A stretch of DNA of 54,393 bases from Acetatifactor muris (GTDB lineage Bacteria; Bacillota; Clostridia; Lachnospirales; Lachnospiraceae). The stretch is from NCBI GenBank assembly GCA_023664365.1, contig JAMPFR010000017.1, forward strand, positions 1 through 54,393. Reading direction: 5' to 3'. Of this stretch, positions 1-54,393 are shown piece by piece (within the stretch, counting starts at the first letter, position 1; every line of letters begins with the position of its first letter). The translations under genes were made by a program, and so were the position numbers. The notes beneath the pieces are model-generated. The model saw only the letters and a program-made list of their open reading frames with translations. It searched no databases and was not told the DNA's origin.

Positions 1-1
1 C

Positions 2-220
2 AAAGAGGGAAATGTAGAAATTTTCCTGCGACTGTTTGGTGATTTAGGTTTGGAGAAAGCTGTACTGGAGGAGGACAATTATACAGCTGATGCAAATGCT
101 TCCGAATCGGAAGAGCTGAATGAACCGGAAAAACCGGGCAAGGTAGCAAATGGAAAATCCCCCACACAGGCAGATAAAATTACTAATAGAAACGCTCTAA
201 ATAATAACAACCATACATAA
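2..220 (+). CDS. C-terminal fragment of an unidentified protein (partial)
   Basis: An open frame enters from the left edge and stops at the TAA at 218-220, giving 72 residues. The first part looks folded (FLRLFGDLGLEKAVLEED), the rest is low complexity and polar, ending in an Asn-rich tail (NALNNNNHT). No start is visible, so this is the tail of a gene lying mostly outside the window. I do not recognise the family. The following 41-residue fragment has the flavour of mobile-element proteins, so this may be part of a degraded element, but that is inference. Confidence 0.4.
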   Translation, partial: KEGNVEIFLRLFGDLGLEKAVLEEDNYTADANASESEELNEPEKPGKVANGKSPTQADKITNRNALNNNNHT

Positions 221-239
221 GGACGTAACGGACCGCCTC

Positions 240-365
240 ATGCAGATCAATCCCACCCTGGCAAAGCAGGCCAGACTGGTGCTGGACGTGAACAAATCGG
301 AGCGTCATATCAGAGGCGGACTTGCAACAAAAGAAAAATACGCCCACAGGCAGGAGCATTGCTAG
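240..365 (+). pseudogene. Short basic fragment resembling a mobile-element protein tail
   Basis: ATG at 240 opens a 41-residue frame ending at TAG 363-365. It has no clear ribosome binding site. It carries ERHIRGGLATKEKY, a basic motif that I associate, from memory and not firmly, with proteins of Clostridia conjugative or mobilisable elements. The frame is open back to position 201, so the ATG may be internal to a longer lost gene. I treat it as a remnant. A homology search against relaxase and mobilisation families would decide. Confidence 0.3.
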
Positions 366-381
366 AAGCGGTATTACTTGG

Positions 382-420
382 CATATGACAGGTATATCTA
401 CAAAATATACTTGTCATATG
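382..420. repeat. 16-bp near-perfect inverted repeat (hairpin)
   Basis: Left arm 382-397 and right arm 405-420 (core CATATGACA / TGTCATATG) pair over 16 positions with a single G-T wobble around a 7-nt loop. There is no T-tract after it, so it is not an ordinary terminator. It sits between the mobile-element-like fragments and the UDP-sugar pyrophosphorylase gene. It may be an operator, the end of a transposable element or part of a leader; the sequence does not decide. Confidence 0.6.
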
Positions 421-501
421 GCAGGTGCGGAAATGGTATGTAAACGAGTTGACGGTGGACAGGCTATGGGAAGGTCTGGTATACTTAACTTAAAGTCCCG
501 G

Positions 502-518
502 CGGGCTAAATCAGCCCG
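502..518 (+). other. Small GC-rich hairpin in the leader of the pyrophosphorylase gene
   Basis: CGGGCT (502-507) pairs with AGCCCG (513-518) around a 5-nt loop, and an alternative pairing of AGCCC with the next GGGCT is possible. No T-tract follows. It lies about 55 nt ahead of the start at 574. Function unknown. Confidence 0.35.
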
Positions 519-573
519 GTGGGCTGAAGTTGTCCGGCGGAAAGCAGCCGTCAGGCAGGAAGGGTGGAAAAAC

Positions 574-1800
574 ATGAATTTAGCGCAGGCAAAGGAGAAG
601 CTGGCGAAGTACGGGCAGGAGCACGTCCTGAAATATTATGATGAGCTGCAGGAGCAGGAGCGGGAGGCGCTTCTTGCGCAGATAGAGGCCACGGATATGA
701 GCCTTCTGGAGGCATGCAGGCACAGGGAGGAACTGGAAAAGAAAGGCGTCATCACGCCCCTGGCGGCCATGCAGCTGCCGGAGATCGAGGAGAACCGAGA
801 AATATTTACCAAGCTGGGGCTGGAAGCAATCAGAGCCGGGAAGGTGGGCGCAGTGCTTCTGGCGGGGGGCATGGGGACCAGGCTGGGCTCAGACGATCCC
901 AAGGGTATGTACAATGTGGGCCTGACCAGGGATCTGTACATTTTCCAGTGCCTGATGAATAATCTGTCGGATGCGGTACGGCAGGCGGATGCCTGGATTC
1001 ATCTTTTTGTCATGACCAGCGACAAAAACCATGAGGCTACCGTAAGCTTCTTAAAGGAGCATGACTACTTTGGCTATCGGGGGGAGTTTGTTCACTTTTT
1101 TAAGCAGGAGATGGCCGCAGCCACTGACTATGAGGGCAAAATATATCTGGAGGAAAAGGGGAGGCTTTCCACTTCCCCCAACGGCAACGGGGGCTGGTTT
1201 ATCTCCATGAAGAATGCCGGGCTTCTGGAGCTTGTGAAAAAAGAGGGAATTCAGTGGCTGAACGTGTTTGCCGTGGATAATGTGCTGCAGAAAATTGCCG
1301 ACCCCTGCTTTGTGGGCGCTGCCATTCAGCGGAACTGCGCCGTCGGCGCCAAGGTGGTGCGCAAGAATGCTCCGGACGAGAAGGTGGGCGTTGTGTGCCT
1401 GGAGGACGGGCGGCCCTCCATTGTGGAATACTATGAGCTGACAGAGGAAATGATGAACGCAAAGGACGAAAAGGGCGACCCGCTTTATTATTTCGGCGTT
1501 ATCCTGAATTATCTCTTCCGGGTGCAGGATCTGATTGAAATTCTGGATAAGCGGCTGCCACTGCACATTGTGGAGAAAAAGATTCCCTATCTGAACGAGG
1601 CGGGAGAACTGATAAAGCCGGACGCGCCCAACGGATTCAAATATGAAAACCTGGTGCTGGACATGATTCATCAGATGGACAGCTGTCTGCCCTATGAGGT
1701 GGTGCGGGAGAAGGAATTTGCGCCGATTAAGAACAAAACGGGAGTGGATTCCGTGGAGAGCGCCAGGGCGCTGCTGCAGCAGAACGGGATCACACTTTAA
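574..1800 (+). CDS. UDPGP-family UTP:sugar-1-phosphate uridylyltransferase
   Basis: The product (408 aa) belongs to the eukaryotic-type UDPGP family, which includes UDP-N-acetylhexosamine pyrophosphorylase (UAP1); it makes a UDP-sugar from UTP and a sugar 1-phosphate in the cytoplasm. The signature LAGGMGTRLG lies at residues 96-105, followed by PKGMYNVG. GNGGWFISMKNAG and FAVDNVLQKIADPCFVG match the substrate and metal regions of UAP1-like enzymes. The frame is open upstream to 322, but the ATG at 574 has a good purine-rich site (AGGAAGGGTGG), and the N-terminal helical region expected of the family begins there. The galE gene follows about 210 nt later, fitting UDP-sugar supply for envelope glycans. 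Whether the substrate is GlcNAc-1-P, GalNAc-1-P or Glc-1-P cannot be told from sequence. Confidence 0.88.
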   Translation: MNLAQAKEKLAKYGQEHVLKYYDELQEQEREALLAQIEATDMSLLEACRHREELEKKGVITPLAAMQLPEIEENREIFTKLGLEAIRAGKVGAVLLAGGMGTRLGSDDPKGMYNVGLTRDLYIFQCLMNNLSDAVRQADAWIHLFVMTSDKNHEATVSFLKEHDYFGYRGEFVHFFKQEMAAATDYEGKIYLEEKGRLSTSPNGNGGWFISMKNAGLLELVKKEGIQWLNVFAVDNVLQKIADPCFVGAAIQRNCAVGAKVVRKNAPDEKVGVVCLEDGRPSIVEYYELTEEMMNAKDEKGDPLYYFGVILNYLFRVQDLIEILDKRLPLHIVEKKIPYLNEAGELIKPDAPNGFKYENLVLDMIHQMDSCLPYEVVREKEFAPIKNKTGVDSVESARALLQQNGITL

Positions 1801-2013
1801 ACATTTTGACAGATTCTGATAACAAATAAGTATTGTGCCTCCCGGCAGAGCAGGAGTATCATTGAATCATACGGCGGACATTTGCAGAGCCTTGAACGGT
1901 TGTAAGCGCGATATGTCAAAAGGACATATTTGGCTCACGGAAACAGATGTCTGCATAACCGGAACAGACAACAAAAAACAATGCGGGAAGTATCCTGCGG
2001 AAAAGAGGGAGCT

Positions 2014-3030
2014 ATGAAAATTTTAGTGACAGGCGGCGCCGGATTTATCGGCAGCCATACGGTGGTGGAATTGCAGCAGGCAGGTTATGATGTGGCAGTG
2101 CTGGACAATCTCTGTAACGCCAGTGAAAAATCCCTGCAGCGGGTGGAGGCTATCACGGGCAAAAAGGTTCCTTTTTACAAGACGGATATTTTGGATCGGG
2201 AAGGACTTGAGAAAATATTCTCCGCAGAGAAGATCGACGCGGTTATCCATTTTGCGGGGCTGAAGGCGGTGGGCGAGTCCGTGCAGAAGCCCTGGGAGTA
2301 TTATGAGAACAATATTGCAGGCACCCTGACCCTGGTGGACGTCATGAGAAAGCACGGGGTGAAGAACATTATCTTTTCCTCCAGCGCAACGGTGTACGGG
2401 AATCCCGCCTTTATACCCATCACAGAGGAATGCCCCAAGGGACAATGTACCAACCCTTACGGCTGGACCAAGTCCATGCTGGAGCAGATCTTGTCCGACA
2501 TTCAGAAGGCGGATCCGGAATGGAACGTTATCCTGCTCCGTTATTTTAATCCCATCGGCGCCCATAAGAGCGGCACGATGGGAGAGAATCCCAACGGCAT
2601 TCCCAACAATCTGATGCCTTATATCACCCAGGTGGCGGTAGGAAAACTGAAGGAGCTGGGAGTCTTCGGAAATGATTACGATACGCCGGACGGAACCGGC
2701 GTCAGGGATTACATCCATGTGGTGGATCTGGCAGTGGGCCATGTGAAGGCATTAAAGAAGATTGAAGAAAAAGCCGGGCTGAAAATTTATAATCTGGGGA
2801 CAGGCGTGGGGTACAGCGTTCTGGATATTGTGAAAAATTTTGAAGAAGCCACGGGCGTAAAGATTCCCTATGTGATTAAGGACAGGCGCCCCGGCGATAT
2901 TGCGACCTGCTATGCGGACGCGGGCCTGGCGAAGCAGGAGCTGGGCTGGGAGGCGCAGTACGGCATCAGGGAGATGTGCGCCGATTCCTGGAGGTGGCAG
3001 AAGAATAATCCCAACGGATATGAGGATTAA
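2014..3030 (+). CDS. galE: UDP-glucose 4-epimerase
   Basis: A 338-residue extended short-chain dehydrogenase that interconverts UDP-glucose and UDP-galactose with bound NAD. The Rossmann motif GGAGFIG is at residues 7-13. The catalytic Ser is in SSSATVYG (about residue 124), and the Tyr/Lys pair in YGWTK is Y149/K153. The length is normal for bacterial GalE. The frame is open back to 1930, but the ATG at 2014 has AAGAGGGAG eight bases upstream and gives the canonical MKILVTGG start. Its last 4 bp overlap the end of a convergent small gene at 3027. With the preceding UDP-sugar pyrophosphorylase and the distant glf gene it supplies UDP-galactose for surface polysaccharide. Confidence 0.97.
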
Positions 3031-3293
3031 TCCTCCTCAATGACTTGGATTTCCAGATAGTCGAAATCAACGGTTTCTATAAAATTGTCCTGGGTGAAAC
3101 GTGCCTTTCGGTGTCTTTTGAACTCCGCGATGGTTTTGTCCAGCCAGATGGGTTTGCCTAAGTCAAACTGAAGGCATATTTCATCCAGAGCGTGAAATAC
3201 CTTGTGGGTGCGGGTATCAACGCTCCCGTCTTCAATGCAGGCGTCCTGCAGCATATGATTGTCTTTAAAGGTTCTTGCCCATAAACGAAACAT
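3027..3293 (-). CDS. Conserved hypothetical protein, 88 aa
   Basis: A small acidic cytoplasmic protein with no signal peptide or membrane segment. It has a convincing ribosome binding site (GGGGGAAA) just upstream of its ATG on the minus strand and ends on galE with a 4-bp tail-to-tail overlap. The sequence has a regular pattern ([18 protein letters not shown], then [18 protein letters not shown]) that suggests a small alpha/beta fold. I recall similar unnamed proteins in Clostridia but no function. Expressed alone, opposite to both neighbours. Confidence 0.65.
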
Positions 3294-3518
3294 AGTCTTT
3301 TCCCCCGTTTTTCTTAATCTTAATGGATTTTTCCCTCCGGTGCAAGTAAAACATACAGCTGCCGCAGGCAGCTTGTGCCGCAGGCAGCGCGGGTACTGTG
3401 AAATAACCGGAATAAAAGTTTACCCGGCTGCATAAATATACAAGGTAGGGCAGAAACGGCGGCTCTCTTAAAAAAGGATTAATTTTTTGTGAATATCATA
3501 CATTTGCATGAGTTTTTG

Positions 3519-3527
3519 TGGTATAAT
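3519..3527 (+). promoter_or_regulatory. Extended -10 promoter for the RelQ-like gene
   Basis: TG at 3519-3520, one base, then TATAAT at 3522-3527: a consensus extended -10. No good -35 sits 17 bp upstream. The start codon of the alarmone synthetase lies about 49 nt downstream. Confidence 0.6.
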
Positions 3528-3575
3528 AAAATAGAATTTACAACGAAAGAAAATCTCTGTAATAAAGGAGCGGCA

Positions 3576-4220
3576 ATGGAACTGAAGGAATTAAAGGGCG
3601 ACAACGGCGAAGGAGTGGACAGCTGGAAAGAGGTGACGCTCATTTACAGCGCCGCGCTGCGGCAGATTGAGACAAAGATGGGAATTCTGAACGATGAATT
3701 CCAGCATGTTCATCAATATAATCCTATCGAACATATCAAGGCCAGGATCAAAACGCCGGAGAGTATTGTAAAGAAACTGAAACGGAACGGATACGAGTCC
3801 ACCATCGACAATATGGTGAAGTACATAAATGACATAGCGGGCATCCGCATTATCTGTTCTTTTACCTCGGACATTTACCGGATAGCGGATATGATTGCGG
3901 AGCAGAGAGATATTAAGGTGATTGCGGTAAAGGATTACATCACCTTTCCCAAGGCCAGCGGTTACAAGAGCTATCATATGATTGTGACGGTGCCTGTGTA
4001 TCTGTCGGATCGCACCGTGGACACTACCGTGGAAATTCAGATCCGAACGGTTGCCATGGATTTCTGGGCAAGCCTGGAGCACAAGATTCACTATAAATTT
4101 GAAGGAGACGCACCGGAGCACATCAGGAGCGAGTTGATTGAGTGTGCCAAGATGGTGTCTGATTTGGATGCCAGAATGCTGTCCCTGAATGACGAAATAC
4201 TTGCAATCAGCAGGAAATGA
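3576..4220 (+). CDS. Small alarmone synthetase, RelQ/YjbM type
   Basis: A 214-residue RelA/SpoT synthetase-domain protein with no hydrolase or ACT/TGS domains, the size of RelQ. It transfers pyrophosphate from ATP to GDP or GTP to make (pp)pGpp. Visible motifs: RIKTPESIVKKLKRNG, NDIAGIRIICSF (from residue 85), FPKASGYKSYHMIV, and EIQIRT (153-158) followed by MDFWASLEHKIHYK, the nucleotide-binding and catalytic strands of the family. ATG 3576 follows AAAGGAGCGG; the frame is open upstream but only that site has a Shine-Dalgarno and a matching promoter. It is monocistronic, with its own extended -10 promoter and a strong terminator. Such enzymes usually answer cell wall or starvation stress through transcription; this is family knowledge. 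Confidence 0.93.
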   Translation: MELKELKGDNGEGVDSWKEVTLIYSAALRQIETKMGILNDEFQHVHQYNPIEHIKARIKTPESIVKKLKRNGYESTIDNMVKYINDIAGIRIICSFTSDIYRIADMIAEQRDIKVIAVKDYITFPKASGYKSYHMIVTVPVYLSDRTVDTTVEIQIRTVAMDFWASLEHKIHYKFEGDAPEHIRSELIECAKMVSDLDARMLSLNDEILAISRK

Positions 4221-4241
4221 TGTCTGTTGAAATGCTGTTTG

Positions 4242-4277
4242 GCGGGTGAAAGCAGGAAAACTTTCATCCGCTTTTTT
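4242..4277 (+). terminator. Rho-independent terminator of the RelQ-like gene
   Basis: GCGGGTGAAAG (4242-4252) pairs with CTTTCATCCGC (4261-4271), 11 bp with one wobble, loop of 8 nt, followed by six T (4272-4277). Confidence 0.9.
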
Positions 4278-4643
4278 CATGACGACAGAATTTTTGCGAA
4301 ACGTGAATTTTCCGGCGAATTTCTGCGAAGTGTGATTTGCACACGCGCTGCGGCGGAAGAAGGCATTTACCGCCCGATTACCCCTAAATGAGGAGTGCCC
4401 AGGCACCTTTCGGCACCCGGGCTATTATGAAAAAATTATCTTATTTGCTTCTTTGAATGTACTTAGAGTATAACAATTAAATATGAACAAAGTATGAATA
4501 AGCTGTAAATAGTTGGTGAATGTTACAAAAATCTTATATGGAACAAACGAGATATGTACATTTTGCACAAACAAAGCAAATATAAGCCGGGGAAGAACTG
4601 TAACGAAAATACGGCGGCATCTGCGGGCCATAGCCGGAAACAG
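4278..4643. other. Intergenic stretch, nothing firm seen
   Basis: About 370 bp between the terminator of the RelQ gene and the promoter of the coiled-coil gene. It is AT-rich to the right. Minus-strand open frames cross it but have no ribosome binding site and no recognisable product. A weak GC-rich dyad near 4395-4422 is too imperfect to call. Confidence 0.5.
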
Positions 4644-4672
4644 TTGTAATATGTGTAAAATAATGGTATAAT
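4644..4672 (+). promoter_or_regulatory. SigA-type promoter for the coiled-coil gene
   Basis: TTGTAA (4644-4649), 17-bp spacer, TATAAT (4667-4672) with TG one base upstream of the -10. The start codon is 56 nt downstream. Confidence 0.75.
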
Positions 4673-4728
4673 AACTAATAATTGCAAAGATAATTAAGGA
4701 AGCACAGTTGATATTTGGAGGAACGCAG

Positions 4729-5502
4729 ATGGACATATTTATGGATAAACTGGCACAGCAGCGGAATGCCCAGGAGATTATCAAGGCCAACACCACGGCT
4801 GAAATTCAGGAACTGGATATGCTCAGAAGCCGGGTGGCGGAATATAACGATTGCCTGAACAAGCTGCAGAGGCTGGTAAACGAAGGCGCTGACGGGATTA
4901 AGAGCGCATCCGGAGAAAGCGTGGCGGAGATAAGACGGCTGGTGGAAGCGAGCCTTGCAAAAATAAGGGAAATCCAACAGGACGCCTCAGGGCTGGAAAA
5001 GCTTGGGAAACAGCTGGAAGGCGTCGGCGGGCAGATGGAGGACGCAAACGATCGTTTGAAAGGTATGAACGGCCGGCTGGAGGATGTAGACGGTCAGCTG
5101 AAGGGCATGGACGGCCGATTGGGAAATCTGGGCGTACAGGTGGACAGCGTGAACGGACAGCTGGGAAATCTGAACGCGGAACTCTCCGATAAAATGGGGC
5201 AGTTATCCAGACAGCTGGAGGAGAATGCCCGGGAGAATCCGGGGGATCGGCTGAACGAAAAATTTGCCGTGGCGGATGAAAACGTCCATAAAGAGTGTGT
5301 GAAGGTATACCGCAACGTGCAGGCGGTTGTCATGGAGGAAAGCGGAAAGCAGAATGAAACTCTGGCTGAGATTTCGGGAACGCTGAACGCCACAAAGGGC
5401 AGGCTGGGAATCGTGCTGGGGATCTCTGTAGCGGCCCTGGTATTTTCTCTGGCGGGGGCTGTGCTTCAGCTGCTGAATCTGCTGGGTATCAGCCTGGCGT
5501 AA
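4729..5502 (+). CDS. Coiled-coil protein with C-terminal membrane anchor
   Basis: 257 residues with no recognised enzyme domain. Residues about 20-190 are a long coiled coil with repeating short units of the type (L/M)xGMxGRLxxVxGQL, clearly visible as decayed tandem repeats. A 25-residue hydrophobic segment near the C terminus (IVLGISVAALVFSLAGAVL) forms a tail anchor, so the coil should face the cytoplasm. ATG 4729 has GGAGG eight bases upstream; an earlier ATG at 4708 lacks one. It has its own promoter, and the flavin reductase follows only 27 nt later, so the two may be cotranscribed. The function is unknown; it could be a scaffold or a spacer at the membrane. Confidence 0.75.
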   Translation: MDIFMDKLAQQRNAQEIIKANTTAEIQELDMLRSRVAEYNDCLNKLQRLVNEGADGIKSASGESVAEIRRLVEASLAKIREIQQDASGLEKLGKQLEGVGGQMEDANDRLKGMNGRLEDVDGQLKGMDGRLGNLGVQVDSVNGQLGNLNAELSDKMGQLSRQLEENARENPGDRLNEKFAVADENVHKECVKVYRNVQAVVMEESGKQNETLAEISGTLNATKGRLGIVLGISVAALVFSLAGAVLQLLNLLGISLA

Positions 5503-5529
5503 GCCTGCGTAAATGAGATGGGAGGAAAT

Positions 5530-6093
5530 ATGTCCAAGGAGCTTTGGAAGCCCGGTAATATGCTGTATCCGCTGCCGGTAGTCATGGTGAGCGTGGCCGA
5601 CGGAAAGGGGAGGGCAAATATCATAACGGTTGCGTGGGCAGGGACAATCTGCACCAACCCGCCTATGGTCAGTATATCGGTGCGCCCGGAGAGATATTCC
5701 CATTCCATTATAAAGGACACGGGAGAGTTTGTCATCAACCTGACTACCCGGCAGTTAGCGTTTGCCACAGATTACTGTGGGGTGAAAAGCGGCCGTGATG
5801 TGGATAAATTTAAAGAGATGAAGCTGACGCCTCTTTCCGCCAGCAGGGTCAGGGCGCCGCTGATTGCGGAAAGCCCGGTGAATATTGAGTGCAGGGTCAG
5901 GCAGGTTATGCCGCTGGGTTCCCATGATATGTTTCTGGCAGATGTAGTTGCCGTGCATGCGGACGAGCAATATATGGATGAGAAGCATAAATTTCATCTG
6001 GAGCAGGCAGAGCCCATTGTCTATTCCCACGGGGCTTATCTGGTCTGCGGGGAGCAGCTGGGCACCTTCGGTTACAGCGTGAAAAAGAATTGA
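5530..6093 (+). CDS. Flavin reductase-like, FMN-binding split-barrel protein
   Basis: 187 residues. The N-terminal sequence WKPGNMLYPLPVVMVSVAD, then NIITVAWAGTICTNPPMVSISVRPERYS and GEFVINL, is the pattern of the flavin reductase-like FMN-binding domain; these reduce or hold FMN using NAD(P)H or act as flavoproteins of unknown substrate. GGAGGAAAT precedes the ATG at 5530; a start at 5518 has no site. It ends 8 bp before the convergent polymerase gene. Physiological partner unknown. Confidence 0.88.
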   Translation: MSKELWKPGNMLYPLPVVMVSVADGKGRANIITVAWAGTICTNPPMVSISVRPERYSHSIIKDTGEFVINLTTRQLAFATDYCGVKSGRDVDKFKEMKLTPLSASRVRAPLIAESPVNIECRVRQVMPLGSHDMFLADVVAVHADEQYMDEKHKFHLEQAEPIVYSHGAYLVCGEQLGTFGYSVKKN

Positions 6094-6101
6094 AAATCAG
6101 G

Positions 6102-7307
6102 TTATTTGTGGGGGGAGTCCATGAGGCTGCCCCTTTTTACGGCATTGTCGCCGTATTTGCCGCGGATTTTGTCCAGGGCTGCGTCCAGCTTCTGCTGCTT
6201 TTCGGACGCCGGGGCGGCATAATCAAAAAGACTGAGCTGTACAGGTTCTCCTTCTTCGGAAAGCTTTCCCGTGCGTATGCCCAAAAGCCGGATGGGGGCG
6301 CCGTTCCACAGATCGTCAAACAGGGCGCAGGCCGTGCGGTAGATGGCGTCTGTGGAAGCCGTGGGAGAATCCAGTACGCTTTGGTGGGATACGGATTTAA
6401 AGTCGCTGTATTTGATTTCCGTGCAGACAAGGCCGGCCTTTGTGTGGGAAGCTCTAAGCCGCCTGCCTACGGACTCCGCCAGTTCCAGAAGGATTTTCAC
6501 GGCGGCTTCCCTGGTGGCTGCGTCTGAGGTCAGAGTGGTGGAATTACCGATATTTTTTGCCTCTGCGGGCTCCGGGAGAACGGCGGAGTCGTCCCGGCCG
6601 TTGGCATAGTTCCAGAGCATGCGGCCATGGCTCTTTAAATGGGCTGTCAGGATGTCCGGGTCTGTCCCCGCAAGGTCGCCTATGGTAAGAATACCAAGCT
6701 TTTTTAAGGTTTCCACGCTGGAGCGGCCGCAGAGAAACAGTTTGGATACGGGCAGGGGCCAGAGCTTTTCGGAGATTTCTCCGGAGTACAGGGTATGCAC
6801 CAGATTGGGCTTTTTAAAATCGGAAGCCATCTTTGCCAGAACCTTCCTGTCGGAAATGCCCACGTTTACCGTAAAGCCGAATTTTTCATATACTCCGTCC
6901 TTAATATAAGCGGCTGCGGCCTCCGGTGACGTATAGTTTGCAGCGATGGGGGAATAATCCATATAGCATTCGTCGATACTGACCTGCTCGATGTCGGGGC
7001 AGATGTTTTTCAGATGCTCCATGAGCTGGCGGCTGCGCCGATGGTAAAGCGCATGGTCGGGAGGCACCGTTACCAGGCCGGGACACTTGCGGAAAGCGTT
7101 TACAACGGGTTCCCCGGTGCTGATGCCGAAGGCTTTGGCGGGAATGGATTTTGCCAGTACCACGCCGTGGCGTGTGCTCATATCGCCTCCTACAATGGAG
7201 GGAATCAGGCGTAAATCCGTTTCGCCGCCGTTCTCAAGCTGCTCCAGGGCGGACCAGCTTAAGAAAGCGGAGTTTACATCGATATGAAAAATAATGGAAC
7301 CGCTCAT
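6102..7307 (-). CDS. dinB: Y-family DNA polymerase (DNA polymerase IV-like)
   Basis: 401 residues, a translesion polymerase. Catalytic acidic motifs are in FHIDVNSAFLSW (residues 7-18) and VSIDECYMDYS (about 109-119). The helix-hairpin-helix region (LGILTIGDLAGTDPDIL) and a little-finger domain follow. The length is normal for DinB; the closing segment EGEPVQLSLFDY resembles a beta-clamp binding motif (QLSLF). A GGAGG site lies just before the ATG, and a promoter is visible at 7346-7374. It is divergently transcribed from the M23 gene. I saw no clear LexA box in the 138-bp spacer, so damage regulation is not shown. Confidence 0.93.
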   Translation of the reverse strand: MSGSIIFHIDVNSAFLSWSALEQLENGGETDLRLIPSIVGGDMSTRHGVVLAKSIPAKAFGISTGEPVVNAFRKCPGLVTVPPDHALYHRRSRQLMEHLKNICPDIEQVSIDECYMDYSPIAANYTSPEAAAAYIKDGVYEKFGFTVNVGISDRKVLAKMASDFKKPNLVHTLYSGEISEKLWPLPVSKLFLCGRSSVETLKKLGILTIGDLAGTDPDILTAHLKSHGRMLWNYANGRDDSAVLPEPAEAKNIGNSTTLTSDAATREAAVKILLELAESVGRRLRASHTKAGLVCTEIKYSDFKSVSHQSVLDSPTASTDAIYRTACALFDDLWNGAPIRLLGIRTGKLSEEGEPVQLSLFDYAAPASEKQQKLDAALDKIRGKYGDNAVKRGSLMDSPHK

Positions 7308-7345
7308 GCCGCACCTCCGGGAATTGCATCATAGTTGTTATATTT

Positions 7346-7374
7346 ACTATATCCTTGGAAAACTGACTTTACAA
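7346..7374 (-). promoter_or_regulatory. SigA-type promoter of dinB
   Basis: On the minus strand: TTGTAA (7374-7369), 17-bp spacer, TATAGT (7351-7346), about 39 nt from the start codon. Confidence 0.65.
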
Positions 7375-7382
7375 GGGAAAAA

Positions 7383-7420
7383 AATGTTGTTAGAATAAAA
7401 ATGTTGTCGGGAAATGTTGT
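7383..7420. repeat. Three copies of AATGTTGT between dinB and the M23 gene
   Basis: AATGTTGT occurs at 7383-7390, 7400-7407 and 7413-7420, just upstream of the M23 start at 7446 and upstream of the dinB promoter. Spacing is 17 and 13 bp. It could be an operator array or chance in an AT-rich spacer. Confidence 0.35.
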
Positions 7421-7445
7421 TTGAATCAGTGGAAATGGGAAACTT

Positions 7446-9029
7446 ATGAAAAAAAGAAAAAGCAGTTATAAAAAGTACAAGTTTACATATATTAAAATTA
7501 CCCTGCTCACACTCTTCATCTGTCTGCTGTTTGTAAAGGGATACACTCCCTTTGCGTCGTCGGGGGACAATCTGTTTCATGTAAAGGTGAACGGGCAGGA
7601 CGTGGGAACGGTTGAGCAGGAGGAAAAGGCGGAGGCGCTTCTGATACAGGCCCGCCGGAATATTGCGTCCCGGAGCGACGAACTGGTATTTATGGAGGCG
7701 GAGCTTTCCGTGGAAGGCGAAGAAATTTTGTGGGGAAATGTGGATGATGAGCAGGAGGTTCTGGGACGTATGGAAGAGGTGCTGCAGGGCGGCGTCATTG
7801 AGACCATGCAGCGTTCCTATACCCTGAAGGTAAATAATTATATGGTAAATCTTGCCAGTCTGGACGAGGTGGTACAGCTGCTGCAGGCGGCCATTGACAA
7901 GTACGACAGCGAGGACAGATTCCGGGTGGAGCTGGCGTATGACGCCAAAAGGGAATTCAGTGTCCTTGCGCCCGAGGTGGAAGCAGAAGCCGATTCAGAG
8001 GAGGACGGGGAAGAGCTCGATTATTCCCAGGGCGGCATTGCAAGTGTGCTGGCAAGGCCTCATACGGAGTCGATTATTACCGGGGAACTGGGGTTTGAGG
8101 ATTATGATCTGGGAATTTTAACCATGGACTTTGCCCAGAAGGTGGAGATCGTGGAGACGTATCTTCCGCAGAGTCTGCTGACTCCTCTGGAGGAGGCCAC
8201 AAACCGTATTATCATGGAACAGGAGACGCCCAGTATCTACGAGGTGAAGCAGGGGGATACTCTGTCCGAGATCGCCCTGACCGTGAACATTCCCATGGAT
8301 AAGATCGTGGAGATGAACGACAGTCTGGACGATACAAGTACGACTCTGCAGATCGGGCAGCAGCTGATCATTACGGTGCCGGAGCCGGAGCTTTCCGTCA
8401 CCAGGGTAGAACGGAATTACTATGACGAGAGTTATGACGCGGAAGTGGAAATCATAGAGGTGGACACCTGGTATACCGACCAGACGGAGGTGCTGGTGAA
8501 GCCTTCCGCGGGCTTCCGCAAGGTGGTGGCTGACGTCTCCTATGTGGACGGCAAGGAGGTATCCCGGGAGATATTAAAGGAAGAAGTGGTCTGGGAGGCG
8601 GTTGCCAAGGTTATGAAGCGGGGGACTAAGATACGTCCCACTTATTTGTGGCCTATATACGGCGGACGGAAGACATCGGGCTTCGGCCCCCGCAAAGCGC
8701 CGAAGAAGGGAGCCAGCACTAATCATAAAGGCGTAGACCTGGCAACTCCTACGGGAACGCCGGTATATGCTTCCTGCGGCGGAACCGTTACCAAGGCGGG
8801 CTGGGGAAGCGGCTACGGCTATGTGGTCTATATTGACCATGAGGGCGGCAGACAGACCAGATACGGGCACTTAAGCAGGGTGCTGGTGTCTGTGGGACAG
8901 AAAGTTAAACAGGGCGACAGGATTGCTCTCAGCGGGAATACCGGTGTGAGTACGGGCCCTCATCTGCATTTTGAAATGAGGATCAACGGTACGCCTGTTG
9001 ACCCGGAGAAGTATGTAAAGAAAAGGTGA
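7446..9029 (+). CDS. Membrane-anchored LysM / G5 / M23 metallopeptidase
   Basis: 527 residues. A basic N terminus and a hydrophobic segment (residues 15-32) act as signal anchor. A poorly conserved region of about 220 residues follows, then a LysM domain (about 263-312, EVKQGDTLSEIA) that binds peptidoglycan, a G5-like domain (about 318-395) and a C-terminal M23 peptidase. The zinc ligands are intact: H427 and D431 in NHKGVD, and H508 in HLHFE (506-510); YGHLS carries the usual extra His. It should cut peptide cross-links in the wall or act in septum or spore wall remodelling. Start 7446 has only a weak site (AATGGGAAACTT). Expressed alone between divergent dinB and murA. Confidence 0.92.
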   Translation: MKKRKSSYKKYKFTYIKITLLTLFICLLFVKGYTPFASSGDNLFHVKVNGQDVGTVEQEEKAEALLIQARRNIASRSDELVFMEAELSVEGEEILWGNVDDEQEVLGRMEEVLQGGVIETMQRSYTLKVNNYMVNLASLDEVVQLLQAAIDKYDSEDRFRVELAYDAKREFSVLAPEVEAEADSEEDGEELDYSQGGIASVLARPHTESIITGELGFEDYDLGILTMDFAQKVEIVETYLPQSLLTPLEEATNRIIMEQETPSIYEVKQGDTLSEIALTVNIPMDKIVEMNDSLDDTSTTLQIGQQLIITVPEPELSVTRVERNYYDESYDAEVEIIEVDTWYTDQTEVLVKPSAGFRKVVADVSYVDGKEVSREILKEEVVWEAVAKVMKRGTKIRPTYLWPIYGGRKTSGFGPRKAPKKGASTNHKGVDLATPTGTPVYASCGGTVTKAGWGSGYGYVVYIDHEGGRQTRYGHLSRVLVSVGQKVKQGDRIALSGNTGVSTGPHLHFEMRINGTPVDPEKYVKKR

Positions 9030-9077
9030 ACATGCGTTCTGTTTACAAATGAGGTAAATTGTGGTAACATTCATTTT

Positions 9078-9096
9078 AAGATTATTTTAATCTTTT
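9078..9096 (+). terminator. Weak AT-rich terminator-like hairpin after the M23 gene
   Basis: AAGATTA (9078-9084) pairs with TAATCTT (9088-9094), 3-nt loop, followed by TT. The stem is all AT-rich, so efficiency would be low. Confidence 0.35.
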
Positions 9097-9153
9097 ATAA
9101 ATATGATTTTAACTGGGAAAGTCTTTTGGCTTTCCGGATAGAGGTATAGATAA

Positions 9154-10446
9154 ATGGAACAATACGCGATTAAGGGCGGTAATCCATTAGTTGGAGACGT
9201 GGAAATAGGGGGAGCCAAGAATGCGGCGCTTCCTATTCTTGCTGCCTCCGCTATGACGGGTGAGTCCGTATATATTGAAAATATACCGGATGTGCGGGAT
9301 GTAAACGTACTTCTGGAAGCAATGGAAAATATAGGGGTTGTGGTGAAGCGCATTGACAGACACAAGGTGCTGTTGAATGCGGGAAACGTCAGCAGCCTGG
9401 TGATTGAAGACGAGGCTCTCAAGAAAATCAGGGCCTCTTACTATTTGGTAGGCGCACTGCTTGGAAAGTATAAGCATGCGGAGGTGGTGCTGCCGGGAGG
9501 CTGCGATATAGGTTCCCGTGCCATCGACCAGCATATCAAGGGATTTCGTGCCCTGGGCGCCACGGTGACCATCGAACACGGCCTTATCAAGGCCAAGGCG
9601 GACAAGCTGACGGGCAGCCATATTTATATGGATGTTTCCAGCGTGGGCGCAACCATTAATGTCATGATGGCGGCGGTGATGGCGGAAGGAGTTACCATTA
9701 TCGAGAATGCGGCCAGAGAGCCCCATGTGGTGGATTTGGCTAATTTCCTCAGCAGTATGGGAGCAAATATCAAGGGCGCGGGTACGGACGTCATCCGTAT
9801 CAAGGGAGTACCCAGGCTGCACGGATCGGAATATACCGTCATTCCGGATCAGATTGAAGCGGGAACCTTTATGTTTGCCGCCGCCGTTACCAAGGGTGAC
9901 GTGACGGTGAAAAATATCATCCCCAAGCACCTTGAGTCCATTACGGCGAAGCTGTTGGAAATCGGCTGCGAGGTGGAGGAGATAGAGGACTGTATCCGGG
10001 TGGTGGCGTCAAAGCCCTTAAAGCACACTCAGGTAAAGACGCTGCCCTATCCCGGATTTCCTACGGATATGCAGCCTCAGATTACGGTGGCGCTGGCTCT
10101 GTCCAGAGGAACCAGCATTGTCACGGAGAGCATTTTCGAGAATCGTTTCAAATATGTGGATGAGTTGACTCGAATGGGCGCAAACATCAAGGTGGAGGGC
10201 AATACCGCTATCATTGACGGCGTTGCAAAATATACGGGGGCAAGCATTTCCGCTCCGGACTTGCGGGCCGGGGCTGCTCTTGTGACGGCGGCGCTGGCTG
10301 CCGAGGGCGTGACTATTGTGGACGATATTCGGTATATCCAGAGGGGCTATGAAGATTTCCATTTAAAGCTTCAGGCGCTGGGAGCGCAGATTGAACTGGT
10401 GCAGAAGGAAAGGGATTTCCAGAAATTTGAAATGCGGGTGGGATAA
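9154..10446 (+). CDS. murA: UDP-N-acetylglucosamine 1-carboxyvinyltransferase
   Basis: 430 residues, the first committed enzyme of peptidoglycan synthesis: it transfers enolpyruvate from PEP to UDP-GlcNAc. The start (GGNPLVGDVEIGGAKNAALP) is canonical. The active-site cysteine is C117 in PGGCDIGSR, so the enzyme should be fosfomycin-sensitive by sequence; no Cys-to-Asp change is present. DRIEAGTF-type substrate motif appears as PDQIEAGTFMFAAA, and the C terminus has ADLRAG-like APDLRAGAALV. Full length. The site GATAGAGGTA precedes ATG 9154. It stands alone; the metK leader starts just after it. Confidence 0.97.
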   Translation: MEQYAIKGGNPLVGDVEIGGAKNAALPILAASAMTGESVYIENIPDVRDVNVLLEAMENIGVVVKRIDRHKVLLNAGNVSSLVIEDEALKKIRASYYLVGALLGKYKHAEVVLPGGCDIGSRAIDQHIKGFRALGATVTIEHGLIKAKADKLTGSHIYMDVSSVGATINVMMAAVMAEGVTIIENAAREPHVVDLANFLSSMGANIKGAGTDVIRIKGVPRLHGSEYTVIPDQIEAGTFMFAAAVTKGDVTVKNIIPKHLESITAKLLEIGCEVEEIEDCIRVVASKPLKHTQVKTLPYPGFPTDMQPQITVALALSRGTSIVTESIFENRFKYVDELTRMGANIKVEGNTAIIDGVAKYTGASISAPDLRAGAALVTAALAAEGVTIVDDIRYIQRGYEDFHLKLQALGAQIELVQKERDFQKFEMRVG

Positions 10447-10460
10447 AAGGTATTTTACCC

Positions 10461-10489
10461 TTGACAGGGAAGGCCGTTTGTTGTAGATT
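10461..10489 (+). promoter_or_regulatory. SigA-type promoter of metK
   Basis: TTGACA (10461-10466), 17-bp spacer, TAGATT (10484-10489). The SAM riboswitch begins 26 nt after the -10. Confidence 0.75.
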
Positions 10490-10514
10490 AATTTTATAGA
10501 AAAATTCATATTTT

Positions 10515-10617
10515 CTCTTATTCAGAGTGGTGGAGATACAGAGGATCGGTGAAGCCACGGCAACCCCGTTTATACGGAAGGTGCCAGCCTGAGCGAGCAA
10601 CAGTCGAACAATAAGAG
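10515..10617 (+). ncRNA. SAM-I riboswitch (S-box leader)
   Basis: The closing helix P1 pairs CTCTTATT (10515-10522) with AATAAGAG (10610-10617). Between them are the conserved S-box pieces: AGAGTGGTGGAGA, GATCGGTGAAGCC, CGGCAACC, and GGTGCCAGCCTGAGCGAG. This RNA binds S-adenosylmethionine and here controls SAM synthetase. An intrinsic terminator follows at 10641-10667, so ligand binding should stop transcription before metK. Confidence 0.97.
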
Positions 10618-10640
10618 GATTTGATACCTGTGATAAATCA

Positions 10641-10667
10641 GTCCGCTTTTGTTGAGCGGGCTTTTTT
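10641..10667 (+). terminator. Riboswitch-controlled terminator before metK
   Basis: GTCCGCT (10641-10647) pairs with AGCGGGC (10655-10661) around a 7-nt loop and is followed by six T (10662-10667). It is the expression platform of the SAM riboswitch. Confidence 0.9.
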
Positions 10668-10741
10668 ATGCAATAACGATTTAGAAAATCTATATTCCGC
10701 AGCTTATGATACGGCTTTGCGGAATGGAAACGGAGGAAAAA

Positions 10742-11938
10742 ATGGAAAAACATTTGTTTACGTCAGAGTCTGTGACAGAAGGGCATCCCGACAAATTGTG
10801 CGACGCGGTTTCCGACGCCATCCTGGATGCGCTTATGGAGAAGGATCCCATGAGCCGCGTGGCCTGTGAAACGGCATGCTGTACCGGTTTTGTGCTGGTG
10901 ACAGGCGAGATTACCACAAACGCTTATGTGGACATTCAGAAGATTGCCAGGGATACGGTCAGGGAGATCGGATACGACAGATCCGAATATGGCTTTGACG
11001 GCAATACCTGCGCAGTGCTGGTAGCCATCGACGAGCAGTCCGCAGACATTGCCATGGGTGTGGACAAGGCGCTGGAAGCAAAGCAGGCGGCGGAGTCCGG
11101 CATGAATGATGAGCAGCTGGAGGCTATCGGCGCGGGAGACCAGGGTATGATGTTTGGCTATGCTACCAACGAGACCCCGGAATTTATGCCCTATCCTATT
11201 TTCCTGGCTCATAAGCTTACAAGGCAGCTCACCAAGGTCCGCAAGGACGGTACGCTGAAGTATCTCCGCCCCGACGGCAAGAGCCAGGTGTCCGTGGAGT
11301 ATGATGAGACAGGTAAGCCCATCCGTCTGGAGGCGGTGGTGCTCTCCACCCAGCATGACCCGGATGTAACCCAGGAGCAGATTCATGAGGATATTCGGAA
11401 ATATGTGTTTGACCCCGTTCTTCCCGGGGAGCTGATTGACGGGAATACCAAGTTCTTCATCAATCCTACGGGCCGCTTTGTCATCGGCGGGCCTCACGGT
11501 GACGCGGGACTTACGGGAAGGAAAATTATTGTGGATACCTATGGCGGCTATGCGCGCCACGGCGGCGGAGCATTTTCCGGAAAGGACTGCACCAAGGTGG
11601 ACAGAAGCGCCGCTTACGCCGCCAGGTATGTGGCAAAGAACATAGTTGCGGCAGGACTTGCGGACAAGTGTGAGATTCAGCTTTCCTATGCCATCGGCGT
11701 GGCGCAGCCTACCTCTGTCATGGTAGATACCTTCGGCACCGGCAAGCTGCCCAATGAGAAGCTGGTGGAGATTATACGGGAGAATTTTGATCTGCGTCCC
11801 GCGGGTATTATCAAGATGCTGGATTTGCGCAGGCCCATCTACAGGCAGACGGCTGCTTACGGCCATTTCGGCCGCGACGACCTTTCACTGCCCTGGGAGG
11901 CTCTCGACAAGGCGGACAGCCTGAAAAAATATTTATAA
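10742..11938 (+). CDS. metK: S-adenosylmethionine synthetase
   Basis: 398 residues; makes SAM from methionine and ATP. Recognised by [18 protein letters not shown] at the N terminus, [29 protein letters not shown] and [19 protein letters not shown], which are the ATP, metal and P-loop-like regions of the family. ATG 10742 follows GGAGGAAAA; the frame is open 36 nt upstream but that start has no site. Regulated by the SAM-I riboswitch directly upstream and closed by a terminator at 11954. Full length. Confidence 0.98.
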
Positions 11939-11953
11939 GACGGATTAAGAAGG

Positions 11954-11982
11954 CGGTCTCCGGATAATCGGAGGCCGTTTTA
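11954..11982 (+). terminator. Terminator of metK
   Basis: CGGTCTCCG (11954-11962) pairs with CGGAGGCCG (11969-11977), one wobble, 6-nt loop, followed by TTTTA. Confidence 0.88.
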
Positions 11983-12071
11983 TCTGTGAAATGCCGTTGC
12001 CTACTTGAAAAAGGCGGAAATTTTCAGTATATTGGATAGTAGATTGACAGCAAAAGGAGCGGAGCACGGCT

Positions 12072-15000
12072 ATGGCGTTCGTACATCTTCATGTCCACAC
12101 GGAATATTCCCTTCTGGACGGTTCCAATAAAATAAAAGAATATGTGAACCGGGTGAAGGAGCTTGGAATGAACAGCGCGGCCATCACGGATCACGGCGCC
12201 ATGTACGGTGTGATTGATTTTTACCGGGCGGCAAGGGAGGCGGGCGTCAAACCCATTCTGGGGTGCGAGGTCTATGTGGCGCCCAATTCCCGGTTTGACA
12301 AGGAACTCACCGGGGGAGAGGACAGATACTATCATCTGGTGCTGCTGGCGGAAAATAATCAGGGCTATGCCAATCTGGTTAAAATTGTGAGCAAGGGGTA
12401 CACGGAAGGCTACTATTATAAGCCCCGTGTGGATATGGAGGTGCTGAACCGGTACCATGAGGGCGTGATCGCCCTGTCCGCCTGCCTGGCGGGGGAGGTC
12501 CAGCGCTATATTGTCAAGGGACTGACGGAGGAAGCCCGGAAGGTGGCTCGGAAGTATGAAGCCTGTTTCGGAAAGGGCAATTACTTTCTGGAGCTTCAGG
12601 ATCACGGGCTGCCGGAGCAGCGGCTGGTCAATACGGAGCTGCTGAAAATGAGCAGGGAGCTGGATATTCCTCTGGTGGCTACCAATGATGTACATTACAC
12701 CTATGCGGAAGACGCGGGGCCTCACGATATCCTGCTGTGCCTTCAGACCGGGAAAAAGCTGACGGACGAAGACAGGATGCGCTATGAGGGCGGTCAGTAT
12801 TATGTGAAAAGCGAAGAGGAGATGAAGGGGCTGTTTCCCTATGCCTGGGAAGCGGTGGAGAATACTCAGGCCATTGCCGACCGCTGTAACGTGGAGATTA
12901 CCTTCGGAGAGACCAAGCTGCCTCATTATCAGGTGCCAGAGGGCTATGATTCCTGGACTTATCTGAACAAGCTGTGTGACGAAGGACTACAGGAGAGGTA
13001 CGGAGAGAGGGCGGCGTCCGCCCTGACGGAAAATACGCCGGCAGATGAAGGCAAATCGGAAGAGGAAAAAGCGGCTGACAGACGAGCAGCAGAAAGTGCG
13101 GAGACGGCAGAAGGTACGGAAGCTGTGAGCGGGACAGCAGCTGTCGGAAGGGTTCAGACCCTCAGGGAGCGTCTGGATTACGAGCTTGGCGTTATCCGGA
13201 AGATGGGCTATGTGGATTATTTCCTGATAGTATGGGATTTCATCAATTACGCAAAGCAGAACGGCATTCCCGTGGGGCCGGGCCGGGGCTCCGCAGCGGG
13301 CAGCATTGTGTCCTACTGTCTGAAGATTACGGACATTGACCCTATACGCTATGATTTGCTGTTTGAGCGGTTCTTGAATCCCGAGCGTGTGTCCATGCCG
13401 GATATCGACGTGGATTTCGGGCCTGACGGCAGACAGGAGGTTATCGACTATGTGAGCCGGAAGTACGGCGCAGAGAAGGTGGTGCAGATTGTCACCTTCG
13501 GTACGCTGGCGGCAAGGGGCGTTATCAGGGATGTGGCCAGGGTTATGGATCTGCCTTATGCCTTTGCGGATTCTATTGCCAAGCTGGTGCCCAATGAATT
13601 GAATATTACCCTGGATCTGGCTCTGGAGAAAAATCCGGAGCTGCGCAAAATCTACCAGGAGGATGAACAGGTTCACAACCTCATCGATATGTGTAAGCGT
13701 CTGGAGGGACTGCCCAGGCATACCGGAATGCATGCGGCGGGCGTAGTCATCTGCCCGGAGGCGGCAGATGAGTTTGTACCTCTGTCCAGAGGCAGCGACG
13801 GCTCCATCGTAACCCAGTTTACCATGACTACCCTGGAGGAGCTGGGACTGCTGAAAATGGACTTTCTGGGACTGCGGAACCTGACTGTGATTCGGGACGC
13901 AGTGAACTTCATAGAGGAGACTACGGGAAAGAAAATAGATATTAACGGCATAGATTACAATGACCCTAAGGTGCTGGCCTATATCGGAACGGGCAGGACG
14001 GAGGGGATTTTCCAGCTGGAAAGCAGCGGCATGAAGAGCTTTATGAAGGAACTGCGTCCCCAGAGCCTGGAGGATATAATCGCGGGGATTTCCCTGTACC
14101 GCCCCGGCCCCATGGATTTTATTCCCAGGTATATTAAGGGCAAGAACAGTCATCAGGACGTGGTCTATGCCTGTCCCCAGCTGGAGCCCATCTTGAAGCC
14201 TACCTACGGGTGTATTGTGTATCAGGAACAGGTGATGCAGATTGTCCGGGATTTAGGCGGGTATACCATGGGCAGAAGCGACCTGGTACGCCGGGCCATG
14301 AGCAAAAAGAAACAGTCCGTCATGGAGAAGGAGCGGGCAAACTTTATTTACGGCAACAGGGAAGAGGGAGTGCCGGGCTGCGTATCCAAGGGCATCAGCG
14401 AGCAGGTTGCGGGGGGCATTTATGACGATATGATGGATTTCGCCAAGTACGCCTTTAATAAATCCCATGCGGCATGTTATGCGGTGGTGGCCCTGCAGAC
14501 GGCGTGGCTGAAATATTATTATCCCGTAGAGTTTATGGCGGCACTGATGACGTCTGTGATTGATAACCCCAAGAAGGTATCCGAGTACATCATGACCTGC
14601 CGCAGCATGGGAATCGAGCTTCTGCCGCCGGATGTGAACCAGGGTCAGAGCGGTTTTTCCGTCACGGATGGGAAAGTGCGTTACGCACTGACTGCGATCA
14701 AAAGTGTGGGAAGGCCTGTTATTGACGCTATGGTGGAAGAACGTAAGTCCAGGGGAGCCTTTACCAATCTGAAGGACTTTATCACCCGTATGGGCGAGAA
14801 GGAGATTAACAGGCGGGCCATTGAGAACTTTATCAAGGCCGGGGCCCTGGACAGTCTGGGAGGAACCAGAAAGCAGTTCATGAGTGTGTACGTCCAGATT
14901 ATGGATCACATTATCAAGGATAAAAAGAGTAATCTGGCAGGGCAGATGTCGCTGTTCGACATTGCGGACGAGTCGCAGAAGGAGGAATTCGATATCCGTA

Positions 15001-15890
15001 TGCCGGAGGTGGGGGAATACACAAAGGAAATGCGGCTGGCCTTTGAAAAGGAGGTGTTGGGCATTTATCTGAGCGGGCATCCCCTGGAGGAGTATCAGGA
15101 GCTCTGGCAGAGGTATATTACCAACAATACCAATGACTTTGCCCTGGATGAGGAGACGGGAGGAGTCCGCGTGGAGGATCAGGCTACGGCTGTGGTGGGA
15201 GGAATGATTGCGGACAAGACCGTTAAATATACAAAAAATAATCAGGTGATGGCCTTTCTCACTCTGGAGGATTTGGTGGGAAGCGTGGAAATTGTGGTAT
15301 TTCCCAGAGATTATGAAAAGTACGGCGGGCTGTTAAATGAAGATGCAAAGGTTTTTGTGAAAGGACGCGTTTCCGTGGAGGAGGACAAGGACGCCAAGGT
15401 AATCTGCGAGCAGCTTGTCAGCTTTGAAGAGGCGGCCCGGGCGGAAGGAGGATACATTTTCGGAAACCGGCATGGCAGCCGGGGCGGCTCCGGCTACGGC
15501 TCCGGAGGAGGAAAGAACTTTGGCGATAGAGCGGGACGACAGTCTCCGGGCGGAAATAGCGGCGTATATGGGCAGGCCGCCGATGGAAACAGGGGACAGC
15601 AGCCGGGCGGCCGGGAAAATCCCACCCGGGAGGCCATGGCAGCAGGAAAGATGCCCACGGGCATCTGGATTCAATTTACCGACGCGGAAAGCTACTTTGC
15701 CCGGGAACAGGAGCTTCTCAGTGCTATCGCAGATTCTGACGGGGAAGACGACGTGGTGATTTTCCTGAAGAATACCCGGGGAATCAAGGTTCTGCCGCCG
15801 AACCGCCGGGTGAAGGCGGACAGCGGGCTGCAGCAGAAGCTGGGGACGCTGTTCGGCGGGGAGAATGTAAGGATTCGTAACAGTTTATGA
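12072..15890 (+). CDS. dnaE: DNA polymerase III alpha subunit (DnaE type)
   Basis: 1272 residues. Order: PHP domain (FVHLHVHTEYSLLDG at residues 3-17), polymerase palm with catalytic aspartates in PDIDVDF (D444, D446, with D448), fingers and helix-hairpin-helix region (AFNKSHAACYAVVALQTAW), and an OB-fold near residues 1030-1120. Two insertions are unusual: an Ala/Glu-rich linker (about 313-358) between PHP and palm, and a Gly/Ser/Arg/Asn-rich low-complexity tail segment (about 1127-1190) between the OB-fold and the C-terminal domain. ATG 12072 follows AAAGGAGCGG. Replicates DNA with the sliding clamp; Firmicutes usually also carry PolC, which is not in this window. Followed by pfkA at 100 nt. 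Confidence 0.95.
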   Translation: MAFVHLHVHTEYSLLDGSNKIKEYVNRVKELGMNSAAITDHGAMYGVIDFYRAAREAGVKPILGCEVYVAPNSRFDKELTGGEDRYYHLVLLAENNQGYANLVKIVSKGYTEGYYYKPRVDMEVLNRYHEGVIALSACLAGEVQRYIVKGLTEEARKVARKYEACFGKGNYFLELQDHGLPEQRLVNTELLKMSRELDIPLVATNDVHYTYAEDAGPHDILLCLQTGKKLTDEDRMRYEGGQYYVKSEEEMKGLFPYAWEAVENTQAIADRCNVEITFGETKLPHYQVPEGYDSWTYLNKLCDEGLQERYGERAASALTENTPADEGKSEEEKAADRRAAESAETAEGTEAVSGTAAVGRVQTLRERLDYELGVIRKMGYVDYFLIVWDFINYAKQNGIPVGPGRGSAAGSIVSYCLKITDIDPIRYDLLFERFLNPERVSMPDIDVDFGPDGRQEVIDYVSRKYGAEKVVQIVTFGTLAARGVIRDVARVMDLPYAFADSIAKLVPNELNITLDLALEKNPELRKIYQEDEQVHNLIDMCKRLEGLPRHTGMHAAGVVICPEAADEFVPLSRGSDGSIVTQFTMTTLEELGLLKMDFLGLRNLTVIRDAVNFIEETTGKKIDINGIDYNDPKVLAYIGTGRTEGIFQLESSGMKSFMKELRPQSLEDIIAGISLYRPGPMDFIPRYIKGKNSHQDVVYACPQLEPILKPTYGCIVYQEQVMQIVRDLGGYTMGRSDLVRRAMSKKKQSVMEKERANFIYGNREEGVPGCVSKGISEQVAGGIYDDMMDFAKYAFNKSHAACYAVVALQTAWLKYYYPVEFMAALMTSVIDNPKKVSEYIMTCRSMGIELLPPDVNQGQSGFSVTDGKVRYALTAIKSVGRPVIDAMVEERKSRGAFTNLKDFITRMGEKEINRRAIENFIKAGALDSLGGTRKQFMSVYVQIMDHIIKDKKSNLAGQMSLFDIADESQKEEFDIRMPEVGEYTKEMRLAFEKEVLGIYLSGHPLEEYQELWQRYITNNTNDFALDEETGGVRVEDQATAVVGGMIADKTVKYTKNNQVMAFLTLEDLVGSVEIVVFPRDYEKYGGLLNEDAKVFVKGRVSVEEDKDAKVICEQLVSFEEAARAEGGYIFGNRHGSRGGSGYGSGGGKNFGDRAGRQSPGGNSGVYGQAADGNRGQQPGGRENPTREAMAAGKMPTGIWIQFTDAESYFAREQELLSAIADSDGEDDVVIFLKNTRGIKVLPPNRRVKADSGLQQKLGTLFGGENVRIRNSL

Positions 15891-15900
15891 GTAAAACCTA

Positions 15901-15929
15901 TTGAAAAGTGTACAGAAAAGCAGTAAAAT
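15901..15929 (+). promoter_or_regulatory. Likely promoter of pfkA
   Basis: TTGAAA (15901-15906), 17-bp spacer, TAAAAT (15924-15929). About 60 nt before the pfkA start. Confidence 0.55.
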
Positions 15930-15991
15930 ATATGAATGAAAAAAATGTAAAAAAAGCCATATTTGTATGTAAGTACATCGGGAGGTAAGTC

Positions 15992-16966
15992 ATGGCGAAT
16001 GAGATAAAGACGGTTGCGGTACTGACAAGCGGCGGAGATGCGCCGGGTATGAACGCTGCCATCCGTGCGGTGGTGCGTACTGCAATTTCAAGAGGATTAA
16101 AGGTAAAGGGTATCAAGAAAGGCTATAACGGTCTGTTGAACGAGGAGATTATTGATATGCAGCCCCGCAATGTTTCCGATATCATCCAGCGCGGCGGCAC
16201 CATTCTCGGCACGGCCAGGTGTCTTGAGTTCAAGAAGGCGGAATACCAGAAGAAAGGGGCAGATATATGCAGAAAGCATGGTATTGACGGCATTGTGGTA
16301 ATCGGCGGCGACGGCTCTTACCGCGGCGCCCAGGCTCTTTCCCGTCTGGGAATCAACACAGTGGGCATCCCCGGGACCATTGATTTGGATATTGCATGCA
16401 CCGAATACACCATTGGCTTTGATACGGCGGTAAACACCGCAATGGAAGCCATTGACAAGGTCAAGGACACTTCTTCGTCCCATGAAAGATGCAGTATCAT
16501 CGAGGTTATGGGACGCAACGCAGGATACATTGCCCTCTGGTGCGGCATCGCAAACGGCGCGGAGGATGTGCTGCTTCCCGAGAAATATGATTTTAACGAG
16601 CAGGAAATCATCAATCACATTATAGAGAGCCGCAAGAAGGGTAAGACCCACCACCTTATCATCAATGCGGAGGGAATCGGTCACTCCACCTCCATGGCGA
16701 GAAGGATTGAGGCGGCCACCGGCATTGAGACCAGAGCCACTATTCTGGGTTATATGCAGCGGGGCGGCAATCCCACGGCAATGGATCGTTATTATGCCTC
16801 CATAATGGGCGCTTATGCAGTGGATATTATGATTCAGGGAAAGACTAACAGGGTCGTAGGCTACAAGGGCGGCAAGTTCGTGGACTTTGATATTGAAGAG
16901 GCGCTGAAGATGGAAAAGCACATTGATGAGTATCAGTTTGAAGTTGCACATCTTCTCACGGTTTAA
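15992..16966 (+). CDS. pfkA: 6-phosphofructokinase
   Basis: 324 residues, the standard bacterial PfkA size; phosphorylates fructose 6-phosphate in glycolysis. Motifs: TSGGDAPGMNAAIRAVVR, GGDGSYRGA (a Gly here, not Asp, points to ATP rather than pyrophosphate as donor), PGTIDLDIACTEYTIGFDTA with both catalytic aspartates, and IEVMGRNAG. The usual Asn between the two aspartates (TIDND) is Leu here (TIDLD), which I note but which need not affect activity. GGGAGGTAAGTC precedes ATG 15992. It has its own promoter and terminator. Confidence 0.96.
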   Translation: MANEIKTVAVLTSGGDAPGMNAAIRAVVRTAISRGLKVKGIKKGYNGLLNEEIIDMQPRNVSDIIQRGGTILGTARCLEFKKAEYQKKGADICRKHGIDGIVVIGGDGSYRGAQALSRLGINTVGIPGTIDLDIACTEYTIGFDTAVNTAMEAIDKVKDTSSSHERCSIIEVMGRNAGYIALWCGIANGAEDVLLPEKYDFNEQEIINHIIESRKKGKTHHLIINAEGIGHSTSMARRIEAATGIETRATILGYMQRGGNPTAMDRYYASIMGAYAVDIMIQGKTNRVVGYKGGKFVDFDIEEALKMEKHIDEYQFEVAHLLTV

Positions 16967-17010
16967 ATTAAACTACGATTTGATAAAATAATTCTATGGT
17001 CATGAACAAA

Positions 17011-17044
17011 AATAACGGCTGTCCCATACAGGACAGCCGTTATT
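17011..17044 (+). terminator. Strong terminator of pfkA
   Basis: AATAACGGCTGTCC (17011-17024) pairs perfectly with GGACAGCCGTTATT (17031-17044) around a 6-nt loop. A-rich on the left and T-rich on the right, so it can work in both directions. Confidence 0.92.
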
Positions 17045-17109
17045 TAGACACAAACCGTTTATGAATAGGAAGCACGGGCTTGCCCGTTTTTATACCGGAG
17101 GATGGAAGG

Positions 17110-17928
17110 ATGATTACCAGCAGTTCCAACAGCAGAGTGAAGCAGGTAATACAGTGGCAGAAGTCTGCAAAGGAGAGAAATCAGGCGGGGGTATTTCCGG
17201 CAGAGGGCTTTAAAATGTTTGAGGAGGTACCTGAGGAATCTCTGCGGGAGGTTTATCTCTCTCAGGGGGCATATGAGAAGAGGGAGTTTTTTCCGGCTCT
17301 TTGGGAAAAACTGGAACGAACCGGGTATGAGCTGGTAGCGGATGATATTCTTGCCAGAATGTGCGACACCAGAACGCCTCAGGGAATTTTGTTTGTGGCC
17401 GGGCAGCCCCGCTATAAGCCGGAGCAGCTGCTGGATGTACCCAATCCGCTGTTGGTGGTATTGGAAAAGCTGCAGGACCCGGGCAATCTGGGAACTATTA
17501 TAAGAACCGGAGAGGGTGCCGGAATAACAGGCGTTATCATGGACAGACAGACGGTTGATCTGTTCAATCCCAAGACAATCCGGGCAACCATGGGCTCCGT
17601 GTTCCGCGTTCCCTTTTTTTATACGGACAATCTGCAGGAAATGGTCGCCCATCTGCATGAAAGAGGAATTCGTACCTATGCGGCCCATCTGGAAGGAAAG
17701 AGATATTATGAGAGCTTTTCCTTCTGCGGGGGAACGGCATTTCTGATTGGTAATGAAGGAAACGGTCTCAGCAGGGAGCTGACGGAGCTGGCGGAGGAGG
17801 CCGTAAAGATTCCCATGGAGGGACGGGTGGAGTCGCTGAATGCGGCCGTGGCGGCGTCCCTGCTGATGTATGAGGCGCATAGGCAACGAAAGACGGGAAG
17901 CATTTCTAAGGCAGATTATTCTGCCTAA
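17110..17928 (+). CDS. TrmH/SpoU-family RNA 2'-O-methyltransferase
   Basis: 272 residues. The N-terminal part (SSNSRVKQVIQWQKSAKERN) is the substrate-binding domain seen in 23S rRNA methylases of this family; the SPOUT domain starts near LVVLEKLQDPGNLGTIIRT (motif 1) and ends with IGNEGNGLSRE (motif 2) and IPMEGRVESLNAAVAASLLM (motif 3), which bind SAM in a knotted fold. ATG 17110 has AGGATGGAAGG close upstream; an upstream start at 17080 is possible. The last 12 codons and stop lie inside the first of three tandem hairpins, so the C-terminal tail (KTGSISKADYSA) is repeat-derived and may be recent. rRNA or tRNA target not determined. Confidence 0.9.
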   Translation: MITSSSNSRVKQVIQWQKSAKERNQAGVFPAEGFKMFEEVPEESLREVYLSQGAYEKREFFPALWEKLERTGYELVADDILARMCDTRTPQGILFVAGQPRYKPEQLLDVPNPLLVVLEKLQDPGNLGTIIRTGEGAGITGVIMDRQTVDLFNPKTIRATMGSVFRVPFFYTDNLQEMVAHLHERGIRTYAAHLEGKRYYESFSFCGGTAFLIGNEGNGLSRELTELAEEAVKIPMEGRVESLNAAVAASLLMYEAHRQRKTGSISKADYSA

Positions 17929-18047
17929 GAAATGCTAAGTCCCGTCTGGAAGGGAATCTAAGCCTGCAAAGTACACAGGCTAAGATTCCCTAAGTCCCGC
18001 CCGGAAGAATTTCCAAGGCAGATAGTACTCTGCCTTAGAAATTCTTC
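17892..18047 (+). repeat. Three tandem hairpins with a 55-bp period
   Basis: Hairpin 1 (17892-17946), hairpin 2 (17952-17990) and hairpin 3 (18004-18047) each have arms of 14-24 nt with one or two mismatches. Units 2 and 3 begin with the same phrase TAAGTCCCG(T/C)C(T/C)GGAAG at 17936 and 17991, and heads 1 and 3 share AAGGCAGA / TCTGCC. Hairpin 1 contains the stop codon of the methyltransferase. Hairpin 3 is followed by TCGTTTT and may terminate. See findings. Confidence 0.85.
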
Positions 18048-18054
18048 TCGTTTT

Positions 18055-18090
18055 GAAAGGCAGAGAAAGGCAGAGAAAGGCAGAGAAAAG
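18055..18090. repeat. Short tandem repeat, unit AAAGGCAGAG
   Basis: A 10-bp unit (GAAAGGCAGA) is repeated about three and a half times directly after the third hairpin and upstream of proC. It is purine-only on the plus strand except for C, and lies in the 5' leader of proC, which starts at 18117. Confidence 0.8.
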
Positions 18091-18116
18091 CAGGGCAGAA
18101 AGGAAAGGAGAATAAA

Positions 18117-18914
18117 ATGAAGATAGGGTTTATCGGTTTGGGAAATATGGCGGCAGCCATGATTGGCGGAATGCTGGAAAAGGGGTTGGTGGAACCTGAA
18201 AAAGTTATAGGATCCTCAAAAACAAGTGCAACAGCGAAGAAGATTAAAGAAAGATTTAACATAACAACAGTTACTGATAACCGTAAAGCTGCCGCGGAGG
18301 CGGATGTACTTTTTCTTGCGGTAAAGCCTTTGCTTTTTCCGGAGGTGATTGCCGAAATCAGAGACTGTGTAAGGGCGGAGGCGCTGATAGTGAGCATTGC
18401 GGCGGGAAGGACGCTTTCTTATCTGAAGGAGGCCTTTGGCAGGCCGGAACTGAAAATTGTGCGCTGTATGCCCAATACGCCCGCTCTTGTGCTGGAGGGG
18501 TGTACGGGAATATGTGCCGGAGATGAGGTTCCGAAAGAAGATTTGGACAGGGTAGTCAGACTGACGGAGGCTTTCGGAAAGGCTGATGTGGTTCCCGAAA
18601 GGCTGATGGATGCGGTGGTGGGAGTCAGCGGCAGTTCGCCTGCCTATGTATTTATGTTTATTGAGGCTATGGCGGATGCGGCGGTGGCTGCCGGTATGCC
18701 GAGAAAGCAGGCCTATGAGTTTGCGGCGCAGTCGGTACTGGGGAGCGCGAAAATGGTGCTGGAGACAGGAATGCATCCGGGAGAGCTGAAGGATATGGTA
18801 TGTTCGCCGGGAGGCACCACCATTGAGGCCGTAAAGGTATTGGAAGAAAAGGGCTTTCGCGGGGCGGTCATGGATGCGGTGGAAGCCTGCGTCGCCCGTT
18901 CCAAGAGTCTGTAA
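18117..18914 (+). CDS. proC: Pyrroline-5-carboxylate reductase
   Basis: 265 residues; last step of proline synthesis, reducing pyrroline-5-carboxylate with NAD(P)H. GFIGLGNMAAAMIGG at the N terminus is the dinucleotide-binding loop; CMPNTPALVLEG and SGSSPAYVFMFIEAMADAAV, then SPGGTTIEAV, are the substrate-binding C-terminal helices of ProC. Full length. AAAGGAGAATAAA precedes the ATG. It follows the hairpin array; whether it is read through from the methyltransferase depends on whether hairpin 3 terminates. Confidence 0.96.
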   Translation: MKIGFIGLGNMAAAMIGGMLEKGLVEPEKVIGSSKTSATAKKIKERFNITTVTDNRKAAAEADVLFLAVKPLLFPEVIAEIRDCVRAEALIVSIAAGRTLSYLKEAFGRPELKIVRCMPNTPALVLEGCTGICAGDEVPKEDLDRVVRLTEAFGKADVVPERLMDAVVGVSGSSPAYVFMFIEAMADAAVAAGMPRKQAYEFAAQSVLGSAKMVLETGMHPGELKDMVCSPGGTTIEAVKVLEEKGFRGAVMDAVEACVARSKSL

Positions 18915-19032
18915 ATCAGCCTTCGCCGCCGAATATATTAGCAACAATACTGAGACATATACGGTTGTTCAGGCTAAAAGACATATTCTTTCTTAGGGTA
19001 GCAGATTGGGAACCAGAAAGGAAATAATAGTT

Positions 19033-19878
19033 ATGACAAAAAAGATGATCGGTGTGTTTTTAGGACTTTTCTTCGCAGTTAGTATGAATGTATGTGCGAT
19101 GGAGCCGGAAGACGAACCGACCTTGATTCAGGAGGCTATGTCAAAAATGTCCGATACTAAAGCGGAGCGGCTTTCTGAAATTGAAGAATTGATGAATGAC
19201 AATTTATTCCGGACTGATACCAATGTTTTCAGGATGGACGGTTATCAGGATAAAATCACAGAATATGACTTGGAAGGCGCGTATCAAGTTTATATTCTTG
19301 AACCACTGCTTGTTACCGCCTATGACGAGACAGGTTCTTTTTCGGAAACAATTACTGATAGCGTACAATGGAAGATACCAATAAAGACAGAGTCCGGCAC
19401 GCCTGGGCTGGCTGTTGTGAATGAGTCAGACATAGGATTGACATTTAGCGGCACTATTGTTGGCGACACGTCCAGCATATGGTATGTTAATGAAGAAAAA
19501 ATAATAGCAAGCGTGAACAATGCAATAAATATGAAAGGACCTATCGAATCCATATGTATTGTACACTCCTATATGTATTATACAACTTTTGTCTATTTAT
19601 ACGGCTCCGATGCAGAATATTTGATTCCATACAGCATATATGCCGACAAGCTTAATTTGGAAAATGGAAAAGTTTATTCTGTTTCCGATGTCATGAAAGC
19701 TTTTAATAAGTGTTTTGATGAATCCGAAGTGATTAATAATCCTGACAATAACGGGGGTGTGCCGTTCCGAAGACAAGGAATAACAGTCTATGGTGCGGCT
19801 TTAGTAACTGTTGCTTCCATTCTGCTGATTATTGCTTTGGTATTTTTTCTTTTGAAAACTAAAGGAATTAAGAAGTGA
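19033..19878 (+). CDS. Exported membrane protein of unknown function
   Basis: 281 residues. A signal peptide (MTKKMIGVFLGLFFAVSMN, with VCAMEP as likely cleavage area), an extracellular region of about 200 residues, and a C-terminal membrane segment (residues about 252-273) with a basic tail. I do not recognise the ectodomain. Codon use is visibly more AT-rich than in the flanking proC and hydrolase genes, which hints at later acquisition. ATG 19033 follows AAAGGAAATAATAG; a TTG at 19006 would add nine residues. Monocistronic: a new promoter begins right after its stop. Confidence 0.75.
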   Translation: MTKKMIGVFLGLFFAVSMNVCAMEPEDEPTLIQEAMSKMSDTKAERLSEIEELMNDNLFRTDTNVFRMDGYQDKITEYDLEGAYQVYILEPLLVTAYDETGSFSETITDSVQWKIPIKTESGTPGLAVVNESDIGLTFSGTIVGDTSSIWYVNEEKIIASVNNAINMKGPIESICIVHSYMYYTTFVYLYGSDAEYLIPYSIYADKLNLENGKVYSVSDVMKAFNKCFDESEVINNPDNNGGVPFRRQGITVYGAALVTVASILLIIALVFFLLKTKGIKK

Positions 19879-19888
19879 TTTCAAAAAC

Positions 19889-19917
19889 TTGACAAAATAT
19901 TAAATGTCTGCTATGAT
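19889..19917 (+). promoter_or_regulatory. SigA-type promoter of the SleB-like hydrolase
   Basis: TTGACA (19889-19894), 17-bp spacer, TATGAT (19912-19917); consensus-like. The start codon is 88 nt downstream. Confidence 0.85.
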
Positions 19918-20005
19918 GCCTCTGTAACAAATTTAACAACTTTGTAATAAATTTATTAAGAAAATGGAATACTTCTTAAAAGATTTGTTTCGGAGGTGAA
20001 TGAAG

Positions 20006-21085
20006 ATGGCAAAAAGCAGAAGGCTGCTTACAGCGTTGCTGGGAGTTGTACTGTCCCTGTCTCTGGCGCTGCAGGCGGATATGGCTGTTTTCGCCGGCGA
20101 GAACAACGGGCTGGAGGATATGCGGGGCGGCGTGGCTTCCCTTTTAAATCCCGGTGTTACGGATTCTGTGGCGGTAGTGGATGCTATGGCAAAGGAACTG
20201 AACCTGGAGCTCTGGCAGGAGGAAGAGGCCGAGAGCAAACTGGTCATGGCTAATGTGAAAAGCGCTCTGAACGTGAGGAATGACGCCAGCGAAGAGGCTG
20301 AAAAGGTTGGAAAGCTATATAAGGACTGCGGAGGAGTCATTCTGGAACGAAGGGACGGATGGACGAAGCTGCAGTCGGGAAACATTATCGGATGGGCGTC
20401 CGATGAATATCTCCTGTTTGGGGATGAGGCCCGGGCTCTTGCCAATGATGTGGGAAAGATGATTGCAACCATTAACACGGAGGCACTCTGCGTCAGAATG
20501 GAGCCCAGCACGGAGGCCGGAATATACGGACTGCTTCCCAAGGGTGAAATCGTGGAGGTGCTGGGAAACGATGAGGAAAGCGGCTGGATATGTATCGACT
20601 ATAACGGCGATGACGGCTATGTTTCCTCAGAGTATGTGGAACTGGATTTCCTGATTGACGCAGGAGAGACCGTGGCTGAGATTAAAGCCCGGGAGGAAGC
20701 GGAGCGTGAAGCAAAGCGCCATGTCAATTACGGAGAATATACTACGGATGCGGATACGCTGCTGCTGCTGGCGGCTCTGATTCAGTGCGAGGCGGGCGGC
20801 GAGCCCTATGAAGGCCAGGTTGCGGTGGGCGCAGTGGTTATGAACCGTGTGAGAAGCCCGGCATATCCTGACAGTATTCACGGTGTAATCTATGCATCCG
20901 GTCAGTTTACGCCTGCCATGAGCGGCAAGGTGAACAGGGTGTATGAGTCCGGCCGGATTTATGAGAGCTGTATCCGGGCTGCGGAGGAGGCCCTGTCCGG
21001 CGTGTCCAATGTGGGAGATATGACCCATTTCCGCCGCGTCAACGGGCGTGAGGGGCTGGTAATCGGCCATCATGTGTTCTATTAA
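20006..21085 (+). CDS. Secreted cell wall hydrolase, SH3b + SleB-like domain
   Basis: 359 residues. Signal peptide with basic N terminus and a hydrophobic core ending near VFAGE (about residue 30). Two bacterial SH3-like domains follow (about 75-125, NVRNDASEEAEKVGKL; and about 153-205, CVRMEPSTEAGIYGLL), which bind the wall. A Glu/Arg/Ala-rich linker leads to a C-terminal Hydrolase_2 domain (about 245-359): LAALIQCEAGGEPYEGQVAV carries the expected catalytic Glu, then GAVVMNRVRS and GQFTPAMSGKV. SleB relatives cut spore cortex, but the same domain occurs in vegetative autolysins; with SH3 domains the latter is also likely. ATG 20006 is preferred over 20000 because GGAGG lies 9 nt upstream. 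Confidence 0.92.
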   Translation: MAKSRRLLTALLGVVLSLSLALQADMAVFAGENNGLEDMRGGVASLLNPGVTDSVAVVDAMAKELNLELWQEEEAESKLVMANVKSALNVRNDASEEAEKVGKLYKDCGGVILERRDGWTKLQSGNIIGWASDEYLLFGDEARALANDVGKMIATINTEALCVRMEPSTEAGIYGLLPKGEIVEVLGNDEESGWICIDYNGDDGYVSSEYVELDFLIDAGETVAEIKAREEAEREAKRHVNYGEYTTDADTLLLLAALIQCEAGGEPYEGQVAVGAVVMNRVRSPAYPDSIHGVIYASGQFTPAMSGKVNRVYESGRIYESCIRAAEEALSGVSNVGDMTHFRRVNGREGLVIGHHVFY

Positions 21086-21117
21086 GCAGGGCCGGAAATA
21101 AAAGCAATATTTTGAGA

Positions 21118-21153
21118 GGCGGCGCCGCAAATAAGCGGCGCCGTCCTTTTTTT
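21118..21153 (+). terminator. Terminator of the SleB-like hydrolase
   Basis: A GC-rich stem of 11 bp, GGCGGCGCCGC against GCGGCGCCGTC, with a 6-nt loop, followed by seven T. Confidence 0.93.
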
Positions 21154-21201
21154 AAACTGCAATCCGCACTTTAATTTTACCTATCGTGCAGGGAAAATAG
21201 A

Positions 21202-21230
21202 TTGCTCCCCCGGGGGATTTGTGGTATGAT
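21202..21230 (+). promoter_or_regulatory. Promoter of the NfeD-SPFH operon
   Basis: TTGCTC (21202-21207), 17-bp spacer, TATGAT (21225-21230) with TG upstream of the -10. Start codon 26 nt downstream of the -10. Confidence 0.7.
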
Positions 21231-21256
21231 AGGCTCATAGAGAAGGGAGTGACGAG

Positions 21257-21793
21257 ATGATAATTATATGGCTTGTGCTTTTGATTATTGCGATTGTTAT
21301 CGAGGTGCTTACTATGGGACTGACGTCAATCTGGTTTGCAGGCGGTGCGCTGATAGCTATTCTGGCGGCGCTGCTGAACGCTCCGATTTGGCTGCAGGTA
21401 ATCCTGTTCTTCCTGGTTTCCCTGCTTCTCCTGTTCTTCACAAGACCCATCGCGGTGAAGTATTTCAATAAGGATCGGGTGAGGACAAATGTGGAGAGTC
21501 TGGTGGGGCGGCAGGCTATCGTTACCAGCGAGATAGACAATCTGCAGGGTATCGGCCAGGTGACCGTGGGCAGCCAGGAGTGGAGCGCCAGGAGTCTTGA
21601 CGACAGGCAGCGGATTGCCGTGGGAAGCGTGGTGATCGTTGTTTCTATCAGCGGCGTAAAGCTGATTGTGCGGCCGGATGAGCAGATGAAGGATAAAGGC
21701 CCTGCGCCGTCGCCTGTTCCGGAGCCCATGAGCGTTTCCCAGATGGAAGAAATGGAATCAGAGGAGATGGAGTCCCCGAAGCCGGAACAGTAA
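21257..21793 (+). CDS. Short NfeD-family membrane protein
   Basis: 178 residues with two or three membrane segments in the first 75 residues (IIIWLVLLIIAIVIEVL; WLQVILFFLVSLLLLFF) and a C-terminal OB-fold (about 80-145, LVGRQAIVTSEIDNLQGIGQVTV) typical of the short NfeD1b-like proteins that lack the serine protease domain. The last 35 residues are an acidic, Met/Pro-rich tail. NfeD proteins pair with SPFH proteins in membrane microdomains; the SPFH gene follows 68 nt later, as expected. ATG 21257 follows AGAAGGGAGTG. Confidence 0.9.
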   Translation: MIIIWLVLLIIAIVIEVLTMGLTSIWFAGGALIAILAALLNAPIWLQVILFFLVSLLLLFFTRPIAVKYFNKDRVRTNVESLVGRQAIVTSEIDNLQGIGQVTVGSQEWSARSLDDRQRIAVGSVVIVVSISGVKLIVRPDEQMKDKGPAPSPVPEPMSVSQMEEMESEEMESPKPEQ

Positions 21794-21861
21794 GCTTACG
21801 GCGGCCGGGATGACATAAATTCATGTGGGTACTGTCACATACAGTACAGAAAGAGGTCAAT

Positions 21862-22782
21862 ATGTTAATAGGTGTTATCGTCGCATTGATTGTCATAATA
21901 TTGGCAATCCTGGTGTCCTGCCTGAAGATTGTTCCTCAGGCGCAGGCATATGTTATCGAGCGTCTGGGCGCTTATCAGGGAACATGGTCCGTGGGTTTCC
22001 ATGTGAGGATGCCTTTTCTGGATAAGATTGCCAGGAAGGTCAACCTGAAGGAGCAGGTGGCTGATTTCCCGCCCCAGCCCGTTATTACCAAGGATAACGT
22101 TACCATGAGGATCGACACGGTGGTATTTTATCAGATTACCGATCCAAAGCTGTTTACCTATGGCGTTGAGAATCCCATGATGGCTATCGAGAACCTGACG
22201 GCCACCACACTGCGTAATATTATCGGTGATCTGGAGCTGGATCAGACGCTGACCAGCCGTGAGACCATTAATACAAAGATGCGGGCGGCTCTGGATATTG
22301 CCACCGATCCCTGGGGTATCAAGGTAAACCGTGTGGAGCTGAAGAACATTATTCCGCCTGCAGAGATTCAGAATGCCATGGAGAAGCAGATGAAGGCTGA
22401 ACGTGAGAGACGTGAAGCCGTAACCAGGGCAGAAGGTGAGAAGAAAGCCAACGTGCTGGTGGCAGAGGGCGAAAAGGAATCCGCAATTCTCCGCGCGGAG
22501 GCTGAGAAGCAGTCTGCAATCCTCCGTGCAGAAGCACAGAAGGAAAAGATGATTCGTGAGGCGGAAGGTGAGGCGGAGGCTATCCTCAAGGTGCAGCAGG
22601 CTAACGCAGACGGTATTAAGATGCTGAAGGAAGCCGGCGCTGACGAAGCGGTTCTGAAAATTAAGAGCCTTGAAGCCTTTGAAAAGGTGGCAGACGGTAA
22701 GGCAAACACCATTCTCCTTCCCGCAGAGCTGCAGGGCATTGCAAGCCTTGCCGCAACCTGGAAAGAGACGAATAAGAATTAA
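21862..22782 (+). CDS. SPFH/Band-7 (stomatin-like, slipin) protein
   Basis: 306 residues. One N-terminal membrane segment (residues 2-20), then the SPFH domain (IVPQAQAYVIERLGAYQGTW to about residue 190) and a coiled coil rich in Ala/Glu repeats (EGEKESAILRAEAEKQSAIL) ending with a conserved C terminus. Stomatin-like proteins oligomerise into membrane scaffolds and are usually paired with NfeD, as here. ATG 21862 has AAAGAGGTCAAT upstream. No protease or RNA-repair gene is adjacent. Confidence 0.93.
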   Translation: MLIGVIVALIVIILAILVSCLKIVPQAQAYVIERLGAYQGTWSVGFHVRMPFLDKIARKVNLKEQVADFPPQPVITKDNVTMRIDTVVFYQITDPKLFTYGVENPMMAIENLTATTLRNIIGDLELDQTLTSRETINTKMRAALDIATDPWGIKVNRVELKNIIPPAEIQNAMEKQMKAERERREAVTRAEGEKKANVLVAEGEKESAILRAEAEKQSAILRAEAQKEKMIREAEGEAEAILKVQQANADGIKMLKEAGADEAVLKIKSLEAFEKVADGKANTILLPAELQGIASLAATWKETNKN

Positions 22783-22793
22783 ATCGGTAAACG

Positions 22794-22882
22794 GCTTCAG
22801 ACAAATAATCCTTCCTGAACGGAAATGCTGTTCATTTCGAGCGAAAAGCGTGTCCGGGCAGGAAGGATTATCCGTCTGAAGC
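22794..22882. repeat. 24-bp inverted repeat in the SPFH-argF spacer
   Basis: Arms 22794-22817 (from GCTTCAGAC to CCTTCCTG) and 22859-22882 pair over 24 positions with two adjacent mismatches; the 41-nt middle has its own small stem GAAATG/CATTTC. There is no T-tract, so it is not a plain terminator. It may be a miniature mobile element or an mRNA-end structure. Confidence 0.8.
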
Positions 22883-22934
22883 ATCCCTTTGCGGGCATTG
22901 TAACCGGATAAAACAGGAAAAGCGGGAGGAGAGC

Positions 22935-23921
22935 ATGAATTTAAAAGGACGGGATTTTTTGAAGCTGCTGGATTTTACACAGGAGGAAATTACCTATCTG
23001 GTAGATTTGGCGGCCGAATTGAAGGATAAAAAGAAAAAGGGGATTCCTGTGGATACCCTCAGGGGGAAAAACGTTGCCTTGATATTTGAAAAGACAAGCA
23101 CCCGCACCAGGTGCGCCTTTGAGGTGGCGGCCCATGATTTGGGAATGGGAACTACCTATCTGGATCCTGCCGGTTCCCAGATTGGCAAAAAGGAAAGCAT
23201 TGCGGATACAGCCAGAGTTCTGTCGGGAATGTTCGAGGGGATTGAGTACCGGGGCTTCGGACAGGAGATTGTGGAGGAGCTGGCGGCGCATGCAAAGGTG
23301 CCTGTGTGGAACGGGCTTACAAATGAATTTCATCCCACCCAGATGCTGGCTGACCTTCTGACAATCAGAGAGCATTTTGGCCGTCTTCAGGGAATCAGGC
23401 TGGTTTATATGGGAGATGCCCGCTATAATATGGGGAATTCCCTGATGGTGGCCTGTGCAAAAATGGGAATGCATTTTACCGCCTGCACTACGGCAAAGTA
23501 TTTCCCGGACAGCGCGTTGGTGGAAACCTGTCGGGAACTGGCGGCGCAGAGCGGCGGAAGCATTACGCTGACGGAGGATGTGGAGACAGGAACAAAAAAT
23601 ACAGATGTTATTTATACAGATGTGTGGGTTTCCATGGGAGAGCCGGATGAAATATGGGAAGAGAGAATCCGGGAATTGTCCCCTTATCAGGTAAACGGGG
23701 CCGTGATGAAGAATGCAGGGGAAAATGCCATATTCATGCACTGCCTTCCTGCGTTTCATGATCTGAAGACAAAGATCGGCGCACAGATGGGAGAACGCTT
23801 CGGCATTACGGAAATGGAAGTGACCGACGAGGTGTTTGAATCGGAGCAGTCGCTGGTGTTTGAGGAGGCGGAGAATCGTATGCACACCATAAAAGCCGTC
23901 ATGTATGCAACGTTATGCTGA
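22935..23921 (+). CDS. argF: Ornithine carbamoyltransferase
   Basis: 328 residues; joins carbamoyl phosphate and ornithine to citrulline in arginine synthesis (or runs in reverse in the arginine deiminase pathway). The carbamoyl phosphate loop STRTR is at residues 55-59, HPTQ appears in [13 protein letters not shown], and the ornithine site MHCLPAFHD near the C terminus. Full length. GGGAGGAGAGC precedes ATG 22935. No other arg genes are adjacent, so anabolic or catabolic use cannot be told here. Confidence 0.95.
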
Positions 23922-23957
23922 CGGCGGTTGGAGCCTTAGACAGGTCAAAGCCGGAGA

Positions 23958-24041
23958 CAGCGGATAAGCGGTTGGATAGTGAGACGTCAGGAGGCAGCGG
24001 ATAAGAGGTTGGGCAGTGAGGTGTCAGGAGCAGCGGATAGG
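23958..24041. repeat. Tandem repeat of about 37 bp at the front of birA
   Basis: CAGCGGATAAG begins units at 23958 and 23995, and CAGCGGATAG begins a third partial unit at 24031; the rest of the first two units matches at roughly four of five bases. It ends at the ATG chosen for birA. Confidence 0.7.
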
Positions 24042-24872
24042 ATGATTGGCAGGGAGACAGCAGCAGCGCATGCCATGTATGACAGGGAGGCCCTGGAGGC
24101 CGCAGCAGATACGGCATGGGCGGGAAAATACATATGTTATTTTAATGAGCTGGACTCTACCAATCTCCGGGCAAAGCTGGAGGCGGATAACGGAGCGCCG
24201 GAGGGCACTCTGGTGGTGGCGGACATGCAGACCGCGGGCCGGGGCCGGCGGGGCAGAAGCTGGAGCAGTCCCGGAGGAACCAATGTGTATTTTACACTGA
24301 TTTTAAGACCTTCCTTTGGGCCGGACAAGGCGCCCATGGTGACCCTGGTCATGGCGCTTGCCGTGGCGGAAGGAATTTATGAGACCTGCGGTCTGGCGGC
24401 GGAAATCAAATGGCCCAATGACGTTATAGTGCATGGAAAAAAGGTCTGCGGGATATTGACGGAAATGAGTGCGGACCGGGGCGTTATCCGGCATGTGGTA
24501 ATCGGCGTGGGCGTCAATGTGGGACAGCAGGAATTTCCGCCGGAGATAGCGGCTGTGGCTGCCAGTCTTCAGGAGGAGTGCGGAGAAGAAGTATCCAGAA
24601 CCCTTCTGACGGCGCATATTATGAAGGCCTTTGAAAAATACTATGAAAGCTTTCGGCAGAACGAAAATCTTTCCGGCGTACAGGAGAAATATAACAGTCT
24701 GTTGGTAAACCGGGACAGGGAAGTAAGGGTTCTGGATCCCAAAGGAGAATTCCGGGGCATTGCAAGAGGGATCACCCCCCGGGGAGAGCTTCTTGTGGAG
24801 CGGGAGGATGGCAGCATTCAGGAGATTTATGCCGGGGAAGTGTCGGTGAGAGGCGTTTACGGGTATGTGTAA
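24042..24872 (+). CDS. birA: Biotin--[acetyl-CoA carboxylase] ligase, no DNA-binding domain
   Basis: 276 residues. Biotin protein ligase core: ELDSTNLRAK, then GRGRRGRSW (biotinyl-AMP loop), KWPNDV (lysine that contacts biotin), and GVGVNVG; a C-terminal SH3-like cap (REVRVLDPKGEFRGIARGI) follows. It activates biotin and attaches it to carrier proteins. No helix-turn-helix precedes the core, so it should not be a repressor. The start is uncertain: ATG 24042 has AGGAG 12 nt upstream; GTG 23979 would add 21 residues translated from the tandem repeat, and ATG 24075 would trim 11. Confidence 0.92.
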   Translation: MIGRETAAAHAMYDREALEAAADTAWAGKYICYFNELDSTNLRAKLEADNGAPEGTLVVADMQTAGRGRRGRSWSSPGGTNVYFTLILRPSFGPDKAPMVTLVMALAVAEGIYETCGLAAEIKWPNDVIVHGKKVCGILTEMSADRGVIRHVVIGVGVNVGQQEFPPEIAAVAASLQEECGEEVSRTLLTAHIMKAFEKYYESFRQNENLSGVQEKYNSLLVNRDREVRVLDPKGEFRGIARGITPRGELLVEREDGSIQEIYAGEVSVRGVYGYV

Positions 24873-24896
24873 GAGGGTGTGCAAACACCCCTCTTT
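24873..24896 (+). terminator. Short terminator-like hairpin after birA
   Basis: GAGGGTGT (24873-24880) pairs with ACACC(C)CTC (24885-24893) with one bulged C and a 4-nt loop, followed by TTT. Weak T-tract; it could allow read-through into the next gene. Confidence 0.55.
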
Positions 24897-24918
24897 AAGC
24901 GTGTAAGGAGGTATAGAA

Positions 24919-25290
24919 ATAGATACAAACAAGACAGTGCTCTGCGGGGCCAACGCATATGAGAAGAAGTACTATTTTAACAGCCGGTTTGACGGGATTC
25001 CGGAGTCCGTCAAGGAAGAGCTGCACATTATCTGCGTCCTGTTTACGGAGGAGGTGGGGGGTGTGTTTACCGTTGCCTTTGAGGAGGATGGAAATGTGAT
25101 TTTGGAGACGGAGGCGGAAGAGAGCGATATTTATTATGACGAGGTAGGCAGCGGCCTGCTGGTGGGAGAGGTGCGCAGGAGCAGACAGGAGCTATTCGAA
25201 TCACTGCGTCTTTATTATAAGATGTTTATCTTAAAAGAGCCTGTTGATAAGTTGTTAAATGAGGATTTGACAAATGATTCTTGTGATTGA
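24919..25290 (+). CDS. DUF6145-like small protein, apparent ATA start codon
   Basis: 123 residues if started at ATA 24919. The body ([56 protein letters not shown]) matches what I recall as the DUF6145 family of Lachnospiraceae; function unknown, cytoplasmic. The family start is a Met followed by a few polar residues and then [10 protein letters not shown]. Here a consensus AAGGAGGT sits at 24905-24912 and the in-frame codon at the right distance is ATA at 24919 (ATA GAT ACA AAC AAG). The only other in-frame start, GTG 24937, is 24 nt from that site and would delete the first residues. It overlaps coaX by 17 bp, so the two are translationally coupled. Confidence 0.75.
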
Positions 25291-26056
25291 CGTAGGAAAT
25301 ACAAATATGACAATAGGAGTTTATCAGGGGGAGGAGTTGAAGGCCACCTTCCGCATGATGACAAAAACCCCCAGGACGTCGGATGAGTATGGGGTGTTTA
25401 TCACCCAGCTCTTGAAAAACAAAGGGATTGAAGCGGCAGAGCTGGAGGGATCCATTGTGGCAAGCGTTGTGCCGGATGTGATGCATTCCCTGATGGGAGC
25501 GCTGGTGCGCTATACGGGCACAAAGCCGGTGAATGTGGGTCCCGGAATCAGAACGGGCATCCGTATTGTCACGGAGGAGCCCAGGGCCATAGGAGCCGAC
25601 AGAATCGTGGACGCGGTAGCAGCCTATGAGAAATACGGCGGTCCGGTGCTGGTGCTGGACTTCGGGACGGCCACCACCTATGACCTGATTACGGAGAAGG
25701 GAGAATTTATCGCAGGCATTACCGCTCCCGGCATCCGCATCAGCTCCGAGGCGCTGTGGACCCAGGCGGCCAAGCTGCCCAATATTGAGATCCGGAAGCC
25801 GAAATCCATCCTGGCCCAGGAGACCATTACCAGTATGCAGGCAGGACTGGTATACGGGCAGATAGGGCAGACGGAGTACATTATCAAAAAGGTGAAGGAA
25901 GAAAGCGGGCTTCAGAACCTGAAGGTAGTTGCCACAGGAGGCCTGGGCAGGCTCATTGCGGATGAGACGGAAGCCATCGACATCTACGACAGTTCTCTGA
26001 CCCTGGACGGGCTGCGGATGATTTATGAGAAGAACCGCAGGGGGCAGGGACAATGA
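25274..26056 (+). CDS. coaX: Type III pantothenate kinase
   Basis: 260 residues; first step of coenzyme A synthesis, phosphorylating pantothenate. ASKHA fold: DVGNTN at residues 6-11, [16 protein letters not shown] with the catalytic Asp, and DFGTATTYD. CoaX enzymes are insensitive to CoA feedback and need a monovalent cation, from family knowledge. It starts inside the end of the DUF6145-like gene and its own stop overlaps dusB by four bases (ATGA), a tight three-gene operon. Confidence 0.96.
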
Positions 26057-27021
26057 ACAGACTTTCAATCGGCGGCGTGACGCTGGACAATAATGTGATT
26101 CTGGCTCCCATGGCAGGGGTGACGGATTTGCCCTTCCGGCTGCTGTGCAGGGAGATGGGGGCCGGAATGGTGTGTATGGAGATGGTCAGTGCCAAGGCTA
26201 TCTATTATAATAATAAGAATACAGAGGAACTGCTGACGGTGCATCCGAAAGAGTGTCCCGCTTCTCTGCAGCTTTTCGGATCGGATCCGGAAATTGTGGC
26301 GGAGATGGCGGCGCGGATTGAGGAGCGCCCTTTTTCTGTTCTGGACTTTAATATGGGCTGTCCCGTGCCCAAGGTGGTAAACAACGGGGAAGGCTCCGCC
26401 CTGATGAAAAATCCCGGGCTGGCGGAGAAGCTGCTGACCGCGCTGGTAAAGGCAGTGAAAAAGCCGGTTACCGTGAAAATCCGCAAGGGCTTCGACGACA
26501 GCAGCGTAAATGCAGTGGAAATCGCCAGGATTGCAGAGGGGTGCGGCGTGGCCGCAGTGACGGTGCACGGGCGAACCAGAGCCCAATATTACAGCGGCAG
26601 GGCGGACTGGGATATTATCAGACAGGTGAAAGAGGCAGTAAAAATACCGGTCATCGGAAACGGCGACGTTGACAGTCCCCAGGCGGCAAAGGCCATGCTG
26701 GAAGCAACCGGCTGCGACGGCGTTATGATCGGGCGGGCAGCGCAGGGAAATCCCTGGATTTTCCGGGAGACGGTGCGCTTCCTGGAGGACGGAAGCCTGA
26801 CTTTAAAGCCGGACAAAGGAGAAAAGAAGGAGCTGGTTCTGCGTCACGCGGAGCTGCAAAGGAAGGTCAAGGGGGAATATACCGCCGTGCGGGAGATGCG
26901 GAAGCACCTGGCCTGGTATACATCGGGGATGCCTCATTCCGCCAGATTCCGGGGCATGATTAATTCCATAGATACCTTTGAGGAGCTGCGGGCCGGAGTG
27001 GAGGAGATTTTCGGCGCATAA
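26053..27021 (+). CDS. dusB: tRNA-dihydrouridine synthase
   Basis: 322 residues; FMN enzyme that reduces uridine in the D-loop of tRNA. N-terminal TIM barrel with [20 protein letters not shown]; the active-site Cys is C103 in [18 protein letters not shown] and [13 protein letters not shown] line the FMN site, and [20 protein letters not shown] bind phosphate. A C-terminal helical tRNA-binding domain follows. Its ATG overlaps the coaX stop. Confidence 0.96.
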
Positions 27022-27069
27022 TTTTGCGTATAATGGTATGGGCTGGGAGTCTGTGTCATATATTTTGGC

Positions 27070-28107
27070 ATGGACACTATCATATATTTTTATCAGAAAA
27101 GGAATCCGGTACAAAAGGAAATTTCCCTGATGTATCAGGAGGATTACCTGTTTGCCAAGGTGGGAATCTGCGCGGACAGGCACAGCTGGTTCGGCTGCCC
27201 GGTGCCCTGTGCGCCTGCCCGGCCTGTGCCTGTTGAGACAGGGCAGATACAAAACGGGATTTCGGATGCGGGTTCCACGAGTCATGTAAGCGGGACAAAG
27301 CTAAAGCTCCCGGGAAAATGCCGGGGCAGCCGGATCGGACAACGCAGAAAAGCGCGGGAGAGGCGGCAGGAGCTGAGACGACAGCAGCAGGAATACATGC
27401 AGAAGCTGCAGGAATATGAGGAGCAGCGGGAAGAACTGGCCGTCAGCATACGGCAGCTGTGGAAAGAGGTATTCTCAGAGGTGGAGCGGGCCGGCGGTTC
27501 GGGAGAGATCTGCTGCGTATATGAGGACAGCCTCCGGTTTCTGGCGGAGGGACAGGGAGAGGCGGCCCGCTGCTGGAGTCCGGTGTGGAATATTCCGGAA
27601 TTCCGGGATTATAAAAGTGTGCGCTGGCTTCGGCCCCTGCTGGAATATGTGCGGTATGCCGATTTTGTTCTGCTGGGTGTGGCGGACTGTATTCCTGATA
27701 TACTGCAAAGGCTTGCAAGGCAGATGAAAAGCCTGCGGTGGTATCTTCGGGAGGAGGACGTAAACGAAGCGGTGCAGGGCTGGGTGGAGGATTTTTACGA
27801 GGAATACGGCCTTGCCATTACCCTGCGGCAGCTGCCGGGAGGAAACGCTTTCCGGCAGCTTAAGCTGGAATCGGGACAGCCGGTGTGCGTACTGGATTTT
27901 ACGGAGGAGGAAGGACTTTTTGCGGGACGCCTTGCGGGAGGCAGCGTATGGCTTGACTTTGCGTCGGTAGACGGGAAATGCAGGCATATGGAAAAGCAGG
28001 CCCCGGAGGTCAGTTATATGTCTCTGAAAAAGTACTGGGGCGCAAAGACAAAAATAAAACCGGATATTCCGGAAGGCCATGCCGCAAGCAGATTCAGATT
28101 ATCTTGA
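27070..28107 (+). CDS. Unrecognised protein with basic coiled-coil middle, 345 aa
   Basis: I do not recognise the family. Residues about 1-90 include a Cys/Pro-rich stretch (CADRHSWFGCPVPCAPARPV). Residues about 95-135 are a basic coiled coil (ARERRQELRRQQQEYMQKLQ). The remainder (about 135-320) looks like a folded alpha/beta domain with Trp and acidic residues (YEDSLRFLAEGQGE, WLRPLLEYVRYADFVLLGVAD, LREEDVNEAVQGWVEDFYEE). No signal peptide or membrane segment. The start is uncertain: ATG 27070 has no clear site, ATG 27130 has AAAGGAAATT. It lies between dusB and greA; its stop codon sits inside the -35 of the greA promoter. Confidence 0.65.
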   Translation: MDTIIYFYQKRNPVQKEISLMYQEDYLFAKVGICADRHSWFGCPVPCAPARPVPVETGQIQNGISDAGSTSHVSGTKLKLPGKCRGSRIGQRRKARERRQELRRQQQEYMQKLQEYEEQREELAVSIRQLWKEVFSEVERAGGSGEICCVYEDSLRFLAEGQGEAARCWSPVWNIPEFRDYKSVRWLRPLLEYVRYADFVLLGVADCIPDILQRLARQMKSLRWYLREEDVNEAVQGWVEDFYEEYGLAITLRQLPGGNAFRQLKLESGQPVCVLDFTEEEGLFAGRLAGGSVWLDFASVDGKCRHMEKQAPEVSYMSLKKYWGAKTKIKPDIPEGHAASRFRLS

Positions 28108-28132
28108 CAGTATGGGGAAAAGTGGTTATAAT
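28104..28132 (+). promoter_or_regulatory. Consensus SigA promoter of greA-lysS
   Basis: TTGACA (28104-28109), 17-bp spacer, TATAAT (28127-28132): both hexamers perfect. The -35 overlaps the stop codon of the preceding gene. Confidence 0.93.
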
Positions 28133-28187
28133 ACGTTGGAAATAAAGCTTTTAACAGAAGCCGGAACAGATAGGAAGGACGCAGGAA

Positions 28188-28673
28188 ATGCAGGAGAAGA
28201 AAAATATCTTAACTTATGAGGGACTCAGGCAGTATGAGAGCGAGCTGCACGAGCTGAAGGTGGTAAAACGCCAGGAGGTAGCTCAAAAGATTAAGGAAGC
28301 AAGAGAACAGGGGGATTTGTCCGAGAACGCCGAGTATGATGCGGCCAAGGACGAGCAGAGGGATATTGAGGCGAGAATCGAGGAACTGGAGAAGATCCTG
28401 AAAAACGCAGAGGTGGTTGTAGAGGACGAGGTGGACCTGGACAAAATCAATATCGGCTGCCGGGTGAGGCTGCTGGATATTGAGTACAGCGAAGAGCTGG
28501 AGTATAAGATTGTAGGCTCCACAGAGGCCAACAGCCTCAAGGGAAAAATTTCAAATGAAAGTCCTGTGGGCAAGGCGCTGATTGGCTGTAAAATCGGCGA
28601 CACCGTGGAGGTGGAAACCGCCGCAGGCAATTTTGCATATAAGGTGCTGGAGATTCAGCGCTCCAACGTATAA
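28188..28673 (+). CDS. greA: Transcription elongation factor GreA
   Basis: 161 residues; rescues backtracked RNA polymerase by stimulating transcript cleavage. N-terminal coiled-coil hairpin (residues 8-80) with the acidic tip EQGDLSENAEYDAAKDEQ, which reaches the polymerase active site; C-terminal FKBP-like domain (SPVGKALIGCKIGDTVEV). AGGACGCAGGAAATG carries the start. A perfect promoter lies upstream and lysS follows at 39 nt, so both are likely expressed together. Confidence 0.97.
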   Translation: MQEKKNILTYEGLRQYESELHELKVVKRQEVAQKIKEAREQGDLSENAEYDAAKDEQRDIEARIEELEKILKNAEVVVEDEVDLDKINIGCRVRLLDIEYSEELEYKIVGSTEANSLKGKISNESPVGKALIGCKIGDTVEVETAAGNFAYKVLEIQRSNV

Positions 28674-28711
28674 GAGGAAGCATACGCAAAGGGACAGGCA
28701 GGAGGTAAGGA

Positions 28712-30226
28712 ATGGCAGAAGCGCAGAACACAAACGGACAGGAACAGGATTTGAACCAGCTGCTGCAGGTGAGGCGTGACAAGCTGGTTAATCTGCAGGA
28801 GGCGGGAAAGGATCCGTTTCAGATAACAAAATATGATGTGACCCATCACAGTACGGATATTAAGGGAAATTATGCAGAACTGGAAGGGAAGACTGTCCGT
28901 ATTGCGGGACGCATCATGTCCAAGCGTGTCATGGGTAAGGCGTCCTTCTGCAATGTACAGGATCTGCCGGGCAACATTCAGTGCTATGTGGCAAGGGACA
29001 GCATCGGTGAGGAGGCCTACGGGGATTTTAAGAAATATGACGTGGGCGATATTGTGGGCGTGGAAGGTCATGTGTTTACCACCAGGACCGGTGAAATTTC
29101 CGTTCACGCTTCCGCTGTGGTACTGCTTTCCAAGAGCCTGCAGATACTGCCGGAGAAGTTTCACGGACTGACTAACACAGATATACGCTACCGCCAGAGA
29201 TACACGGATTTGATTATGAACGCGGAGGTAAAGGATACCTTCGTAAAGCGTTCCGGAATTATCAGCGCTATCCGCCGGTATCTGGAGGGGGAAGGCTTTC
29301 TGGAGGTGGAGACTCCCATGCTGGTGGGGAATGCAGGCGGCGCGGCGGCCAGACCCTTTGAAACCCATTACAACGCGCTGGACGAGGATGTAAAGCTGCG
29401 GATTTCCCTGGAGCTGTATCTGAAGCGCCTGATTGTGGGCGGGTTGGAGCGCGTATACGAAATCGGGCGTGTATTCCGCAACGAGGGACTGGACACCAGG
29501 CATAATCCTGAGTTTACGCTGATGGAGCTGTATCAGGCCTACACCGATTATTACGGTATGATGGATTTGACGGAGAATATGTTCCGCTATGTGGCGCAGG
29601 AGGTCTGCGGCACTACTTTGATTCCTTACGCGGAGGAAATGATAGATTTGGGCAGGCCCTTTGAACGGCTCACCATGGTTGAGGCGGTGAAGAAGTATGC
29701 GGGAGTGGATTTTGATGAGATTCCCGATGCGGAAGCCGCTAAAAGGATTGCGGATGAGAAGGGGGTACATTATGAGGCGCGCCACGGAAAGGGCGACATA
29801 CTGAATCTGTTCTTTGAGGAGTATGTGGAGGAGCATCTGATTCAGCCCGTCTTTGTCATGGATCATCCGGTGGAGATTTCGCCCCTGACCAAGAGGAAGC
29901 CTGACAAGCCGGACTATGTGGAGCGTTTTGAGCTGTTCATCTATGGCCGGGAGATGTGTAACGCTTACTCCGAATTGAACGATCCCATTGACCAGCGGGA
30001 ACGCTTTAAGGCCCAGGAGGCGGCGCTGGCAGCAGGCGACGAAGAAGCCAACACCACGGACGAGGACTTTATGAACGCGCTGGAAATCGGTATGCCCCCC
30101 ACAGGCGGCATCGGTTACGGCATCGACAGGCTTGTGATGCTACTGACAAACAGCCCCGCCATACGGGACGTGCTGTTGTTCCCGACGATGAAGTCGCTTG
30201 GCAAAGAAAGCCGGCTGGGGGGCTGA
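28712..30226 (+). CDS. lysS: Lysyl-tRNA synthetase, class II
   Basis: 504 residues. N-terminal OB-fold (VRIAGRIMSKRVMGKASFCN) that reads the anticodon, then the class II core with motif 1 (GFLEVETPML), motif 2 (YEIGRVFRNEGLDTRHNPEF) and motif 3 (GGIGYGIDRLVMLL). Charges tRNA-Lys. GGAGGTAAGG precedes ATG 28712. Full length with a normal C terminus (LLFPTMKSL) and a short extension. The membrane protein gene starts one base after its stop. Confidence 0.97.
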   Translation: MAEAQNTNGQEQDLNQLLQVRRDKLVNLQEAGKDPFQITKYDVTHHSTDIKGNYAELEGKTVRIAGRIMSKRVMGKASFCNVQDLPGNIQCYVARDSIGEEAYGDFKKYDVGDIVGVEGHVFTTRTGEISVHASAVVLLSKSLQILPEKFHGLTNTDIRYRQRYTDLIMNAEVKDTFVKRSGIISAIRRYLEGEGFLEVETPMLVGNAGGAAARPFETHYNALDEDVKLRISLELYLKRLIVGGLERVYEIGRVFRNEGLDTRHNPEFTLMELYQAYTDYYGMMDLTENMFRYVAQEVCGTTLIPYAEEMIDLGRPFERLTMVEAVKKYAGVDFDEIPDAEAAKRIADEKGVHYEARHGKGDILNLFFEEYVEEHLIQPVFVMDHPVEISPLTKRKPDKPDYVERFELFIYGREMCNAYSELNDPIDQRERFKAQEAALAAGDEEANTTDEDFMNALEIGMPPTGGIGYGIDRLVMLLTNSPAIRDVLLFPTMKSLGKESRLGG

Positions 30227-30227
30227 A

Positions 30228-31613
30228 ATGGCTAAAGTAAAGAAATTTTTAGCGTCTGATCTCGGCTTATTTTCAATCGGTTTTGCCGCGCTGCTTTTGC
30301 TTCATTTAGTGACCCGCGAAACCGAATATGTGTGGGACGCTAAAACTTACATGAATCTGGGGCTGACATTTGGAATCGATGAATTCGCGCTTACCAATTA
30401 TGACTATGTAATGCGCGGATATCTCTTCCCTTTGGTAAATTGGTTCCTTTATAAGCTCGAGGCCATGGGCATAGGAAATATTTCGATCAATTTATATTTT
30501 TTTCACAGCGTCCTTTTTTCCTTTTCTCTGATTGTCGTGGTTCCGAAGCTGTTTGAAAAAGCTTTCAAAATAAAGCTTGGCGCTGCGGTCAAATGTATAT
30601 TTTTCCTTGTGTGCATGTTTATGTTTAAAGGGCTGCTTATATATCCGTTGACCGATATGTTCTCATTTTCTTTTTTGTGCATGGCATTATATTTGTATTT
30701 TTATGTAATCGACGCCGGGGACAAAGGAACATTGCTTAAGCTTCCGGCGTCAATCGGCATAGGCGCTTGTTTGGCTGTTGCGTATTATGCCAGGCCCATA
30801 TATTTAATCTCAATCATAGCTTATTTTGCCGTATCGATATGTAAAATCGCTTATAAGCGCTCCATGAAGGATGCGTTGTATATGATTCTGCTTCCGCTTT
30901 TGGGGGGGGCGGCAATAGCGTTTCCGCAGTTAATTATAAATTATTACCACCTGGGCGTCGCAAGCCCCGGAATCATGACGGAAGAAATCTATGAGGGATC
31001 GCTGTATTTGCAGCAGCTCAAGTGGGGGCTGGAGACGCAGAGAATTGACGGCAATTTAGACGTATCGGTTTTTCCTTTTGGGGGTATGAACTTCTACGAC
31101 GGCATAGGCGGCCGGTTTGCTTCGGATCTTGTAATTAGCTCATATTGGGATTATATTGTTTTTGTTTTGCGGCATCCTTTTGACGTCCTTTTTATGTACT
31201 TGCGCCATGTTTTCAGCGGAATGGATATCACCTATCCCAATATTTATGTGAAAAATGTGTATAACGCGAGAGGAATGATTCAGTTTTTGAATTATTCGCT
31301 GCTCTTTTTCGGGATAAAAGGAGTGAAAAGCAGCGTAAAGAAGTCAACGTGGAATCTTGACTTTGTCGGCGCTTTGCTGATTTATATGCTGCCGGTGATT
31401 CTGTGTGTCCCTACTGCAATCGAAACAAGGTTTTTCATTGGGGCGCAGGTTCTTCTGTTTATCATGGCGTGCCATTATTGCAGGCATGTCAACTGGAAGG
31501 AAGACTTTTTCAAAAACAAAACGGCGGTGTTTCATTATATAACTTTTTTGACGGTATGCTTTATGTTTAACGGCTACTTGTTTGGAACAATCGGCATACC
31601 GATGAGCAGATAG
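30228..31613 (+). CDS. Polytopic membrane protein, possible GT-C glycosyltransferase
   Basis: 461 residues with roughly ten to eleven hydrophobic segments. The first extracytoplasmic loop carries WDAKTYMNLG with an acidic residue after TM1, and ARPIYLISI follows a mid-protein helix; this layout recalls lipid-phosphate-sugar-dependent GT-C glycosyltransferases, but I cannot place it in a named family. It starts one base after the lysS stop (TGA A ATG) using GGGGGGCTGA as site, so it may depend on lysS translation or transcription. Base composition is lower in GC than lysS, pointing to insertion. The acyltransferase that follows suggests a pair working on a surface glycan. Confidence 0.7.
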   Translation: MAKVKKFLASDLGLFSIGFAALLLLHLVTRETEYVWDAKTYMNLGLTFGIDEFALTNYDYVMRGYLFPLVNWFLYKLEAMGIGNISINLYFFHSVLFSFSLIVVVPKLFEKAFKIKLGAAVKCIFFLVCMFMFKGLLIYPLTDMFSFSFLCMALYLYFYVIDAGDKGTLLKLPASIGIGACLAVAYYARPIYLISIIAYFAVSICKIAYKRSMKDALYMILLPLLGGAAIAFPQLIINYYHLGVASPGIMTEEIYEGSLYLQQLKWGLETQRIDGNLDVSVFPFGGMNFYDGIGGRFASDLVISSYWDYIVFVLRHPFDVLFMYLRHVFSGMDITYPNIYVKNVYNARGMIQFLNYSLLFFGIKGVKSSVKKSTWNLDFVGALLIYMLPVILCVPTAIETRFFIGAQVLLFIMACHYCRHVNWKEDFFKNKTAVFHYITFLTVCFMFNGYLFGTIGIPMSR

Positions 31614-31649
31614 CTGCGTAAAGCAGCTCAATCGCTGAGGAGGAGAGCT

Positions 31650-32732
31650 ATGGAGACGGTTGAGAAGAGGGGCAGAATAGCCTGGATAGACGCGTTAAAG
31701 CTATTGGCAATTTTTGCCGTATTTGTGAATCATACCCATATGATTTTATATACCAGTCTGAATATTTGCTATCTTTCATTTTTCAGTGTCACATTATTTG
31801 TGCTGTTAAGCGGAATAAACAGTTACGCTTCCTATGAGCGCCGGGAAAAAAGCGGTGAAAAAATTTTATGGCGAAACTGCGAGGGTCCAAAGCTTAAAAA
31901 AGTTATTTTTCCATATGTTATAGCCACCGGATGTTACCTTCTTTTCGAAAACGGAGTATTGGATCTGCGATCCTTTATTTTAAGCGTACTTCAGTTTGAG
32001 GCGGCGGCGCCGTTTTATTTTGTACTGTTTTATATTCAGTTGGCGGCTGCCTCCAGACCCCTGTATTATCTTATTAAGGCGACGTCAAAATTAAACAGGC
32101 CGATTATATATTATATATTGGAGTTTATCGGAAGTATTCTCGTCTCTGCCCTGTTGATGAAATACACCTATATTTTACCTGTTTACGGCGGCGGCCAATA
32201 TTTGTTCGGCGGAACTTATCTGGCTGTCTATTTCTTCGGAATGCTTATAGGAAGGTACAGGTCTGAAATTAAATTCGGTAAGATTTCCGGTATCATTTCC
32301 GGTTTTGTATTTCTGGGGCTTTTAGCAGGATGGTCTTCTTTTTATATTCGGGACAAATTTACACTGGATGTTAAAATAAAGTATTTTGGCAATTGGAATC
32401 CCCCCGGCGTCAGCCTGTTCCTGCTTGCGATACTGATTTTGGGTCTGGGGATAAGCGTTGATGCGGTAATTCGTATATACAATGTGAAATTTCTGATATT
32501 TCTGGAAGATAAAGTGTCCGTATTGGGAAAGTATTCCTACTATATTTTCCTGTTTCACCTTTTAATTATTTCGACATTGCGGACAAGCAGGCTTGGGGAA
32601 TTGGTTTCCTGCAATATCTGGCTTCAGAGGTTTGTATATGTTATTATAACTTTTGGCATATCGATAGCGCTTGGCTTTTTAATGGAAAAGCTTATGGCGT
32701 GGCTGAAAAGAATCCGGGCAAAAAGCAGTTAA
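31650..32732 (+). CDS. Acyltransferase family 3 membrane protein
   Basis: 360 residues, about ten membrane helices. It begins RIAWIDALKLLAIFAVFVNHTH, the arginine-Asp and His motif of acyltransferase-3 (OafA-like) enzymes, followed by FVLLSGINSYASYERRE, the loop after TM2. Such enzymes O-acetylate or succinylate surface polysaccharide, lipids or peptidoglycan. AGGAGGAGAGC precedes ATG 31650. AT-rich like its upstream neighbour, 36 nt away; probably one operon. A strong terminator closes it. Confidence 0.88.
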   Translation: METVEKRGRIAWIDALKLLAIFAVFVNHTHMILYTSLNICYLSFFSVTLFVLLSGINSYASYERREKSGEKILWRNCEGPKLKKVIFPYVIATGCYLLFENGVLDLRSFILSVLQFEAAAPFYFVLFYIQLAAASRPLYYLIKATSKLNRPIIYYILEFIGSILVSALLMKYTYILPVYGGGQYLFGGTYLAVYFFGMLIGRYRSEIKFGKISGIISGFVFLGLLAGWSSFYIRDKFTLDVKIKYFGNWNPPGVSLFLLAILILGLGISVDAVIRIYNVKFLIFLEDKVSVLGKYSYYIFLFHLLIISTLRTSRLGELVSCNIWLQRFVYVIITFGISIALGFLMEKLMAWLKRIRAKSS

Positions 32733-32752
32733 GGCGTCTGAGCAGTGTAAAT

Positions 32753-32786
32753 AAAGCTCCTGTTTTCATTGAAAACGGGAGCTTTT
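32753..32786 (+). terminator. Terminator of the acyltransferase gene
   Basis: AAAGCTCCTGTTTTC (32753-32767) pairs with GAAAACGGGAGCTTT (32771-32785) with a 3-nt loop and a final T-run. Confidence 0.92.
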
Positions 32787-32828
32787 GATGTTAAAATATA
32801 TTAGGAAGAATGAAAAGGGGACGCCGAT

Positions 32829-33062
32829 GTGAGTGAAAAGACGGAAATTGTTTTTATGCAGGCAAGATTGCTTCGGCTTGCGTCAGAAGAGTGGCATATG
32901 CCTATTCAGAGGATAAATGTATTATTTGATAAATATGATATCTTTGAATTTATTGAAGAATGTTATGACGTTTTTCATATGGAAGGCGACTATGCAGTGT
33001 TTGGTGAAGTTGAAGCGGTTCTGAAAAATAAGGGGGTAGATGTAAGTGCCGGAATTATATGA
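32829..33062 (+). CDS. DUF3791 protein
   Basis: 77 residues starting with GTG 32829 after AAAAGGGGACG. The sequence (EIVFMQARLLRLASEEWHMP, then NVLFDKYDIFEFIEECYDVFH and a GDYAVFGEVEAVLKNKGV end) is the DUF3791 family: a small cytoplasmic alpha-helical protein, normally encoded next to DUF3990, a family I recall as having an ADP-ribosyltransferase-like fold. The pair looks like a toxin-antitoxin module with DUF3791 as the likely antitoxin; that role is inference. It overlaps the next gene by 17 bp. Confidence 0.85.
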   Translation: MSEKTEIVFMQARLLRLASEEWHMPIQRINVLFDKYDIFEFIEECYDVFHMEGDYAVFGEVEAVLKNKGVDVSAGII

Positions 33063-33237
33063 TGGTATGCTTCTTTATCATGGAAGCTACTGTGAAGTGA
33101 AAACCCCGATCTTAGATAAATGCGCGGCGTTTAAAGATTTTGGAAAATTGACTTATTTAATTGGTGCTTATGGTGAGATCGGCGGCCCTTCTTATATAGT
33201 TGATATGTATAAAGAAGAACGGAGGAATAATAAATGA
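33046..33237 (+). pseudogene. Truncated DUF3990 protein
   Basis: 63 residues from GTG 33046. LLYHGSYCEVKTPILDKCAAFKDFG is the N terminus of DUF3990 (a family of usually about 150-170 residues), which then should continue with a GFYLTT-type strand and the rest of the fold. Instead LTYLIGAYGEIGGPSYIVDMYKEERRNNK follows and the frame stops. The central catalytic part is therefore missing, most simply by an internal deletion that fused the first 40 residues to the tail of this or another gene. It still overlaps DUF3791 (17 bp) and the DIP1984 gene (ATGA), so translation coupling is kept. Confidence 0.7.
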
Positions 33238-33686
33238 AACTGGCAACAGCACTATCAGAAAGAGCAGACCTGCAGAAAAAGCTGTCCGAGCTTGGAACCC
33301 GCTTAAACCAGAACGCCAAGGTACAGGAGGGAGAGAAGCCTTCGGAAGCCCCGGAGGAGCTTATGCAGGAACTGGACAGGATTGTGGGCAGGCTGGAAGA
33401 GTTGATTGCGAAAATCAATCTGACCAACAGCAGCACCATCCATAACGGCAGGACTATCACGGAGCTTCTGGCTCACAGGGACTGCCTCAAAAGCAGAATC
33501 CAGATTATGCGGAGTTTTCTGGACAACGCAAGCAGCAGGATAAATCGGTTGACTCACACGGAAATCAAGATTAAGAGTACCGTGCCGGTATCCGAACTGC
33601 AGAAAAAGGTAGACGCCCTGTCAAAGGAACTGCGGGAATGTGACGAACTGATTCAGGAATTGAACTGGACTACGGAATTAGTTTAA
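33234..33686 (+). CDS. DIP1984-family protein
   Basis: 150 residues, all helical. LATALSERADLQKKLSELGTRL, NLTNSSTIHNGRTITELLAHRD and the closing NW-T motif (QELNWTTEL) are the family's marks as I recall them. Function unproven; no catalytic motif is visible, and it looks like a two- or four-helix bundle able to bind something large. GGAGGAATAATAA is a good site for ATG 33234, which overlaps the stop of the truncated DUF3990. A structured RNA with a tRNA-like T-arm follows within 20 nt, suggesting the protein and the RNA belong together. Confidence 0.85.
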   Translation: MKLATALSERADLQKKLSELGTRLNQNAKVQEGEKPSEAPEELMQELDRIVGRLEELIAKINLTNSSTIHNGRTITELLAHRDCLKSRIQIMRSFLDNASSRINRLTHTEIKIKSTVPVSELQKKVDALSKELRECDELIQELNWTTELV

Positions 33687-33704
33687 TCTTTATTTAATTT
33701 TATA

Positions 33705-33875
33705 GATGGTAATCCGGCAGGGTGGATGTATCCTCTTCGGCAGAGAATGTGCCGGCCTGGTAGAGGCGCGGACCGCCTCCAAGGGGTTCGATTCCCCGTG
33801 TGAAAATGCATGTCCTGTAAAATAACATGCGTATCGTAACACCTTTTCATAACTACCATTGCATCAGCTGCCGGA
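33705..33875 (+). ncRNA. Structured RNA with tRNA-like T-arm and D-arm
   Basis: Seen directly: a perfect T-arm, GGGG (33783-33786) - TTCGATT - CCCC (33794-33797), with the canonical T-loop; a D-arm-like hairpin GCC (33755-33757) - TGGTAGA - GGC (33765-33767); a hairpin CGGCA / TGCCG (33738-33742, 33750-33754) with a 7-nt loop; a stem ATGCATGT / ACATGCGT (33806-33813, 33825-33832); TGAAAA / TTTTCA (33801-33806, 33844-33849). The ends pair in two crossing ways: ATGGTA (33706-33711) with TACCAT (33854-33859), and TCCGGCAG (33713-33720) with CTGCCGGA (33868-33875). There is no 7-bp acceptor stem or CCA, so it is not a tRNA. An untranslated RNA that mimics tRNA, as bacterial Y RNAs do, fits best. 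Confidence 0.7.
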
Positions 33876-33970
33876 CGAGGGTGGGATCGGGGAGATATTG
33901 ACAGGCGAAAGGAAGTGATCTTATTAAGCGTTTTGGACAGTCAGAGAAAAGTACGCGGATAAGGCGGGGT

Positions 33971-36859
33971 GTGGCGGTATTTGCCATGTTGGGCCTGGGA
34001 ATATTAAGCCTTCTTTTAACATTTGGAAAGGGAGCTGTTCATGCGGCGGAGAAACGTCAGGTGAAGGTTGCCTTTTTCCCCATGGACGGATACCATATTA
34101 TTAATCAGGACGGAAGCCTGGACGGTATGGATGTGTCGTACCTGAAGGCGCTGTGCGATTATACGGACTGGGAGATAGAGTATGTGGATTGTGCCAGCTG
34201 GGAGCAGGCGCTGCAGATGCTGGCGGACAAAGAGGTGGATCTGGTGGGCTCCGCCCAGTATTCCGCAGAACGGGCGGAAATATACCAGTATGCGGATCTT
34301 GCCAGCGGGTATACCTTCGGAGTCATTGCCACCAATGCGGACGCAGGCATTGCTTATGAGGACTTTATGGCCATGCGGCGGGTGACCTTCGGCATGGTGA
34401 AAAATTATGTCCGGAAGGCGGAATTTCTGCAGTATCTTTCGGATCATGATATAGATTTTCCCGTGATTCGGGAATATGAATCTACGGAAAAGCTTCAGCA
34501 GGCTCTGGATGCGGGGGAGATTGACGCGCTGGTGCATACCTTTACGGAGATTAAGGAGGGACAGCGTCTGATTGGACGCTTTGCGCCCCGGCCCTTTTAC
34601 TATATCAGCTATCAGGGCAATGATGATTTGATGCGGGAGTTGAATCAGGCCATTGCGGATTTGAAGATTAATCAGCCGGAGTTGGAGACAGAGCTGATGA
34701 ATGCCTTTTATTACAGCAGGTTTGACAAGGCTGCCCTGCTTACCACGGAGGAAAAGGAGTATCTTGCAAATACGGAAGTGCTTACGGTGGGCTATCTGGA
34801 TGGGCATTATCCCTTTTCCTATGAGGAGGACGGCGAGTTCAAGGGCCTTTCCAGAGAAATGCTGGAGGGCAGCATTGCCCTGACGGGGCAGCGGCTGGAG
34901 TATGTGCTTCTGGAGGATGAGAGCAGTGCAAGGAAGGCCCTGCTGGACGGAGACATTGACATTCTGGTATACAGCGCGGACACAAAGGAGGTTCTGGACG
35001 ATTATTATCTCACAGCGGCCCGGGAGTACGCGGAGATTCCTCTGGTTCTCGTGATGGACAGGAACAGTAATATGGGCGATATTAAGACCCTGGGCACGGT
35101 TTCCTATCTCAGGGAGGAGGCTGAATCCTCTGTCTTGCTGCAGAATGCGGAGATAAAGGTCTATGAATCCCAGCAGGCGGGTCTGACTGCGGTTAAAAAC
35201 GGGGAAGCGGACGCCGTCCTGTGCGACGGGTATATGGCGGAGCATCTGTTCCGGACGGACTTTCAGTATGAGAACCTGCAGATAAAAAATGTATTCAAAA
35301 GCGAGTATCCCATTTCCGTGGTGGTGTCGGAGGAGGACAGGCTGCTTTCCGCAATTCTGGCTAAGACCATCACTCCCATTGATTATCGGGCGGTCAGCGA
35401 GTATATGCTGAAGGAGAATACCTATCCTCTGGCAAATCTGCGCACTTTTATACGGAACCACAGTTCCGTGATTATACTGATTCTGATGGGAGTTCTGCTT
35501 TTAGTCATTCTGGTGGCGGCCCATATTGTCCATGACGAAAAGAGGATTCGGAAACTGATGTACAAGGACACCTTCATGGACATCTGGAATCTGAATTACC
35601 TGATATACTGGGGAGAACGCAAGCTGCTGCCGGAGCATAAGGGAAATTATGCGGTGGTGTATCTGAATGTGTCTCAGTTCCGCCATTATAACATTATCTA
35701 CGGCTGGGACGCCGGAGAGAAGCTGCTGGAGGGTATAGCGGATCTGCTGACAAACAGCGTGGATCGGAAGCTGGAAATCTGTGCCAGAAATCAGGGAGAC
35801 CGCTTTGCGCTGCTGCTGAACTGCGGACAGCGGGAAGCGCTGCTGGAGCGGCTGAATTCCCTGAGAAATACAGTGGAAGAGTACATATTTGCAAACACGG
35901 AAAATCATATGCCGGTGCAGATGGGCCTTTACTTTTTGGGGCAGCAGACAAAGGAGCTGCAGGTCGCCCTGAACTATGCCAGCCAGGCGCTGGATTTTAC
36001 GGGAGACAGGGAAGAAAATGCCATTAAGGTCTATGACGATGAACTGGAGCAGATGATTAAGGAGCGTCACGAGCGTGAGAAGCTGCTGCAGTCCGTGGAT
36101 GTGTGGAAGGATTTTGCGGTGTATTACCAGCCCAAGGTTGACATCAGGAACGGGGAGATCGTGGGCGCGGAAGCGCTGGTGCGATTCTTAAATCCCGCGG
36201 AGGGCGGGGCGGTAAAAGCGCCGGGATTTTTCGTCCCCTACTATGAGCAGACGGGAAAGATCACGGAGATAGACTTTTTCGTCTACGAGTCCGTCTGCAG
36301 GCTGCTGCGGCAGCGTCTGGACGCGGGTAAGCGGGTTGTCACCGTCTCCTGTAACTTTTCCAGAATGCACTTTATCAAACCGGGCTTTGCGGAGAGATTT
36401 GAAGGAATTCTCAATAAGTACCGAATTGACAGGAATCTGATTGAGGTGGAGATTACAGAAACACTTGTTATTGAAAAGCTTCAGCAGAATACGGTAAAGG
36501 AAACGCTGGATAGTCTGCATCAGAAGGGAATTCACCTGTCCATTGACGATTTCGGCGCGGGACATTCCTCTCTGGGGATCTTTGAACAGATTCCGGCTGC
36601 CGTGATTAAGCTGGACAGGTCTTTCCTTCTGAACCAGCAGGATCATAACAGACAGGTGGCAATCATGCGTGGTATCGTAAACATGGCGCAGAACCTGGAG
36701 GCTCAGATTGTCTGTGAAGGTGTGGAAACGGAAGCGGACATCCGGCTGATGCAGGAAATCGGGGCGAATGTGGCCCAGGGCTACTATTATTCCAAACCCA
36801 TTCCCGAAGCGGAATTTGAGGAAAGGCTGTCGGGGGGAGGATTTGGCGTAAAAGCGTAA
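33971..36859 (+). CDS. Dual solute-binding sensor with degenerate GGDEF and active-type EAL domain
   Basis: 962 residues. Two tandem extracytoplasmic solute-binding domains (about 27-255 and 262-485: VKVAFFPMDGYHIINQDGSL; LTVGYLDGHYPFSYEEDG), a membrane helix (about 497-517), a GGDEF domain (about 535-690) whose signature is NQGDRF, too altered to make c-di-GMP, and an EAL domain with every catalytic marker: E734 in EALVRF, NFSRMHF, EVEITE, DDFGAGHSS (D859, D860), KLDRSF and EGVE. It should degrade c-di-GMP in response to an external ligand. Start is unclear: GTG 33971 removes the basic N-region of the signal peptide, while the frame is open upstream through KRFGQSEKSTRIRRG but has only ATT 33923 near the AAAGGAAG site. 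The last 73 bp overlap capA. Confidence 0.9.
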   Translation: MAVFAMLGLGILSLLLTFGKGAVHAAEKRQVKVAFFPMDGYHIINQDGSLDGMDVSYLKALCDYTDWEIEYVDCASWEQALQMLADKEVDLVGSAQYSAERAEIYQYADLASGYTFGVIATNADAGIAYEDFMAMRRVTFGMVKNYVRKAEFLQYLSDHDIDFPVIREYESTEKLQQALDAGEIDALVHTFTEIKEGQRLIGRFAPRPFYYISYQGNDDLMRELNQAIADLKINQPELETELMNAFYYSRFDKAALLTTEEKEYLANTEVLTVGYLDGHYPFSYEEDGEFKGLSREMLEGSIALTGQRLEYVLLEDESSARKALLDGDIDILVYSADTKEVLDDYYLTAAREYAEIPLVLVMDRNSNMGDIKTLGTVSYLREEAESSVLLQNAEIKVYESQQAGLTAVKNGEADAVLCDGYMAEHLFRTDFQYENLQIKNVFKSEYPISVVVSEEDRLLSAILAKTITPIDYRAVSEYMLKENTYPLANLRTFIRNHSSVIILILMGVLLLVILVAAHIVHDEKRIRKLMYKDTFMDIWNLNYLIYWGERKLLPEHKGNYAVVYLNVSQFRHYNIIYGWDAGEKLLEGIADLLTNSVDRKLEICARNQGDRFALLLNCGQREALLERLNSLRNTVEEYIFANTENHMPVQMGLYFLGQQTKELQVALNYASQALDFTGDREENAIKVYDDELEQMIKERHEREKLLQSVDVWKDFAVYYQPKVDIRNGEIVGAEALVRFLNPAEGGAVKAPGFFVPYYEQTGKITEIDFFVYESVCRLLRQRLDAGKRVVTVSCNFSRMHFIKPGFAERFEGILNKYRIDRNLIEVEITETLVIEKLQQNTVKETLDSLHQKGIHLSIDDFGAGHSSLGIFEQIPAAVIKLDRSFLLNQQDHNRQVAIMRGIVNMAQNLEAQIVCEGVETEADIRLMQEIGANVAQGYYYSKPIPEAEFEERLSGGGFGVKA

Positions 36860-38328
36860 TCCGTGGTATATTTGCCGCCTTTATGCCAGGTGATGGCCAG
36901 GGGTTCCAGAGTATATTCCGTAATTTTATATCCGTCAGCAGAGGGCGACACGGTGAAGGCTGCCATGCCGCCCTTTATGCTGACAGGATCGGACTGGGCG
37001 CTGATGAAATTGCCCAGAGAATAATAGACCAGCATCTGATGCCCGTCTTCCGCCGTCAGCATTTCCACAGGCTGAAGGGCGTGAGGGTGGGTGCCTATGA
37101 CTACGTCTGCATGGCTGTCCAGAAACACCTTTGTCCACTGCTTCTGAAATTCATCCGGTTCTGTGGAATATTCCGTGCCCCAGTGGACGAACAGAATGAC
37201 GAAATCTGCTTCTGACCGGGCATTCTCAATGTCTGTTTTTATTTTTTCTTCATCCTCCAGAAGATGAACCATATAGGGGGCGTCATCGGGTATTTTTATG
37301 CCGTTTGTGCCGTAGGTATAGTTGAGCAGGGCAAAGCGGACGCCCTTTTTCATCATGATTTCGTAAGGCCGGTATTCTGCTTCATCGTCCGACTGTATCC
37401 CCAGACACAGCATATTTTGTGCGTCAAAGAATTCCTTTGTAGTGTTCACTCCGTTTTTTCCTCTGTCCAGAGCGTGGTTTGTGGCGCAGGTCACCACGTT
37501 GAAGCCTGCGTCCGCTATGGCCTGCCCTGCGCCGATGGGAGTGCCGAACCGGGGATAGTCCCCGTACAGGGCAGGGTCGTCCACAAGGGGGGTCTCCTGG
37601 TTGATAACAGCTACGTCACTGTCCGCAATAACATCCCGGAAGTTTTCAAACAGAAATCCAAAGGTTTCGTCGTTCTGCAGGCCATAGCGGTAGATGGGCT
37701 CATGAAGTAGATTGTCTCCGAAGGCCACAAAGGAAACAGCGGCGTCCTCCAGGGTGAAGCCCCAGGAGTCCCATCTCCAGCAGCTTGTTTCGCCGGCCAG
37801 GTCTGTAAATAAGAGCCGATTCCGGGAATCCGCCCGACGGTACAGGCTTACGTCCGCCAGATCCTTTCCCAAGTAGGAGGACATCCACTGAGGTTTGATT
37901 TCTCCCCGATCGTACTCATATACAAAAAGGTGCTGGGACCATTTTTTCTCGTCCTTCTCCACCCAGAAGGGGCGGCTTTTGCCGTAGCGGCCTATTTTCC
38001 AGCAGAGCAGTATAAGCTCTTCCCGGCTGTCGTTGTCAATATCGGCGGACAGTACCTTCTGGACCAGAACACCTTCCGAGGAGGTCCATATGAGGGTTTC
38101 GTTTTCACGCCGTAGAACCCGGACGGTTTTGTCCTGCAGCACAATTCGATATTCGCCGGTTTCGTCCTGAAAATCGGCGCTGCTCCACTGAATCCAGCGG
38201 GGCAGGAAAGTGCCTGCATGCCACAGGCCATATACCGCCGCTGCCACCGACAGCAGCGCCGCCGATAATAGCAGAACAAGGATAAATGCAGTTTTAATCG
38301 GTTTCTTTTTATGCTCAGTCGCGCTCAT
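36787..38328 (-). CDS. CapA-family membrane-anchored protein
   Basis: 513 residues. N-terminal membrane anchor (residues 13-36), a beta-rich region (about 55-195) with a calcium-loop-like ADIDNDSREELIL, then the CapA / PGA_cap metallophosphatase-like domain (about 200-480): FVAFGDNLLHEP, INQETPL, CATNHALDRG, LFVHWGTEY, VVIGTHPHALQPVE and YSLGNF. The family is named for poly-gamma-glutamate capsule synthesis, but stand-alone members are common; the role here is probably on an envelope polymer. Its start overlaps the DUF3160 gene by 14 bp, so it is third in the sigma operon. Its tail overlaps the convergent EAL gene by 73 bp. Confidence 0.9.
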   Translation of the reverse strand: MSATEHKKKPIKTAFILVLLLSAALLSVAAAVYGLWHAGTFLPRWIQWSSADFQDETGEYRIVLQDKTVRVLRRENETLIWTSSEGVLVQKVLSADIDNDSREELILLCWKIGRYGKSRPFWVEKDEKKWSQHLFVYEYDRGEIKPQWMSSYLGKDLADVSLYRRADSRNRLLFTDLAGETSCWRWDSWGFTLEDAAVSFVAFGDNLLHEPIYRYGLQNDETFGFLFENFRDVIADSDVAVINQETPLVDDPALYGDYPRFGTPIGAGQAIADAGFNVVTCATNHALDRGKNGVNTTKEFFDAQNMLCLGIQSDDEAEYRPYEIMMKKGVRFALLNYTYGTNGIKIPDDAPYMVHLLEDEEKIKTDIENARSEADFVILFVHWGTEYSTEPDEFQKQWTKVFLDSHADVVIGTHPHALQPVEMLTAEDGHQMLVYYSLGNFISAQSDPVSIKGGMAAFTVSPSADGYKITEYTLEPLAITWHKGGKYTTDYAFTPNPPPDSLSSNSASGMGLE

Positions 38329-40735
38329 ATCGATAGCTGTCCGTCCATTCCGGCTGCTTCACAGGGTTTTCGTAAATATAGTTTCCGTCCTCGTCCGGCT
38401 GGCAGCCTGTCATCTGACGCCATTTGGAGTCGGTCAGTCTGTCTTCTGCAGGCCAGGTAAACTGATAGAAGGAATAAACGCTTCCCCGTGCGACCTTCAG
38501 GACGCCGTCCACCTTTACCACCACGAATATGTTTGATATTGTACCGGTGGCGGCCTCAAGCACCTGTCCGTTGGGGTCCGTGGCAATGTCCGCCACAATG
38601 GGGGCAGGACACTCCGAGCTGTCGAACCAGTCGGAAGCGGCAGCATCCTTGGACGCCTCATACCAGAAATGTTCGATATTGCCGCCGTAAGAGCGGATAA
38701 ACTCATACTCCTCATCTGTTAAGGCTTCGTCCTGCAGTTCCTTACCGGATATGGTCAGCAGCTGCTGTGCTATCTGCGACAGCCTGGACAGATCCTCCTC
38801 CTGCTCCGGAGTGAGAAGGCCGTACTTTTTAAGCCCCCGGGCAGTGAGATCCGCAAGATTGGTAAACCTTGCATAGACCAGCGGCTCCGGCTCCACATAG
38901 CCTCTGTCGTCTATTTCTTCGTCCCAGTAGCCGCCCATTTCCGCGATTACCTGTTCGGTGTAGAGGATGGTGTCATGCTTCAGTTCCGCAAAGCTGCCGG
39001 AGAAGCATTCCAGATTTTTCTTTGCCCACTCTTTACTTTGCATAAATACGGGATATCCTTCGCCCTTATCCTCCAACAGAGGGCGGAGCGTGTTCAGCCA
39101 GCCGGCGTACAGGCTTGCGGACCACAGGGTTTCATTTTCCCGGGACAGGCCCTCTCTGAGCTTTGCCATATTTTCCGAATAGCCTTTATAGTCTGTGGCG
39201 CCGTTTTCCTCCAGGATCGCAAGGGCGGTATCGCTGCCCAGAGCAGCGGCCACGTCCAGCACATCCGGAAGCATCCGCTTTCCGCCGTCGCTGTTTTCCC
39301 CCACCCTGCTGTAAATCAGGTTCTGCATGATAGTGGCGTCAATGGTAAACCTCTGCCCCATGAACCGAAAACCCGGAATCGTGTTATCCTCGCCGTCCTC
39401 TATGGGAACGGAATTGACGGCCGGCGGGGGAAGCTTAAGCGTCAGGGCTTGGAACGTCTCAAAGTCGTGGCTGTTTCCCGGCAGATCGGCAAGGCTCACA
39501 TCATTGCCGTAGGCCTCACAGATGGCGGGTGCGTATTCGCTTACGCCGAAATCATCACTGGCGCCTGCGAAGAAGGAGGTTACCGCATAGACGGCTTCCC
39601 AGATCTGATAGGCTTCCGCGTCGGAGGCCAGCGCCATGGTGATGAGCAGGGCGCTTCTGTTCAGGCTTTCCTTGGCCTGTGTAAAGTGTATTCTGCCGTA
39701 CCACATCATTGCACGGAAGTATTTTTCCAGCTGTTCGTCTCCCTCGTAGTAGCCTCTGGGGATATATTGGGTGTAATCCTCGAATTCGTCTGTGATGGAG
39801 GAGGTCAGGGTGCTGTCTGCGCTCTTAATGCAGTCCAGCTCATACTCCACGCTGTCCGCCACATAGTCTCTGACTGTGGTGCTGTCGTCGAGCAGGCAGG
39901 CGCCTACGGTAAAGAAGGCTACGTTGCGCCGGGCGGCCTCCTCCCATTCGCTGTCCTTCAGCTGCTCATACTGGTCGGCGCTGGTTTCCAGCATTCTGCC
40001 GCTTAACCGGGTCAGACTGTCCGCAAGATAATTCTTCTCTACATTTCGCAGGAGATAGCTGAAGTAGAGATGGTAGGTGTGCATCAGGGAGTCAACCGTC
40101 ACAAAACTGGGAACCTGTGCATACCGATTGTACTCATACACTTCGAAGAACTCGTCGTCTCCGATGTCGCTGTTCCCGCTTTCTCCCACCAGAAAACCGT
40201 TCCGGGCCAGTTGGGCCGCCATATCCTTATCCGTGGACAGATAGTAGAACTGATCCAGGTTTGTCACGTTGCCCAAGTCCGGATCTATTGTGTAAGGCGC
40301 TGCGTTGGGCGTTATGTCTACGGCGGGATCCGCGGCATTACCCAGGAGCATGGGCCTTACAGACATATCCGCCAGAGTTATGACGAGCACGGTTTCCGGA
40401 GCCGAGGCAGGTTCTGCAGTGGGATCCGCCGAGGAGGGAATGTCTGATCCCCCGGCTTCTTCCCCGCCTGTGGGCAGAGGGCTGTTCTGGGCCATGAGGC
40501 CTTCGGGACTTCCCGAACCGTCAGAGGAAGGTTCTCCCGGGCTGCGGAGCAGGAAAGCGGCTCCCGCCGCCAGGAGACACAGGCAGGCTGCGGCAAGACC
40601 TCCGATTTTCCACAGGGGCCGGGTCTTTTTTTGCACAGGTTCTGTGTTTTCCGCCTCTTCCACAATTTTCTCGTCAATGTGTGTAATTCCCCGGTATATC
40701 TTCTCGCTCTTTTTTTCATAGTTTTTTTGGCTCAT
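38315..40735 (-). CDS. DUF3160 protein with anti-sigma-like N terminus
   Basis: 806 residues. The first 45 residues (YRGITHIDEKIVEEAENTE) followed by a basic stretch and one membrane helix (about 46-65) resemble the cytoplasmic head of Clostridia anti-sigma factors. A Ser/Gly/Pro/Glu-rich linker leads to a large extracytoplasmic DUF3160 domain (about 125-790; e.g. VPSFVTVDSLMHTYHLYFSY). Its start overlaps the sigma gene by 4 bp. I infer that it holds the sigma factor at the membrane and senses through the DUF3160 domain, whose ligand is unknown. No lipobox. Confidence 0.85.
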   Translation of the reverse strand: MSQKNYEKKSEKIYRGITHIDEKIVEEAENTEPVQKKTRPLWKIGGLAAACLCLLAAGAAFLLRSPGEPSSDGSGSPEGLMAQNSPLPTGGEEAGGSDIPSSADPTAEPASAPETVLVITLADMSVRPMLLGNAADPAVDITPNAAPYTIDPDLGNVTNLDQFYYLSTDKDMAAQLARNGFLVGESGNSDIGDDEFFEVYEYNRYAQVPSFVTVDSLMHTYHLYFSYLLRNVEKNYLADSLTRLSGRMLETSADQYEQLKDSEWEEAARRNVAFFTVGACLLDDSTTVRDYVADSVEYELDCIKSADSTLTSSITDEFEDYTQYIPRGYYEGDEQLEKYFRAMMWYGRIHFTQAKESLNRSALLITMALASDAEAYQIWEAVYAVTSFFAGASDDFGVSEYAPAICEAYGNDVSLADLPGNSHDFETFQALTLKLPPPAVNSVPIEDGEDNTIPGFRFMGQRFTIDATIMQNLIYSRVGENSDGGKRMLPDVLDVAAALGSDTALAILEENGATDYKGYSENMAKLREGLSRENETLWSASLYAGWLNTLRPLLEDKGEGYPVFMQSKEWAKKNLECFSGSFAELKHDTILYTEQVIAEMGGYWDEEIDDRGYVEPEPLVYARFTNLADLTARGLKKYGLLTPEQEEDLSRLSQIAQQLLTISGKELQDEALTDEEYEFIRSYGGNIEHFWYEASKDAAASDWFDSSECPAPIVADIATDPNGQVLEAATGTISNIFVVVKVDGVLKVARGSVYSFYQFTWPAEDRLTDSKWRQMTGCQPDEDGNYIYENPVKQPEWTDSYRYERD

Positions 40736-41289
40736 AGATAAATTTCCTCCTTTTCAAGAGTGGCTTTCAGGCTGAGACGCAGCCTGTACATTTTTTTAGT
40801 CAGCCTGGGGGCCGGAATGTTCCACTTTTCCGCCAGCTCATTCAGAGCGGTGCCGTGCCAGTAGCGGCGTACAAACAAAACCCGATCCTCCGGCGGCAGG
40901 GACAGCAGCCATGTGCTGATGCAGCGGCCCAGTTCCGCATCCTCTATTTCCTGTTCCACTGTCCGGGAGGAAGGAATGCATTCCTCCAGCTCGTCCAGCA
41001 TTTCATTGATACCGCTGTAGCGTTTCAGAGCATGGTTTTTACGCCAGAGGTTTATTGAGATATTACGCACAACCCTGCACAGCCATGCCTTGAAATTGTC
41101 GGGACGCTGGGGAGGCAGCTGCCTCCAGGCTTCATTCCAGGTATCGTTGACGCATTCTTCGGCGTCCTCCCGGACAGACAGCAGATTCATTGCGATGCTG
41201 TGACACAGAGCGCCGTACTTGCGGTCTGTCTCGATAATGGCATATTCGTTGCGTTTCCAGTATAGTTCTATAATCTGAGAATCTTCCAT
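40732..41289 (-). CDS. ECF-type RNA polymerase sigma factor
   Basis: 185 residues. Sigma-2 region (IAMNLLSVREDAEECVNDTW, with the PDNFKAWLCRVVRNISIN -10 helix) and sigma-4 region (LLSLPPEDRVLFVRRYWHGT, LNELAEKWNIPAPRLTKKMY), linked by a short acidic segment; no ECF-specific extension. Start at 41289 (AGGGGGATTAGTC ahead); six more residues would start at 41307. It is first in an operon with the anti-sigma-like DUF3160 gene and capA, each overlapping, the usual layout of a self-regulated ECF unit. Confidence 0.92.
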   Translation of the reverse strand: MEDSQIIELYWKRNEYAIIETDRKYGALCHSIAMNLLSVREDAEECVNDTWNEAWRQLPPQRPDNFKAWLCRVVRNISINLWRKNHALKRYSGINEMLDELEECIPSSRTVEQEIEDAELGRCISTWLLSLPPEDRVLFVRRYWHGTALNELAEKWNIPAPRLTKKMYRLRLSLKATLEKEEIYL

Positions 41290-41334
41290 GACTAATCCCC
41301 CTATCATTTGAAAGCTTTCATTTAACAGGTCGGA

Positions 41335-41357
41335 TTCAGGAAAGGAATATTCCTGAA
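41335..41357. promoter_or_regulatory. Palindrome upstream of the sigma operon
   Basis: TTCAGGAA (41335-41342) and TTCCTGAA (41350-41357) form an inverted repeat; inside it AGGAATATTCCT (41343-41354) is itself a perfect 12-bp palindrome. It lies 46 bp upstream of the sigma start and could be an operator or a hairpin in the leader. Confidence 0.45.
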
Positions 41358-41498
41358 ATTTCTAATTTTTGTTTTATAAAATTTTACAGGGTCACAATTA
41401 TCTTATTATATCTGCCCTCAAAAGGCAACCATTCTCCGTGCCGGGTGGATTTATTTCCCGATTCGTGCTATTCTGGTGCAAGAGAGGAGGTGCTTTTT

Positions 41499-41951
41499 GT
41501 GTCGGGAAATTTTTACGGGCGGCAGACCGCCGGAAATGTGAAGGCAAAAAATAAGCTTTATAAAGGGATTGAAACGCCCCTTGATTTGTATGACGCGCTT
41601 TCCGGCCTCTGGTGCGCGGATACCTGCGCGCCGAGAATGCGTCATGAGTGGAGTGAGGAAAATAAAACGCTGGGCCAGTGCTCCATAACCGCTTTTCTGG
41701 CCCAGGATATTTTCGGCGGGGAGGTATATGCAATGCCTACGGATAACGGCGGCGTTCACTGCTACAATGTGGTGGAGGGATATGTCTTTGATCTTACCAG
41801 CGAGCAGTTTGGCGAAGGGGCAAAAACGCTCTGCTATGAGGGTAACGAAATACAGGACAGGGAATCCGCCGGACATTTCGGTAAGGAGGAAAAACGCCGG
41901 CGGTATGAATATTTGAAAGAGCTGCTTAAGCAACTCTTAAATCTATATTAA
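41499..41951 (+). CDS. YunG-like protein
   Basis: 150 residues. LWCADTCAPRMRHEWSEENK, LGQCSITAFLAQDIFGGEVY, and HCYNVVEGYVFDLTSEQFG match the YunG-like family, small cytoplasmic proteins of unknown function with Cys/His positions like those of a papain-like fold (Cys in GQCSITA, His in GVHCYNV); that fold idea is inference. GTG 41499 is chosen because GAGGAGG lies 8 nt upstream; the frame is open to 41445 but without a site. Monocistronic. Confidence 0.78.
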   Translation: MSGNFYGRQTAGNVKAKNKLYKGIETPLDLYDALSGLWCADTCAPRMRHEWSEENKTLGQCSITAFLAQDIFGGEVYAMPTDNGGVHCYNVVEGYVFDLTSEQFGEGAKTLCYEGNEIQDRESAGHFGKEEKRRRYEYLKELLKQLLNLY

Positions 41952-41967
41952 TTTTTTTCGGCTGCCC

Positions 41968-41996
41968 TTGAAATAATACACGGAAAATCGTATATT
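41968..41996 (+). promoter_or_regulatory. Promoter of the HTH-glf operon
   Basis: TTGAAA (41968-41973), 17-bp spacer, TATATT (41991-41996). The HTH start is 71 nt downstream. Confidence 0.65.
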
Positions 41997-42067
41997 AACC
42001 CTATAGAGTTTGTAACGGAAAAAGCAGTATTTTACAACGCAACGCTTCGAAAAGGAGGTAGGTAAAA

Positions 42068-42418
42068 ATGACAAAAGCAGAAATTTTGAAAAAGGAGATT
42101 TTAAGGCAGTACCGCAGTGTACGCCAGTTTGCAATGGAGCTGAAAATTCCCTACAGTACGCTGGTGACTGCGTTGGAGCGTGGAATTGAGGGAATGGCAT
42201 ACGGTACGGTCATCAGGATGTGCGACAAGCTCAGTCTGAACCCTGTGGATTTTTCTTCTCTGGAGCGGGATGCGTCTCTGGGAGCGCAGCTGCTTGAAAA
42301 CCGGGTAATGCAGAATTATATCAAGCTGAATCAGGAGGGCCGGGACAAGATACTTGAGCTGATGGATGATTTCGTACAGATTGATAAATATAAGGCGAAG
42401 GGGAAGAAAAGCAGATGA
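42068..42418 (+). CDS. Helix-turn-helix protein (XRE-like)
   Basis: 116 residues. A helix-turn-helix covers residues about 12-60 (SVRQFAMELKIPYSTLVTAL, GTVIRMCDKLSLNP), the DNA-binding fold of lambda-repressor-like proteins; the C-terminal helix (NRVMQNYIKLNQEGRDKILEL) is a common dimer or effector part. AAAGGAGGTAGGTAAAA is a very strong site. It overlaps glf by 4 bp (ATGA), so the regulator and the mutase are made together. Targets unknown; autoregulation is plausible. Confidence 0.88.
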   Translation: MTKAEILKKEILRQYRSVRQFAMELKIPYSTLVTALERGIEGMAYGTVIRMCDKLSLNPVDFSSLERDASLGAQLLENRVMQNYIKLNQEGRDKILELMDDFVQIDKYKAKGKKSR

Positions 42419-43587
42419 GGTATCACTGGCTGATTGTGGGCGCCGGACTTTTTGGCGCAGTGTTTGCCCATGAGATGCGGGAGGCCGGGGTGAAATGTCT
42501 GTGTATCGACAAAAGGGATCATCTCGGCGGAAATATCTACACGGAAGAAAAAAGGGGCATTCAGGTACACAAATACGGCGCTCACATTTTTCATACCTCT
42601 GACAGAACCGTGTGGGAGTATGTGAATCGTTTCGCGGAGTTTAATAACTTCGTGAACTCCCCCATAGCGGTATACGGCGGGGAGCTTTATAATCTGCCCT
42701 TTAATATGAACACTTTCAGCAAAATGTGGGGCGTCAGGACGCCTGCAGAGGCCCGGGAGATAATCGAACGGCAGAAGCGGGAGGCGTCGGGGACTGTTTC
42801 CGGCGGCAGCGGAACGCGGTTCAGACAGGGTGAAAGCGGGATGTCCGGCCGGGAACCTGCCAACCTGGAGGAGCAGGCCCTGTCACTGGTGGGCCGGGAT
42901 GTGTATGAAAAGCTGGTGAAGGGCTACACGGAAAAGCAGTGGGGCAGAAGCTGTACGGAGCTGCCGGCTTTTATTATACGTCGTCTGCCCGTCCGCTTTA
43001 CCTATGACAACAATTATTTTACCGACAGATTTCAGGGGATTCCCCTGGGAGGGTATACGCAGATTGCGGAGAAGCTGCTGGCAGGGACGGAGGTTCGTCT
43101 GGGTGCCTCCTACCGGGAATTCAGGCAGAATACTTCCGATACCTTTGACAGAGTGCTGTACACGGGTATGATTGACGAGTACTTTGACTATTGCTACGGG
43201 GAGCTGCAGTACAGATCCTTACGCTTTGAGGAGGAGCTTCTGGAGGGCTGCGCCAATTATCAGGGAAATGCCGTGGTGAACTATACGGAGCGGGAGGTTC
43301 CCTACACCCGCATCATCGAGCATAAGCATTTTGAATTCGGTACCCAGCCTGACACGGTAATCACCAGGGAGTATCCCGCTCCATGGCGGAGAGGGGATGA
43401 GCCTTATTATCCCGTAAACGATGAGAAGAACGGAAGGCTCTATGAGAAATATGCCCGGCTTGCGGCGGAGGAGAAAAATGTACGCTTTGGCGGCAGGCTG
43501 GGGCAGTATAAATATTATGACATGGACAAGGTGATTGCGGAGGCTCTTCAGATGGCGGCAAAGGAGCTTTCCTATTCCATTGTTTAA
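42415..43587 (+). CDS. glf: UDP-galactopyranose mutase
   Basis: 390 residues; FAD enzyme that turns UDP-galactopyranose into UDP-galactofuranose for surface glycans. GAGLFGAVFAHEM is the FAD loop, HLGGNIYTEE and HKYGAHIFHTSD are the family signature, KGYTEKQWGRSCTELP lines the active site, and IPLGGYTQI, YTGMIDEYFDY follow. An insert of roughly 30 residues (GTVSGGSGTRFRQGESGMSG) sits near residues 125-155 and is Gly/Ser rich, longer than I remember for the family. Ends 16 bp from the convergent FliD-like gene. UDP-galactose would come from galE at 2014. Confidence 0.95.
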   Translation: MRYHWLIVGAGLFGAVFAHEMREAGVKCLCIDKRDHLGGNIYTEEKRGIQVHKYGAHIFHTSDRTVWEYVNRFAEFNNFVNSPIAVYGGELYNLPFNMNTFSKMWGVRTPAEAREIIERQKREASGTVSGGSGTRFRQGESGMSGREPANLEEQALSLVGRDVYEKLVKGYTEKQWGRSCTELPAFIIRRLPVRFTYDNNYFTDRFQGIPLGGYTQIAEKLLAGTEVRLGASYREFRQNTSDTFDRVLYTGMIDEYFDYCYGELQYRSLRFEEELLEGCANYQGNAVVNYTEREVPYTRIIEHKHFEFGTQPDTVITREYPAPWRRGDEPYYPVNDEKNGRLYEKYARLAAEEKNVRFGGRLGQYKYYDMDKVIAEALQMAAKELSYSIV

Positions 43588-43603
43588 ACGGGGCATATTT
43601 CCG

Positions 43604-44899
43604 TCAGCAATAACTGTTAAACAACATTCCGCTGTAAGCGCTGGTATTGTAGGGACTCACATAATTGTGGCCCGGATTCTTGTAGGCTACAACGGTTTTC
43701 TGTACATAGTCCATAGGATTCAGGGCCACCTGATTGCTTTTGCGTATCAGGGAACCGGAAAGGTTTTTCAGACTGCCGAAGGTCTCGGTAATATCGTCGG
43801 AACGCAGCGCCGCCTGATGAAAAACATCACGGTTCATGCTCATGGTGCCATCCTCGGAGAGAGAGATGCCCATAGATTCCAGAGAAGAGCCGTACACACC
43901 CACAATTCCTCTCATCTCGTTCACCAGTTGTCTGCTCTTGGACTGGGTTTCCATATAGGAGGAAGCTGCCTTTACGAAATCATTGTAGCTGCCCACCAGA
44001 TGAGAGACATTGTCAGCCAGAGATTCCACGTCCGTCTTGAGACCAATCCGGACGGGACTGCCTTCTTCCGTGGTACTGTTCAGCCGGACGTCGAACAGCT
44101 TGCCGATGGTGAAGTGGTTGGAGGAGGAGGTACGCTCCTCGCCGTTTATGCTGAAGCTGGCATTGGAGGCTTCCCGGCTGGTGTAGTCCAACCCGAAATA
44201 ATGCACTGTGCCGGCCCGTTTGCTTGTCTTGTTGTCGCTGATGGTAAAAAGCTGGTTCTTACCCGCACCCAGGCCCGTGGCCTCTGAGGTGAGCCGGAGA
44301 GCGCTTCTGCCGTCGGATTCCGCAATGTCTGCCTTGACGCCGATGCCGGAATTATTAATCAGCCGAACCAGACGTTCCTGCACATCCCGGTTGGTTTCGG
44401 ATTCGCCTACGGTAAACTGGAACTCATAATTCATATCGTTGATGCCCAAATCAAAGGAATAGGTATCGGGCGGCAGCTCCGTTCTGCCGTCGGGAAGAAA
44501 GAGCCCAAGGTTTTCCTGGGAAACCGCCAGAGAATGAACCTCCAGATCCAAAGAGGGCATATTATTGTCCAAGTCCTGAGAACCGATGTAGGAAGCTGTG
44601 ACAATATTTTCATCAGATGTATAGGCGCTCTTCTTATTAAAAAGAGCGTTCTCCTCCATACCGCCCAGCTGTGCAAGGGTGTTCCGCAGTCCGCGGGCAT
44701 TTTCCTTGATGGCAATCGCATACTCCTGAGTAGCCTTGCTGGTAGTGGGAAGATACCAGGGGGCTTCCTTATTCAGTTTGACAATGGAATTGTACACGCT
44801 GCGCAGCTCACTCTTCTTGTGAGTGTCGTAGCGGGTCAAGGCTTTCTGCGAGTATGTGGTAAGATAATTATTGTATACCGCATTTAGAGCAGCACCCAT
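43604..44899 (-). CDS. FliD-like flagellar cap protein
   Basis: 431 residues from ATG 44899 (AAGGAGGT six bases upstream); longer frames begin at 44929. It has the FliD layout: helical N terminus (NYLTTYSQKALTRYDTHKKS), beta-rich middle domains (ASYIGSQDLDNNMPSLDLEV, TYSFDLGINDMNYEFQFTVG), and a C-terminal helical region (IGLKTDVESLADNVSHLVGS, FGSLKNLSGSLIRKSNQVAL). FliD caps the filament and helps flagellin fold. No other flagellar gene is in the window, so it may serve a flagellar locus elsewhere or be a surface protein with this fold. No signal peptide, as expected for type III export. Confidence 0.75.
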   Translation of the reverse strand: MGAALNAVYNNYLTTYSQKALTRYDTHKKSELRSVYNSIVKLNKEAPWYLPTTSKATQEYAIAIKENARGLRNTLAQLGGMEENALFNKKSAYTSDENIVTASYIGSQDLDNNMPSLDLEVHSLAVSQENLGLFLPDGRTELPPDTYSFDLGINDMNYEFQFTVGESETNRDVQERLVRLINNSGIGVKADIAESDGRSALRLTSEATGLGAGKNQLFTISDNKTSKRAGTVHYFGLDYTSREASNASFSINGEERTSSSNHFTIGKLFDVRLNSTTEEGSPVRIGLKTDVESLADNVSHLVGSYNDFVKAASSYMETQSKSRQLVNEMRGIVGVYGSSLESMGISLSEDGTMSMNRDVFHQAALRSDDITETFGSLKNLSGSLIRKSNQVALNPMDYVQKTVVAYKNPGHNYVSPYNTSAYSGMLFNSYC

Positions 44900-45105
44900 T
44901 GTCATACCTCCTTTCATTACTTTCATCAATAAACATAAACCCTAATAAATATGCTCAACAAATAGAATACAAATAAATACAGCAATACATGAATACAATA
45001 ATACATGCAAATATAACTTCAGACACTAACTCACTTTTCTGCTACTTATACATTTACAGTGTAGCACAAGGCAGGGAAGCGCACAAGTATTTTTTGAAAA
45101 AAATG
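44900..45105. other. AT-rich spacer between FliD-like gene and rpmG
   Basis: About 200 bp without a believable gene. It holds the ribosome binding site of the FliD-like gene and must hold its promoter on the minus strand; no hexamer pair is convincing. Confidence 0.5.
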
Positions 45106-45135
45106 TTGACGAATGCAGGATCGCTGTGTTATAGT
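45106..45135 (+). promoter_or_regulatory. Promoter of the rpmG-secE-nusG operon
   Basis: TTGACG (45106-45111), 18-bp spacer, TATAGT (45130-45135). Confidence 0.75.
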
Positions 45136-45199
45136 ATTCAGGCGAGATAAGATTCCAGGTCTTTTTTTTATGCTTAAAAAATCAAGTGGAGGTAGCGAT

Positions 45200-45349
45200 A
45201 TGCGTACAAAAATCACTTTGGCTTGTACAGAATGCAAGCAGCGTAACTATAATACTACCAAGGATAAGAAGACGCATCCCGACAGGATGGAGATCAAGAA
45301 GTATTGTAGATTCTGCAGAACCCACACGGTACACAAGGAGACAAAATAA
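45200..45349 (+). CDS. rpmG: Ribosomal protein L33 (bL33)
   Basis: 49 residues; a 50S subunit protein. [20 protein letters not shown] then [15 protein letters not shown]; both CxxC pairs (CTEC, CRFC) are present, so this is the zinc-binding form. AAGTGGAGGTAGCG precedes ATG 45200. First gene of the cluster; the 3' end of this gene seems to be the source of the degenerate tandem repeats that follow. Confidence 0.97.
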
Positions 45350-45470
45350 AGGCTCCTCGGAGACAAAATACATTCTCCTCAAAGACAAAATAATGTCGCT
45401 TCGGAGAAGAAGTAATTTCTCCTCAGAGAAGAAGTAAATTTTCTTCGGAGAGGGAGTAAGGGTTCAGGTT
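45331..45470 (+). repeat. Degenerate tandem repeats grown from the rpmG 3' end
   Basis: The last codons of rpmG (AAGGAGACAAAATAA) are followed by five imperfect copies: CTCGGAGACAAAATACATT, CTCAAAGACAAAATAATGT, CTTCGGAGAAGAAGTAATTT, CTCAGAGAAGAAGTAAATTT, CTTCGGAGAGGGAGTAAGGG. Copies are about 20-24 bp and drift from ACAAAATA to AGAAGTAA. They fill the rpmG-secE gap. Confidence 0.7.
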
Positions 45471-45511
45471 CACAGTGCAGAAAGTCAATATTTTCAGGTT
45501 TGGAGGTCAAA

Positions 45512-45718
45512 ATGGGAGATTCCGCAGAGAAGCAGAAACGCCCCGGTTTTTTCGCCGGAGTGAAGTCTGAGTTTAAAAAGATTGCATGGCCGGACAGGCA
45601 TGAGACTTTAAAGCAGTCTGTGGCCGTGGTAGCAATCTCGGTTGTTGTGGGCGTGGTTATTGCGATTATTGACTACGTTGCCAAGAACGGCGTAGACTTC
45701 TTAATATCAATTCAGTAG
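45512..45718 (+). CDS. secE: Preprotein translocase subunit SecE
   Basis: 68 residues with one membrane segment (VAVVAISVVVGVVIAIIDYV) and the conserved cytoplasmic amphipathic part FKKIAWPDRHETLKQ. Forms the SecYEG channel. ATG 45512 follows TGGAGGTCAAA; a TTG at 45500 also opens the frame but has no site. nusG follows 15 nt later, the usual secE-nusG order. Confidence 0.97.
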   Translation: MGDSAEKQKRPGFFAGVKSEFKKIAWPDRHETLKQSVAVVAISVVVGVVIAIIDYVAKNGVDFLISIQ

Positions 45719-45733
45719 AGCGAGGGTGATTGT

Positions 45734-46252
45734 ATGGCAGAGGCAAAGTGGTATGTAGTTCATACCTATTCCGGCTATGAAAACAAGGTCAAAGCCAATA
45801 TTGAAAAGACCATCGAGAACAACAAGAACCTTGCGGAGCAGATTCTGGAAGTAAGAGTTCCTCTGGAGGAAGTAATCGAGCTGAAGAACGGTGCAAGGAA
45901 GACCGTTCAGCGCAAGATGTTTCCCGGTTATGTGCTTATCAATATGGAAATGAATGACGACACATGGTATGTTGTCAGAAATACCCGCGGCGTTACAGGC
46001 TTTGTGGGACCGGGAAGCAAGCCCGTTCCCCTTACCGAGGCGGAGATGAAGCCACTTGGTATCAAGACCGAGAATGTTTCCATCGACTTTGTGGAGGGAG
46101 ACAGCATTGCAGTCGTGGCGGGCGTATGGAAGGATACGGTGGGTATTGTCCATAAGCTTGACTACAACAAGCAGACAGCCACTATCAATGTGGAGCTGTT
46201 TGGAAGAGAGACCCCTGTGGAGATCAGCTTTGCAGAGGTGAGAAAGCTTTAA
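45734..46252 (+). CDS. nusG: Transcription termination/antitermination factor NusG
   Basis: 172 residues. NGN domain (AKWYVVHTYSGYENKVKANI; MFPGYVLINMEMND; WYVVRNTRGVTGFVG) that binds the polymerase clamp, then a KOW domain (FVEGDSIAVVAGVWKDTVGIV). It affects elongation, pausing and coupling with ribosomes. GAGGGTGATTGT precedes ATG 45734. Confidence 0.97.
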   Translation: MAEAKWYVVHTYSGYENKVKANIEKTIENNKNLAEQILEVRVPLEEVIELKNGARKTVQRKMFPGYVLINMEMNDDTWYVVRNTRGVTGFVGPGSKPVPLTEAEMKPLGIKTENVSIDFVEGDSIAVVAGVWKDTVGIVHKLDYNKQTATINVELFGRETPVEISFAEVRKL

Positions 46253-46410
46253 GGTATTTACGGCGTGAGCCGATAAATATAGGGCGGGGAGTACTCGGAA
46301 TCGGATATTCCCTGCGGCAGCAAAGTGGGAGCAGGACGATATGCTTTTGAATCCTGCGCCAGAACGCCGCGGGCAGTATGGCGGCGTACCACAATATAGG
46401 AGGTGCCAAA

Positions 46411-46839
46411 ATGGCAAAGAAAGTAGAAGGCTACATCAAGTTACAGATTCCTGCCGGAAAAGCAACACCGGCTCCCCCTGTTGGCCCTGCGCTGGGTCAG
46501 CATGGTGTAAACATCGTTGAATTCACGAAGCAGTTCAACGCAAAGACAGCGGACAAGGGCGATGTCATCATCCCCGTAGTCATCACTGTATATGCAGACA
46601 GGTCTTTCAGCTTCATTACAAAGACTCCCCCTGCAGCAGTTCTGCTGAAGAAGGCATGCAACATCAAGTCCGGTTCGGGTGCGCCCAACAAGACGAAGGT
46701 TGCGACTATCTCAAAGGCAAAGCTTCAGGAAATCGCTGAAATGAAAATGCCGGATTTGAACGCGGCAAGCCTTGAGGCGGCAATGAGCATGATAGCAGGT
46801 ACTGCGCGCAGTATGGGCATCACGGTAGAGGAGGGATAA
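46411..46839 (+). CDS. rplK: Ribosomal protein L11 (uL11)
   Basis: 142 residues; part of the GTPase-associated centre of the 50S subunit, needed for RelA-type stringent response. [31 protein letters not shown] and the C-terminal rRNA-binding domain ([20 protein letters not shown]) are canonical. ATG 46411 follows AGGAGGTGCC. A 158-nt leader with several small hairpins, such as CGGC/GCCG near 46262 and GGAAT/ATTCC near 46297, separates it from nusG. The frame is open upstream to 46378 but without support. Confidence 0.98.
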
Positions 46840-46841
46840 TA

Positions 46842-47531
46842 ATGAAGCATGGTAAGAAATATGCCGAAGCTGCAAAGCTTGTAGACCGCACTGTGGCCTA
46901 TGAGCCCAATGAAGCAATCGCTTTGGTGAAGAAGACGGCAACAGCAAAGTTTGACGAAACTATTGAAGTTCACATCAGAACCGGCTGCGACGGACGTCAT
47001 GCAGAGCAGCAGATCCGCGGCGCGGTGGTGCTGCCCAACGGAACCGGTAAGACAGTAAAGGTTCTTGTATTTGCAAAGGGCGATAAGGTAAGCGAGGCTG
47101 AGGCGGCCGGAGCTGATTATGTAGGCGGCGAGGAACTGATTCCCAGGATTCAGAACGACGGCTGGCTTGATTTCGACGTGGTGGTGGCTACCCCTGACAT
47201 GATGGGCGTGGTAGGGCGTCTCGGTAAGGTTTTGGGTCCCAAGGGACTGATGCCCAACCCCAAGGCCGGCACCGTAACCATGGATGTTACCAAGGCCGTA
47301 AACGATATCAAGGCAGGTAAGATCGAGTACAGGCTCGACAAGACCAATATTGTACACGTTCCCGTGGGGAAGGTATCCTTTACAGAGGAAGCTCTGCAGG
47401 AGAATTTCAACGCGCTGATGGAAGCTATTATGAAGGCAAGGCCCAGCGCGGTGAAGGGACAGTATCTGAAGAGCATTACCCTGGCCAGCACCATGGGCCC
47501 CGGCGTAAAGGTAAATGTTTTGAAGTTTTAA
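46842..47531 (+). CDS. rplA: Ribosomal protein L1 (uL1)
   Basis: 229 residues; binds 23S rRNA at the L1 stalk and in many bacteria represses its own operon. [10 protein letters not shown]-like start ([20 protein letters not shown]), [20 protein letters not shown], and [20 protein letters not shown] are canonical. Two bases after rplK, so coupled. A terminator-promoter overlap follows. Confidence 0.98.
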
Positions 47532-47537
47532 GGGAAA

Positions 47538-47577
47538 ATAAGGGGTTGACAGAAGTCGGCCCCTTATGCTATTATTT
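47538..47577 (+). terminator. Terminator after rplA, overlapping the rplJ promoter
   Basis: ATAAGGGG (47538-47545) pairs with CCCCTTAT (47560-47567); the stem goes on with TTGAC/GTCGG around a GAA-type loop, 13 bp in total. A T-rich run follows (47572-47581). Confidence 0.8.
47546..47575 (+). promoter_or_regulatory. Promoter of rplJ-rplL
   Basis: TTGACA (47546-47551), 18-bp spacer, TATTAT (47570-47575). The -35 sits in the inner stem of the preceding terminator. Confidence 0.7.
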
Positions 47578-47579
47578 TT

Positions 47580-47703
47580 TACGGTCGCAAGATCAAAGCC
47601 GAAGACAGTAGGTTCCGGGGCGATTCCCAGGAGTAAGTTCGAAAAGGCGCCTACCGAGGAAAGAGTTTTACCGAGACTTTTTACCTTCCTGTCTTCAGGA
47701 GGG
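47580..47703 (+). ncRNA. L10 leader (ribosomal protein L10/L7-L12 binding RNA)
   Basis: The conserved pieces GCCGAAGACAGTAGGT, GGAGTAAGTTCGAAAAGGC and GCCTACCGAGG are present in order, which is the L10 leader. It binds the L10(L12)4 complex and regulates rplJ-rplL by feedback. The terminator at 47684-47712 is its probable output. Confidence 0.93.
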
Positions 47704-47712
47704 TTTTTCTTT
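47684..47712 (+). terminator. Attenuator at the end of the L10 leader
   Basis: CCTTCCTG (47684-47691) pairs with CAGGAGGG (47696-47703), 4-nt loop, followed by TTTTTCTTTT. It precedes the rplJ start by 57 nt. Confidence 0.88.
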
Positions 47713-47769
47713 TATAAAACTCCTTTCGGCAGGGGGAGACCCCCAAAAATTCTATAAGGAGGTAAAGAA

Positions 47770-48333
47770 ATGGCAAAGGTTGAATTAAAACAGCCCATTG
47801 TAGACGAGATTTCCGCCGGCATCAAGGATGCTCAGTCGGTTGTCCTGGTTGATTACCGCGGACTGACTGTTGAGCAGGACACACAGCTCCGCAAGAGCCT
47901 GCGCGAGGCAGGAGTCGTCTATAAGGTGTACAAGAACACCTTTATGACACGCGCTTTTAAGGACACCGCATTCGAAGGCCTGACCCAGTATCTGGAGGGT
48001 CCCAGCGCAGTGGCAATTTCCACTGAGGATGCAACGGCTCCCGCAAGACTGTTGGCTGAATTTGCAAAGAAGGCAGACAAGCTGGAAATCAAGGCCGGCG
48101 TGGTGGAAGGCACGGTGTATGATGCGAAGGGAATTGCTTCCATTGCAAGCATTCCTTCCAGAGAAGTGCTTATTTCCAGACTGCTTGGCAGCATGCAGAG
48201 CCCGATTACCAATTTTGCCCGTGTCATGAACCAGCTGGCCGAGAAAGGCGGCGCTTCCGCAGTGGAAGCACCTGCTGAGGAAGCGGCAGAGACACCCGCA
48301 GACGCTGCGGCAGAAGCACCCGCAGCGGAATAA
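47770..48333 (+). CDS. rplJ: Ribosomal protein L10 (uL10)
   Basis: 187 residues; holds L7/L12 dimers on the ribosomal stalk. VVLVDYRGLTVEQDTQLRKS, YKVYKNTFMTRA and FEGLTQYLEGPSAVAIS are canonical; a 20-residue Ala/Glu/Pro-rich tail (PADAAAEAPAAE) follows the L12-binding helix and is longer than in Bacillus L10. AAGGAGGTAAAGAA precedes ATG 47770. Regulated by the L10 leader upstream. Confidence 0.98.
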   Translation: MAKVELKQPIVDEISAGIKDAQSVVLVDYRGLTVEQDTQLRKSLREAGVVYKVYKNTFMTRAFKDTAFEGLTQYLEGPSAVAISTEDATAPARLLAEFAKKADKLEIKAGVVEGTVYDAKGIASIASIPSREVLISRLLGSMQSPITNFARVMNQLAEKGGASAVEAPAEEAAETPADAAAEAPAAE

Positions 48334-48385
48334 TTTTCAGAAGTTGCAAAACGAATTTTAAATCAGAAAATGGAGGATAATAAAA

Positions 48386-48763
48386 ATGGCTAAATTAACA
48401 GCTCAGGAACTGATTGATGCTATCAAAGAGTTGACCGTATTAGAGTTGAACGACCTGGTAAAGGCTTGCGAGGAGGAGTTCGGCGTATCTGCAGCAGCAG
48501 GCGTTGTGGTTGCGGCAGCAGGCCCCGCAGCAGGTGCAGAGGTAGAGGAGAAGACCGAGTTCGACGTTGAACTGTCCGAGGTTGGCGCAGAGAAGGTTAA
48601 GGTTATCAAGGTGGTACGCGAGGTAACCGGCCTTGGCCTGAAGGAAGCGAAGGATCTTGTAGACGGCGCTCCTAAGGTTGTGAAGGAAGGCGCTTCCAAG
48701 GAAGAGGCTGAAGAGCTGAAGAAGAAGCTTGAGGAAGTTGGCGCGAAGGTTACTCTGAAGTAA
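48386..48763 (+). CDS. rplL: Ribosomal protein L7/L12 (bL12)
   Basis: 125 residues: N-terminal dimer domain ([20 protein letters not shown]), Ala/Gly hinge ([20 protein letters not shown]) and C-terminal factor-binding domain ([20 protein letters not shown]). Recruits translation factors. TGGAGGATAAT precedes ATG 48386. A strong terminator follows, separating it from rpoB. Confidence 0.98.
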
Positions 48764-48807
48764 TCACGGCTGTGCCGGAAGACTGCAAATTGTAATAAGG
48801 ATGAGAT

Positions 48808-48846
48808 ACGGTTTCACATGTACGCATGTGAAACCGTTCTTTTTTC
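48808..48846 (+). terminator. Strong terminator of rplL
   Basis: ACGGTTTCACATG (48808-48820) pairs perfectly with CATGTGAAACCGT (48825-48837) around TACG, followed by TTCTTTTTT. Confidence 0.95.
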
Positions 48847-48873
48847 AGATACCAAAGTCTGTAACAGTTTGCC

Positions 48874-49036
48874 CTTACACAAAGTGGCGGCAGATGACAG
48901 ACGTTCTTATGCAGACTGTGCAAGACGTCGGTACTTAGCAAGCGTATTTTGCTTGCTTATGTACCGTTACGTCGCGCCTTCAAGCGAAAGCGGGTCTGCA
49001 TAAGAATGACTGTTAGTTGCCGTCACTTTGTGCAAG
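48874..49036. repeat. Large branched palindrome in the rplL-rpoB spacer
   Basis: Outer arms 48874-48886 and 49024-49036 pair over 13 bp with one mismatch; middle arms 48904-48916 and 48994-49006 pair perfectly over 13 bp; an inner hairpin 48925-48972 has GCAAGC / GCTTGC around a 7-nt loop and CGGTAC / GTACCG below it. About 160 bp, no coding frame worth naming. It could be a miniature inverted-repeat element or a structured transcript. Confidence 0.8.
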
Positions 49037-49057
49037 GCTAGATTGTCACTAAAATTC

Positions 49058-49133
49058 CCGGGAGATGAATTTTTCTCCGGGAGATGAATTTTTCTCCGGG
49101 AGATGAATTTTTCTCCGGGAGATGAATTTTTCT
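49058..49133. repeat. Four perfect 19-bp tandem repeats before the rpoB promoter
   Basis: The unit CCGGGAGATGAATTTTTCT occurs four times without change (49058, 49077, 49096, 49115). Each copy with the next two bases can form GGAGA / TCTCC around an 8-nt T-rich loop. The array ends 2 bp before the rpoB -35. Confidence 0.95.
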
Positions 49134-49135
49134 CC

Positions 49136-49164
49136 TTGACCCCTTGACCAAATTGTGATATTAT
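49136..49164 (+). promoter_or_regulatory. Promoter of rpoBC
   Basis: TTGACC (49136-49141), 17-bp spacer, TATTAT (49159-49164). A second TTGACC at 49144 would leave only a 9-bp spacer. The start codon is about 70 nt downstream. Confidence 0.8.
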
Positions 49165-49233
49165 AAACGATGCACTATTGTGCTGTGCTATGCCTTTTTG
49201 GCGGCAGAAAAGAAAGAACGGGGTGAAATGTCA

Positions 49234-52200
49234 ATGGAAAAAAACAGAATACGTCCGGTAGCCGGTTCCAGGGTGATGCGTATGAGTTATGCGAGACAGA
49301 AAGAGGTTCTGGAGATGCCGAACCTGATTGAAGTCCAGAAGGACTCCTATCAGTGGTTCCTTGACGAAGGATTGCGTGAGGTCTTCGACGATATTTCTCC
49401 TATCGCTGATTACAGCGGCTCCTTGAGTCTTGAGTTTGTGGATTTTGAACTCTGCAGGGACGATGTGAAGTATTCTATTGAAGAGTGTAAAGAACGGGAC
49501 GCGACCTACGCCGCACCGTTGACGGTTACAGTCCGCCTGTACAACAAAGAGAAGGAGGAGATCAGCGAACACAGGATTTTCATGGGCGATCTTCCGCTGA
49601 TGACGGAGACGGGAACCTTTGTCATCAATGGAGCCGAACGTGTTATTGTAAGCCAGCTGGTACGTTCTCCCGGTATTTACTATGCAGTCAGTCATGACAA
49701 GCTTGGCAAGAAGCTGTTCTCCTGCACGGTTATCCCTAACCGGGGCGCATGGCTGGAGTATGAAACGGATTCCAATGACGTGTTTTATGTGCGTGTGGAC
49801 AGAACCCGTAAGGTTCCCGTAACTGTGCTGGTGCGCGCGCTAGGAATCGGCACCAATGATGAAATCAGGGAAGTATTCGGTGACGAGCCGAAGATCGAAG
49901 CCAGTTTTACAAAGGACACTGCTGAGAATTATCAGGAGGGTCTGTTAGAGTTGTACAAAAAAATCCGCCCCGGCGAGCCTTTGAGCGTGGAGAGTGCGGA
50001 GAGCCTGATTAATGCAATGTTTTTTGATCCCCGCCGATATGATCTGGCCAAGGTGGGAAGATATAAATTTAACAAGAAGCTGGCTTTCAGAAACAGAATC
50101 CGGCATCATATTCTGGCGGCGGATGTAGTGGATCCTTCCACGGGAGAAGTGCTTGCCTCCGCAGGGGATAAGGTAAGTGCAGAACTGGCGGATACCATTC
50201 AGAACGCGGCAGTGCCTTTTGTGTATATACAGACGGAGGAGAGAAACGTCAAGGTTCTTTCCAACATGATGGTTGACATTACCGCCTTTGTGGACTGTAA
50301 TCCGAGAGATTTCGGCATCCATGAGAAGGTTTATTACCCTGTGCTGAAGCAGATTCTGGAAGAGTTTGGTTCGGAGCCGGAGAAGCTCGCCGAAGCCATA
50401 AAGAAGAACGTACATGAGCTTGTTCCCAAGCATATTACCAAAGAAGATATTATTGCATCCATCAACTATAATATACATCTGGAGTACGGCTTGGGTAATG
50501 ACGACGATATTGATCATCTGGGCAACAGACGTATCCGCGCGGTGGGTGAACTGCTGCAGAATCAGTACCGCATCGGTATGTCCAGGATGGAGAGAGTGGT
50601 TCGGGAACGTATGACTACCCATGACACGGATGATGTTTCACCCCAGTCCCTGATTAATATTAAGCCCGTTACGGCTGCGGTAAAGGAATTCTTCGGCTCC
50701 TCCCAGCTGTCACAGTTTATGGATCAGAACAATCCTCTTGCGGAGATTACCCACAAGAGGCGTCTGTCCGCCCTGGGGCCCGGCGGTCTGTCCAGAGACC
50801 GTGCAGGTTTTGAGGTTCGTGACGTACATTATTCCCATTATGGGAGAATGTGCCCCATTGAGACTCCTGAAGGCCCTAACATCGGTCTGATTAACTCTCT
50901 TGCAAGCTATGCCCGCATCAATGAGTATGGCTTTGTGGAGGCGCCTTACAGAAAGATTGACAAGTCCAATCCGCAGAATCCTGTGGTTACGGATGAAGTG
51001 GTATATATGACTGCAGACGAAGAGGACAATTATCATGTGGCGCAGGCAAGTGAGGCCCTGGACGCGGAAGGACATTTTGTCCGCAACACCGTGTCCGGAC
51101 GATACCGGGAGGAGACTTCCGAGTATCCCCGTTCCATGTTTGACTATATGGACGTGTCGCCGAGAATGGTTTTTTCCGTGGCAACGGCGCTGATTCCCTT
51201 TCTGCAGAACGATGACGCAAACCGTGCACTGATGGGTTCCAACATGCAGCGTCAGGCTGTGCCCCTTCTGACTACGGAAGCGCCTGTGGTGGGTACCGGT
51301 ATGGAGCCTAAGACTGCAGAGGACTCAGGTATGTGTATTCTGGCGAAGAAGGCCGGAACGGTTGACTATGTGTCCTCCAGTTTGATTCGGATCACCTATG
51401 ACGACGGCGAGAAGGCCGAGTTCAAGCTGACTAAATTCTCCCGTTCCAACCAGTCCAACTGCTACAATCAGAAGCCGATTGTGTTCAAGGGGGATCGTGT
51501 GGCGGAGGGCCAGGTCATTGCGGACGGACCGTCTACGGCGAAGGGCGAGCTTGCCCTGGGCAAGAACCCGCTGATTGGTTTTATGACATGGGAAGGCTAT
51601 AACTACGAGGACGCCGTCCTTTTGAGCGAGAGACTGGTTCAGGAGGATGTATATACCTCCGTTCACATTGAGGAATATGAGGCGGAAGCCCGTGACACCA
51701 AGCTGGGGCCGGAGGAGATTACCAGAGATGTACCCGGCGTGGGAGACGATGCTTTGAAGGATCTGGATGACAGAGGTATTATCCGAATCGGCGCAGAGGT
51801 GCGTGCCGGAGATATTCTGGTGGGCAAGGTGACGCCCAAGGGCGAGACGGAGCTGACCGCCGAGGAGAGACTGCTGCGGGCCATCTTCGGAGAAAAAGCC
51901 AGAGAAGTCCGTGACACTTCGCTGAAGGTGCCTCACGGCGAGTACGGTATTGTAGTGGACGCCAAGGTATTTACCAGAGAGAACTGCGATGAGCTTTCCC
52001 CGGGTGTAAATATGGCGGTTCGTATCTATATTGCCCAGAAGAGAAAGATTTCCGTAGGCGACAAGATGGCAGGACGTCACGGCAACAAGGGTGTGGTTTC
52101 CCGGGTGCTTCCCGTGGAGGATATGCCTTATCTGCCCAACGGCCGTCCGCTGGATATTGTGCTTAACCCTCTGGGTGTGCCTTCCCGCATGAATATTGGA

Positions 52201-53172
52201 CAGGTACTGGAGATTCATCTTTCCCTGGCTGCCAGGGCCCTTGGGTTTAACGTGTCCACGCCTGTGTTTGACGGCGCGAATGAGACCGATATTATGGACA
52301 CTCTGGAGCTGGCAAACGATTATGTGAATCTGCCCTTTAATGCCGCGGAGGTAAAGGAATGGAAGGCGGAAGGAAAGGATACCACGGCGGACGGCAGAGA
52401 GTGGTCGGGCGAGAGCTTTGAGAGCCTGCACGGCAAGGAGCTGCTTCCCGAGGTAATGCAGTATCTGGCTGACAACAGAGAGCAGAGAAGTATATGGAAG
52501 GGCGTGACTATTGCCAGAGACGGCAAGGTACGTCTGCGGGACGGACGTACCGGAGAGTACTTTGACAGTCCGGTTACCATTGGCCATATGCACTATTTAA
52601 AGCTGCATCATCTGGTGGACGACAAGATCCATGCACGTTCCACCGGCCCTTATTCCCTGGTTACCCAGCAGCCTCTGGGCGGGAAAGCGCAGTTTGGCGG
52701 ACAGCGCTTCGGTGAGATGGAGGTCTGGGCCCTGGAGGCATACGGCGCATCTTATACACTGCAGGAGATTCTGACGGTGAAGTCCGATGACGTGGTGGGC
52801 CGTGTAAAGACCTACGAGGCGATTATCAAGGGAGACAATATTCCCGAGCCCGGCATCCCCGAGTCCTTCAAGGTGCTGCTGAAGGAGCTTCAGGCGCTGG
52901 GACTGGACGTAAGAGTGCTTCGGGACGACCAGACAGAGGTGGAAATCATGGAGACCATCGATTACGGCGATACCGATTACCGCTATGAGATGGAGGGCGA
53001 TCGCAAGTATGACGACGATTATGACAACGGTTCTCTTGGCAGGATGGGCTATCAGGCGCAGGAGTTCGACGACGAGAGCGGCGAACTGGTAAATACTGAC
53101 GACGACAGCTTTGATGACGAGGAATTTGAAGCCGACCCGGAGGATTTTGAGGGCGACGATGACTTCGAGTGA
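49234..53172 (+). CDS. rpoB: RNA polymerase beta subunit
   Basis: 1312 residues; with beta-prime forms the catalytic core. The rifampicin region reads [20 protein letters not shown] then [10 protein letters not shown], with the sensitive Asp, His and Ser all present, so no classic resistance change is seen. Other landmarks: [52 protein letters not shown] and the clamp end [14 protein letters not shown]. The last 60 residues are very acidic ([20 protein letters not shown]), a tail longer than in Bacillus and common in Lachnospiraceae as I recall. ATG 49234 is spaced 7 nt from GGGTGA; ATG 49228 is also possible. rpoC follows 53 nt later. Confidence 0.98.
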
Positions 53173-53210
53173 AAGGCGATGTTTCGCCTAAATAAATGCT
53201 AATAGCTTAG

Positions 53211-54393
<1,183 letters not shown>

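What the first reader, a model, noticed from the sequence alone, without database searches (positions are those of the whole stretch)
33234..33875. tRNA-mimicking RNA directly behind a DIP1984 gene: candidate protein-RNA system
Within 20-30 nt of the DIP1984 stop, about 170 nt holds a perfect T-arm with canonical T-loop (33783-33797), a D-arm-like hairpin with GGTAGAG (33755-33767) and three further stems, yet no acceptor stem or CCA. Bacterial Y RNAs mimic tRNA in this way and work with a protein partner. I recall that a comparative survey of RNA repair systems described a tRNA-like RNA tied to SPFH or other scaffold proteins; that recollection needs checking. No ligase, Ro/TROVE or RtcB gene is adjacent here, so a protein that binds this RNA alone would be new. 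DIP1984 is helical and lacks catalytic motifs, as expected of an RNA chaperone or scaffold.
Basis: partly seen in the sequence, partly recalled or inferred. Interest (0 to 1): 0.78.

Follow-up and report, generated by a model that had tools for sequence, protein, structure and literature searches.

The report
RNA partner of the DIP1984 protein
Next to a small protein of unknown function lies what looks like a gene for an undescribed, intricately folded RNA that copies part of a transfer RNA; the two are found together in bacteria, plasmids and phages, and some phage versions of the RNA carry whole or apparently rearranged transfer RNAs inside them.

Summary
A structured RNA of about 193 nt (33702-33894) follows the DIP1984 gene. 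A covariance model from 40 homologues matched 91 of 100 sources fetched for DIP1984. All 91 matches lie beside the gene on its strand (89 downstream, 2 upstream); 51 were not training sequences. In 99 genomes (own and relatives) the RNA was found in 9 of the 10 with DIP1984 and in 0 of 89 without. Thirty-one of 40 base pairs change on both sides, including a pseudoknot. The T-arm is real but optional; the D-arm is not the conserved fold. No Rfam family matches, and the genome has no detectable RtcB or TROVE gene. In 7 of 11 phage records the gene lies within 1.4 kb of a tRNA gene. A shorter phage DIP1984 is followed by a longer RNA carrying an intact tRNA (32 of 80 loci) or, by a rotation test, a circularly permuted one (11 of 48 others; controls 0 of 139). 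Best reading: a mobile ribonucleoprotein presenting a tRNA-shaped module, perhaps as docking site or decoy for tRNA-acting factors. RNA and linkage are shown; transcription, binding and function are inferred.

The parts
33234..33686 (+). DIP1984 family gene, 150 aa (PF20935/DUF6847), presumed protein partner
   Evidence: a solved relative is PDB 3kdq (E 1.2e-45), named only 'uncharacterized conserved protein'
33702..33894 (+). DIP1984-associated RNA, whole element by covariance model R1
   Evidence: 172.4 bits (this sequence is in the training set); no Rfam family
33708..33711 (+). pseudoknot strand a (GGTA), pairs with 33854-33857 (TACC)
   Evidence: 94.4% of cells paired, almost invariant, so little covariation; letters checked
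33712..33720 (+). helix b 5' strand, pairs with 33868-33876
   Evidence: 9 of 9 pairs with changes on both sides in the alignment; the outermost pair of this one sequence is A-C
33725..33728 (+). helix c 5' strand, pairs with 33862-33865
   Evidence: 4 of 4 pairs with changes on both sides
33733..33754 (+). H-type pseudoknot d-e-d'-e' (d 33733-33737/33742-33746, e 33738-33742/33750-33754; base 33742 can serve only one of the two)
   Evidence: e: 6 of 6 pairs covary; d: almost invariant; pattern found in 74 of 89 bacterial RNAs against 12 of 89 shuffles
33759..33760 (+). GG before helix f, like the two D-loop guanines of tRNA
   Evidence: GG just upstream of f in 46 of 49 RNAs with a T-arm and 17 of 32 without; 10 of 91 had no f assigned, and the script misplaced f in a few
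33763..33779 (+). hairpin f (33763-33768/33774-33779), loop CGGAC 33769-33773
   Evidence: 5 of 5 pairs with changes on both sides; 74.5% of cells paired, lowered, I think, by misalignment between groups
33770..33773 (+). loop strand of pseudoknot 3 (GGAC), pairs with 33812-33815 (GTCC)
   Evidence: 98.8% paired, 3 of 4 pairs covary; one of its pairs ranks third in corrected mutual information and a second is in the top 110 listed
33783..33797 (+). T-arm with canonical T-loop
   Evidence: 3 of 4 pairs covary; optional across the family
33877..33893 (+). conserved G-rich 3' tail GAGGGTGGGATCGGGGA
   Evidence: near-invariant G columns in A3; by eye also in the cyanobacterial and Mycolicibacterium plasmid loci and in several full-length phage members, not in the Acinetobacter ones

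Best explanation
DIP1984 and the RNA beside it form a compact, horizontally mobile two-part ribonucleoprotein. The RNA core (stacked helices b and c, a long-range pseudoknot and a 3' tail) is the seat for the DIP1984 helical protein and holds out a tRNA-shaped module. In the window's lineage that module is a D-loop-like GG, an anticodon-arm-like hairpin whose loop pairs elsewhere in the RNA, and a T-arm. In many short-DIP1984 phages it is a whole intact or apparently circularly permuted tRNA. Many isotypes occur, and permuted copies, as I read them, have no free acceptor end, so the module seems to be used for its shape and not for decoding. The most likely job is to dock or trap factors that act on tRNA, for example tRNA-cleaving defence or toxin nucleases or tRNA-modifying enzymes, during phage-plasmid-host conflict. 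Shown: the conserved RNA, its fold by covariation, tight linkage to DIP1984, the tRNA modules and the tRNA-array context in phages. Inferred: transcription as a stable RNA, binding by DIP1984, and the decoy or docking role (I put the decoy step alone at about 0.3).
For: RNA conserved and beside DIP1984 on the same strand in 91 of 91 matches, 89 downstream with a median gap of 10 nt and 2 upstream. It reaches other phyla at E 8.1e-13 (Paracoccus, L012), 1.8e-8 (cyanobacterium, L011) and 7.9e-8 (Mycolicibacterium, L014), none of them training sequences. Found in 9 of 99 genomes, all with DIP1984, and in 0 of 89 without. Covariation: 0 of 500 shuffles as high. Apart from DIP1984 no gene family recurs in more than 10 of the 95 loci compared (looser clustering). 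Full-length phage copies lie by tRNA genes: combined P 1.1e-5 over the 8 of 11 records that have tRNAs. Short phage DIP1984: intact tRNA 82-165 nt after the stop codon in 32 of 80 loci, against 6 other tRNAs in 456 kb; permuted tRNA by rotation in 11 of 48 others, controls 0 of 48, 0 of 44 and 0 of 47. Of 67 short-clade loci, 53 have two stacked long-range helices around the tRNA region (shuffles 8 and 8 of 67), 37 of them also ACC just before c' (shuffles 0 and 2), and 26 also GCG in the b-c junction (shuffles 0 and 0).
Against: The T-arm was not found in 37 of 91 matches (strict script), so tRNA mimicry cannot be needed everywhere. Bacterial copies are not enriched near tRNA genes: 8 of 80 loci, 9 tRNAs in 802 kb. 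Phage tRNA arrays may simply be insertion hot spots. There is no expression or binding datum. Linkage to the gene's 3' side also fits a cis-acting 3' UTR. L021, a full-length DIP1984, has no recognisable RNA. Acinetobacter and Enterococcus copies score only E 0.05-0.14, and new full-length phage copies L142, L143 and L145 only E 0.015, 0.0049 and 0.00024. R1 does not detect the RNA of the short phage clade, so its kinship to the window's RNA rests on shared layout. The phage d/e pseudoknot is weakly supported (32 of 68 against 12 of 68 shuffles). In 37 of 80 short-clade loci neither an intact nor a permuted tRNA was detected.
Confidence: 0.5

Rival explanations
1. Cis-regulatory 3' UTR: DIP1984 binds the structured tail of its own mRNA and controls its stability or translation; the tRNA-like part is only a protein-recognition motif.
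For: Same strand in 91 of 91 and a median 10 nt after the gene; a terminator-like site follows the RNA in 21 of 59 loci by a lax script.
Against: The RNA lies upstream of the gene in L005 and L006; gaps reach 167-556 nt in 4 loci; its size, its pseudoknots and the whole tRNAs in phage members exceed what a UTR seems to need.
Confidence: 0.15
2. Conflict or abortive-infection module (type III toxin-antitoxin-like or tRNA-damage sensor): DIP1984 is toxin or effector and the RNA is its antitoxin or sensor.
For: Patchy distribution (10 of 99 genomes); plasmid and viral-contig carriage; in Acinetobacter it can lie on the same 8-kb plasmid as a BrnT/BrnA toxin-antitoxin pair, with a receptor gene between.
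Against: No nuclease family among its Pfam matches and no strong PADLOC match (best E 0.0023); no repeat array in the RNA region as ToxIN-type RNAs have (recalled), only a 22-base AT-rich repeat at the stop codon.
Confidence: 0.15
3. Ornate RNA of the GOLLD/ROOL kind: the RNA self-assembles and DIP1984 is an accessory; the function concerns phage development near tRNA islands.
For: GOLLD and ROOL lie often near tRNA islands and tRNAs are sometimes in the GOLLD linker (PMC12286853, passages); phage members here do similar things.
Against: No match to these families at gathering score in the sequences scanned; much shorter than GOLLD; tied to a protein family; bacterial members show no enrichment near tRNAs.
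Confidence: 0.15
4. Chance or artefact: unrelated stems behind a gene.
For: Single-sequence folding energy is not exceptional.
Against: Comparative statistics and 51 of 60 non-training sources found by the model.
Confidence: 0.02

Closest known systems
GOLLD and ROOL RNAs
   Same: Large pseudoknotted RNAs of phages and prophages, often near tRNA islands; tRNAs sometimes in the GOLLD linker (PMC12286853, passages)
   Different: No family match in the sequences scanned; about 190 nt here; tied to one protein family; seen in bacterial contigs of several phyla
Bacterial Y RNAs (YrlA) with Ro/Rsr
   Same: tRNA-like module in an RNA encoded beside a protein partner (recalled)
   Different: No TROVE match in the genome; partner would be DIP1984; tRNA module optional; different layout; no Rfam hit
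tmRNA-SmpB
   Same: tRNA-like part joined to pseudoknots; small protein partner (recalled)
   Different: ARAGORN, which also seeks tmRNA, reports none in the window; I see no tag reading frame or CCA end
tRNA-like RNA with SPFH/Band-7 in RNA-repair systems (Burroughs and Aravind 2016)
   Same: As recalled, a tRNA-like RNA beside a scaffold protein
   Different: Paper not held; no RtcB match in the genome; the nearest Band-7 gene is about 11 kb away; apart from DIP1984 no gene family recurs in more than 10 of 95 loci

Membership tests
DIP1984 protein family (PF20935 / NF038048) | Profile match above the curated cut-off | tested here: met
   180.2 bits against 27; 183.9 against 70
Bacterial Y RNA-Ro | TROVE-domain protein in the genome | tested here: not met
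   0 matches in the own genome (98% complete); the family rings in 1 of 14 control genomes
Bacterial Y RNA-Ro | Match to a curated RNA family | tested here: not met
   Only a 12.5-bit T-arm match to mascRNA at E 9.4; whether Rfam 15 holds bacterial Y RNAs was not checked
RtcB RNA-repair cassette | RtcB ligase gene | tested here: not met
   0 matches in the own genome; rings in 9 of 14 controls
tRNA or tmRNA | Complete cloverleaf or tmRNA call | tested here: not met
   ARAGORN 0 genes in the window
GOLLD / ROOL / OLE / raiA | Rfam covariance-model match at gathering score | tested here: not met
   No such match in the window, 9 bacterial or plasmid loci, 12 phage loci or 6 phage loci; that Rfam holds GOLLD, ROOL and OLE is said in PMC12286853 (passage), for raiA it is recalled
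GOLLD / ROOL-like kind | RNA forms homo-oligomers | not testable with these tools
   needs native gel, mass photometry or cryo-EM
Thiol-activated cytolysin ('septicolysin' label in Acinetobacter) | Cytolysin domain | tested here: not met
   L015 protein: PF20935 E 3.7e-45 and no cytolysin family up to E 0.01
Type III toxin-antitoxin | Toxicity of the protein neutralised by the RNA | not tested
   needs expression assay

The most novel reading that the evidence does not exclude
DIP1984 RNPs are a previously unseen class of protein-RNA machine, spread across phages, plasmids and several bacterial phyla, whose RNA is a socket into which evolution has plugged real tRNAs of many isotypes, circularly permuted tRNAs or stripped-down tRNA elbows, so that the particle displays a tRNA shape to trap or recruit tRNA-acting enzymes in virus-host conflict.
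Probability: 0.4. Interest if true: 0.95.

Novelty: categorically new. Interest (0 to 1): 0.87.

Why it matters
It would add a new structured RNA class with a ready protein partner whose structure is already solved but unexplained (3kdq), and give a function to a family of unknown function. Permuted tRNAs inside a phage RNA would, as far as I know, be a new use of tRNA architecture. It also suggests that the Acinetobacter 'septicolysin', described as a putative virulence factor in two papers (passages), is a misnamed RNA-partner protein, if those papers mean the gene so labelled.

Tried and rejected
Single-sequence folding: rejected as evidence. Y RNA/Ro and RtcB repair cassette: rejected. Conserved partner gene: none found in the loci compared; a 43-locus cluster came from loose single linkage and is gone under the stricter rules, where the largest cluster (20 loci) holds DIP1984 itself, as its printed member shows, and the next ones have 10 loci. 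Empty-site comparison with orthologues of the downstream EAL gene: no clean boundary; the upstream sequences printed for seven relatives differ. A hairpin h closing the partner strand of pseudoknot 3: pairing 50-100% per pair, left out of the model. tRNA proximity in bacterial loci: no enrichment. PHROGs: for DIP1984 only a 21-bit match. Papers: DIP1984 in 1 paper (listing only), DUF6847 in 0, p2AB5075 with sRNA in 0, permuted tRNA with bacteriophage and noncoding RNA in 0, 3KDQ in 0; searches also showed no report of this RNA in their listings. I saw passages only of PMC7824862, PMC13141974, PMC5559437, PMC12286853 and PMC7943614, and no paper in full. The library is open-licence PubMed Central only, so absence there is weak.

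Counts and dropped rows: one search found 87 loci by regex and missed 18. For A3 I left out T-arm-less, divergent and duplicate members by hand (43 listed; three more dropped; 40 kept). The 9 of 100 without a match: L013, L015, L016, L018, L021, L022, L025, L026, L027; the last three belong to the short phage clade, and L022 has the motifs by eye. In one search, 3 of 11 phage records without any tRNA could not be scored; P values assume uniform placement. Phage loci include near-identical copies (for example L219-L221 and L198-L199). In one search only the matched stretches of six of the nine short proteins L147-L155 were scanned.

Full report
What is there. The window is contig C83 of a 3.86-Mb genome; the nearest cassettes elsewhere are in contigs titled Acetatifactor sp. 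and uncultured Lachnospiraceae (91% protein identity). The DIP1984 gene, 33234-33686, is a clear member of PF20935/NF038048. ARAGORN finds no tRNA in the window. Rfam finds nothing at gathering score in this region and, at E up to 10, only a 12.5-bit match of the T-arm to mascRNA. The T-arm at 33783-33797 is exactly as reported. Folding the single sequence is uninformative (z -1.76 for 33690-33880; 0.02 for 33702-33894). A simple scan shows no promoter directly before the RNA and no terminator behind it.

Conservation. PF20935 is present in 10 of 99 genomes, own included; 9 of these 10 loci have a T-loop motif close to the gene. A scan of genome contigs gave 467 relatives, 80 of which were fetched. 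The sequence behind, or rarely before, the gene is strikingly conserved. From 40 sequences (A3), mutual information picked out the helices without a structure being given. Counting them: 40 pairs, 93.5% of cells paired, 31 pairs and 282 cells with changes on both sides, 0 of 500 shuffles as high on any of five measures, and sliding the partners drops pairing to 36-46%. Helices b (9 of 9 pairs covarying), c (4 of 4), e (6 of 6), f (5 of 5, though only 74.5% of cells pair) and the T-arm (3 of 4) are supported. Pseudoknot 3, in which the f loop (for example GGGC, GGAC, GAGC or GAAC) pairs with a downstream GCCC, GUCC, GCUC or GUUC, pairs in 98.8% of cells with 3 of 4 pairs covarying. Strands a/a' and d/d' pair almost always but hardly vary, so they rest on pairing, not covariation.

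Linkage. Covariance model R1 run on the window and 99 loci gave 91 matches, one per source, all on the strand of DIP1984: 89 downstream (median gap 10 nt, 85 within 150 nt) and 2 upstream by about 30 nt. Fifty-one of 60 non-training sources matched. R1 E-values are rough by the tool's own statement. Untrained matches include Paracoccus (E 8.1e-13), a cyanobacterium (1.8e-8) and Mycolicibacterium (7.9e-8); contigs titled Treponema and Succinimonas carry it too but were in the training set. With filters off, the Acinetobacter (L013, L015, L018) and Enterococcus (L016) loci each give their best hit just behind the gene, at E 0.05-0.14. L021 gives none. In the 99 genomes R1 hits 9, all among the 10 with DIP1984, and none of the 89 without it (strict filters, 25 candidates scored per genome). 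The tenth scores 34.5 bits when its locus is searched alone (L009). Apart from DIP1984 no gene family recurs in more than 10 of the 95 loci compared, and those 10 look like one syntenic lineage (with looser rules). The genome has no RtcB and no TROVE match; a Band-7 gene lies about 11 kb upstream.

The tRNA side. In bacteria the tRNA-like module is partial: a GG, hairpin f and the T-arm follow each other as D-loop, anticodon arm and T-arm do in a tRNA (my reading). GG precedes f in 46 of 49 RNAs with a T-arm and in 17 of 32 without one (10 of 91 had no f assigned and the script misplaced f in a few), as expected if it contacts the T-loop; relatedness was not corrected for. That strict script finds the T-arm in 54 of 91 and misses some, so the T-arm is an accessory.

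Phages, full-length DIP1984. Eleven viral records were seen. In L017, L142 and L143 the gene sits 16, 37 and 31 nt from a tRNA, in records with 6, 39 and 28 tRNAs. In L022 and L024 it lies 0.5 and 1.2 kb from the nearest of 28 and 37 tRNAs, with tRNAs on both sides, and in L023 and L020 1.0 and 1.3 kb from a tRNA. L019 is 16.7 kb away, and L018, L021 and L145 lie in records without tRNAs. Under uniform placement the combined P is 1.1e-5 over the eight records with tRNAs; five of the eight are above 0.05 singly. R1 scores there are weak: best E 7.9e-6 (L139, the same place as L024), L142 0.015, L143 0.0049. Bacterial loci show no such enrichment.

Phages, short DIP1984. A protein of about 100 aa matches PF20935 over its C-terminal part (E 1.2e-6 to 3.2e-10 for the matched stretches of six loci). 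A scan gave 96 relatives, 80 kept. An intact tRNA starts 82-165 nt after the stop codon, same strand, in 32 of 80, with isotypes such as Ile, Lys, Gln, Thr, Asn, Arg, Ser and Asp; six other tRNAs occur in the 456 kb. In the 48 without one, rotating the stretch and allowing an anticodon-loop interval yields a tRNA in 11, against 0 of 48 shuffles, 0 of 44 upstream and 0 of 47 downstream windows. These look circularly permuted: the 3' half comes before the 5' half. In 37 of the 80 neither was detected. Around the tRNA region, 53 of 67 distinct loci have a long-range helix b, a short junction and a second helix c (shuffles 8 and 8); 37 of the 53 also have ACC just before c' (shuffles 0 and 2), with 35 different b strands, and 26 also GCG in the junction (shuffles 0 and 0). 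The bacterial core has the same layout, so I take the two as one RNA superfamily, though R1 does not bridge them. Named isolates exist: 13 Vibrio phage records carry a match to the short protein, annotated as hypothetical.

How it probably works. The constants are DIP1984, the b/c core and close linkage; the variable is a tRNA-shaped insert which occurs with many isotypes and, when permuted, seems to have no acceptor end. That argues for use of tRNA shape rather than decoding. Carriage on plasmids (371 records, 342 of them Acinetobacter), viral contigs and a patchy set of genomes suggests conflict. Docking or decoying tRNA-acting factors is the explanation I find most likely, but it is inference; a cis-acting UTR, a toxin-antitoxin or sensor module and a GOLLD-like particle remain open.

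What is known. PDB 3kdq is a DIP1984 relative called only 'uncharacterized conserved protein'. In the held library no paper names 3KDQ or DUF6847, and one names DIP1984 (listing only). GOLLD and ROOL are the nearest in kind: phage RNAs often near tRNA islands, tRNAs sometimes in the GOLLD linker (PMC12286853, passages); no match to them was found. Burroughs and Aravind 2016, which as I recall describes a tRNA-like RNA with SPFH proteins, was not held, so overlap with it cannot be excluded; this is the main risk to the novelty claim. Two papers treat the Acinetobacter 'septicolysin' as a cytolysin (PMC5559437; PMC7943614, passages); a plasmid record with that label (H32) has DIP1984 there, and the L015 protein matches only PF20935 above cut-off.

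Noticed in passing
window 10515-10617 and 47581-47719: SAM riboswitch (71.7 bits) and ribosomal protein L10 leader (57.5 bits), both above Rfam gathering scores.
   Followed up: no
window 32829-33237: Two short genes just upstream of DIP1984: a DUF3791 protein and a 63-aa piece matching the first 31 of 152 positions of DUF3990, below its cut-off; both weakly resemble PADLOC candidate defence pair PDC-M13. The DUF3990 piece looks truncated.
   Followed up: partly
L015 4963-5424 and other Acinetobacter plasmids: The gene called septicolysin in one plasmid record (H32) is a DIP1984 protein; the L015 copy has no cytolysin match and an RNA-like sequence behind it.
   Followed up: partly
L198, L204, L219, L234, 60-340 nt after the short DIP1984 gene: Apparent circularly permuted tRNAs (3' half before 5' half) inside a phage non-coding RNA.
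   Followed up: partly
L175, about 100 nt after the short DIP1984 gene: The embedded tRNA is called tRNA-Stop with anticodon TTA, a possible UAA suppressor.
   Followed up: no
L198 4892-4958: int-alpA RNA (51.6 bits) in the same phage contig.
   Followed up: no
L064, L074, L082, L088, L092, L097, L101: DIP1984 plus RNA in contigs titled Treponema, Aeromonadales, Ruminobacter, Succinimonas and proteobacterium, 64-66% identical in protein to the window's copy: suggests gene transfer among gut and rumen bacteria; several titles are of metagenome bins.
   Followed up: no
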